This document shows positions 1 to 42,406 of a stretch of 42,406 bases of DNA, one piece after another. Under the pieces are notes generated by a model. The model was not told the origin of the DNA and searched no databases. It worked only from the letters and a program-made list of their open reading frames with translations. Position numbers and translations under genes: made by a program. The number at the start of each line of letters is the position of its first letter. The stretch's first letter is position 1. Origin of the DNA: Flavobacteriaceae bacterium (GTDB lineage: Bacteria; Bacteroidota; Bacteroidia; Flavobacteriales; Flavobacteriaceae); assembly GCA_017851655.1 (NCBI GenBank), contig JAFMMH010000010.1, positions 1-42,406 on the forward strand, in the 5' to 3' direction.

Positions 1-156
1 TATAATGACCGAATAAAATTTATAAACGGAGATGAATCGAAAGTTGAAATAGTTGGAACAAATAGTACCTATATTTTTTATTTAGAAAAAGAAAATAAAA
101 CAGTACAGATAGCACTAATTAGCGGAATAATAAAAAGCATTGGGAAAAATAAATAA
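1..156 (+). CDS. C-terminal end of an unrecognised protein (5' end outside the window)
   Basis: Frame 1 is open from the first base to a TAA at 154-156 and gives 51 residues, ending in IKSIGKNK. The piece is lysine- and isoleucine-rich with alternating polar and hydrophobic residues suggestive of beta strands, but I recognise no family. The stop codon lies only about 10 bases before the attC-like inverted repeat at 166-292. That spacing would fit an integron-type gene cassette, although this is inference. It could also be a chance open frame, since the upstream part cannot be seen. Confidence 0.45.
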   Translation, partial: YNDRIKFINGDESKVEIVGTNSTYIFYLEKENKTVQIALISGIIKSIGKNK

Positions 157-165
157 AAAACATTT

Positions 166-292
166 GCTAACAATGTATAAAAATAATAGCCGAAACAGTA
201 GTAAATTCAAGGGTTGTAGCCCGCTTCATCTTTTGTGTAGCTTGACAGGAATATGCCACGCAATCGGCTACTATTCTTATACTGAACGTTGG
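166..292. repeat. attC-like imperfect inverted repeat (about 127 bp)
   Basis: The arm at 176-193 and the arm at 264-281 pair over 18 positions with only two differences (181/276 and 186/271). These are A-C mismatches when the top strand folds but T-G wobbles when the bottom strand folds, so the bottom strand makes the better hairpin. Outside the stem are AAC (169-171) and GTT (288-290), separated from it by unpaired bases, and the loop is about 70 bases. This layout resembles integron attC sites, but the outer boxes do not match the usual RYYYAAC/GTTRRRY consensus well. Similar elements are, from memory, common between genes in Bacteroidota. An RNA-level or repeat-family role is equally possible. 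Confidence 0.5.
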
Positions 293-415
293 TCTTAAGC
301 CAACCTCAATATTTACTGATGAATAAGAAGATCAAGGGCAACTAGTAAAAGGTACTAGTAGTCAATAGCATTTATAATCTTGATCTAAGTACGGATACCT
401 ATTAAATTGGCTTTA
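288..415. repeat. Nested three-tier inverted repeat in a gene-free stretch
   Basis: Three sets of arms are nested. The outer pair is TAAGCCAA-like at 295-303 against TTGGCTT at 407-413. The middle pair is AAGATCAAG at 328-336 against CTTGATCT at 379-386. The inner pair is ACTAGT at 341-346 and 354-359. In addition GTTGG at 288-292 can pair locally with CCAAC at 300-304, so this structure abuts and competes with the attC-like element. The rest of the gene-free interval (416-584) shows no ORF, tRNA or clear terminator to me. Confidence 0.4.
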
Positions 416-584
416 ACTCAGATTAACAACAAAACGTCCAACAAATAATGGAAAGTCACCACCCTAATTATAAAAAGTAATATATTACAGTTTACAAACT
501 AGATAAGTACCACGAATAAAGCAGAAGCAATAATAGCTTGCTATAGTCAATCACTATTTTTATAACAAACAGCATCAGTAAAAC

Positions 585-1520
585 ATGAAAATCGCAGTAG
601 CTCAATTCGAACCAAAAGATGGGGATAAGGATTATAATTTATCAATTATTGATCAGCTAACGAAGAAAGCTAAATTAAGTGATGCAGATGTAATCAGTTT
701 TCATGAAATGTCAATCACTGCCTATACTTTCACAAAAGATTTAAATTTAGCAGAATTAACCACTTTGGCAGAAGAGGTTCCAAACGGGAATAGTACCAAA
801 AGGCTTCTCTCCATATCCAAAAAATACGATATTCCCATTCTTGCCGGACTAGTGGAAAAAGAAAATGATCAACTGTTCAATACGTATCTGTGTGTGAATA
901 AAGGGCAAGTTGTAGCAAAGTTTAGGAAATTACATCCATTTATCAGCAAACACATAAGTCCAGGGAATGATTATGTAGTGTTTGATTTACTTGGCTGGAA
1001 ATGCGGAATTTTAATTTGTTATGACAACAATGTTATTGAAAACGTAAGAGCCACAACCTTATTGGGTGCTGAATTAATTTTCGCGCCGCATGTCACCTGC
1101 TGTACCCCGTCAGCAATGCCAGGCAGAGGCTATGTGGAGGATACATTTTGGCAAAATAGGGAATTAGACCCTGTTTCTTTGAGATCAGAGTTTGATGGAC
1201 CTAAAGGAAGAGCATGGTTAATGCGATGGTTGCCTGCGAGAGCTTATGACAATGGTGTTTATTATGCTTTTACAAACCCAATTGGATATGATGGAGAACA
1301 TTTAAAAAATGGAAATTCCATGATAATTGATCCCTTTGGTGAGATTCTTACTGAAGTAAGGTCATTTGAAAACGACATTGCGATGACAACCATTAGCAAA
1401 GACAAAATTTCACTTTCAGGAGGTTATAGATACAGAAATGCACGTCGTCCAGAATTGTATAAGGATATAATTGGTCAAGACCATGAATCAAATTTTAAAC
1501 CCGTATGGATAAAAGATTAA
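585..1520 (+). CDS. Carbon-nitrogen hydrolase (nitrilase superfamily amidohydrolase)
   Basis: The 311-residue product begins MKIAVAQFEP, the usual first beta strand of the nitrilase fold. The catalytic triad is visible: Glu41 in FHEMS, Lys115 in FRKLHPF and Cys145 in LICYDNN. Length fits a single-domain member, with no glutaminase or synthetase fusion. Members hydrolyse amides, carbamoyl groups or nitriles in the cytoplasm. The insert around residues 170-215, rich in Trp, Arg and Glu and following HVTCCTPSA, resembles branches acting on small amides or carbamoyl amines, but I cannot name the substrate. It stands alone, followed by a weak terminator-like hairpin. The family call is firm; the substrate is unknown. 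Confidence 0.85.
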   Translation: MKIAVAQFEPKDGDKDYNLSIIDQLTKKAKLSDADVISFHEMSITAYTFTKDLNLAELTTLAEEVPNGNSTKRLLSISKKYDIPILAGLVEKENDQLFNTYLCVNKGQVVAKFRKLHPFISKHISPGNDYVVFDLLGWKCGILICYDNNVIENVRATTLLGAELIFAPHVTCCTPSAMPGRGYVEDTFWQNRELDPVSLRSEFDGPKGRAWLMRWLPARAYDNGVYYAFTNPIGYDGEHLKNGNSMIIDPFGEILTEVRSFENDIAMTTISKDKISLSGGYRYRNARRPELYKDIIGQDHESNFKPVWIKD

Positions 1521-1541
1521 TGGAATCCAAAACCATTTTTT
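1519..1541 (+). terminator. Weak terminator-like hairpin after the nitrilase-family gene
   Basis: AATGG (1519-1523) can pair with CCATT (1533-1537) across a nine-base loop, followed by a T-run and further A/T bases. The stem is only five pairs and begins inside the stop codon, so this is a tentative call. Confidence 0.3.
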
Positions 1542-1674
1542 AATTTTAAATAAAAATCTCATGAGCTTTCCATTGTTCGTGTAGCCAAAAAGATTTTTTT
1601 CTAATAAATTCTGACTCTCAAATACATTCTTCAAAACTCCCACGTCGATCAAGACACTACTTTCTTTTTTCAAT

Positions 1675-1682
1675 TAGCTTTG
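1675..1682 (+). promoter_or_regulatory. Putative -7 box TAGCTTTG for the flavin monooxygenase gene
   Basis: TAGCTTTG matches the Bacteroidota housekeeping -7 consensus TAnnTTTG and ends 23 bases before the ATG at 1706. I see no convincing -33 TTTG at the usual distance, so the call rests on the -7 box and its position. Confidence 0.4.
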
Positions 1683-1705
1683 TAACTTAATTACAAAAAA
1701 AATAA

Positions 1706-2722
1706 ATGGAAATTGGTATTGATAGTTTTGCAGCAACTCCACGCGATTCTTCCATCTCTCGAGCAACAGCAATGCAAGAATTGATTGAGCGAATTGTTCT
1801 CGCAGATGAGGTCGGTCTAGATATATTTGGAATAGGTGAACATCACCGGAAAGAATTTCTAGATTCTGCTCCATCTATGATTTTAGCTGGTGCTGCATCA
1901 AGGACTAAACGTATTCGACTCACAAGTGCAGTTACTGTGCTCAGTGCTATGGACCCTGTTCGGATTTTTCAGAACTACGCCACACTTGATTTAATATCCA
2001 ACGGACGGGCAGAAATTGTAGCTGGAAGAGGCTCATTCACGGAAGCTTTTCCGCTTTTTGGCTTGAATCTTAATGATTACGACGCTCTTTTTTCAGAAAA
2101 TCTCAATTTACTTTTAGATATCAACAAAAATGAAATTATAAATTGGAAGGGCAGATTCAGACCTGAATTAGTCAATCAAGCCATTTATCCCAGACCAATA
2201 CAAAAACAACTTCCTATCTGGTTAGGCGTAGGTGGAACACCAGCTTCTTTTGTCCGAGCTGGTGAAATGGGTTTACCTCTTATGATTGCCATCATTGGTG
2301 GAGAAACGCATCGCTTTCGGCCTTTAGTTGATTTATATAAAAATGCAGGAAGAGCAGCTGGTCATCCAGAAGAACGCTTAAAAGTAGGCTTGCATTCCTT
2401 AGGATACGTAGCTAAAACTAAAGAAGAAGCAGTAGGCGACTATTATCCTGGATACGAAGAAATGTTTACCAGAATAGGAAAAGAGCGCGGATTTCCCCCT
2501 GTTTCTATGGAACGATTCAACGCCCAAAATGGTCCTACTGGTGCCTTAGTCATCGGTAGTCCAGAAGAAGTTGCTGAAAAAATAGTCAGACACAGTGCCA
2601 GTCTAGATGGTATTTCACGATTTACTTTTCAAATGGATGTTGGTATGCCGCACAAAAAACTCATGAATGCCATCGAACTAATCGGGAAAGTTGTTATCCC
2701 TTTAGTCAAAAGCAATACTTAG
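1706..2722 (+). CDS. LLM-class flavin-dependent oxidoreductase
   Basis: The 338-residue protein fits the single-domain luciferase-like (LLM) TIM-barrel family, which uses reduced flavin for monooxygenase or related reactions. Visible family signatures are GEHHR near residue 44, the strand-loop SNGRAEIVAGRGSF near 98-111, and IWLGVGGTP near 170, followed by a helix with A-G-E typical of this fold. The C-terminal third holds the VIGSPEEVAEKI segment that recurs in family members. It is monocistronic by spacing (about 185 bases from the upstream gene and 121 to the next) with its own promoter-like box. Substrate cannot be told from sequence: alkane, sulfonate and antibiotic-type oxidations all occur in the family. 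Confidence 0.85.
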   Translation: MEIGIDSFAATPRDSSISRATAMQELIERIVLADEVGLDIFGIGEHHRKEFLDSAPSMILAGAASRTKRIRLTSAVTVLSAMDPVRIFQNYATLDLISNGRAEIVAGRGSFTEAFPLFGLNLNDYDALFSENLNLLLDINKNEIINWKGRFRPELVNQAIYPRPIQKQLPIWLGVGGTPASFVRAGEMGLPLMIAIIGGETHRFRPLVDLYKNAGRAAGHPEERLKVGLHSLGYVAKTKEEAVGDYYPGYEEMFTRIGKERGFPPVSMERFNAQNGPTGALVIGSPEEVAEKIVRHSASLDGISRFTFQMDVGMPHKKLMNAIELIGKVVIPLVKSNT

Positions 2723-2819
2723 GAAGTAACGAACTTAAATCTATAAACCCTTGAACTAATTCATTAAGAATTAAAGAATTGAAAAACACTTTCGTACTCC
2801 CTTTCTGAATTCACTTTCT

Positions 2820-2827
2820 TAAATTTG
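2820..2827 (+). promoter_or_regulatory. Putative -7 box TAAATTTG ahead of the DUF6095-thrS-infC-rpmI-rplT run
   Basis: TAAATTTG fits TAnnTTTG exactly and ends 16 bases before the ATG at 2844. No other equally good box is seen before thrS, so this may drive the whole translation operon through rplT. Confidence 0.45.
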
Positions 2828-2843
2828 TATAAAGAGACTACCC

Positions 2844-3074
2844 ATGAACAAACCACTACTTCAAAAAGGATTAAAAAAAATGAGCTTGTTTTTGCTGTGT
2901 GCATTTATTGGCCCAGTGGTAGTTCATCAAGCCTTTAAAAATCAAGCACATCCACTTTACGTCCCTGTGCTCATCGCAGGAATTCTCTTTTTGATCGTTT
3001 CTTTTTATTATGGTTTTTCTGGGATTAGAACCTTAGTCAATGCCTTATTAGGTGAACGCAAAACAAAACTTTGA
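2844..3074 (+). CDS. DUF6095-type small membrane protein
   Basis: A 76-residue protein with two hydrophobic segments (about residues 14-29 and 38-57) and a basic N-terminus and C-terminus. The sequence around [12 protein letters not shown] and [12 protein letters not shown] matches my recollection of the DUF6095 family found in Flavobacteriaceae, often next to thrS. Function is unknown. It lies 58 bases before the chosen thrS start, in the same direction, and probably shares its transcript. Membrane insertion is predicted from hydrophobicity only. Confidence 0.7.
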
Positions 3075-3132
3075 AGAATCGATTGCGTGCTATCAAGAGA
3101 CCACTTATCTTTGTCGTCCATTGAATAAAACT

Positions 3133-5079
3133 ATGATTGAAATTCGTTTTCCTGACCAATCGATTCGCTCCTACCCAAAAGGAACTACTCCTTTTGAAGT
3201 CGCACAGAGTATCAGTGAAGGATTGGCCCGTAATGTGCTGTCTGCTAAATTCAACTCACAAACTGTAGAAGCGACTACCCCTTTGCACGAAGACGGAAAT
3301 ATTCAACTTTTTACTTGGAACGATAAAGAAGGAAAAACTGCATTTTGGCATTCCTCTGCACACGTCTTAGCACAAGCGCTTTTGGCACTTTACCCAAACT
3401 GTAAGTTGACCATAGGTCCCGCTATTGAAAATGGATTTTATTACGATGCCGACTTTGGCGATGAAAATCTTACTGAAAAGGATTTAGTTGCCATAGAAAA
3501 GAAAATGCTGGAGTTTGCACGAGAAAAATTCGAATTTAAAATGCGTAGTAGTACTAAAGCGGAGGCTATGGCATACTACCAAAAACAAAACAATCCATTC
3601 AAAGTTGAATTAATTGAAAACCTAGAGGATGGTACGATTACTTTTTGTGACCATGCAGACTTTACCGATCTCTGTCGGGGAGGTCATATTCCTCAAACTG
3701 GAGTAATTAAGGCTGTCAAACTGACCAATATAGCGGGAGCTTATTGGAGAGGTGATGAGACCAAACCTCAACTAACTCGGATTTATGGTATTTCTTTTCC
3801 TAAACAAAAAGAACTTACCGAATACCTTGAAAAGGTTGAAGAGGCAAAAAAAAGAGATCATCGTAAATTAGGGAAGGAATTAGACCTTTTTACTTTTTCG
3901 AAAAAAGTAGGTCAAGGGCTTCCTCTGTGGCTACCAAGAGGAGCCGCACTTCGTGATAGATTAGAAACTTTCTTGAAAAAAGCACAGGCAAAAGCAGGCT
4001 ATGAGCAAGTAATTTCCCCTCATATCGGAAACAAGGAACTCTATATGACTTCGGGACATTACGAAAAATACGGAGCCGATAGCTTCCAACCAATACACAC
4101 CCCTGCTGAAGGAGAGGAGTTTTTACTCAAACCCATGAATTGTCCTCACCATTGTGAAATCTACAATGCAAAACCATGGAGCTACAGAGATCTTCCCAAA
4201 CGATATGCAGAATTTGGAACGGTTTACCGATATGAACAAAGTGGTGAACTACACGGTTTAACTCGTGTTCGAGGCTTCACCCAAGATGATGCTCATATTT
4301 TCTGTATGCCAGAACAGTTAGATGAAGAATTTAAAAATGTAATCGACTTGGTGCTTTATGTTTTTAGTTCATTAGGTTTTGATGACTTTACGGCACAAGT
4401 TTCCTTACGCGATCCTGAAAAACCAGAAAAATATATTGGATCTACCAAAAATTGGGAATTAGCAGAACAAGCAATCCTTAGTGCTGCCAAAGAAAAAAAC
4501 TTAGATTACGTTATCGAAACCGGAGAAGCTGCTTTTTACGGCCCCAAACTGGATTTCATGGTGAAAGACGCACTTGGTCGCCAATGGCAATTAGGAACCA
4601 TCCAAGTAGATTATAACCTCCCAGAACGTTTTGAACTTCAATATAAAGGAAGTGATAATGAGTACCACAGACCCGTCATGATTCACCGAGCTCCATTCGG
4701 AAGTTTAGAACGTTTTGTTGCAATTCTTTTAGAACATACTGGTGGAAATTTCCCGCTTTGGTTAATGCCAAATCAAGTAAATATTCTCTGTGTGAGCGAA
4801 AAATATAAAAATTACGCCTTAAAAGTTTTAAGTTTCTTGGAAAATCACGAAATTCGCGCCCTCTTAGATGATCGAAATGAGACCATTGGGAAGAAGATTC
4901 GAGAATCAGAAATCACCAAAGTGCCTTATATGATCATACTGGGAGAAAAAGAAGCAACTGAAAACACTGTTTCTTTAAGAAAGCATCATGAAGGTGATTT
5001 AGGTAGTTTTAGCCTAGAAAACCTCGTGGAAAAATTAAATAATGAAATAAAAAGTAGTCAAGCTACTTTTAATGTTTAA
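3133..5079 (+). CDS. thrS: Threonine-tRNA ligase
   Basis: ThrRS charges tRNA-Thr in the cytoplasm. From the ATG at 3133 the protein is 648 residues, the normal length. An in-frame ATG at 3052 would add 27 residues with no family resemblance and overlap the upstream gene, so it was not used. Domain order is N-terminal TGS (about 1-62), the editing domain with its HxxxH pair at His73 and His77, the class II catalytic core, and the C-terminal anticodon-binding domain (about 545-640). The three zinc ligands that recognise threonine are present as Cys337 (in NCPHH), His388 (in DDAHIF) and His518 (in MIHRAPFG). The editing site indicates it can clear mis-acylated Ser-tRNA-Thr. infC follows after 16 bases. 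Confidence 0.97.
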
Positions 5080-5095
5080 CTAAAAACAAGAAGAC

Positions 5096-5650
5096 ATAGC
5101 AATACGTAGACGAAGAACGAATCGCCCTGGAAGGGTAATTAAAGTAGATCCTCATCGCATTAATCAAAAGATTACCGCGCAAGAGGTTAGACTAGTTGGT
5201 GATAATGTTGAAGTCGGTGTTTACTCACTCAGCAAAGCATTAGTATTAGCCCAAGAATTGGAACTAGACCTAGTTGAAATTTCACCAAAAGCTTCGCCTC
5301 CCGTATGTAAAATATTAGAGTATAAAAAATTCTTGTACGAACAGAAAAAAAGAGAAAAGTCTTTAAAGGCCAAAACAAGTAAAATTATCATAAAAGAAAT
5401 TCGTTTTGGTCCGAATACAGATGAACATGATTACGAATTCAAAAAGAAACATGCTGAAAAATTTCTGAAAGAAGGAGCTAAACTAAAAGCCTTTGTATTT
5501 TTCAAAGGGCGTTCAATTGTGTTTAAAGAAAAAGGTCAAATCTTATTGCTACGTTTAGCACAAGATCTTGAAGAGTTAGGAAAAGTAGAACAAATGCCAA
5601 TTTTGGAGGGTAAAAAGATGACCATCTTTATTGCTCCAAAGAAAAAATAA
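5096..5650 (+). CDS. infC: Translation initiation factor IF-3, apparent AUA start
   Basis: IF-3 binds the 30S subunit, keeps it apart from 50S and proofreads the start codon. The 184-residue reading begins ATA-GCA-ATA (I/M-A-I-R-R-R-R-T), just after an in-frame TAA at 5081-5083. It contains the full N-domain ([17 protein letters not shown]), the lysine-rich linker ([10 protein letters not shown]) and the C-domain ending in FIAPKKK. No in-frame ATG or GTG occurs before codon 50, and the first TTG is at 5258, inside the N-domain after its essential first strands; starting there would leave 130 residues. A non-canonical AUA (or nearby AUU) start is therefore likely. In E. coli infC starts with AUU, which lets IF-3 repress its own synthesis; the same logic is inferred here. 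rpmI and rplT follow. Confidence 0.93.
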
Positions 5651-5661
5651 AAAGAGGAGTC

Positions 5662-5859
5662 ATGCCAAAAATGAAAACAAAATCGAGTGCTAAAAAAAGA
5701 TTTAAACTTACCGGTAGCGGTAAAATCAAAAGAAAGCACGCGTTTAAGAGTCACATCTTAACCAAAAAATCAAAGAAAAGAAAGTTGAAATTGACCCATG
5801 ATGGGTTGGTTCATAAAAGCGATGAAAAAAACATCAAGCTTCAATTACGATTAATTTAA
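5662..5859 (+). CDS. rpmI: 50S ribosomal protein bL35
   Basis: A 65-residue, very basic protein beginning [20 protein letters not shown], the characteristic N-terminus of bL35, and the normal length. It lies 11 bases after infC and before rplT, the standard infC-rpmI-rplT order. The assignment is secure by sequence and by context. Confidence 0.97.
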
Positions 5860-5939
5860 ATAACGGTTCACCATAATAATTAACCCGAAGTCAGGCCTTT
5901 AAGTGTAGTAATACCGCCTCCTTCAAAAAACAATTAGAA

Positions 5940-6284
5940 ATGCCAAGATCAGTAAATTCAGTTGCTTCAAGAGCAAGAAGAAAGAAAATTTTAAAACAAG
6001 CAAAAGGTTTCTTCGGACGTCGTAAAAACGTTTGGACAGTTGCTAAAAATGCGGTAGATAAAGCGATGCTTTATGCTTACAGAGACCGTAAGACCAAAAA
6101 ACGTAACTTTAGAGCCCTTTGGATTTCTCGTATAAATGCTGCCGCAAGACTTCACGGCATGTCTTACAGCCAATTCATGGGTAAGGTTAAAGCAAATAAT
6201 ATTGACCTCAACAGAAAGGTTCTAGCAGATTTAGCAATGAATCATCCAGATGCCTTTAAAGCAGTTGTTGACAAAATAAAATAA
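5940..6284 (+). CDS. rplT: 50S ribosomal protein bL20
   Basis: A 114-residue basic protein beginning [16 protein letters not shown], with the conserved stretches [23 protein letters not shown] and [11 protein letters not shown] that contact 23S rRNA during early 50S assembly. Length is normal for bL20. The 80-base gap after rpmI contains no ORF. In other bacteria L20 represses this operon by binding its mRNA, and the gap could hold such a site, but I cannot demonstrate a fold from the sequence. A strong terminator follows seven bases after the stop codon. Confidence 0.97.
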
Positions 6285-6290
6285 CACTTA

Positions 6291-6316
6291 AAACTACCTT
6301 CGGGTAGTTTTTTTTT
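6291..6316 (+). terminator. Rho-independent terminator of the thrS-rplT operon
   Basis: AAACTACC (6291-6298), a TTCG tetraloop (6299-6302) and GGTAGTTT (6303-6310) form a perfect eight-pair stem, followed by an uninterrupted T-run to 6316. The UUCG loop is exceptionally stable. Confidence 0.93.
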
Positions 6317-6323
6317 AGTCAAA

Positions 6324-6674
6324 ATGTATACAATCTATCACAATCCTAGATGTAGAAAATCTAGAGAAGCTTTAAACTACCTAACCGATCATGGTCTAGA
6401 GGTACTTGTGGTGAATTATTTTGAACAAGAGTTTACAGAAGAAAGTCTTCAAGCCATTTTAAAAAAAATAAAAAAACTTCCAAGTGAGATTTTAAGGAAA
6501 AATGAAGCCGATTGGAAATCCCTTAGTAATCATAGTCAATTTACTGAAAATGAAATTCTTAAAGCTATGATTCAGTTTCCAAAACTCATAGAACGACCAA
6601 TAGTAATTACCGACACAGAAGGAGTTTTAGCGAGGCCTATAGAAAATCTTGAAACTTTTTTGAAAGGACGTTAA
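6324..6674 (+). CDS. ArsC-family (thioredoxin-fold) reductase
   Basis: A 116-residue protein of the glutaredoxin-linked arsenate reductase family. The catalytic cysteine is Cys10 in NPRCRKSR, and Arg58, Arg91 (in ERPIV) and Arg104 (in ARPIE) correspond to the three arginines that bind arsenate in plasmid-type ArsC. Length is close to the short YffB/ArsC forms. It starts only eight bases after the rplT terminator, so its promoter must overlap that region or depend on read-through. No arsR, acr3 or arsB neighbours are present, so a role in arsenic resistance is not supported by context; general thiol-redox function is as likely. Confidence 0.8.
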   Translation: MYTIYHNPRCRKSREALNYLTDHGLEVLVVNYFEQEFTEESLQAILKKIKKLPSEILRKNEADWKSLSNHSQFTENEILKAMIQFPKLIERPIVITDTEGVLARPIENLETFLKGR

Positions 6675-6708
6675 ACCACCGAAGCTTCATTTGGTCAAAG
6701 TGGTTTAA
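6671..6708. repeat. Hairpin spanning the arsC-like stop codon and the gap before the outer-membrane protein gene
   Basis: TTAAACCAC (6671-6679) and GTGGTTTAA (6700-6708) are perfect complements; the small palindrome GAAGCTTC lies in the loop at 6681-6688. The stem takes in the stop codon TAA (6672-6674) and ends eight bases before the ATG at 6717. No T-run follows on the plus strand, so it is a poor terminator. An mRNA processing or translation-control role is possible. Confidence 0.5.
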
Positions 6709-6716
6709 AAACAACT

Positions 6717-9173
6717 ATGAAAAAAAACCTTATTGCCTGCCTCCTACTAGGATCCCTTATCAATCTTTATGGACAAAGACCCTCTGGACCACCAAATACT
6801 GGTAATGCTCCTAAAATCAAAATCACAGGGATCGTACTAGATAAAGAAACTCAAGAACCTCTTGAATATGCTACCCTTTCTCTGGTTAATGAAAATTTTC
6901 CAGATCGAATACAGGGTGGAATTACTGATGTTAATGGAAAGTTTGATTTAGAAATTTTTCCAGGAAAATACAATGTAACCATTGAATACATAGGTTTTGA
7001 TAAAATTACACTGCTAGATCGAACAATAACGAATTCAGAAAATTTTGGAAAGTTCGAATTGGATATCGCTGCAGAGTCTTTAAATGAAGTAGAACTTGTA
7101 GGAGAACGGACGGAGGTAGAAATTCGACTAGATAAAAGGATTTATAATGTAGGTAAAGACATTACTGTCAGAGGTGGTTCTGTTGCAGATGTTTTAGATA
7201 ATGTACCTTCTGTTTCTGTAGATGTTGAAGGAAACATTGCGCTGCGAGGAAACGAAAACGTTCGAATTTTAATTAACGGAAAACCTTCAGGCTTAGTTGG
7301 TCTTTCTGGGCCACAAGGACTTCGATCTCTGCCTGCAGAATCTATTGAAAAGGTAGAAGTAGTTACTTCTCCTTCCGCACGCTATGAAGCGTCTGGAACA
7401 GCCGGGATTCTTAATATTATTTTAAAGAAAGAGGAATTGGAAGGGTTCAATGGATCCATCATTTTAAACGGAGGTTTCCCTACTACCTATGGAGGAAACG
7501 CAACTCTAAACTGGAGAACAAAAAAAATAAATATTTTCAGTACGACCTCTTACAGGGATTCAGAATCAAGAGGAGGTGGGATTTTTGAAAGTGAAAACTT
7601 TAATCCAGTTCGATTTGTTAATGAAGATCGCGATTACGAAAGGAATCGTAAGAGTGTATTTTTAAATTTAGGTGCAGAGTACTTATTTGATGATAATACT
7701 TCTTTAACTGTGAGTGGTTTTATCAGAAGAAGTGATAATGGAAGTACCAATACTACTGAAATTGAAAATTTAAGTGCTAATGGAATTATTATTGATCGTT
7801 TTGGACGTTACCAATTTGAAGAAGAAATTGATAATTCGCAGCAGTTCACCGCTAACTTTACCAAAAAATTTAATGATAAAGGCCATGAATTAGTCATCGA
7901 ATTTCAATCTGAAATCAGTGGTGAAGACGAAAATGATCTTGCAGAAAACACCAGCACTTTTAACCAAGAGTCTAGCACCACAGAGGAACAAAAGAGAACC
8001 CTTTTACAATTGGATTATGTTTGGCCCATAAATGAAAATACCCAATTTGAATTAGGTTATCGTGGAAACTTTAGTTTTCAAGAAACAGATTACAATGTTT
8101 TTGATTTATTAGATTCTGGAAAAACTCAAAATATTCAACTGACAAACTTCTTAGGCTTTACTCAAAATGTAAATGCAGCCTACACACAATTCGGCCAGAA
8201 AATTGATCAATTCTCTTATCTAATGGGGCTCCGTATGGAAAAAACTCATATTGAGATTGATCAGAAAACTGCAAACATCTACAAAGAAAAAGATTATACT
8301 GATTGGTTTCCTACATTAAACCTATCCTATGAATTTAATGAAAAAGAGAATGTAACCTTAGGATACAGTAGACGTGTAAGACGCCCTCGATCTTGGTCTC
8401 TAAATCCATTTAGATCACTGACAAGTTTAACTTTTTTTAGACAAGGAAACCCCGATCTGGATCCCTCCTACTCTAATTTAGTCGATTTGGGATACCTGAA
8501 AAGATGGGATAAATTTACATTTAACGGGTCTGTATATTATCAAAAAGCTACTCAAGTAATTGAACGTATCACTGAAGCGACTGGAGAATTGGTTGTCGTA
8601 AGTCAAGATCCTTTAGTTGAACTCCCCGAATTCAGATCTACCTCTGTAAATCTTTCAGAAAATGCTAGAACAGGAACAGAATTTACTTTGACCTATACGC
8701 CGAAACGAAAAGTGAGGATAAGTGGTAATTTTAATATTTTCAATTCAGAAACTATAGGTTCTTACAAGGGGGTTCCTCTTGACCGAGAAATTATTAGTTG
8801 GTTTGCCAGAGTAAATAGTAGCTTCCCTTTACCTTTTGGGATCAATACCCAATTGAGAGGTTTTTATTTTGGACCTAGAGCCAACGCTCAAACAGAATCC
8901 AAAGGGGTTTTAACGTTTTCTGGAGCTTTAAACAAATCGATGTTTAAAGACAAAGCAACATTGTCTTTTCAGGCTAGTGATATTTTAAATTCCTCAAGAA
9001 GAAAAAGTACTACTGAAACCGCTGACTTCAGAAACTACACTGAATTTCAATGGAGACGGCCGACTTATATATTTACTTTTACCTACAAAATTAATGAGCG
9101 TAAAAATCAACGACGAAGAAATAACAGAGGGGACAACTTTGACTCTGGCGACGGAGGAGGAGAAGATTTTTAA
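6717..9173 (+). CDS. Outer-membrane beta-barrel protein, TonB-dependent receptor-like
   Basis: An 818-residue exported protein. A signal peptide covers about residues 1-19 (KK, then a leucine-rich core, ending LYGQ). A carboxypeptidase-regulatory-like beta-sandwich follows at about 34-115 (TGIVLDKETQEPLEYATL). A plug domain at about 140-240 holds LRGNENVRILINGKPSG and RYEASGTAGILNIILKK, and a barrel runs to the end. This architecture is the Bacteroidota outer-membrane beta-barrel group related to TonB-dependent receptors but without a SusD partner. No susD, sigma or anti-sigma gene is adjacent, so the substrate is unknown. The last 25 residues form a basic stretch (RRRNNRG) followed by a Gly/Asp-rich tail. 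A shared terminator lies downstream. Confidence 0.88.
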   Translation: MKKNLIACLLLGSLINLYGQRPSGPPNTGNAPKIKITGIVLDKETQEPLEYATLSLVNENFPDRIQGGITDVNGKFDLEIFPGKYNVTIEYIGFDKITLLDRTITNSENFGKFELDIAAESLNEVELVGERTEVEIRLDKRIYNVGKDITVRGGSVADVLDNVPSVSVDVEGNIALRGNENVRILINGKPSGLVGLSGPQGLRSLPAESIEKVEVVTSPSARYEASGTAGILNIILKKEELEGFNGSIILNGGFPTTYGGNATLNWRTKKINIFSTTSYRDSESRGGGIFESENFNPVRFVNEDRDYERNRKSVFLNLGAEYLFDDNTSLTVSGFIRRSDNGSTNTTEIENLSANGIIIDRFGRYQFEEEIDNSQQFTANFTKKFNDKGHELVIEFQSEISGEDENDLAENTSTFNQESSTTEEQKRTLLQLDYVWPINENTQFELGYRGNFSFQETDYNVFDLLDSGKTQNIQLTNFLGFTQNVNAAYTQFGQKIDQFSYLMGLRMEKTHIEIDQKTANIYKEKDYTDWFPTLNLSYEFNEKENVTLGYSRRVRRPRSWSLNPFRSLTSLTFFRQGNPDLDPSYSNLVDLGYLKRWDKFTFNGSVYYQKATQVIERITEATGELVVVSQDPLVELPEFRSTSVNLSENARTGTEFTLTYTPKRKVRISGNFNIFNSETIGSYKGVPLDREIISWFARVNSSFPLPFGINTQLRGFYFGPRANAQTESKGVLTFSGALNKSMFKDKATLSFQASDILNSSRRKSTTETADFRNYTEFQWRRPTYIFTFTYKINERKNQRRRNNRGDNFDSGDGGGEDF

Positions 9174-9180
9174 AACTAAA

Positions 9181-9206
9181 AAAAGGGCTTAAAGCCCTTT
9201 TTTTTA
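9181..9206. terminator. Bidirectional terminator between the outer-membrane protein gene and a small minus-strand gene
   Basis: AAAAGGGC (9181-9188) pairs with GCCCTTTT (9194-9201) around a short TTAAA loop. The stem is flanked by A-runs on the left and T-runs on the right, so it can act on both strands. The stop codon of the minus-strand gene (9204-9206) sits in the T-run. Confidence 0.85.
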
Positions 9207-9383
9207 TTTTTCTTGTTCTTTTAAATATTTCTCTTTATCTCCCCCGTACTTAAGGTACTCTCTGATAGCACCAATTAACCAATAAGGTATAACAAAAGTC
9301 AATAAAAAAATCATTAACCAAAATCCAATTGTAAGAATGGTTAAGAAAGAAATAAATCCGAGGTATTGATCAAATTCAAACAT
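9204..9383 (-). CDS. Small membrane protein of 59 residues, unknown function
   Basis: Reading from ATG at 9381-9383 to TAA at 9204-9206 gives 59 residues. The order is MFEFDQYLGF, a long hydrophobic stretch at about residues 10-40 that could be one or two membrane segments, then a charged tail rich in K, E, Y and Q. The strong bidirectional terminator ending at its stop codon, and the hydrophobic-then-charged organisation, support a real gene. It looks like the small conserved membrane proteins common in Flavobacteriaceae, but I recognise no named family. It is transcribed towards the outer-membrane protein gene and away from fumC. Confidence 0.65.
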   Translation of the reverse strand: MFEFDQYLGFISFLTILTIGFWLMIFLLTFVIPYWLIGAIREYLKYGGDKEKYLKEQEK

Positions 9384-9502
9384 GTGGTTGTTTTATGCTC
9401 CAAAAATAATGATTTTTTTTAGTTTTTTTCCAATACCTGCTTATTCAATTGATTTTTTTTCAAAAAAAACAATCCATATAAACAGGTTTCTCTCAAACCT
9501 AG

Positions 9503-9510
9503 TATTTTTG
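9503..9510 (+). promoter_or_regulatory. Putative -7 box TATTTTTG for fumC
   Basis: AGTATTTTTG precedes the fumC ATG (9527) by 16 bases. The same ten bases recur before panB and, on the minus strand, before menB, at nearly the same distance from the start codon, which strengthens the call. No clear -33 element is seen. Confidence 0.5.
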
Positions 9511-9526
9511 CTTAAAATCCAATATT

Positions 9527-10921
9527 ATGGAATACCGAGTTGAAAAAGATACCTTAGGAGAAGTACAAGTTCCAATGAACGTATACTGGGGAGCACAAAC
9601 AGAAAGATCTCGTTCTAATTTTAAGATTGGAGCTACTGCTTCAATGCCTCAAGAAATTATTTATGGTTTTGCCTATCTCAAAAAAGCAGCAGCCTATACC
9701 AATCATGAACTTGGTGTTTTGGAACAATCCAAAAGAGATTTAATTTCACAGGTTTGTGATGAAATTCTAGAAGGTAAGCACACCGACCAATTCCCATTAG
9801 TAATTTGGCAGACAGGTTCTGGAACACAAAGCAACATGAATGTCAATGAAGTAATTGCTAATCGAGCTCATGTTCTCGCCGGAAATACTTTAGGTGATGG
9901 TGGTAAAACCCTTGCACCTAATGACGATGTTAACAAATCTCAATCCTCAAACGACACCTTCCCTACTGGCATGCATATCGCAGCATATAAAGAAGTAGTA
10001 GAAACTACAATCCCAGGAGTTCAAAAACTAAGAAATGCATTGCACCAAAAATCAGAAGCCTTCAAGAATGTAGTTAAAATTGGACGTACTCATCTTATGG
10101 ACGCAACTCCCCTGACTTTAGGGCAAGAATTTTCAGGCTATGTTTCCCAATTAGATCATGGAATTAAAGCGCTAAGAAATACATTAGACCACCTTTCAGA
10201 ATTGGCCTTAGGAGGAACTGCTGTAGGAACTGGAATCAATACTCCCAAAGGATATTCAGATAAAGTAGCTGAATACATTGCAAAATTCACAAAAATGCCG
10301 TTTAAGAGCGCCGAAAACAAATTTGAAGCTCTTGCTGCTCACGATGCTATTGTAGAGACTCACGGTGCCTTAAAACAACTGGCAGTGTCCCTAAACAAAA
10401 TTGCAAATGACATTCGTATGATGGCTTCAGGACCACGTTCAGGAATTGGTGAGCTCCTAATTCCAGCAAATGAACCCGGAAGTTCTATTATGCCCGGAAA
10501 AGTAAATCCAACCCAGTGTGAAGCCTTGACTATGGTTTGTGCTCAAGTAATGGGAAATGATGTCACAATTACTATAGCTGGTACTCAAGGGCACTATGAA
10601 TTGAATGTATTTAAACCCCTTATGGCTGCTAACATTATACAATCGGCTCGTCTTTTGGGTGATGCCTGTGTCAGTTTTACCGACAACTGCGTTCTTGGCA
10701 TAGAACCTAACCATGATAGAATTCAAGAATTAGTAAACAACTCTCTGATGTTAGTAACCGCTTTAAATACCAAAATAGGTTATTACAAAGCAGCTGAAAT
10801 TGCAAACAAAGCCCACGCTGAAGGATCAACCCTTAAGGAAGCCAGTTTGGCTCTCGGTTATTTAACCGCGGAAGAGTTTGATGCTTGGGTACGTCCTGAA
10901 GATATGACTGGTAATGGCTGA
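9527..10921 (+). CDS. fumC: Class II fumarate hydratase
   Basis: A 464-residue enzyme of the fumarase/aspartase superfamily that interconverts fumarate and L-malate in the TCA cycle. It needs no iron-sulfur cluster. The family signature [10 protein letters not shown] lies at about 318-327, with catalytic Ser319, and the general-acid region carries His189 in [19 protein letters not shown] (about 97-106) and SSNDTFPT (about 137-144) are the substrate-binding segments. Length is standard. The GNAT gene overlaps its last eight bases, so the two are probably translated together. Aspartase is excluded by overall resemblance to FumC. Confidence 0.96.
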
Positions 10922-11387
10922 ATCCATTAATTTTCGTCCTTTCCAAACCTCAGATACTAAAGCTTTTAAAGCGTTAAATGTAGAATGGCTTGAAGCTTAT
11001 TTTGAAGTGGAACCCTATGATGAACTTGTTCTGAGTAATCCACAATCAGAAATATTAGAAAAAGGAGGAAGTATTTTTATGGTTCAGAAAGGAAAGAAAA
11101 TCATAGGTACTTTTGCTTTTATCAAAAAAGGTGAAGGACTTTATGAATTTAGCAAAATGGCCTTGACTCCTGAAGAACGTGGAAAAGGTCATGGAAATTT
11201 AATGATGCAATTTGCCATACGATATGCTGAACAGCACCATTGGAAGACCCTGATACTTTATTCAAGTACTGTCTTGAAAAACTCTATTTACCTTTATAGA
11301 AAATATGGATTTATTGAAGTTCCAATTGAATCAGGAATTCTCTATGCAAGAGGCGATATCAAAATGATTTTGGAGTTAACCAGTTAA
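10914..11387 (+). CDS. GNAT-family N-acetyltransferase
   Basis: A 157-residue protein with the GNAT acetyl-CoA binding motif A as [12 protein letters not shown] at about 88-99, preceded by the strand FSKMALTP and followed by the C-terminal strand-turn that includes [14 protein letters not shown]. It starts inside the last codons of fumC (ATG within the overlapping eight bases), indicating translational coupling. Its target (small molecule or protein N-terminus/lysine) cannot be told. Its last four bases overlap the convergent ettA gene. Confidence 0.88.
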
Positions 11388-13078
11388 TCCCGAGTCAATT
11401 TTCTATACTGAATCCGTTTTGGCATCAGATCTTGACCCAAACGTTTCTTCTTGTTTTCTTCATAATCAGAGAAAGATCCTTCAAAGAAATAAACTTGAGA
11501 ATCCCCTTCAAAAGCGAGGATGTGTGTACAAATTCGATCTAAAAACCAACGGTCGTGTGAAATCACAACAGCGCATCCAGCAAAATTTTCCAATCCTTCC
11601 TCTAATGCTCTTAAGGTATTGACATCCAGATCATTTGTTGGCTCATCTAAAAGTAATACATTACCTTCCTCTTTAAGTGTCATCGCCAAATGAAGACGGT
11701 TTCGTTCTCCACCAGATAGAGTTGATACTTTCTTATTCTGTTCGCTTCCGCTAAAATTAAAGCGACTTAAAAATGCTCTAGAATTAATTTGTCTTCCTCC
11801 CAGCATAATCAACTCTTGTTCATCACTGAAATTTTGCCATATCGTTTTTTCAGTATCGATATTGGAATGAGATTGATCTACATAGGCGATTTTAACAGTA
11901 TCTCCTACTTCAAAACTTCCCCCATCTGGTTTTTGTTCCCCCATGATCATTCTGAAAACTGTCGATTTTCCAGCACCATTAGGACCAATAACCCCAACAA
12001 TCCCTGCCTGAGGCAGTACGAAATTTAAATCATCATACAATAGTTTGTCACCAAATGCCTTTGAAACACTCTTCGATTCGATAACATTAGTCCCGAGTCT
12101 TGGTCCATTTGGAATAAAAATTTCCAATTTTTCGTCAGTCTGTTTCTGATCTTGACTCATCAATTTGTCATAATTTGACAATCGAGCCTTTTGCTTACTT
12201 TGGCGGCCTTTGGGTGCCATTCGTACCCATTCCAATTCTCGTTCTAAAGTTTTTTGTCTCTTAGAAGCTTGTTTTTGCTCCTGAGCCAAACGTTTTGATT
12301 TCTGGTCTAACCAAGAAGAATAATTTCCTTTCCATGGAATCCCCTCTCCTCGATCCAACTCTAGAATCCAACCTGCAACATTATCTAAGAAATAACGGTC
12401 ATGAGTTACCGCAATAACTGTTCCTTGATATTGTGCTAAATGATGTTCTAACCAATGTACCGATTCAGCATCAAGGTGGTTAGTAGGCTCATCCAAGAGC
12501 AACACGTCTGGTTTCTGCAATAACAGTCTGCAAAGTGCCACACGTCTTCGCTCTCCTCCAGAGAGTAGGCCAATCTTTTGATCACTAGGTGGTGTCCTAA
12601 GTGCATCCATTGCGATTTCTAATTGTGTGTCAAGTTCCCAAGCGTTTGCAGCATCAATTTCATCTTGAAGTTTAGCCTGTCTGTCCATTAACTCCTGCAT
12701 TTTATCTGCATTCTCATAGACCTCTGGCAAACCAAACTGATCGTTTATACTATTGTATTCGTCCAAAATAGCAACTGTAGCAGCTGCACCTTCTTTCACA
12801 ACATCAAGAACCGTTTTCTCATCGTCTAACTGAGGTTCTTGTTCTAAATAGCCAACGGTGTAATCGTTAGAAAAAACAACATCCCCTTGAAAATTTGTGT
12901 CCAATCCAGCAATTATTTTGAGAAGTGTCGATTTTCCAGAACCATTTAGTCCTAAAATTCCAATTTTAGCTCCGTAAAAAAAACTTAGATATATGTTTTT
13001 TAAAACCGGTTGATTCGCACTGGGATAGGTTTTAGTTACCCCATTCATTGAAAAAATTACTTTTTTATCGTCTGCCAT
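11384..13078 (-). CDS. ettA: Energy-dependent translational throttle protein EttA (ABC-F ATPase)
   Basis: A 564-residue soluble protein with two ABC ATPase domains and no membrane segments. Domain 1 has Walker A GLNGSGKST (about 42-50) and LLSGGERRR; domain 2 has Walker A GPNGAGKST (about 363-371) and LSGGERNR. The linker between them is charged (about 245-320) as in ABC-F factors that reach into the ribosomal E site. Length and the C-terminal basic end ([11 protein letters not shown]) fit the EttA branch. EttA senses ADP/ATP and gates the first elongation step. It lies one base after the CAL67264-type gene on the same strand and probably shares its transcript. Confidence 0.93.
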   Translation of the reverse strand: MADDKKVIFSMNGVTKTYPSANQPVLKNIYLSFFYGAKIGILGLNGSGKSTLLKIIAGLDTNFQGDVVFSNDYTVGYLEQEPQLDDEKTVLDVVKEGAAATVAILDEYNSINDQFGLPEVYENADKMQELMDRQAKLQDEIDAANAWELDTQLEIAMDALRTPPSDQKIGLLSGGERRRVALCRLLLQKPDVLLLDEPTNHLDAESVHWLEHHLAQYQGTVIAVTHDRYFLDNVAGWILELDRGEGIPWKGNYSSWLDQKSKRLAQEQKQASKRQKTLERELEWVRMAPKGRQSKQKARLSNYDKLMSQDQKQTDEKLEIFIPNGPRLGTNVIESKSVSKAFGDKLLYDDLNFVLPQAGIVGVIGPNGAGKSTVFRMIMGEQKPDGGSFEVGDTVKIAYVDQSHSNIDTEKTIWQNFSDEQELIMLGGRQINSRAFLSRFNFSGSEQNKKVSTLSGGERNRLHLAMTLKEEGNVLLLDEPTNDLDVNTLRALEEGLENFAGCAVVISHDRWFLDRICTHILAFEGDSQVYFFEGSFSDYEENKKKRLGQDLMPKRIQYRKLTRD

Positions 13079-13079
13079 A

Positions 13080-13259
13080 TTAAATTCTTCCTCTTAATGC
13101 ATTAAATGCCCATGCTATCGCATAAAACCCAACTCCAGCTATAGAAAATCCGATAGCATAATCAGGATATTTCAATATGCCTATTAAGATCAAAGCACTA
13201 CCTAGTATGGCTATGACTAGGGCAGCATATCCGAAAATTTTGTTTTTGTTTAAACTCAT
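13080..13259 (-). CDS. CAL67264-family small membrane protein
   Basis: From ATG at 13257-13259 to TAA at 13080-13082 the product is 59 residues with two hydrophobic segments (about 10-29 and 36-53) and the ending IAWAFNALRGRI. This matches my memory of the CAL67264 family of Flavobacteriaceae, which is frequently encoded just before ettA. The stop codon is one base from the ettA ATG, so the two are almost certainly one transcript. GATATTTG on the minus strand (plus 13278-13285), one base from the TAnnTTTG consensus, ends 18 bases before its ATG. Function is unknown. Confidence 0.75.
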   Translation of the reverse strand: MSLNKNKIFGYAALVIAILGSALILIGILKYPDYAIGFSIAGVGFYAIAWAFNALRGRI

Positions 13260-13347
13260 GATAGTTTACGGAAAAGACAAATATCGAACTTTTATTTAAA
13301 ACCCTCCCTATAGAAATTAGTACTTTCGTAACCAAGAACGTATCCGT

Positions 13348-14976
13348 ATGAAATTAGAAGAAGAAAAAAATAAAGATGCCATCAAAATGGCTTGGGCTTC
13401 CCTTCAGTCTAGGGTTCGAAATAATAAATTAGGCGGCGGAAAAGCACGTTTAAAAAAACTAGAGGAAAAAGGTAAATTAAGTGCGCGTAAACGCATTGAA
13501 CAACTTTTGGACGATCCCGATAAACTTATTGAAATAGGTGCTTTGGCTGCTGAAAACATGTATGAAGAATACGGTGGTTGTCCGTCCGCTGGTGTTGTAG
13601 TTGTTATTGGGAAAATTTCAGGCAAACAATGTGTTGTAGTTGCTAACGATTCTACTGTAAAAGCTGGGGCATGGTTTCCAATGACAGCAAAAAAGAATTT
13701 AAGAGCACAAGAAATAGCAATGGAAAATCGTATTCCAATTATCTACTTGGTGGATAGTGCCGGTATATTTCTCCCTTTACAAGATCAGATTTTTGCAGAT
13801 AAAGACGATTTTGGACGCATTTTTAGAAATAATGCACGGATGAGTAGTATGGGAATAGTCCAGATTGCTGCTATTATGGGGAGTTGTGTAGCTGGTGGAG
13901 CGTATTTACCTATCATGTCTGACGAATCTATCATTGTAGAAAAAACAGGAAGTATTTTTCTGGCAGGAAGTTACTTGGTGAAAGCTGCCATAGGAGAAGA
14001 TATCGACAACGAAACTTTAGGGGGTGCAGAAACCCATAGCGGAATAAGTGGTGTGACAGATTACAAGGTTAAAGATGATTCTGCTGCATTAGAAAAAATA
14101 AGAAGTTTGATCGAAAAAATGGGGAGCCAGCCTAAAGCAGGTTTTCATCGGTCAGAAACTCTAGAACCCAAGTTAGCTAAAGAAGATATTTATGGCTGTT
14201 TACCAAAAAATAGAACCCAGCCCTACGATACTTATAAACTGTTAGAGCATTTGGTTGATTCGGATTCTATGGACGAATATAAAAAGGAATATGGTCAAAC
14301 CTTAATTACCACATATGCCAAAATTGATGGGTGGTCTGTTGGGATTGTTGCCAATCAACGTCAAGTAGTAAAAAGCAAAACAGGTGAAATGCAGTTCGGT
14401 GGAGTTATTTACGGTGATGCAGCAGATAAAGCTACACGTTTTATAGCCAATTGTAATCAGCGAAAAATACCCTTAGTGTTTCTTCAGGATGTCACTGGAT
14501 TTATGGTAGGGAGTAAAGCTGAGCATAGTGGAATAATTAAAGACGGTGCAAAAATGGTCAATGCAGTTGCCAATTCTGTTGTTCCTAAATTTACTGTTGT
14601 GATTGGAAATTCCTTTGGAGCTGGTAATTATGCTATGTGTGGAAGGGCGTTTGATCCCAGATTCATGGTAGCTTGGCCAACTGCTAAAATTGCCGTAATG
14701 GGAGGATCTCAAGCATCCAATGTGTTGTGGCAAATTGAAAAGGCCTCATTAAAAAACACTAACAAAGAAGTCAATCAACAAAAAGAAGATGATTTAAAAA
14801 AAGAGATTCAGTCTAGGTACGAACAAAAAACTGAAATACTAAATGCTGCTTCCCAATTATGGATTGATGCTGTCATAGATCCTGTAGATACAAGAAATTG
14901 GATTAGTACAGGAATTGAAATTGCAAATGAATCTCCATTAACTGAAAAATTCAATATGGGCATACTACAGGTCTAA
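13348..14976 (+). CDS. Acyl-CoA carboxylase beta subunit (methylcrotonyl-CoA carboxylase-like carboxyltransferase)
   Basis: A 542-residue carboxyltransferase of the crotonase-like fold that moves carboxyl from biotin to an acyl-CoA. The N-half carries KGKLSARKRIEQLLD (about 41-55) and VANDSTVKAGAW (about 99-110). The C-half has FLQDVTGFMVG (about 379-389) and GNSFGAGNYAMCGRAFDPRF (about 417-436), a pattern closest to methylcrotonyl-CoA carboxylase beta, which acts in leucine breakdown. Length fits MCC-beta (about 535). No biotin carboxylase/BCCP alpha subunit or isovaleryl-CoA dehydrogenase is adjacent, so the partner must be elsewhere. TACTTTCG (13321-13328) is a near-match -7 box. Its last 12 bases overlap menE on the other strand. 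Propionyl- or geranyl-CoA specificity cannot be excluded. Confidence 0.85.
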   Translation: MKLEEEKNKDAIKMAWASLQSRVRNNKLGGGKARLKKLEEKGKLSARKRIEQLLDDPDKLIEIGALAAENMYEEYGGCPSAGVVVVIGKISGKQCVVVANDSTVKAGAWFPMTAKKNLRAQEIAMENRIPIIYLVDSAGIFLPLQDQIFADKDDFGRIFRNNARMSSMGIVQIAAIMGSCVAGGAYLPIMSDESIIVEKTGSIFLAGSYLVKAAIGEDIDNETLGGAETHSGISGVTDYKVKDDSAALEKIRSLIEKMGSQPKAGFHRSETLEPKLAKEDIYGCLPKNRTQPYDTYKLLEHLVDSDSMDEYKKEYGQTLITTYAKIDGWSVGIVANQRQVVKSKTGEMQFGGVIYGDAADKATRFIANCNQRKIPLVFLQDVTGFMVGSKAEHSGIIKDGAKMVNAVANSVVPKFTVVIGNSFGAGNYAMCGRAFDPRFMVAWPTAKIAVMGGSQASNVLWQIEKASLKNTNKEVNQQKEDDLKKEIQSRYEQKTEILNAASQLWIDAVIDPVDTRNWISTGIEIANESPLTEKFNMGILQV

Positions 14977-16056
14977 AACTTGATTAGGTTTAGTATTCAA
15001 GGTTTCCTTTCTTTTGATTTTACCACTATTTGTTTCTGAAAACTCATCAAAAACATAAATCGATTTTGGGCATTCAAAATTTTCTAATCTGTTGTGATTT
15101 TTGATTTTTTCAATCAATGAATTCAGATCCAATGAGGGTGTTCTCTTAATTGCTAAAATTACTTTTTGTCCCAATTCTGCATCCGCTACTCCTCCAATAA
15201 AGAAGTGCAATGACAATACCTCTGAGAGTTTTCGCTCAATTTGCTGTGGATGTAATTTAATCCCACCAGAATTAATTACTTCATCTACCCTACCAATTAG
15301 TCGAAAACAACCGTTCTCTTTTAGCTCAATAGCGTCATTAGTGACAAAATGATCTACTTGTAATAAGTCAGAATTTACTATCAAACAACCTCGATCATCT
15401 TGACTTATTTCCACATAGGGAAGAACCCGAAATTCAGAAGGTGGATCTTCCATTGTTCTTACGGCTATGTGAGAAAGAGTTTCAGTCATTCCATATGTTT
15501 CATAGGCTTTAACGCTAGTTTTTAGTAAGGCATTCTGCAGTGATTTTGAAACAAATGCTCCACCAACTATTAATGTCTTTACTTGATCTAAGTTGGCTAA
15601 TGAGTGAAAAGCTTGCATCGGTGTCATTGCAACAAAATCATATGTTTTCGTATTCTTATGAAAAGGATTTCTTGCAGGAGAAACTAAATCCAAAGAAAAT
15701 CCTAAAATCATCGCCCGAATAAGCATCATTTTACCTGCTATAAAATTAGCTGGCAAACAGTGCAAAGCACTATCACCGACACTCACATTAAAATATTCTC
15801 CAGTAGCAATTGCACTATTGACAAGCGCCTGCTTTTTAAAGAGCATTCGTTTTGGGGAAGCAGTAGTTCCGGAAGTAACTAGCTCAATGGTTTCTGAAGC
15901 ATCTAGCCAATCCATTAAAAAATCACCCATGTATTTCTCATACTGGTCACCTTCTTTGATAAAACTATAAGCTACCTCTTTTAACCCATTTCGATCATAG
16001 GGATATCCATTCAATAAAAAACGATTGTGAATTCTGGTGTAGTGCGGTATCTGCAT
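14965..16056 (-). CDS. menE: o-Succinylbenzoate-CoA ligase
   Basis: MenE activates o-succinylbenzoate with ATP and CoA in menaquinone synthesis. From the ATG at 16054-16056 it is 363 residues. An upstream ATG at 16101 would overlap the previous gene by 44 bases and adds a non-conserved leader, so the later start was chosen; it lies one base after the CPBP stop codon. Motifs of the adenylating superfamily are a P-loop ELVTSGTTASPKRM, YGMTETLS, the hinge GRVDEVINSGGIK and the C-terminal SGKIKRKE with the acyl-adenylate lysine. The protein is short compared with long acyl-CoA ligases, as is usual for Bacteroidota MenE. It is the last gene of the men operon. Confidence 0.9.
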   Translation of the reverse strand: MQIPHYTRIHNRFLLNGYPYDRNGLKEVAYSFIKEGDQYEKYMGDFLMDWLDASETIELVTSGTTASPKRMLFKKQALVNSAIATGEYFNVSVGDSALHCLPANFIAGKMMLIRAMILGFSLDLVSPARNPFHKNTKTYDFVAMTPMQAFHSLANLDQVKTLIVGGAFVSKSLQNALLKTSVKAYETYGMTETLSHIAVRTMEDPPSEFRVLPYVEISQDDRGCLIVNSDLLQVDHFVTNDAIELKENGCFRLIGRVDEVINSGGIKLHPQQIERKLSEVLSLHFFIGGVADAELGQKVILAIKRTPSLDLNSLIEKIKNHNRLENFECPKSIYVFDEFSETNSGKIKRKETLNTKPNQVLDL

Positions 16057-16057
16057 T

Positions 16058-16963
16058 TTAAAATTTTGAAATAAGTTTTGACTTCCAATTACTCCACCCA
16101 TATTTATAAGACATCAGCAACAATAATAATGGGTAAAAAAGAAGTAGTGATAAAATAAGTTCAGGGCCTAAAGAGGGTTCAGAAATGTCAATTAAAACAG
16201 ATTCTGTTTGAAATGCGGTCCAAGATGAAGTAACTAAAAGCGCAGTAGTTAAATTATTGGCTGCATGAAAACCTAGTGCAAGTTCAATACCATCATCCAT
16301 TATTGTCATTATTCCCAAAAAAAGACCTGTCCCTATATAATAGACTAGAATGCCGTAGCCTAATTTTTCTACCTCTGGGTTAAATAAATGTAAACCTCCG
16401 AAAATTAGAGAGGTCATTAAAAGAGGGGCCCATGAATTTTTGAATAACCCTGAAAATCCTTGCATTAAATAGCCTCTAAAAATAAATTCCTCCAAACTCG
16501 TTTGGATGGGTATAAAAAGTACCGCAATAATAAAAAGTATTGCAAACTTACTGAGAGTGAAATTCCATTCATAACTTTCAGGACTTATAAAATAATCTCC
16601 AACTACTAATAAAACTGTAACCAAAGTCCACACTAGAAAAGCAAAAAAAATGCGCCTCCAATCTATAGCTTTTCTTGCTGTTACTATACTTAACAATGGG
16701 CGTAAATGAAGTTTTTTTAAAACCAACCAGAGCCCTATAAACCCCGCTGCAAAAGGGATGAGTAGCAGAAAGAGTTGCAAGTTTTTATCTATATTCCGCA
16801 ATAAATCCATCGGATCCTGAGAGGAAATTTCACCAACTCTTTCTTGGATTATTACAAATGTAAGAGGTAATTGACCAATAACATTGAATATGATAACAAT
16901 AAAAGAACCCAAGAGGAACATCCAAAACGGGTTTTTATAGGATAGAGATTGCTGTAAAAACAT
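16058..16963 (-). CDS. CPBP-family intramembrane glutamic endopeptidase
   Basis: About 301 residues from the ATG at 16961-16963. An alternative ATG at 16984 adds seven residues and overlaps menC; the later start gives MFLQQSLSYKNPFW, more like family N-termini. At least six hydrophobic segments are present. The CPBP/Abi catalytic motifs are visible: EEFIFRGYLMQGF (EExxxR), then GGLHLFNPE with its histidine, and FHAANN near the C-terminal membrane segment. The family cleaves within membranes (for example CAAX-type processing or bacteriocin immunity). It sits between menC and menE, five bases from one and one base from the other, so it is co-transcribed with menaquinone genes. No role in the pathway is established. 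Confidence 0.85.
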   Translation of the reverse strand: MFLQQSLSYKNPFWMFLLGSFIVIIFNVIGQLPLTFVIIQERVGEISSQDPMDLLRNIDKNLQLFLLLIPFAAGFIGLWLVLKKLHLRPLLSIVTARKAIDWRRIFFAFLVWTLVTVLLVVGDYFISPESYEWNFTLSKFAILFIIAVLFIPIQTSLEEFIFRGYLMQGFSGLFKNSWAPLLMTSLIFGGLHLFNPEVEKLGYGILVYYIGTGLFLGIMTIMDDGIELALGFHAANNLTTALLVTSSWTAFQTESVLIDISEPSLGPELILSLLLFYPLLLLLMSYKYGWSNWKSKLISKF

Positions 16964-16968
16964 GGGTG

Positions 16969-17994
16969 TTAAATTAAGTCCCAAGATATAGAATTATCGA
17001 TGCTTAAACAAGCTTTAGTAATGACTAAAGGACTTTGAATATTATTCGTAAATAATGATCCTGTTCCTAGACCTTGAGGTCCTTTAGCATTTAAAGAATA
17101 AGTCCATTGGGCAATGGCATTCAGTCCTACATTGCTTTCCAACGCACTAGTCACCCACCAATCAATTCCCAAAGAATCTGCATGGGAAATCCACTCTTTT
17201 GATGCTTTAAAACCTCCTAAAAGACTTGGCTTTAGAATAATAAATTGCGGCTGAATTAACTCCAACATCCTTTTGCGCTCATCATTATCAGTTCTAGAAA
17301 TTAGTTCCTCATCCAAAGCAATTGGTACCGGACTTCGTTTACATAAATCTGCCATTTCCTCCCACTGATTCACTCCGATAGGTTGTTCAATGGAATGAAT
17401 AGCAAAACGCTCTAACTGTTGCAATTTATCCAATGCATCCTCAGCTGCAAAAGCACCATTTGCATCAACTCTTATACTAATTGTAGTTGAATCGTATTGC
17501 TTCCTCAAATAATGTAGTACTTCTAATTCTTGTTTAAAATCTAAAGCACCTATTTTTAATTTAATACAATCAAATCCCCTATCTAACAGGCTATTGATTT
17601 GGGTTTTCATATAATCTGGCTTACCCATCCAGACCAATCCATTAATGGGGATATGCGCTTCACTCCTTGTAAATTCAGAAGGAAAAAGCTCCCACTGATT
17701 GTTATTCTGGATCCCCAGTAAAGCTGATTCTAAACCCATCTGTACAGCTGGCCATTGGGTAAGCTCTGGAAGTTTGGTCTTGGATTCTAAAGCAGCACAT
17801 ATTGTTTGTAAAAGAGATTCGATTTCCAAATGATTATCGGGACTCAAACCCTCTATAAGACTACATTCACCAAGACCAGTTTTGCCATTTTCTTCGATAA
17901 TTAGAAACCAGCTGTCTTTAGTTGTCAGCACTCCACGAGAAGTACCACTTGGTCTTTTGAATTCTAAACGGTGTTTTTTGAATTTTGCTCTCAT
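16969..17994 (-). CDS. menC: o-Succinylbenzoate synthase
   Basis: MenC dehydrates SHCHC to o-succinylbenzoate; it belongs to the enolase superfamily. The 341-residue protein has the two catalytic lysines of the family as Lys145 or Lys147 (in IKLKIG) and Lys255 (in ILKPSLLGG). The magnesium ligands are Asp177 (VDANGAF), Glu203 (IEQPI) and Asp228 (LDEEL). All are in the expected order. Dipeptide epimerases share these motifs, but position inside the men cluster decides the call. Its start codon shares a base with the menA stop codon. Confidence 0.92.
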   Translation of the reverse strand: MRAKFKKHRLEFKRPSGTSRGVLTTKDSWFLIIEENGKTGLGECSLIEGLSPDNHLEIESLLQTICAALESKTKLPELTQWPAVQMGLESALLGIQNNNQWELFPSEFTRSEAHIPINGLVWMGKPDYMKTQINSLLDRGFDCIKLKIGALDFKQELEVLHYLRKQYDSTTISIRVDANGAFAAEDALDKLQQLERFAIHSIEQPIGVNQWEEMADLCKRSPVPIALDEELISRTDNDERKRMLELIQPQFIILKPSLLGGFKASKEWISHADSLGIDWWVTSALESNVGLNAIAQWTYSLNAKGPQGLGTGSLFTNNIQSPLVITKACLSIDNSISWDLI

Positions 17995-18902
17995 CAGCCT
18001 ATAGAAAAGCTTATGAAGATTAAAATCGATATTGCAAAAGTTGTTATGGCCACTTTTTTTAATTCAGGATCTAAAGATTTCGGATCCTTATTCTTAATGA
18101 CGATTACCAAATGCATCAACAGAGGAATCAGTCCTATGAGTGAGAGCCAGTAAAATGAAAGGGACTCTTGTAAAAAAAAGAAAAATAGAATCCCACTTGC
18201 ACTTAGAATTAAGGCATAATGATAGTATTTTGCTCCCCTGCTTCCCAAAAATACAGCTAGGGTTCTTTTGCCAACAGCGGAATCACTTTCTCGATCCCTC
18301 ATATTGTTTAAATTAAGAACGGCAACCGAGAGTAGTCCCACTACTAGAGAGAGAAAAGCTGCAGAAGTGGAAAAAACATTTAATTGAAGAAAATAAGCCC
18401 CCAATACACTTACCAGCCCAAAAAACACAAAGACAAATACATCTCCTAAACCACGATATCCATAAGCTTTTTCACCTACTGTATAAGAGATGGCAGCCCA
18501 AATACTGCATAAGGCCAAACCGAAAAAAATTAAAAAATAAATCCAAGAGCTGCTTTCAAAAGCAACATAAATAAGAGTTATTGCTAAAATCAAAGCCATT
18601 AAAGACATCCAAAGAATTCCTCTTTTTAGAGCTTGACGACTTAACAAACCAGACTGTAGTACCCTTGCTGGACCTACTCTATCGGCATTATCAGTTCCCT
18701 TTACCCCATCACCATAATCATTAGCCAGGTTGGAGACAATCTGAAATGCGATTGCAGTAAGGAGCATTAAAGCAAATAATAACCATGAAAAATTAGAGTC
18801 TTGAACACAGAGAGCATTCCCAACTACAATACCCGAGCTAGAAAGCGGAAGAGTTCGCAATCGAGCTGCACGTATCCAAACTGAGATTTTTTCAAATGCC
18901 AT
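17994..18902 (-). CDS. menA: 1,4-Dihydroxy-2-naphthoate polyprenyltransferase
   Basis: MenA is an integral membrane UbiA-family enzyme that joins DHNA to a polyprenyl diphosphate, making demethylmenaquinone. The 302-residue protein has eight or nine hydrophobic segments and the two Asp-rich magnesium-binding loops: NDYGDGVKGTDNADRVGP at about 61-78 and NLNNMRDRESD near 197-207. Both are diagnostic. It overlaps menB by one base (TAATG) and menC by one base, showing tight translational coupling. Confidence 0.95.
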   Translation of the reverse strand: MAFEKISVWIRAARLRTLPLSSSGIVVGNALCVQDSNFSWLLFALMLLTAIAFQIVSNLANDYGDGVKGTDNADRVGPARVLQSGLLSRQALKRGILWMSLMALILAITLIYVAFESSSWIYFLIFFGLALCSIWAAISYTVGEKAYGYRGLGDVFVFVFFGLVSVLGAYFLQLNVFSTSAAFLSLVVGLLSVAVLNLNNMRDRESDSAVGKRTLAVFLGSRGAKYYHYALILSASGILFFFFLQESLSFYWLSLIGLIPLLMHLVIVIKNKDPKSLDPELKKVAITTFAISILIFISFSIG

Positions 18903-19717
18903 TAGGGGAATTTGGGGTATTGTTTAAAATTAGGTGCACGTTTTTCTAAAAAAGCTTTTTTACCCTCTTGGGCTTCTTCCATCAAGTAATACATCAAAGT
19001 AGCATCTCCAGCTAATTGCATCAAACCATGCTGTCCATCCAACTCAGCATTTAAACTACGTTTTATCATCCTTAAAGCCAATGGGCTTCGCTGTTGCATA
19101 ATTTGACACCATTCCATAACCGTATCCTCTAATTGATCTAAAGGAACTACTTTATTTACCATACCCATTTCGTGCGCCTCCTGGGCACTATATTGTTGAC
19201 ATAAAAACCAGATTTCTCGTGCTTTTTTTTGTCCTACATGACGAGCTAAATAAGATGATCCAAATCCACCGTCAAAACTTCCTACTTTTGGACCAGTTTG
19301 TCCGAATATAGCGTTATCACTTGCTATAGTCAAATCACAAACTACATGCAAAACATGACCTCCTCCTATGGCATATCCATTAACCATAGCTACAACAGGC
19401 TTAGGCAGCTCCCTGATTCGTTTGTGCAAATCCAACACATTTAATCTAGGGACTCCGTCTTCTCCAACATATCCCCCTACTCCTTTTACATTCTGATCCC
19501 CACCGCTACAAAAAGCTTTATCTCCTATTCCAGTAAAAACTACAATGTCAATGTCATTGTTTTCTCGACATACTTCCATTGCTTCCAACATTTGGTTATT
19601 GGTCTCGGGTCGAAAAGCATTGTAAACTTCTGGACGGTTGATCGTAATTTTGGCAACTCCTTCACAAAATTCAAACAAAATATCACTGTAAGTGCCTAAA
19701 GATTTCCATGTTCTCAT
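18902..19717 (-). CDS. menB: 1,4-Dihydroxy-2-naphthoyl-CoA synthase
   Basis: MenB closes the second ring of the naphthoquinone from o-succinylbenzoyl-CoA. The 271-residue crotonase-fold protein carries [11 protein letters not shown] (about 70-80), [16 protein letters not shown], and [16 protein letters not shown]. The glycine-rich last segment is the bicarbonate-binding form typical of MenB from heterotrophic bacteria. A promoter-like box precedes it, so menB-menA-menC-CPBP-menE may form a subunit of transcription inside the larger cluster. Ordinary enoyl-CoA hydratase is excluded by the SFDGG motif and by context. Confidence 0.96.
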
Positions 19718-19736
19718 AAATCTTTTGATTTTTTTT

Positions 19737-19744
19737 CAAAAATA
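19737..19744 (-). promoter_or_regulatory. Putative -7 box TATTTTTG ahead of menB (minus strand)
   Basis: Read on the minus strand, AGTATTTTTG ends 19 bases before the menB ATG (19717). It is the same ten bases seen before fumC and panB. The 81-base menD-menB gap is otherwise empty, suggesting an internal promoter within the men cluster. Confidence 0.5.
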
Positions 19745-19798
19745 CTGATTTATTTACCAGAAAAAGAATGGATTGTACAGAACTAAGTATATATATAG

Positions 19799-21571
19799 CT
19801 ATACCCCCATTGCCTTGAAATAATTCAATAATATTCCATCATTAATTTTTCGAGGAGTTTGAATTTCAAAAATTTGAGGTTGCTTATTTGATTTTAAAAA
19901 CCTAGAGAATTTTCTTTTTAAACTCCAAAAAGAATTACTTTGGGAATAACCAAATCCAAAGGCTTTAGCAATATATTTAGCATCTCGATTATGGATAGTT
20001 TCGAAATAGCGGTCGTATTTAGGAGTGTCTTTTTGACCGGGTAAAATTCTAAAAATTCCACCGCCATTATTGTTGATTAAAATAATTTTAAAATTCTCAG
20101 GAATTGTATCATTCCATAATCCGTTAATATCGTAGAAAAAGCTCAAATCACCTGTAATAAGTATCGTCGGCAGTTCATTTATTTGTGTAGCACCAATTGC
20201 TGTTGCCGTACTTCCATCAATTCCACTCGTCCCTCGATTGCAATAAAAAATAGTATTCTCAGACCAATCAAACAATTGCGTGTAGCGTATGGACGAACTG
20301 TTGGCAATCTGCAAATGATGATCTGAAGGGATGTTTTGTGCAAGAAATCGAAAAACAGAGAGGTCTGAAAAGGGAAGATCTTTCAAATACTCCTGACCTT
20401 TATTTTTAAATCCATTGTAATAGTTTAAAATCTGATTTTGAAAATTACTTGAACTTTCTTCATTGGCATTCTCGTACAAGCCTGCTAAAAAAACTTGCGG
20501 ACTGACTTTAAAATGCTTGTCTAAACAATAATAGGTGTTGTATGCCTTTTTTTTATCGATATGCCAATGGTGCTTTGGACGATGTTTACGCAAGAAAAAC
20601 TTGATTTTCTTAGAGACAACCATTCCTCCGAAGGTGAGGAGCAATTCTGGTCTTATAGTTTCGTCTATTTTGTGCATTAAAAGCTCAGCAGGTGCCATTA
20701 ATGAATCAATTGAATTGATGAGTTTTTGATGAGTTATATTGGATGTAGTTTCGGTAAAAACAATCACTGAGGGATCAGCACACAGCACATCAATTAGACT
20801 CTGATCTATTTCATCTGGGGGCATTTGACCAATAATAACCCATTTCTTTGAGGCCTGATGCCAAGCCTTTTTGGCAGAAGCAAAGTCAGTTGCCAATACT
20901 TGAGTAGGAAAATTATATTCAGGGGTTTCTTCGATAGAAAGAAGTGTTTCTGTCATTCCGTATAAAGGCTCTTCCATTGGAATATTCAAATGGACGGGAC
21001 CTTGACTTTTTAGGGCTTTTAAAAAAACTCTAGCAATCTCTTGTTCATTGTGTTTTTGATGAACTTTTTGGATCTTCTCAATTAACGACTGATCTGCATT
21101 TTGAGGGAGTAATTGCTGCATTGGGTTTTCCAAAATCGCTGCAGTATTATGGATAACATCAGGTTTTAATATAGCTGCAGTTTCCAAATGAGGCTCAAAA
21201 ACACCCTCTTGGCGTATGGTTTGCCCGTCACCTATATCTATCCGATGTGGCATTCGATCTGCAGAAATTACAACCAAAGGGATATCACTGTAGTAGGCTT
21301 CTGCAATAGCAGGATAAAAATTAAGTAATGCAGAACCAGATGTACAGACTAAGGCTACAGGCTTTTTAAGTTGTTGTGCCATTCCCAATGCAAAAAAGGC
21401 AGCAGCCCGTTCGTCAACTATACTGTATGTTTTAAAATAATCTTGAGAAACAAAACCGTTCGTTAATGGAGCATTTCGAGAACCAGCACAGATCACTATA
21501 CGATCAATTCCGTAGCGTTCTGACAAACGAACAACGGTTTGGGCGATTGGGATCCTAGGATAATTAGACAT
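19799..21571 (-). CDS. menD: SEPHCHC synthase (thiamine diphosphate enzyme)
   Basis: MenD joins isochorismate and 2-oxoglutarate in the first committed step of menaquinone synthesis. The 590-residue protein has the ThDP-enzyme layout. The N-terminal pyrimidine-binding domain has CAGSRNAPLTNGF (about 29-40) and the activating Glu54 in VDERAAAFFALG. The C-terminal pyrophosphate-binding domain has TGDLSFFYDINGLWN and INNNGGGIFRILPG. The SRNAPL arginine and the GGGIFR segment are typical of MenD and separate it from acetolactate synthases. It has its own promoter-like site upstream. Confidence 0.95.
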   Translation of the reverse strand: MSNYPRIPIAQTVVRLSERYGIDRIVICAGSRNAPLTNGFVSQDYFKTYSIVDERAAAFFALGMAQQLKKPVALVCTSGSALLNFYPAIAEAYYSDIPLVVISADRMPHRIDIGDGQTIRQEGVFEPHLETAAILKPDVIHNTAAILENPMQQLLPQNADQSLIEKIQKVHQKHNEQEIARVFLKALKSQGPVHLNIPMEEPLYGMTETLLSIEETPEYNFPTQVLATDFASAKKAWHQASKKWVIIGQMPPDEIDQSLIDVLCADPSVIVFTETTSNITHQKLINSIDSLMAPAELLMHKIDETIRPELLLTFGGMVVSKKIKFFLRKHRPKHHWHIDKKKAYNTYYCLDKHFKVSPQVFLAGLYENANEESSSNFQNQILNYYNGFKNKGQEYLKDLPFSDLSVFRFLAQNIPSDHHLQIANSSSIRYTQLFDWSENTIFYCNRGTSGIDGSTATAIGATQINELPTILITGDLSFFYDINGLWNDTIPENFKIILINNNGGGIFRILPGQKDTPKYDRYFETIHNRDAKYIAKAFGFGYSQSNSFWSLKRKFSRFLKSNKQPQIFEIQTPRKINDGILLNYFKAMGV

Positions 21572-21596
21572 ACATCAATATCTGCTTCATGAACTA

Positions 21597-21625
21597 CAAA
21601 AGTACAAAACCCATGGCATAACAAA
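21597..21625 (-). promoter_or_regulatory. Putative promoter ahead of menD (minus strand): TTTG-N17-TACTTTTG
   Basis: On the minus strand TTTG (plus 21622-21625) and TACTTTTG (plus 21597-21604) are separated by 17 bases, the Bacteroidota -33/-7 arrangement. The -7 box ends 25 bases before the menD ATG. It is the most complete promoter match in the window. Confidence 0.5.
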
Positions 21626-21640
21626 TAGTTAAAATAGGCT

Positions 21641-22675
21641 TTAAAGTACTTTAGCGAGGGTATAAGCCTTACGTTGGGTTTCTAACCATTCCTTTTCAGG
21701 GTCACTACCCAAAGTAATCCCAGCGCCTACAAAGAGTGTTGTAGTTTCTGGAGTCCAACGAGCACAACGAAGATTGACATACAGTTGGGACTCAGAAGAA
21801 TTTGTAGGTCCCAAAAAGCCGGTATAAAAACTTCTTTCGTAGGCTTCATTTTCTTCGATAAATCGTATTGCTTCCTCTTTAGGTACACCACCTACAGCAG
21901 GAGTAGGATGGAGTACCTGAGCGAGTGCGACAATATTTCCATCCAACTTTGGAAATTGAAAACAGGTACATAAATGAACAAGGTTCCCAGCTCTTTGATC
22001 AATTGTCGGATTTTTTTGTATTTGATTGGTAGGGAATATTTTTTTTAAATCCTCTTCTACTTGAATGGCAACAAGTTCTTGCTCTTCAATTTCTTTTGTA
22101 GTCCAATTAGGATCTTCATTTTCAAGATAAGTTTGAGTTCCTGCCAATGCCATCGTTTGGGATAGATTTTCTTGAGTGGTTATGAATTGCTCTGGGGTTG
22201 CACCAAACCATGTTCCCACTAAAGGATGATGCCATAAATAAACCATTGCCAGAGAATAATGACTCAACAGATCTTGAAAAATAGCTACTGCATCTCTTTT
22301 TGTTTTTACGTCTTGTGAATGAGAAAGCACCACTTTTTTTAATCGTCCAGAAGCAATAACTTCTTTTGCTTTTATGACCAGACTCTCAAAGGAAATTTTA
22401 TTTTTTGAGTCTAAAATAACTTCTGAATTTAAATTTGGAGATGTATTTATTATCTTGAATTGTTCAGAAAATTGATCTGGAATAAAAGGAATTGGTTGTT
22501 TTAGATCAAAAGGGGCCATAAGAAAGCCACTACAACTAAGGTCTTTGGTCCAATGTAATTTGGTGTCTTTTTGAAAAAAAACAGAGGCTTTATCTGTGTT
22601 TGGAAGTCGGAAACACACAAAAGGTTTCTCTGATTCCCATAGATTATTCAGTTTTTCAAAAAGAGAATCATTCAT
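21641..22675 (-). CDS. menF: Isochorismate synthase (chorismate-binding family)
   Basis: This enzyme isomerises chorismate to isochorismate, the entry to menaquinone. The 344-residue protein contains the chorismate-binding domain: the base lysine region LKKVVLSHSQ, WFGATPEQFI, MALAGTQ, and the magnesium/active-site run VGGVPKEEAIRF, then NEAYERSFYTGFLGP. It is somewhat shorter than typical MenF/EntC (about 380-430), with a reduced N-terminal region, but no catalytic segment is missing. EntC or salicylate synthase are alternatives by fold; the men neighbours decide. Its ATG overlaps the menI stop codon by one base. Confidence 0.93.
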   Translation of the reverse strand: MNDSLFEKLNNLWESEKPFVCFRLPNTDKASVFFQKDTKLHWTKDLSCSGFLMAPFDLKQPIPFIPDQFSEQFKIINTSPNLNSEVILDSKNKISFESLVIKAKEVIASGRLKKVVLSHSQDVKTKRDAVAIFQDLLSHYSLAMVYLWHHPLVGTWFGATPEQFITTQENLSQTMALAGTQTYLENEDPNWTTKEIEEQELVAIQVEEDLKKIFPTNQIQKNPTIDQRAGNLVHLCTCFQFPKLDGNIVALAQVLHPTPAVGGVPKEEAIRFIEENEAYERSFYTGFLGPTNSSESQLYVNLRCARWTPETTTLFVGAGITLGSDPEKEWLETQRKAYTLAKVL

Positions 22676-23091
22676 TATTCTTTGATGCGGGTATAGGTTG
22701 TTAACTTACAAATTGAGATTAGTTGTTGGGCATCATCTTCAATTCTAATTTCCCAAAGTTGGATTGTTTTTCCTAAGTTCAGAGGACGAGCTGTTGCATG
22801 AACAAAACCAGACTTTACACTTTTTAAGTGATTGGCAGAAATTTCAATTCCACGGACAATTGCTTTTGGATTTTTATTGAAAACATAAACTGCTGCACTA
22901 CCCACGCTTTCCGCCAAAGCTGCAGTTGCACCACCGTGTAAAACGCCGTCCGGTTGGTATACCTTTTCATTGACTGGCATTCTGGCTGTCAAAAAATCCT
23001 CACTAACATCAGTAAATTCTATCCCTAATGTTTCCATCAGTGTATTTTTACAGATTGCGTTGGTGAGTTGAAGTATTTCCTGCTTTTCCAT
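22675..23091 (-). CDS. menI: Hotdog-fold thioesterase, probable DHNA-CoA hydrolase
   Basis: A 138-residue PaaI/YdiI-type hotdog protein. The active-site region reads VLHGGATAALAES (about 50-62), with the glutamate that acts as base in YdiI-like thioesterases. In E. coli YdiI (MenI) releases DHNA from DHNA-CoA, the step between MenB and MenA. It is the first gene of the men cluster, overlapping menF by one base, which makes this role likely; the general PaaI-type thioesterase function cannot be excluded. A TATTTTAG box on the minus strand (plus 23104-23111), one base from consensus, lies 12 bases before its ATG. Confidence 0.82.
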   Translation of the reverse strand: MEKQEILQLTNAICKNTLMETLGIEFTDVSEDFLTARMPVNEKVYQPDGVLHGGATAALAESVGSAAVYVFNKNPKAIVRGIEISANHLKSVKSGFVHATARPLNLGKTIQLWEIRIEDDAQQLISICKLTTYTRIKE

Positions 23092-23102
23092 TACATGTTT
23101 TT

Positions 23103-23143
23103 GCTAAAATAAGAAAACCTCCTGTGGAACACAGAAGGTTTTC
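23103..23143 (-). terminator. Rho-independent terminator of dnaK (minus strand)
   Basis: On the minus strand AAAACCT and CTGTG pair with CACAG and AGGTTTT around a TTC loop (plus 23114-23142), with one internal mismatch, followed by the T-rich TTATTTTAG. It lies 23 bases past the dnaK stop and directly before menI, whose putative -7 box overlaps the T-rich tail. Confidence 0.8.
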
Positions 23144-23165
23144 AATAGTATGTACTGAATGATAA

Positions 23166-25064
23166 TTATTTTACTTCTTCGAAGTCAACGTCCTGAACGT
23201 CATCCCCACCGGCACTATCAGCAGTAGCATCGGTTTTTGGCTGTTCTGCTCCTCCCGCCTCTGCTTGGGCTTTGTACATTTCCTCAGAGGCATTTTTCCA
23301 TGCTTCATTGATGGCTTCTAACGATTTGTCAATCCCTTCTAAATCTTTTGATTCATGAGCTTTCTTCAAATCAGCTAATGCAGTTTCAATCGGTGCTTTT
23401 TTATCATCAGAAAGTTTCTCACCAAATTCAGTCAATTGTTTTTCTGTTTGAAAAATCATTTGATCGGCACTGTTTAGCTTATCAACTTGCTCTTTAACTT
23501 TCTTGTCTGCATCTGCATTCGCCTCAGCCTCTTGTTTCATCTTTTGAATTTCCTCTTCAGTTAATCCAGAAGATGCTTCGATCCGAATGTCTTGCGACTT
23601 GTTTGTTGCCTTGTCAAGTGCGCTTACTTTAATGATTCCATTCGCGTCAATATCAAAGGTAACTTCAATCTGAGGTGTCCCTCGTTGAGCTGGAGGAATT
23701 CCGTCTAAATGAAAGCGACCAATAGTTTTGTTATCTGAAGCCATCGATCGTTCTCCTTGAAGAACATGGATTTCAACTGAAGGTTGATTGTCTGCTGCAG
23801 TAGAAAAAGTCTGTGATTTTTTCGTTGGAATGGTCGTATTCGATTCGATTAGCTTTGTCATTACCCCACCCATAGTCTCAATTCCTAAAGAAAGAGGCGT
23901 AACATCTAGTAATAAAACATCTTTAACATCCCCAGTAAGTACACCACCTTGAATGGCTGCACCAATAGCAACTACTTCATCTGGATTTACTCCTTTGGAA
24001 GGTTTTTTACCAAAAAACTTTTCTACTTCTTCTTGAATAACAGGAATCCGTGTAGAACCTCCTACTAAAATTACTTCATCAATATCAGACTTTGATAATC
24101 CTGCATCATCTAAAGCTTTTTTTACTGGAGCCATTGAACGCTTAACTAATTCATCAGCAAGTTGTTCAAAATTTGCACGGGTAAGTGTAGTAACAAGGTG
24201 CTTTGGTCCTGAATCGGTAGCAGTTACATAAGGTAGATTAATTTCTGTTTGTGCTGAAGATGAAAGTTCAATTTTTGCCTTTTCAGCTGCTTCCTTTAAG
24301 CGTTGTAAAGCCATCGGATCATTTCGCAAGTCAATGCCCTCATCTTTAATGAATTTTTCAGCTAAAAAGTCAATGATCACTTGGTCAAAATCATCTCCTC
24401 CAAGGTGAGTATCTCCGTTAGTAGAAAGTACTTCGAATACACCATCACCTAATTCAAGGATCGAGATATCAAAAGTTCCTCCACCAAGATCGTAAACGGC
24501 TATTTTTTGATCTTTTCCACCCTTATCTAGTCCGTAAGCGAGCGCTGCGGCTGTAGGTTCGTTAATGATTCGCTGAACCTTTAAACCTGAAATTTCTCCA
24601 GCTTCTTTGGTAGCTTGACGTTGAGAGTCGTTAAAGTAAGCAGGCACTGTAATTACAGCTTCCGTAACATCTTGACCCAAATAATCTTCCGCTGTTTTCT
24701 TCATCTTTTGAAGAATCATTGCAGATAATTCTTGGGGGGTGTACAAACGGCCATCAATATCAACACGTGGAGTGTCATTGTCACCTTTAACTACTTTGTA
24801 GGCAACATTCTTAACTTCTTTGCTCGATTCTGAAAATTTATTTCCCATAAATCGCTTTATTGAAGCGATTGTTTTTGTAGGATTGGTTACTGCTTGTCTT
24901 TTTGCAGGATCCCCAACTTTGATTTCGCCTCCTTCTACAAAAGCAATTACAGAAGGTGTTGTGCGTTTACCTTCAGCGTTTGGGATCACAACTGGTTCGT
25001 TTCCTTCCATTACAGAAACACACGAATTTGTAGTTCCTAAATCAATTCCAATTATTTTACTCAT
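23166..25064 (-). CDS. dnaK: Molecular chaperone DnaK (Hsp70)
   Basis: From the ATG at 25062-25064 the protein is 632 residues and starts [16 protein letters not shown], the canonical Hsp70 N-terminus. An in-frame ATG at 25142 would add 26 unrelated residues and was rejected. The ATPase domain (about 1-385) has [20 protein letters not shown] and LVGGSTRIP. The substrate-binding domain follows the linker [15 protein letters not shown], and the C-terminal lid ends in [11 protein letters not shown], close to the EEVD-like tail of bacterial DnaK. grpE and dnaJ are not adjacent, though a dnaJ gene lies 17 kb away at the window's end. Two inverted repeats precede it. Confidence 0.97.
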
Positions 25065-25085
25065 GATGTTTTCTAATATTTTTAA

Positions 25086-25105
25086 CACAATAGTCAAGCA
25101 TTGTG
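25086..25105. promoter_or_regulatory. Inverted repeat CACAAT-N8-ATTGTG upstream of dnaK
   Basis: CACAAT (25086-25091) and ATTGTG (25100-25105) are perfect six-base arms with an eight-base spacer, 22 bases upstream of the dnaK ATG. This is not the CIRCE element. It could be an operator or simply lie in the leader; unproven. Confidence 0.35.
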
Positions 25106-25126
25106 CCATGATAAAGAAACTGACAG

Positions 25127-25143
25127 CTTGACATGTTATCAAG
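25127..25143. promoter_or_regulatory. Inverted repeat CTTGA-N7-TCAAG upstream of dnaK
   Basis: CTTGA (25127-25131) and TCAAG (25139-25143) are perfect five-base arms in the dnaK-panB intergenic region, about 63 bases before dnaK and 73 before panB. The related CAAGC/CTTGA words recur in the neighbouring repeat's spacer. A regulatory role is inferred only from position. Confidence 0.3.
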
Positions 25144-25190
25144 TTAAATGTTCAAATTAGCTTGTAGAATTATATTAAATAAAGAAATAG

Positions 25191-25198
25191 TATTTTTG
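25191..25198 (+). promoter_or_regulatory. Putative -7 box TATTTTTG for panB
   Basis: AGTATTTTTG ends 17 bases before the panB ATG at 25216, the same box and nearly the same spacing as at fumC. No -33 TTTG is seen at the normal distance. Confidence 0.5.
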
Positions 25199-25215
25199 AA
25201 AAAATATAAAAACAC

Positions 25216-26034
25216 ATGTCTTCAGCCAAAAAAAAATATGCGAGGATAACCACCAAAACCTTGCTTGAAATGAAAGCGAATGGAGAAAAGATTTCCATGC
25301 TTACCGCATACGATTTCACCTTAGGCGGAATTGTTGACCAGGCTGGTATAGATATAATTTTAGTTGGAGATTCTGCATCGAATGTTATGGCAGGTCACGA
25401 GACAACACTCCCCATTACATTAGATCAAATGATTTATCATGCCAGTAGTGTAGTTCGAGCAGTCAAAAGAGCTTTGGTAGTGGTAGACCTTCCTTTTGGA
25501 ACCTATCAAGCTGATTCAAAAGAAGCACTTCGTTCTGCCATCCGAATTATGAAAGAATCGGGTGCCCATGCTGTGAAACTCGAGGGAGGAATTGAAGTCA
25601 AGGAGTCAATTGAACGAATTCTTAAAGCAGGAATTCCTGTAATGGGACACTTGGGGCTTACCCCTCAATCAATCTATAAGTTTGGAACTTATACAGTCCG
25701 AGCTAGAGAAGAAGAAGAGGCAGCTCGGCTAATTGAAGATGCTAAGATGTTAGAAAATATTGGTTGCTTTGGAATTGTATTGGAAAAAATACCCTCCGAA
25801 CTGGCTGCTGAGGCTTCACAATTATCTCATATTCCAATAATCGGAATCGGCGCAGGAAACAAAGTTGACGGTCAAGTTCTTGTATTACATGATATGCTAG
25901 GTATGAACAAAGAATTTAGCCCTCGATTTTTAAGGCGCTATCTAGATTTAGATCAACTACTTCATGAAGCCATTGGAAAGTATAGTGCAGATGTAAAATC
26001 ACAGGATTTTCCTAACCAAAACGAACAATACTAA
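25216..26034 (+). CDS. panB: 3-Methyl-2-oxobutanoate hydroxymethyltransferase
   Basis: PanB transfers a hydroxymethyl group from methylene-THF to 2-oxoisovalerate, making ketopantoate for pantothenate and CoA. The 272-residue protein has the family motifs MLTAYDF (about 29-35), [19 protein letters not shown] (metal site, about 51-69), KLEGG and [10 protein letters not shown] (about 140-149), and the normal length. The 2-oxoisovalerate it uses is also the precursor of leucine made by the operon 2.4 kb downstream. The next gene begins directly at the base after its stop codon. Confidence 0.96.
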
Positions 26035-26718
26035 TTGGTTGTGAAGGAACGAATCCTATTTGAAGACAACCATTTAATTGTCATTAACAAAAAAGCAGGT
26101 GAATTGGTTCAAGGAGACCAAACTGGCGATGTCCCATTAGCTGAACTACTAAAAAAATATCTTAAAGAAAAATACAATAAACCTGGTGATGCATATCTTG
26201 GGGTTGTACATCGGCTTGATCGACCTACAAGTGGTGTTGTATTGTTTGCCAAAACATCCAAAGCACTTTCTAGACTGAATGAACAATTCAAAAACAGAAC
26301 ACCTAAAAAAACGTATTGGGGGATTGTATCAAAAGAATTTGATAGTCCTGAGGGATGTTTAAATCATTGGATGACCCGAAATAACAAACAAAATAAATCT
26401 AAAGCACATAAAAACGAAGTGCCTAACAGCAAACTAGCCATACTAAACTTTAAACGCAAAAAAGATCTTGACCATTATTGTTTACTAGAAATAAATTTAG
26501 AAACAGGGCGTCATCACCAGATCAGAGCGCAATTTAGTAGTCTTGGATTCCCTATTCAGGGGGATTTAAAATATGGAGCTGCTCGAAGTAATAAGGACGG
26601 TAGCATCAGTTTACATGCTCGTAAATTAGAAATTATCCATCCTGTAACTAATGAGCCCTTGGAGTTTATTGCAGATCCGCAGAAAGTGGGGATATGGAAG
26701 GCCGTTCTTTCCGATTAA
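26035..26718 (+). CDS. RluA-family pseudouridine synthase, non-ATG start
   Basis: A 227-residue RNA pseudouridine synthase. The catalytic motif is VVHRLDRPTSGVVLFA with its Asp (about 61-76), preceded by ILFEDNHLIVINKKAG and followed by LETGRHHQIRAQF (about 161-173) and IQGDLKYGA. No S4 domain is present, as in short RluA/RluC relatives. It has no usable ATG at its N-terminus: TTG at 26035, immediately after the panB stop, or GTG at 26041 must serve, implying translation coupled to panB. The target uridine (rRNA or tRNA) is unknown. The last 53 bases overlap the gene on the opposite strand. Confidence 0.88.
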   Translation: MVVKERILFEDNHLIVINKKAGELVQGDQTGDVPLAELLKKYLKEKYNKPGDAYLGVVHRLDRPTSGVVLFAKTSKALSRLNEQFKNRTPKKTYWGIVSKEFDSPEGCLNHWMTRNNKQNKSKAHKNEVPNSKLAILNFKRKKDLDHYCLLEINLETGRHHQIRAQFSSLGFPIQGDLKYGAARSNKDGSISLHARKLEIIHPVTNEPLEFIADPQKVGIWKAVLSD

Positions 26719-28252
26719 GTTGGGCTGCTTTGTTTTTGATAACATCCGCAATTGAAACGTTATTAATCTTACTCTCCAACCACGAAAGAATATCAAGATA
26801 CAGAAAAGAACGCCGCTCATAAGGATCGTTTTCGTATTGCTTAAGTTCTTTGTAAAGTGCTTCAAATGCATGTTTCAAATCGTGAGGATAAATATCTCCA
26901 AGCCCTCTTACAAAACGAATCATTGCCTTCTGAACTTCATGAAGATCATTCATTTTAATTAAAAACTTATAGGTTTCACGTAAATGGGTTTCTAAATGGT
27001 AATCAAATCCAGCCTCATAATGGGCAAAAATGTTAAGGACACGAGCGAAACAGAGTAAATCTTCTCGCATTTTAAGGCTTTTATTACTGATGATTTTGTC
27101 CAAATAAACCATACAGTTTTCATAATCTTCAGCACCAAAGTAGATACAGGCAATTTTGTAATAAAACATCATAATGTGATGCTGATCAATTTGATTGCTG
27201 AATTCTCTTATACCGTTATTTATTTCAGGTATTATGACCAACCCCTCTTTAAAACTACCTTCTAAAAAATGAAAGTTCAGTTTATTGCTGAAATAAAACT
27301 GAAAGCTTAGAGCTTTTAAATTGTCATTATTGGGAAAGTCCTCATTTGAAGTTCGGAACATCATCTGTTGCAAAACCTCTTTAAATTTTGAAGGGTATTT
27401 AATGAGTGCGAGACTTTCCATTAAGTAGTTGTTTCCTTTAAGATAGAAAACAGGATGAATCTCAATCATGGAAGGGGATTTCTCAAACATTTCAACCCAT
27501 TTAGATGCATAACGATAGGTTGAGAGAAAGTCTTGAGTCAAAAAACTATACCAAACATGAGCTTTATAAAACCACAATTTTTCTCTGAAACCCAACGATT
27601 CATAATTTAGTTTGGGTAAGTTTTCATAAAAAAATTGAGTAATCTCACGAAACTCTTCATCACTTTTTGCATACCCAGCCTTGATCAGTCGTTCATAGAG
27701 CTGAAGGGACAAGTTGGACAGTTGTGTTGCCAAATTATTTTGAACCCGAAGTTGATTAGACTCTGAAATAAGTTTTTCAGTTCGATTACTCAGACTTCGT
27801 GTAATGTATTGTGATTCGATTACTTTCTCTAGTTCCACTATATCGTATGCACTATACTTTTCTTCATTTTTCAGTGCTAATAATTTTGCTTTTTCTAAAA
27901 CTTTAAGGCTCTGTTTGTATAGTCCTTTTTGATAAAGAATGGTAGCAAAATCAAGCTGTTCACGAATTTGAATCCGAATGTTTTTATGAACAGGATTCAT
28001 CCGAAGACTAATTAATATTTGTTTATATAAATGTGCTTTAAGATTGGAGAGTTGTTGCTTCGTGACAATCCCTTTCTTAAGAATCACCTTTTCATCATAA
28101 CGATTCATTTTATCTAGAAGCTGAAATAAATTCAAAAACTTCGAATCTTCGTTAGACCCCATACGACCTACGTACAATCTAAACTGTCTTTTTTCTGATT
28201 TTGTAAGGGATTTTACAAGTACAAACAAATTATCTTTCTGTTCACTTGTCAT
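26666..28252 (-). CDS. Unrecognised 528-residue helical protein
   Basis: No named family is recognised. The product is a soluble, almost entirely alpha-helical protein without signal peptide or membrane segments. Recurrent helix pairs such as YQKGLYKQSLKVLEKAKLLA and ENCMVYLDKIISNK suggest TPR-like repeats in the middle. The N-terminus (LFVLVKSLTKSEKRQFRLYV) is highly charged, and the C-terminus (about 450-515) is helical and acidic/aromatic. It resembles conserved hypothetical proteins I have seen in Flavobacteriaceae. Its 3' end overlaps the pseudouridine synthase gene by 53 bases, so the last 17 residues are constrained by two reading frames. It may act as a scaffold, but that is only inference. 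Confidence 0.8.
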   Translation of the reverse strand: MTSEQKDNLFVLVKSLTKSEKRQFRLYVGRMGSNEDSKFLNLFQLLDKMNRYDEKVILKKGIVTKQQLSNLKAHLYKQILISLRMNPVHKNIRIQIREQLDFATILYQKGLYKQSLKVLEKAKLLALKNEEKYSAYDIVELEKVIESQYITRSLSNRTEKLISESNQLRVQNNLATQLSNLSLQLYERLIKAGYAKSDEEFREITQFFYENLPKLNYESLGFREKLWFYKAHVWYSFLTQDFLSTYRYASKWVEMFEKSPSMIEIHPVFYLKGNNYLMESLALIKYPSKFKEVLQQMMFRTSNEDFPNNDNLKALSFQFYFSNKLNFHFLEGSFKEGLVIIPEINNGIREFSNQIDQHHIMMFYYKIACIYFGAEDYENCMVYLDKIISNKSLKMREDLLCFARVLNIFAHYEAGFDYHLETHLRETYKFLIKMNDLHEVQKAMIRFVRGLGDIYPHDLKHAFEALYKELKQYENDPYERRSFLYLDILSWLESKINNVSIADVIKNKAAQLNRKERPSISPLSADLQ

Positions 28253-28326
28253 TGTAATGGGATTTGATGCAAAACACTAATTATTAAGACTTTATAAGGT
28301 TGTTTGTCGTGTCGAATGTTGTAATA

Positions 28327-28334
28327 CAAAAGTA
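28327..28334 (-). promoter_or_regulatory. Putative -7 box TACTTTTG for the 528-residue protein gene
   Basis: On the minus strand TACTTTTG matches TAnnTTTG and lies 74 bases before the ATG at 28252. The longer leader makes this less certain than the other boxes. Confidence 0.3.
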
Positions 28335-28405
28335 ACAATTATATATAAATATAACCATTTTATATAAATTCGTCTTATTAAATCTTGAAGTCTTACATTC
28401 ATTTT

Positions 28406-29554
28406 ATGGATTACGTAGAAATTTTTGACACTACTCTTCGCGACGGCGAACAAGTTCCTGGTTGTAAGCTTGACTCAAGAACGAAACTGATAATCGCTGA
28501 ACAACTAGATTTGTTGGGCGTAGATGTTTTGGAAGCAGGTTTCCCAATCTCCAGCCCTGGTGATTTTAAATCCGTAGAAGAAATTTCAAAATTAATAAAA
28601 AAAGCAAGAGTTTGTGCATTAACTCGTGCTGTTCAAAAAGACATTGATGTCGCTGCTGATGCAATTAAACATGCAAAACTTTCTAGAATTCACACTGGCA
28701 TTGGAACTTCTGAGAGTCACATGCGGTACAAATTTAACGCAACTCCTGATCAAGTATTAGAACGAGCTGTTGCAGCCGTTAAACATGCGAAATCCTATGT
28801 TGAGGATGTAGAGTTTTATGCCGAAGATGCTGGAAGAACTGACAATGAATTCCTTGCAAGAGTATGCGAAGCAGTTATCAAGGCTGGTGCAACCGTATTA
28901 AATATTCCAGATACCACAGGCTATTGTTTGCCTGAAGAATACGGAGCTAAAATGAAGTACTTGATGGAAAATGTCAAAGACATTCACAAGGCGAGACTTT
29001 CATGTCATTGTCATAATGACCTCGGTTTGGCAACTGCCAACTCAATTGCGGGTGTTCAAAATGGTGCAAGACAAATTGAATGTACAATCAACGGAATTGG
29101 AGAACGCGCAGGAAACACTTCATTAGAAGAAGTCGTCATGATTCTAAGACAACATCCTGGTTTAAATTTAGATACCCGTATCCAATCTAAAATGCTAAGC
29201 GGGATCAGTAAATTAGTATCTGAAAGTATGGCAATGCCAGTACAACCAAACAAAGCCATTGTTGGAGCAAATGCTTTTGCCCACTCCTCTGGTATTCATC
29301 AAGACGGTGTAATTAAGAAACGAGAAACTTACGAAATTATTGATCCAAAAGATGTCGGTGTAACCGAATCTTCTATAGTACTTACTGCGAGAAGCGGTAG
29401 AGCTGCACTCGCTTACCGAGCAAAAAATATTGGCTACGAATTGGACAAACTACAATTAGATAAGGTTTACCAACAATTTCTCGTGGTAGCAGATCAACAA
29501 AAAGAAATTAATGATGAGGATTTACCTAAAATCATTAAAGCTAGTAACATTTAA
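28406..29554 (+). CDS. leuA: 2-Isopropylmalate synthase, short form without regulatory domain
   Basis: From the ATG at 28406 the product has 382 residues; an upstream TTG at 28385 would add seven and is not needed. It is a DRE-TIM metallolyase with [14 protein letters not shown] (about 6-19), the metal-binding HCHNDLGLA and [14 protein letters not shown]. It condenses acetyl-CoA with 2-oxoisovalerate in the first step of leucine synthesis. It stops before the C-terminal leucine-binding regulatory domain found in long LeuA, so feedback control of this copy is not expected from sequence. It opens the leuA-leuC-leuD-cimA-leuB operon. No leucine-rich leader peptide is seen before it. A homocitrate-synthase-like specificity is less likely in this context. 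Confidence 0.92.
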
Positions 29555-29569
29555 TCAGTTTGAAAATTC

Positions 29570-30970
29570 ATGAAACAAACCCTATTTGACAAAGTTTGGG
29601 ACTCCCATATAGTGCGAAGCATTGAGCATGGACCAGACGTCCTCTTTATAGACCGACACATGGTCCACGAAGTAACCAGCCCAGTAGCATTTTTAGGTAT
29701 AAAAAACAGGGAGCTCCCTGTACTTTACCCAGAACGAACTTTTGCAACAGCTGATCATAATACACCAACAATCAATCAACACTTACCTGTTGCTGACCCT
29801 CTTTCAAGAAATCAGCTTAAGGCACTTGAACAAAATGCCAATGCGCATGGGATTTCTTATTGGGGCTTAGGACATGAAAAAAATGGCATCGTACACGTTG
29901 TTGGACCAGAATACGGAATCACCCAACCCGGTGCAACCATCGTTTGTGGAGATTCACACACCTCTACTCATGGTGCTTTTGGAGCTATTGCCTTTGGAAT
30001 AGGAACTTCAGAAGTAGAAATGGTCTTGGCAACTCAATGCATCATGCAGCCCAAGCCGAAAAAAATGCGAATTACTATCAATGGTTCTCTAAATGAAGGA
30101 GTAACTCCAAAAGATGTTGCCTTATTCATCATTTCTAAATTAACTACTTCCGGAGCAACTGGCTATTTTGTAGAATACGCCGGAGAAGTTTTTCAACAAC
30201 TCAGTATGGAAGGTCGAATGACGGTTTGTAATTTGAGTATTGAAATGGGAGCTCGTGGTGGTATGATTGCACCAGATGAAAAAACATTTGAATACATTAA
30301 GGATAGAGAATTTACTCCAAAAGGTGCTGATTGGGAAAAAGCGATGGACTATTGGAAAACACTACACACAGATGAAGGAGCCTCTTTCGATAAAGAGTTC
30401 ATTTATCACGGGTCTGAAATAGATCCAATGATCACGTTTGGAACGAACCCTGGAATGGGAATGAGTATTACCAAGGCGATTCCTAAAGCCTCTGAGCTAG
30501 AAGGTGGAGAAGCTACTTATGCTAAATCACTAGAGTATATGGGCTACAAAGAAGGAGAGCTTATGGTAGGAAAACCAATTGATTATGTATTTATTGGGAG
30601 TTGTACCAATGGAAGAATTGAAGATTTTAGAGCTTTTGCAAGTGTTGTAAAAGGGAAAAAGCGTGCAGACAATGTAACAGCTTGGTTAGTCCCAGGTTCA
30701 CATAAAGTACTCAATGCAATCAAAGAAGAGGGACTTTTAGAAATTTTTGAAGAAGCTCAGTTCGAACTTCGTGAACCCGGATGTTCAGCTTGTTTGGCAA
30801 TGAATGATGACAAAATTCCTGCTGGAAAATACGCAGTAAGTACTTCCAATAGAAATTTTGAAGGACGTCAAGGACCGGGTTCGAGAACCCTCCTCGCAAG
30901 TCCTTTAGTTGCAGCAGCTGCAGCAATAACAGGAAAAATTACTGATCCAAGAACTTTAATAAACCACTAA
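29570..30970 (+). CDS. leuC: 3-Isopropylmalate dehydratase large subunit
   Basis: LeuC carries the [4Fe-4S] cluster that isomerises 2-isopropylmalate to 3-isopropylmalate, and citramalate to beta-methylmalate. The 466-residue protein has the cluster cysteines in [11 protein letters not shown] and [10 protein letters not shown], the substrate segment [14 protein letters not shown], and the aconitase-family N-terminus [10 protein letters not shown]. Length is standard. Its stop codon overlaps the leuD start by one base, so the two subunits are translationally coupled. Confidence 0.96.
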
Positions 30971-31566
30971 TGGCATACGATTCTTTTAAAACTCTAACTA
31001 GTAGTGCTGTACCCCTACCTATTGAAAATGTAGACACAGATCAAATCATCCCAGCGCGATTTCTAAAAGCGACTGAAAGAATAGGATTTGGTGATAATTT
31101 ATTTCGTGATTGGCGATATAATCAAGATGGATCACCTAAGTCAGAATTTGTATTAAACAACTCTACCTATTCAGGCAAAATTCTAGTAGGTGGACATAAT
31201 TTTGGTTCCGGGTCTTCCAGAGAACATGCCGCATGGGCCATTTATGATTATGGTTTTCGTTGTGTAGTATCTAGCTTTTTTGCTGATATTTTTAGAGGTA
31301 ATTGCTTAAATATAGGTGTACTTCCTGTTCAAGTTTCTGAAACATTTCTAGCCCAAATTTTTGAAGCAATTGAAAAAAATCCAAATACTTCCTTGACAAT
31401 AGATCTTTTAAATCAAAAGATTAGTCTAGACGCAATGGGTATTTCAGAAAGTTTCGACATCAACAAGTATAAAAAAGAAAATATGTTGAATGGTTATGAT
31501 GATATTGATTATTTAAGTAATATCAAGTCTGAAATTCAACAATTTGCCTCAAACACACCGCTTTAA
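30970..31566 (+). CDS. leuD: 3-Isopropylmalate dehydratase small subunit
   Basis: The 198-residue swivelling-domain subunit that completes the LeuCD active site. It shows ENVDTDQIIPARFLK (about 18-32), the GGHNFGSGSSREHA turn (about 74-87) and VSSFFADIFRGNCLNIG. Length matches LeuD of the bacterial heterodimer type. It follows leuC with one base of overlap, and nine bases separate it from the citramalate synthase-like gene. Confidence 0.96.
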   Translation: MAYDSFKTLTSSAVPLPIENVDTDQIIPARFLKATERIGFGDNLFRDWRYNQDGSPKSEFVLNNSTYSGKILVGGHNFGSGSSREHAAWAIYDYGFRCVVSSFFADIFRGNCLNIGVLPVQVSETFLAQIFEAIEKNPNTSLTIDLLNQKISLDAMGISESFDINKYKKENMLNGYDDIDYLSNIKSEIQQFASNTPL

Positions 31567-31575
31567 TTAAATAAA

Positions 31576-33099
31576 ATGGTGATGGGAAAAACTCTTGAAA
31601 TAATGGATACTACCTTGAGGGATGGAGAACAAACCTCAAGCGTTTCCTTTTCTTCTTCTGAGAAACTAACCCTTGCCAAACTTCTCTTACAAGAGCTTAA
31701 AGTAGATCGAATTGAGATTGCCTCCGCCAGAGTTTCTGACGGTGAGTTTAAAGCGGTTAAAGAAATTACTTCATGGGCTAGAAAACAAAATCTAATAGAG
31801 GGTATTGAAGTTCTTACTTTTGTAGATGATGGTGTTTCACTGAAGTGGATGGTTGAAGCGGGTGCTGAAGTTCAAAATCTTCTTACTAAAGGATCCCTAA
31901 ATCATTTGAAGTTTCAGCTCAAACAAACCCCTAAAGAGCACTTTGAAAATATTAAAAAGTGTTTACTAGATGCTAGTTCTAAAGGAATCAAAACGAATGT
32001 TTACCTTGAGGATTGGAGTAATGGAATGTTGCATTCAGAAGATTATGTCTTCGAATATCTAGATTTTTTAGAAACTCAACCGATAGAACGTGTTTTACTC
32101 CCGGATACCCTTGGAATACTTACACCTGAAGACACCGCTAAATTTCTAAAAAAAATTATAAATCGCTATCCCAAACTTCGATTTGATTTTCATGGTCACA
32201 ATGATTACGACCTGAGTGTTGCGAATGCGATGGAAGCAGTAAAAGCTGGTGTAAATGGTTTACACCTCACGGTAAATGGAATGGGAGAACGAGCTGGAAA
32301 TGCTCCTTTAGCAAGTGTGGTTGCTGTAATTAATGACTTTCTACCTGATGTGAAAATCAATATTAATGAAAATTCATTATACAAGGTTAGTAAATTAGTT
32401 GCCACATTTACAGGCTTTAGAATTCCTGCAAACAAACCAATTGTTGGTGAAAATGTTTTTACGCAAACAGCTGGAATTCATGCGGATGGAGACAACAAAA
32501 AAAATCTTTATTTCAATGATTTATTGCCTGAACGTTTTGGAAGAAAACGCAAATACGCACTTGGCAAAACTTCTGGAAAAGCCAATATTCAAAAAAATCT
32601 TCAGGAATTTGGACTGACCTTAAATGAAACTGAACTCAAAAAAGTTACGGCTCGAATCATTGAATTAGGAGATAGGAAAGAGCGTGTAACTGCGGAAGAT
32701 CTTCCCTTCATAATCTCTGATGTATTGGGAAACAATATTCCCGACAAAGTCAAGTTGGAATCCTATGTCCTCACACACTCAAAAGGACTGAGTCCCACAA
32801 CCAGTATTTCAATCAATATCAATGGTCAATCATTTGAAGAAAACGCCTCAGGAGATGGACAATATGATGCTTTTTGGAATGCACTTGGAAAAATATATAC
32901 AAAACAAAAACTGAGATTACCTAAATTGGTCGATTATGCTGTTAGAATACCTCCTGGGAGTAATTCTGACGCCCTCTGCGAAACAACGATTACTTGGAAA
33001 ACAAAAGACAAAGAATTTACTACGCGCGGTTTAGATTCTGATCAAACGGTATCTGCTATAAAAGCAACTGAAAAGATGCTTAACATTATTCAAAATTAA
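31576..33099 (+). CDS. cimA: Probable (R)-citramalate synthase with C-terminal regulatory domain
   Basis: A 507-residue LeuA-like enzyme: [14 protein letters not shown] (metal/acceptor site), FDFHGHNDYDLSVANA, NGMGERAGNAPL, then the C-terminal LeuA-type dimerisation/regulatory domain from about residue 385, ending TVSAIKATEKMLN. It closely resembles the Leptospira citramalate synthase from memory, including EIASARVS and NVYLEDWSNG. Leu80, Leu103 and Tyr143 correspond to the hydrophobic residues described there for choosing pyruvate. The product citramalate would be turned by LeuCD and LeuB into 2-oxobutyrate for isoleucine. Feedback domain presence suggests regulation by isoleucine. Start may be 31576 or the ATG at 31582. 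A second isopropylmalate synthase is the main alternative. Confidence 0.8.
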   Translation: MVMGKTLEIMDTTLRDGEQTSSVSFSSSEKLTLAKLLLQELKVDRIEIASARVSDGEFKAVKEITSWARKQNLIEGIEVLTFVDDGVSLKWMVEAGAEVQNLLTKGSLNHLKFQLKQTPKEHFENIKKCLLDASSKGIKTNVYLEDWSNGMLHSEDYVFEYLDFLETQPIERVLLPDTLGILTPEDTAKFLKKIINRYPKLRFDFHGHNDYDLSVANAMEAVKAGVNGLHLTVNGMGERAGNAPLASVVAVINDFLPDVKININENSLYKVSKLVATFTGFRIPANKPIVGENVFTQTAGIHADGDNKKNLYFNDLLPERFGRKRKYALGKTSGKANIQKNLQEFGLTLNETELKKVTARIIELGDRKERVTAEDLPFIISDVLGNNIPDKVKLESYVLTHSKGLSPTTSISININGQSFEENASGDGQYDAFWNALGKIYTKQKLRLPKLVDYAVRIPPGSNSDALCETTITWKTKDKEFTTRGLDSDQTVSAIKATEKMLNIIQN

Positions 33100-33106
33100 A
33101 CTAAAT

Positions 33107-34174
33107 ATGGATTTAAAAATTGCACTTTTAGCCGGAGACGGAATTGGGCCAGAAGTCATCGAACAAGCTGTAAGGGTTTCAGATGCGATTGCCAAAAAAT
33201 TTAATCATAACATTCAATGGACACCCGCTCTAACAGGTGCTGCTGCTATCGATGCTGTAGGTGATCCATACCCTGATGAGACTCATCAAATTTGTTTAGA
33301 TGCAGATGCCGTATTATTTGGAGCCATTGGTCATCCTCGATTTGATAACGACCCGTCGGCTAAAGTTCGACCAGAACAAGGGCTTTTAAAGATGCGTCAG
33401 AAATTAGGTTTGTTCGCCAATGTAAGACCAACATTTACCTTTCCTTCTCTACTCGATAAATCGCCTTTAAAGCAAGAGCGCATTGAAGGAACCGATCTTG
33501 TGTTTTTAAGAGAATTAACCGGAGGGATTTACTTCGGTGAACGTGGTCGTTTGGATAATGGTAACACAGCTTTTGACACCTGTACTTATACACGAGACGA
33601 AATCAAACGATTAGCTAAAAAGGGATTCGAATTGGCAATGATACGTTCAAAAAAATTATGCTGTGTTGATAAGGCGAATGTTTTAGAAAGTTCACGTCTT
33701 TGGAGAGAAACAGTTCAAGCAATGGAAAAAGAATATCCAGAGGTGACTGTTAGTTATGAATTTGTTGATGCTGTAGCAATGAGACTAGTACAATGGCCAA
33801 ACAGCTATGATGTATTAATTACCGAAAACCTATTTGGAGACATCCTTACCGATGAGGCCTCTGTAATTTCAGGTTCAATGGGTTTAATGCCTTCAGCATC
33901 TGTTGGAACTGAAAATGCACTTTACGAACCTATACATGGGTCGTTCCCCCAGGCTACCGGCTTGGGTATTGCAAATCCGTTAGCTACCGTACTTTCAGCT
34001 GCAATGATGTTCGAAATGAGCTTTGGTTTAATAGAAGAGGGGGCTACTATACGAAAGGTTGTAGACCAATCATTAGCTGAGGGGATTGTTACTGAAGACT
34101 TGAAAGAAAATGGAGAAAAGGGGAATTCAACTACTGAAGTTGGTGATTATTTAGTTTCAAAAATTTTAAGCTAG
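33107..34174 (+). CDS. leuB: 3-Isopropylmalate dehydrogenase
   Basis: LeuB oxidises and decarboxylates 3-isopropylmalate with NAD+, and also beta-methylmalate for the citramalate route. The 355-residue protein has the family's GDGIGPEV (about 10-17), AIGHPRFD (about 73-80), the substrate-arginine region and LRELTGGIYFGERG, plus NLFGDILTDEASVISGSMG with the metal-binding aspartates. Length is standard. Seven bases separate it from cimA. No clear terminator is seen in the 185-base gap that follows. Confidence 0.95.
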   Translation: MDLKIALLAGDGIGPEVIEQAVRVSDAIAKKFNHNIQWTPALTGAAAIDAVGDPYPDETHQICLDADAVLFGAIGHPRFDNDPSAKVRPEQGLLKMRQKLGLFANVRPTFTFPSLLDKSPLKQERIEGTDLVFLRELTGGIYFGERGRLDNGNTAFDTCTYTRDEIKRLAKKGFELAMIRSKKLCCVDKANVLESSRLWRETVQAMEKEYPEVTVSYEFVDAVAMRLVQWPNSYDVLITENLFGDILTDEASVISGSMGLMPSASVGTENALYEPIHGSFPQATGLGIANPLATVLSAAMMFEMSFGLIEEGATIRKVVDQSLAEGIVTEDLKENGEKGNSTTEVGDYLVSKILS

Positions 34175-34359
34175 TATCCTCCATCCAGGGTTTTCTCTTT
34201 TTTAATGTGCTCTATCTTATAAATTTAAAATATGAAGTTTCGATTTCATAATTCTAACGTTAAAATGAAAGAAAATGCATTAAAATTCTGGCTGATCACA
34301 TTGGTTTTTGTGGGAGTCATTTAGTTTGTATTATCTTTAAATTCTAATTCTGTATAACT

Positions 34360-35013
34360 ATGAAAAGTTTAATCACACTATTATTTATCATCAGCCTACA
34401 GGCCTGCATTTCAAGCACCCCCCCAATAGATAGAATTGAACCGATTTGGGAACCTCAAATTAGTTTGCAAGAGGGTTTAAAAAAGGCATATTTTGCTTCA
34501 GGATGTTTTTGGTGTGTAGAAGCTATATACGAAAGTGTTCGTGGAGTTTCTGAAGCCTATTCAGGTTATGCAGGTGGGTTCACAAAAAATCCCAATTACA
34601 ATCAAATCGGAACTGGTCGTACTGGCCATGCTGAGGCAGTTGAAGTGATTTATGACCCTAAAGTTGTCAGTTTTAGTACACTTGTTCAAGTCTTTTTCGG
34701 TTCTCACGATCCTACAACACCTAATCGTCAAGGACCTGATTCAGGATCTCAATACCGCTCTATTGCATTCTATACTTCTGATCAAGAACGAGAGATCATT
34801 CAAAACTACATGCAGATGCTTAAAGACAAAGAGATTTTTAAAAAAGAAATTGTTACAGAAATAAAACCTCTTGAAAGATTTTATTACGCTGAAGAATATC
34901 ATCAGGATTACGAAAAAAACAACCCCGATAATCCATATGTAAGACAGGTTTCTATTCCTAGACTCAGAAAATTCCAAAGTCAGTATCCAGAATTACTCAA
35001 AGATAATCACTAA
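34360..35013 (+). CDS. msrA: Peptide methionine sulfoxide reductase MsrA, predicted lipoprotein
   Basis: MsrA reduces methionine-S-sulfoxide in proteins. The catalytic motif is SGCFWCVEA with the nucleophile Cys49 and Cys52. The downstream YAGGFTKNPNYNQIGTGRTGHAEAVEV and HDPTTPNRQGPDSGSQYRS segments are typical. Unusually, residues 1-16 form a lipoprotein signal peptide with an LQAC lipobox (Cys16), so the enzyme is likely anchored outside the cytoplasm. The family's cytosolic form is about 170-180 residues; the extra length here is the signal and linker. It appears co-transcribed with the aldose epimerase gene three bases downstream. Confidence 0.94.
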   Translation: MKSLITLLFIISLQACISSTPPIDRIEPIWEPQISLQEGLKKAYFASGCFWCVEAIYESVRGVSEAYSGYAGGFTKNPNYNQIGTGRTGHAEAVEVIYDPKVVSFSTLVQVFFGSHDPTTPNRQGPDSGSQYRSIAFYTSDQEREIIQNYMQMLKDKEIFKKEIVTEIKPLERFYYAEEYHQDYEKNNPDNPYVRQVSIPRLRKFQSQYPELLKDNH

Positions 35014-35016
35014 ATA

Positions 35017-35922
35017 GTGCAGACTTATTCTATTGAAAATGAATTCATTAAAGCTGTTTTCATAGCTTATGGAGCCATTTTGCATCAGCTATGGGTTAAA
35101 GATAAAAATGGAAACTCTACAAATGTCATTATGGGATTGGCAGAGCCCGAAGATTATCTCAACGACGAATGGGCTCGAGGAGCCGTTATTGGTCGCTTTG
35201 CTGGACGATTGGTTAATCCCATAAAAGTAGGTCAGCAAACAGTGCAAATTGAGAACAATAGAGGTCTGATGCTTCATAGCGGAAGTAGTGGTTGGCATTT
35301 AAAAACATGGACGCCTAAGCCTCATAAAAACAAGCAGAAAATCACTTTTGAATATCATTGTCCAGATGGAACTAGTGGTTTTCCAGGAAGTATTGATGCT
35401 AGAGTTACTTATTCCATTCACGAATCAGTTCTATTGATTCAATACCAAGGGATACCCAGCAAAACTACTCCAATCAATATGACCAATCATGCCTATTTTA
35501 ACTTGAATCCAAATAATAATATTGGAAATCATAAACTAACAATAGATGCTGATGATTTCCTTGAACTACAAAGTAATTTAGTGCCTACTGGAAAAAAAAT
35601 TGAAGTAACAGGTACTCCCTTAGACTTCAGAAAGGAAAAATTTATAAGTGAGACACGTTTAGATGATTATTTTGTGGTCAATCAAAATCAAACTTCTGTC
35701 GCTTCTCTATACTCACCTGAAACGGGTATCGAAATGAAAACATATACAGACCAACCTGGAGTTGTTGTGTTTACCCCTCCGCATTTTGAAGCGATTTGTT
35801 TTGAGACTCAAAAATTTTCCAATAGTCCAAACATCCCTTCTTTCCCGTCAACCTTGATTGAGGCAAATGAAGAATACAGCCACCGTAGTCGCTTTGAATT
35901 TAGTTTAAAAATCGAAGCTTAA
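35017..35922 (+). CDS. galM: Aldose 1-epimerase, GTG start
   Basis: Mutarotase that interconverts the alpha and beta anomers of sugars such as glucose and galactose. The 301-residue protein starts at a GTG (35017) three bases after msrA; no suitable ATG lies nearby. Visible motifs are GRFAGRLVNPI (about 68-78), the histidine in LMLHSGSSGWH, catalytic His in NMTNHAYFNL and the base glutamate region LIEANEEYSH near the end. Length is slightly short for the family but complete. No sugar operon surrounds it. Its last 23 bases overlap the PAP2 gene on the other strand. Confidence 0.88.
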   Translation: MQTYSIENEFIKAVFIAYGAILHQLWVKDKNGNSTNVIMGLAEPEDYLNDEWARGAVIGRFAGRLVNPIKVGQQTVQIENNRGLMLHSGSSGWHLKTWTPKPHKNKQKITFEYHCPDGTSGFPGSIDARVTYSIHESVLLIQYQGIPSKTTPINMTNHAYFNLNPNNNIGNHKLTIDADDFLELQSNLVPTGKKIEVTGTPLDFRKEKFISETRLDDYFVVNQNQTSVASLYSPETGIEMKTYTDQPGVVVFTPPHFEAICFETQKFSNSPNIPSFPSTLIEANEEYSHRSRFEFSLKIEA

Positions 35923-36466
35923 TTATTTTCCAAAGACGGAAAAAGAGAACCCCAATTAGACTCCCTACAATCGCTCCCACAAAAATATCTAATGGAAAAT
36001 GTACTCCAATATATACCCTGCTGTACGCAATCAAAAAAGCTATAAAAAGGAGTATATAGGGAAGCCAGTTCAATAATGGTTTAAAAATTAAACCAAAGAA
36101 AACTGCTAATGCAAATGAGTTGGAAGCATGACCAGAGAAAAAACTAAACCTAGATCCGCAATTGGGTTTTACCAATCTAACTATAGATTTGATTTCCTCA
36201 TCATAACAGGGACGGAGTCTTCCAACTTGTACTTTAAAGAGATTGGTCAGCTGATCCGTACACAAGATTAATAAACCCGTTAAAACCAGCAAATAAGCCG
36301 CTGCCTTCCAAGAATATTTAAAACCATAAAAAATCCAAAGAAAAAAATACAATCCAATATTAGACCCCCGATTTGTCATCAGCATCCAAAACCAATCATA
36401 CGTTTCTGAGCCCATTCCATTGAGCCATAAAAATAATGCTTTGTCCCAAGAAAGAAGTATTTCCAT
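35900..36466 (-). CDS. PAP2-superfamily membrane phosphatase
   Basis: A 188-residue membrane protein with five or six hydrophobic segments. All three acid-phosphatase motifs are present: C1 KVQVGRLRP (Lys78, Arg85), C2 FFSGHASNSF (Ser111, His113) and C3 SRVYIGVHFPLD (Arg150, His156, Asp160). C2 has Phe where the family usually has Pro. Likely substrates are undecaprenyl diphosphate or phosphatidic-acid-type lipid phosphates, with the active site facing outward. It is the last gene of a minus-strand run after the 74-residue protein, with one base between. Confidence 0.88.
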   Translation of the reverse strand: MEILLSWDKALFLWLNGMGSETYDWFWMLMTNRGSNIGLYFFLWIFYGFKYSWKAAAYLLVLTGLLILCTDQLTNLFKVQVGRLRPCYDEEIKSIVRLVKPNCGSRFSFFSGHASNSFALAVFFGLIFKPLLNWLPYILLFIAFLIAYSRVYIGVHFPLDIFVGAIVGSLIGVLFFRLWKIIKLRFLN

Positions 36467-36467
36467 A

Positions 36468-36692
36468 TTATTCTAGCATATCCATTTCTTTATCGTAAAA
36501 CTGAAATGCAGCTTCAATTAAGAAATGTGATTCTGATTTTAGAGTAGATTCATCCTCTTTATTAAATTCTTCAAACCAATGAACATCGTCATTATGAACG
36601 TTTAAAATAAAACGAGGATATTCAGTATGGACAACAAATAGAGCATCTTCTAATTCAGAGCTATCAGCTATAAGAAATTTAGGTAATTCCAT
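36468..36692 (-). CDS. Small acidic protein of 74 residues, unknown function
   Basis: A short, acidic, soluble protein beginning MELPKFLIADSSE and containing VVHTEYPRFILNVHNDDVHWFEEF. No membrane segment or known domain is recognised. The stop-to-start gaps to MATE (three bases) and PAP2 (one base) are tight, which supports a real co-transcribed gene. A similar short protein, as I recall, is conserved in Flavobacteriaceae. Two central strands followed by a C-terminal helix (SHFLIEAAFQFYD) are predicted by eye. Its function is unknown. Confidence 0.75.
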   Translation of the reverse strand: MELPKFLIADSSELEDALFVVHTEYPRFILNVHNDDVHWFEEFNKEDESTLKSESHFLIEAAFQFYDKEMDMLE

Positions 36693-36695
36693 AAT

Positions 36696-38075
36696 TTAAT
36701 TAAGTATTAGTTTATTGGTTAAATATCGAAATCGAAAAAATAAAAGAACAGCGGATGAAGTTAAACCTGAGAGTAAACCTATCCATATTCCAGTGGTCGC
36801 TAAATTTGTATAGATACCCAGATAAAAGGCAATTGGAAATCCAAATACACCATACGAGAAAAACGTAATCCAAGCGGGAACATTAACATCTTGCAGCCCT
36901 CTAAGAGCTCCAAGTACAACGGCTTGAAGGCCATCAGAAATTTGAAAAAATGCTGATACAATAAGAAGCGTTGAAGCAATCTGAACTACTTCGGTTACAT
37001 CCACTAGTTCCAAAGGGTTTGATCCGTCTAAATAAATCCAAGGCAAGACTTTATGAAGTCCCAAGAAAAAAAGACAAAAAATAACATCAAAAATAAAAAT
37101 GAGCAAGAAAATTGAATGTGCAACCTCTCTTAATCGAATAAAATCGTTCCTTCCTTTCTGATTTCCAACACGTATCATCGCTGTAACGCCAAGACCCATA
37201 GCAAACATAAAAGTCATGGACGATAGGTTTAAAGCAATCTGGTTTGCTGCTTGAGAATTTTTCCCTAAAATGCCTGAAAGCCATATCGCTGCAGTAAAAA
37301 AAATAACCTCAAAAAACATCTGAAGCGCGGAAGGAAAACCCAATTTGAAAATTTTTTTAAACAAATTCCATTGTGGTTTTTTTAAAGAAATTTGACGTAC
37401 ATATTTAAAAAACTTTGGACTAAACCTGACATATAATGCCATAAAAATCAACATAGAAAAGCGTGCGAAAAGACTACCTATAGCTGCGCCCTCTACTCCC
37501 ATCATTGGAAAAATCCAAACTCCAAAAATTAAAAAATAATTTAAAATGACATTGATTACATTTCCTAATAGGGTGGCATACATTGCAGGGCGTGTGTAGG
37601 AGAGTCCCTCCGAAAATTGTTTAAATCCCTGAAAAAAGACAAGTGGAATTAATGAAATTCCAACCCACTGAAGATAGGGATAAGCCAATTCTACTACTTC
37701 TTCAGGTTGACCCATTTTAAAAAGTAAAGGCTTACTGAATAAAACTGCTAGTGTGAGTATTAATCCTAAAAAAAAGCAAAGTAATAAACCGTGAATAAAA
37801 ACATTACGACCTGCGGCAACATCTTTAGCTCCGTCAGTTTCAGCAATTAAAGGGGTGATTGCCGTTGAAAAACCTATACCTAAGGACATTGCTACAAAAA
37901 AGAAACTATTACCCAACGAAACTGCTGCAAGTTCAGCTGTCCCAAGCTGACCTACCATGACATTATCAACAAGCTGGACAAAAGTATGTCCAAGTAGTCC
38001 AATAATTACTGGAAAAGCAAGTGTAAGATTGTATCTAAATTCTTTAGTGTATTGCGATAAGCTACCAGTCATCAA
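36696..38075 (-). CDS. MATE-family efflux transporter
   Basis: A 459-residue membrane protein with about 12 hydrophobic segments arranged as two similar halves, the MATE layout. N-terminal segment 1 has LAFPVIIGLLGHTFVQLVDN, and later halves show QVALNLSSM-type loops (AANQIALNLSSMTF) and GLGVTAMIRVGNQKG. These are typical MATE features for cation-coupled export of drugs or metabolites. Substrate cannot be told. Start may be either of two adjacent ATGs. It lies nine bases downstream of the M28 peptidase gene. Confidence 0.93.
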   Translation of the reverse strand: MMTGSLSQYTKEFRYNLTLAFPVIIGLLGHTFVQLVDNVMVGQLGTAELAAVSLGNSFFFVAMSLGIGFSTAITPLIAETDGAKDVAAGRNVFIHGLLLCFFLGLILTLAVLFSKPLLFKMGQPEEVVELAYPYLQWVGISLIPLVFFQGFKQFSEGLSYTRPAMYATLLGNVINVILNYFLIFGVWIFPMMGVEGAAIGSLFARFSMLIFMALYVRFSPKFFKYVRQISLKKPQWNLFKKIFKLGFPSALQMFFEVIFFTAAIWLSGILGKNSQAANQIALNLSSMTFMFAMGLGVTAMIRVGNQKGRNDFIRLREVAHSIFLLIFIFDVIFCLFFLGLHKVLPWIYLDGSNPLELVDVTEVVQIASTLLIVSAFFQISDGLQAVVLGALRGLQDVNVPAWITFFSYGVFGFPIAFYLGIYTNLATTGIWIGLLSGLTSSAVLLFFRFRYLTNKLILN

Positions 38076-38084
38076 ACAATTTGA

Positions 38085-39464
38085 TTAAAATCCGTTTTGA
38101 TCTACTAAATATACTAAACTACTCATGGCTGCTGCACCGAGCTCTAGCTCCCTTTTGTTGATGGCATCAAAGGTATCGTTAGCTGCGTGATGAAAATCAA
38201 AATAACGTTGTGAATCAGGACGTAAACCAGATAAAACTACTTTTCCATCTCGAAGCGGACCGATATCAGCTCCACTCCCACCCAATTCAAATCGGTCTGC
38301 CATATAAGGTTCAAAGTAGGACTTCCATTGTTTAATTTGATTAAACTGCTGATCAGTAGCTTCAAAAACGAAGCCTCTTGGTGAAAAACCTCCTGCATCA
38401 GACTCTAAAGCGAAGATGTGATTTTCATTATTCTGTTTGGCATATTTTGCATACGCAGATCCACCCCTTAATCCATTTTCTTCATTCATATACAATACAA
38501 CTCGGATCGTTCTTTTTGGCTTGTAATTCAAAGATTTAAAAAGACGCAATACTTCCATAGACTGAACTATACCAGCACCATCATCATGAGAACCATCTCC
38601 TAAATCCCAAGAATCAAGATGACCACCTACTACTATAATTTCTTCTGGGAACTCACTACCTTTAATTTCTCCGATTACATTATGAGAAGGAACATCAGGA
38701 AAATTTTTACAATCTAATTTCAGATAGAAATTTAATTTATCATTTAGTGTAAGCATTGAACTGAGTAATTGTGCACCGTTTGTGCTGATTGCTGCAGCAG
38801 GGATCCGCATACTATTAGGTAAATCGCCATAACTCATGTTTCCTGTATGTGGATAATCGTCTAAACGTAAATTCATGGAACGGACAATTACACCAACTGC
38901 CCCAAGACGAGCTGCTCTGGCTGCTCCTTGTGAACGTTGATTGACTGTTTTTGAATAGGCTTCAAAAGTATTAATCAAATCAGCAGGCATTGGACGATTA
39001 AAAAACACAAACTTGCCTTTAACTTTTTCTTCACCTAAAGCTTCCAATTCCTCAAAACTTTTAACCTCAACGACATTTGCTCGTAAACCTGATGAAGGTG
39101 TAGCTATAGATCCACCCAGAGCACATACAGGAACATTTGTACTCATTCCAGGTCCAGTTATTATACTTGCGTACTCAAAAGTGCCTCGCACCCATTTAGG
39201 TACCATAACATCTTGTAAAAAAACTCTGTCTAAGCCAAGTGATCCTAATTCATCCTCCCCCCAAAGTACTGCTCTTTCAGCATTGAGTGAACCCGACAGA
39301 CGTCCACCAATTTTATTTGAAAGATGGTTCAGCCAATCATAGGCTTTGCCTTTATTTAGGGCGTGTTCATATAAGGTTTCAATTTGTTTTTCATGCTTTT
39401 CATTTTGCCCGTTTAGATTAACTGCAATAAAGCAAATAGCCAATAACGATACTATTTTTCTCAT
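38085..39464 (-). CDS. Secreted M28-family metallopeptidase (carboxypeptidase Q-like)
   Basis: A 459-residue protein with a signal peptide (MRKIVSLLAICFIAVNLNGQ, about 1-20), so it acts in the periplasm or is exported. The M28 zinc site is present: VGGHLDSWDLGDG (His282), HDDGAG (Asp294/295), MNEENGLRGG (Glu328/329), ESDAGGF (Asp356) and the C-terminal DFHHAANDTFD. A protease-associated type insert (about 120-250) sits between the leader and the catalytic core, as in plasma glutamate carboxypeptidase relatives. Likely releases amino acids from peptides. Eight bases separate it from the sigma-54-type regulator upstream and nine from MATE downstream. Confidence 0.88.
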   Translation of the reverse strand: MRKIVSLLAICFIAVNLNGQNEKHEKQIETLYEHALNKGKAYDWLNHLSNKIGGRLSGSLNAERAVLWGEDELGSLGLDRVFLQDVMVPKWVRGTFEYASIITGPGMSTNVPVCALGGSIATPSSGLRANVVEVKSFEELEALGEEKVKGKFVFFNRPMPADLINTFEAYSKTVNQRSQGAARAARLGAVGVIVRSMNLRLDDYPHTGNMSYGDLPNSMRIPAAAISTNGAQLLSSMLTLNDKLNFYLKLDCKNFPDVPSHNVIGEIKGSEFPEEIIVVGGHLDSWDLGDGSHDDGAGIVQSMEVLRLFKSLNYKPKRTIRVVLYMNEENGLRGGSAYAKYAKQNNENHIFALESDAGGFSPRGFVFEATDQQFNQIKQWKSYFEPYMADRFELGGSGADIGPLRDGKVVLSGLRPDSQRYFDFHHAANDTFDAINKRELELGAAAMSSLVYLVDQNGF

Positions 39465-39471
39465 AGTGTTT

Positions 39472-40635
39472 TTATTTTGGTGCGAATTGATCGATATTCA
39501 ATGAACTGATAGGATCATCACCCAAAATAAGTAACCGCTCAACTACATTGCGGAGTTCTCTTACATTTCCAGTCCATGGATAATTACTTAATTTTTCTTG
39601 AGCCTCGTCAGAAAAAGTTTTCTTTTCTAAGCCTTGTTCTTTGGATAATACCTCAACAAAATGAGAAATTAATAAAGGGATATCATCCTTGCGATCCTCT
39701 AATGAAGGAACATGAATAATAATTACTGCAAGACGATGGTAAAGATCTTCTCTAAATCGACCCTCTTTTATTTCATGCAATAAATCCTTGTTGGTTGCAG
39801 CGATAACTCTTACATCAACACTTATGTCTTTTTCATTCCCAACACGTTGAATTTTTTTCTCCTGCAATGCTCTTAAAACTTTAGCCTGTGCAGCCAAACT
39901 CATATCTGCAATTTCATCTAAAAATAAAGTCCCATTATTAGCTGCTTCAAATTTTCCAGAACGATCTTTTACCGCAGAAGTAAAGGCGCCTTTAACGTGG
40001 CCAAAAAGTTCACTTTCTATCAATTCTGATGGAATAGCAGCACAGTTCACTTCTATAAAATTTTCTTTACTTCGATCACTTTGCTCATGTAGCTGATGTG
40101 CAACTAATTCCTTTCCAGTACCATTTTCTCCTGTTACAAGAACTCGAGCATCTGTAGCAGCTACTTTAGAAATCATAGTTACCATACTTTTCACAGGAGA
40201 ACTTTCACCAATGATGGTATACTTTTGAGCTACTTTTTTCTTTAATTTTAAATTCTCCTTTTTTAATGTTTTATTTTCAATGGCATGTCTAACTGCAGTG
40301 AGTAATCGGTTTAAATCTGGTGGCTTCGCAATAAAATCATACGCTCCAAGCTTCATCGCATCTACAGCTGTCTCAACATTTCCATGACCTGTAAGCATTA
40401 TAAAGGGAACATAAATCCCTTTTTCTTTTGCTTTTTGGAGGACTTCAATTCCGTCCATTTTAGGCATTTTAATGTCGCATAAAACCAAATCAAATTTCTT
40501 TTTTTCCAAAAAACTTAAGCCTTCTTTTCCATCTATAGCTTGGGTAATTTCATAGGAAGGGTTTTCTTCCAATAAAATTCGAGCCATCACCCTTCTGATG
40601 GGTTCTTCATCCTCTATCAATAAGATTTGAATCAT
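39472..40635 (-). CDS. NtrC-type response regulator (REC-AAA+) lacking a DNA-binding domain
   Basis: A 387-residue protein. The receiver domain (about 1-118) has the phospho-acceptor Asp54 (in CDIKMPKMDG), acidic Glu8/Asp9, Thr82 and Lys104. The AAA+ sigma-54 interaction domain (about 140-370) has Walker A GENGTGKE (169-176), Walker B TLFLDEI and sensor regions. Its loop reads GAFTSA (216-221) instead of GAFTGA. The protein ends at IDQFAPK, without the C-terminal Fis-type helix-turn-helix of typical 440-470 residue NtrC proteins. The next gene starts seven bases on, and no continuing frame is seen. It overlaps mscS by four bases. It may act from solution, or with a partner that binds DNA. Confidence 0.9.
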   Translation of the reverse strand: MIQILLIEDEEPIRRVMARILLEENPSYEITQAIDGKEGLSFLEKKKFDLVLCDIKMPKMDGIEVLQKAKEKGIYVPFIMLTGHGNVETAVDAMKLGAYDFIAKPPDLNRLLTAVRHAIENKTLKKENLKLKKKVAQKYTIIGESSPVKSMVTMISKVAATDARVLVTGENGTGKELVAHQLHEQSDRSKENFIEVNCAAIPSELIESELFGHVKGAFTSAVKDRSGKFEAANNGTLFLDEIADMSLAAQAKVLRALQEKKIQRVGNEKDISVDVRVIAATNKDLLHEIKEGRFREDLYHRLAVIIIHVPSLEDRKDDIPLLISHFVEVLSKEQGLEKKTFSDEAQEKLSNYPWTGNVRELRNVVERLLILGDDPISSLNIDQFAPK

Positions 40636-41480
40636 TTTATCTGTGTTGGTGAATTTACAAAGGTAACTGATCGTTGAGGAAAAGGAATCTCAATACCGTT
40701 TGAAGCAAAAGCTTCAAAAATAGCATATCGCAAATCACTTTTAACAATATTGGCAGAAAAACTACTGTTTAAAGAAATATATAATTGAAATATTAGAGCA
40801 CTATCTCCAAAGTCTTTAAATAAAACAAAAGGTGAAGGGTTATCTAATACTTCCGCATGTGATTGTGCAATTTCTAAAAGTATAGATTTCACTAGCTTAG
40901 GGTCGCTTTTATAAGCCACCCCAACCTCTATAATCTCTTTGGTTATAATACCATTTTCGGTCCAGTTAAATAATATGGAAGTTAAAAATTTATGATTCGG
41001 TATGATCAGCACTTTGTTCTCTCTTGTAACTGCTCGTGTTGTCCTTAATTTAATATTTTCTACCTGACCTATTTGTCCATCAACTTCGATAATGTCACCA
41101 ACGAGTACAGATTTGTCAACCAAAATAAAAACTCCAGAAATGATGTCTTGAATAAAGGTTTGAAGTGCAAGACCTACACCTACCAACAAAGCTGCTGATG
41201 CTGCAAAGATTGCTGTAAGATTCACACCAACATTCTGAAGCACGATTAAAGTTACTATGGTGTAAACAAAATAATTAATAAAAGAAAAAAGACTCTTAAA
41301 CTTAATTTTAGTGTCATTAGACAGTGCTCTGAAAATGATTTTTCTGAGGACTTTCAGTAGAAAAAAGGTGATAATCAAAACGATGATTACCAACAGTATT
41401 GTCTTAGGAGTAAAAGAAACAGAGCTCCCTATAGCAAACTTGTAGTTTAAAAGATCAATTATTTTATTAATAAAATTCAT
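40632..41480 (-). CDS. MscS-family mechanosensitive channel
   Basis: From the ATG at 41478-41480 the product has 282 residues; an ATG at 41510 lies inside the dnaJ terminator and is unlikely. It has three hydrophobic segments (about 14-45, 55-85, 90-125). The pore helix region is SAALLVGVGLALQTFIQDIISG, followed by the beta domain GDIIEVDGQIGQVENIKLR and PNHKFLTS. This fits the small MscS channels that open on membrane tension. The ATGA overlap with the response regulator gene couples their translation. A tight pairing of a channel with a regulator is notable but not mechanistically explained. Confidence 0.9.
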   Translation of the reverse strand: MNFINKIIDLLNYKFAIGSSVSFTPKTILLVIIVLIITFFLLKVLRKIIFRALSNDTKIKFKSLFSFINYFVYTIVTLIVLQNVGVNLTAIFAASAALLVGVGLALQTFIQDIISGVFILVDKSVLVGDIIEVDGQIGQVENIKLRTTRAVTRENKVLIIPNHKFLTSILFNWTENGIITKEIIEVGVAYKSDPKLVKSILLEIAQSHAEVLDNPSPFVLFKDFGDSALIFQLYISLNSSFSANIVKSDLRYAIFEAFASNGIEIPFPQRSVTFVNSPTQIK

Positions 41481-41498
41481 AATTAATGGGGAAGTTAG

Positions 41499-41534
41499 GA
41501 TAAAAAACAAAACCCACCCTCGTAAAAGGATGGG
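41499..41534 (-). terminator. Rho-independent terminator of dnaJ (minus strand)
   Basis: On the minus strand CCCATCC pairs with GGGTGGG (one mismatch) across an eight-base loop (plus 41513-41534), followed by TTTTGTTTTTT. It lies about 90 bases beyond the dnaJ stop and just before mscS. The 88-base stretch 41535-41622 holds nothing else I can see. Confidence 0.75.
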
Positions 41535-41622
41535 AAAAAATTGCTATGAAAAAGAAAAATAATACCAACATAAAATGTCAGCATTATTTCAAATATATAA
41601 TTTTTTTTTAAATCCGATTCAA

Positions 41623-42406
41623 TTAGGCAAACATATCCTTTACTTTTTCAAAAAACGATTTATCGGATTTCTCTGGATTTGGTTTAAAATTTGAGTCTTC
41701 TAACATTTTCTCAAAAAATGATTCCTGCTCTTTATTGATTTTTTTTGGTGTCCAAACATTAATATGTACTAACAAATCGCCATTCCCATATCCGTTTACA
41801 CTCGGCAGACCTTTTCCTCGAAGTCGTAATGTTTTTCCAGACTGTATGCCAGGTTCGAGTTTAATTCTTGCTTTTCCATCTAATAAAGTTAATTCCTTCG
41901 AAATTCCTAAGACAGCTTCTGAGATACTTACATAGAGATCAAAGTGAAGATGGTTACCCTCGCGCACAAAAACATCGTGAGAAACTTCCTCAATTAATAC
42001 TAATAAATCTCCTGAAATTCCATCGGAAGGGGCTTCGTTTCCTTTTCCTGTAACTTTCAATTGCATCCCCTCTTCTACCCCTGCTGGAATTTTAATGGAT
42101 ACCGTTTCTTCTTTTTTCACCATCCCGTTGGCGTCCGAACCGGGAGGTCTATTCAATATTGATTGACCGCCTCCACCACAACTATTACAGACAGCTGAGG
42201 TCTGCATTCTTCCCAAAATAGTATTGGTGATTTTCAAAACTTGACCTTGCCCGTTACAAGTCTTACAGGTTCCATATTGGACTCCAGCTGCTTGAACTTT
42301 TCTTGGGACCTTAATTTTTTTCTCTACGCCCTTTGCTATTTCTTCTAAGGTTAGCTTGACACGAATACGCATGTTAGACCCTTGTGCACGTCTTCTGCCA
42401 CCTCCA
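41623..42406 (-). CDS. dnaJ: Chaperone DnaJ, C-terminal part (5' end outside the window)
   Basis: The frame is open to the last base of the window, beginning in the Gly/Arg-rich end of the G/F region. The J domain is not visible. The cysteine region has only two CxxCxGxG units, CKTCNGQG and CNSCGGGG, instead of the canonical four. Then come the two beta-barrel substrate domains (VSIKIPAGVEEGMQLKVTGKGNE and ARIKLEPGIQSGKTLRLRGKG) and the end SFFEKVKDMFA, typical of Flavobacteriaceae DnaJ. It cooperates with DnaK, encoded 17 kb away. The alternative ATG within the cysteine-preceding segment (42372) is not the true start. Confidence 0.92.
   Translation of the reverse strand, partial: GGGRRRAQGSNMRIRVKLTLEEIAKGVEKKIKVPRKVQAAGVQYGTCKTCNGQGQVLKITNTILGRMQTSAVCNSCGGGGQSILNRPPGSDANGMVKKEETVSIKIPAGVEEGMQLKVTGKGNEAPSDGISGDLLVLIEEVSHDVFVREGNHLHFDLYVSISEAVLGISKELTLLDGKARIKLEPGIQSGKTLRLRGKGLPSVNGYGNGDLLVHINVWTPKKINKEQESFFEKMLEDSNFKPNPEKSDKSFFEKVKDMFA

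Follow-up and report, generated by a model that had tools for sequence, protein, structure and literature searches.

In Escherichia coli, infC starts at AUU and is subject to autoregulation by its product, translation initiation factor IF3 (PMC5472188, PMC13009471), which represses non-canonical start codons including that of its own gene (PMC5472188). An AUA start of infC has been observed in Staphylococcus aureus by retapamulin ribosome profiling (Ribo-Ret), and autoregulation was suggested there as well (PMC13009471). Streptomyces infC starts at ATC and is misannotated in most Streptomyces (PMC5472188), and the start codon of Listeria infC is ATT (PMC13068326). In Flavobacterium johnsoniae, autoregulation of another gene of the translation machinery, rpsU (bS21), involves a very strong Shine-Dalgarno sequence and ribosomes lacking bS21 (PMC9976891). 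Ribosomes of the Bacteroidia mostly sequester their anti-Shine-Dalgarno sequence. Exceptions are rpsU, rpsR and some further genes encoding ribosomal proteins; infC is not mentioned in the main text of that report (PMC9976891).

The window, i.e., the whole stretch of DNA analyzed here, comprises 42,406 nucleotides of the genome of a Flavobacteriaceae bacterium (1,851,921 bases in 130 contigs), and the named contigs that matched best came from ‘Candidatus Arcticimaribacter’ and from marine Flavobacteriaceae MAGs, TMED48 being an example. The genes are arranged in the order thrS-infC-rpmI-rplT, all on the forward strand: the thrS open reading frame (listed at 3052–5079, its 5′ end being nominal), infC (5096–5650), rpmI for ribosomal protein bL35 (5662–5859) and rplT for bL20 (5940–6284), the latter two with ATG starts. 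The infC frame follows an in-frame TAA at 5081–5083 and continues with codons for K-Q-E-D, ATA (5096–5098), GCA, ATA and CGT to a stop at 5648–5650, yielding 184 amino acids if read from AUA. The product is a whole IF3, as it matched the infC equivalog TIGR00168 with 184.4 bits (cut-off 60) as well as IF3_N and IF3_C. A preliminary description of the locus had noted that no ATG, GTG or TTG lies near the in-frame stop and that starting at the first such codon would remove 54 N-terminal residues. Both statements proved correct: the first standard codon of the frame is TTG at 5258–5260, 54 codons downstream of ATA, and at residue 59 of the frame numbered from 5084 it lies inside the Pfam domain IF3_N (residues 26–92), which would be cut. 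A search against Rfam between 2500 and 7000 returned two matches, each far under the gathering score and each beyond infC.

To compare the start region, infC was read in 318 loci, consisting of 30 loci from the window’s genus, 80 named contigs, 88 loci from order, class and phylum searches, and 120 stretches. A profile derived from members of this set detected IF3 in all of them. Removal of 13 loci that were identical around the start left 305 distinct ones. A Flavobacteriaceae-type set of 121 was made up of 24 loci of one family (f1), the 30 of the window’s genus and 67 of the 80 named contigs, the titles of which mostly read Flavobacteriaceae, but also Flavobacteriales, Cryomorphaceae or Bacteroidetes. 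The order, class and phylum loci (46, 68 and 70 distinct ones, respectively) were the best-scoring among the matches listed plus stretches chosen by family. Matches occurred in 193 of 196 genomes for the order, 284 of 296 for the class and 289 of 296 for the phylum; these samples overlap and include the window’s own family.

The preliminary description had placed the infC start at ATA 5096 and pointed to the aligned codon of relatives as a means of judging this. In the Flavobacteriaceae-type set, the codon aligned with position 5096 was ATA in 118 of the 121 distinct loci and ATC in the remaining three, and ATG did not occur between the in-frame stop and the conserved core in any of them. Neither ATG, GTG nor TTG was present in this interval in 113 loci; the other eight contained only GTG or TTG, located 11 or 13 codons after ATA in seven cases and before ATA in one (L006). 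By comparison, ATA accounts for 363 of 1509 ordinary isoleucine codons of the same cores (24%). Codon 3, also isoleucine, was less uniform than codon 1 (ATA 96, ATT 20, ATC 3, TTA 2; Fisher p = 1.7e-5 for the 121 loci and 6e-4 for 76 clusters), indicating that codon 1 is more constrained. Since codon 3 is also rich in ATA, part of the conservation of ATAGCAATA may have a different cause. Control patterns for rpmI and rplT, which left the first codon free, found ATG at all 254 rpmI starts and all 128 rplT starts; in another 51 and 177 loci, respectively, the gene was either not detected or lay beyond the locus. Among the 30 loci of the genus, codons 10–12 after ATA (Pro-Gly-Arg) and likewise codons 3 and 5 after ATA (Arg) displayed silent changes only, and the residue varied at codons 7–9, 14 and 16. 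Upstream of ATA, the residue differed in 88 and 70% of pairs at codons −3 and −2, with codons −1 and −4 being more conserved (19 and 13%). Taken together, the comparison strongly supports that translation of infC begins at AUA 5096, a start other than AUG, GUG or UUG.

With respect to gene order, the locus resembles that of E. coli: thrS lies upstream, rpmI and rplT lie downstream, the codon is of the AUH type and the start is near the thrS stop. However, the codon is AUA and not AUU, and inspection of the E. coli sequence revealed a GGAGG separated from the start codon by 8 nt (GGAGG-N8-ATT), whereas no Shine-Dalgarno sequence precedes the AUA of the window. The parallel to E. coli drawn in the preliminary description had left out this difference, which also separates the window from many other loci of the Bacteroidia. 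None of the 121 Flavobacteriaceae-type loci had GGAGG 5–10 nt before the start codon, so that they do not belong to the GGAGG-N8-AUH type; at the same distance, GGAGG was likewise absent from 254 rpmI and 128 rplT leaders. Matches to at least 6 nt of AAGGAGGTGA occurred in 13 of the 121 loci versus 8 of 121 after shuffling, and in none of those 13 did a start-like in-frame codon follow within 2–14 nt; a Shine-Dalgarno sequence of this kind was therefore rejected. S. aureus shares with the window the gene, the AUA codon and a suggested autoregulation, but belongs to a different phylum and has a predicted extended Shine-Dalgarno sequence (PMC13009471); its AUA start was seen by ribosome profiling, that of the window is deduced from comparison. 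In Streptomyces, the start is also non-standard, but it is ATC (PMC5472188). The rpsU gene of F. johnsoniae, from the same order, would be similar to infC of the window in that both encode parts of the translation machinery that act on their own mRNA via an unusual start region, but rpsU relies on a very strong Shine-Dalgarno sequence (PMC9976891), whereas infC has a weak codon and none. As no extended Shine-Dalgarno sequence precedes infC in the window, its regulation would not be of the rpsU type. In the window’s genome (G000), rpsU itself is preceded by AAAGGAGGTG shortly before its ATG (locus L322, around 1453–1462, contig C37), matching the arrangement described for the autoregulated bS21 gene of Flavobacteriales (PMC9976891). 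A search of this genome for the 3′ tail of the 16S rRNA returned nothing under two mismatches and three places at that level; possibly, the assembly lacks the rRNA operon.

The situation is different in other orders of the class. Among the matches listed, 25 of 68 loci from 16 of 41 families had GGAGG 5–10 nt before an in-frame ATA (18), ATT (5) or ATC (2), and the spacing was exactly 8 nt in 17 of these. When all 64 triplets located exactly 8 nt after GGAGG were counted in the class loci, ATA was found in 15 loci and the next triplet, GCA, in three. As controls in the same loci at 5–10 nt, ACA/ACT/ACC occurred five times, GTA/GTT/GTC twice, and ATH shifted by one or two bases three times and not at all, respectively. 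Some of the 25 loci are probably due to chance, e.g., L245, where ATT is located far within the coding extension. The combination of GGAGG and ATH was present in 3 of 46 loci from other families of the order and in 3 of 70 from other classes, again among the matches listed. The exact 8-nt spacing before ATA or ATC was seen in non-flavobacterial Bacteroidia at L142, L144, L145, L152, L159, L161, L168, L243, L254, L265, L274 and others. As E. coli infC has it as well, the arrangement is shared across phyla. Its occurrence in the Bacteroidia stands out given that the anti-Shine-Dalgarno sequence of their ribosomes is mostly sequestered.

Among the matches listed, the region before the core lacked any standard codon in 36 of the 46 loci representing other families of the order, in 28 of the 68 representing other orders and in 44 of the 70 representing other classes; it contained ATG in 6, 15 and 12 loci of the three groups, respectively. 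Where the motif X-A-[IL]-[RK] could be aligned in these matches, X was ATA (10), ATC (3) or CTG (2) in the 15 loci of the order and ATA (4), TTG (3) or ATC (1) in the 10 of the class, where the remaining two, CGA and CGT, are non-start codons caught by the loose pattern; the single match in other classes, GGC, was uninformative. The first [ILMV]-Ala codon in other classes was ATC in 28 of the 70 loci among the matches listed. Judging from these sequences, the infC start codon appears to shift among near-cognates of AUG by lineage. A CTG stands at the expected infC start in L115 and L131 (f2) and in L124, L125, L134, L136 and L207 (f6), both families of the Flavobacteriales. ATG before the core was found in every locus read of f46 (2/2), f49 (3/3), f69 (2/2) and f89 (2/2), among the matches listed. 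In L146, L156, L163 and L256, from families of the class, an ATG near the thrS end could be the infC start, and class families of this kind are possibly lineages that lost the unusual codon.

Upstream of the start, the Flavobacteriaceae-type loci share a block, GTTTAAYTWAAA (GUUUAAYUWAAA), beginning 21–24 nt before ATA. The matching sequence of the window, GTTTAACTAAAA at 5074–5085, begins 22 nt before AUA and overlaps the thrS stop. Allowing up to two mismatches, the block was found in 68 of 76 representatives compared to 7.6% of shuffles and 4 of 76 rpmI leaders, with the consensus derived from the same sequences as then counted and the shuffles preserving base composition only. It was kept in 18 of the 19 loci in which it lies wholly outside thrS. 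An adenine occurred at −12 in all 76 representatives, at −13 in 96% and at −11 in 92%. As the same A tract is present in rpmI and rplT leaders (76–98%), this half of the block is general to flavobacterial starts, and the tract stands in register with the infC ATA. For F. johnsoniae, the upstream positions under discussion include adenines at −12 and −13, and A at −3 is favorable (PMC6847099); the base at −3 of infC was G, not the favorable A, in 65 of 76 representatives. The AUA of the window was predicted to be partly paired (mean unpaired probability 0.36, versus a mean of 0.76 over the 76 representatives). A role of the block as promoter was rejected as unlikely: TAnnTTTG is the Bacteroidetes promoter element, to which the block fits poorly, and single-position conservation 5′ of the block was low down to −34. 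Also rejected was a hairpin at the thrS end (around 5050–5070), which lies inside the thrS coding sequence and had a weak consensus fold of −1.1 kcal/mol, partly covarying with double changes in three of seven pairs (12 of the 30 genus loci). The thrS stop, 16 nt upstream of AUA in the window, was located 11–19 nt 5′ of ATA in 83 of 121 loci, making translational coupling of infC to thrS plausible.

As an overall model, we consider it quite probable that infC starts at AUA 5096, that IF3 limits its own synthesis through this codon and that ribosomes are placed by the upstream block without a Shine-Dalgarno sequence. At AUA, the third base would not pair properly with the initiator tRNA, and IF3 would destabilize these mismatched complexes as at the AUU of E. 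coli infC, so that abundant IF3 lowers and scarce IF3 raises its own synthesis. Ribosomes would probably be placed by the conserved block, including the A tract spanning −13 to −11, helped by the purine at −3, and part of the initiation would probably come from ribosomes finishing thrS 16 nt upstream. Self-repression by IF3 via AUA is likely and, in our analysis, the most likely mechanism. In reporter studies, non-canonical starts of other genes in S. aureus reached about 10% of AUG, and the AUA of ccpN up to 30% in rich medium (PMC13009471), and in Listeria output decreased in the order ATG, ATA, ATT (PMC13068326). The AUA start could also be real but merely keep IF3 low relative to its operon neighbors, without any feedback. 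The sequence evidence fits this equally well, and with no Shine-Dalgarno sequence in any of the 121 loci and the thrS stop so close in 83 of them, re-initiation could dominate. However, it is in infC, whose product rejects codons of this kind, that the unusual codon recurs in several phyla, and extra IF3 decreased re-initiation without a Shine-Dalgarno sequence in E. coli (PMC2268962); thus, feedback would be expected even with re-initiation, and we regard its absence as rather unlikely.

A shorter IF3 starting at a downstream standard codon, for which TTG 5258 would be the first candidate in the window, is very improbable. IF3_N would be truncated, the residues upstream of TTG 5258 are under selection, and the first standard codon downstream of ATA lies within the core in 114 of 121 loci at scattered positions. 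Even less credible is an IF3 that extends ThrRS through a frameshift or that begins at a codon farther 5′: thrS and infC are adjacent and in different frames, but an in-frame stop separates them in all 121 loci, 1–19 codons before ATA (at most two codons intervene in 35 of them), and the distance of the thrS stop varies from 11 to 78 nt (120 of the 121 loci).

The preliminary description had further proposed that an AUA start would be a different codon with the same function as the AUU of E. coli, in another phylum. The AUA start stood, but its novelty as a codon did not, as non-AUG infC starts are already reported, with AUA in S. aureus, AUC in Streptomyces and AUU in E. coli and Listeria. 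Apparently new are the conservation of this infC start codon in Bacteroidota and its use without a Shine-Dalgarno sequence, on neither of which a report was found among the papers listed in searches of open-access literature. A tentative extension, which we consider possible but doubtful, is that Bacteroidota maintain IF3 feedback by two architectures, with GGAGG-N8-AUA in many other orders of the class, and the Flavobacteriaceae having dropped the Shine-Dalgarno sequence, its place in positioning ribosomes being taken over by the block about 22 nt upstream. The GGAGG before infC would then be one of the rare Shine-Dalgarno sequences of these genomes, and infC output from GGAGG-N8-AUA would respond to IF3 as well as to ribosomes with an exposed anti-Shine-Dalgarno sequence. 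Gene callers limited to ATG, GTG and TTG would be expected to shorten IF3 in such genomes. The results extend the unusual start codon of the IF3 gene to the Bacteroidota, whose ribosomes mostly ignore Shine-Dalgarno sequences. A natural AUA start obliged to work without one provides a system for studying how ribosomes find weak codons, and infC of the Flavobacteriaceae makes it testable whether feedback by IF3 requires a Shine-Dalgarno sequence.
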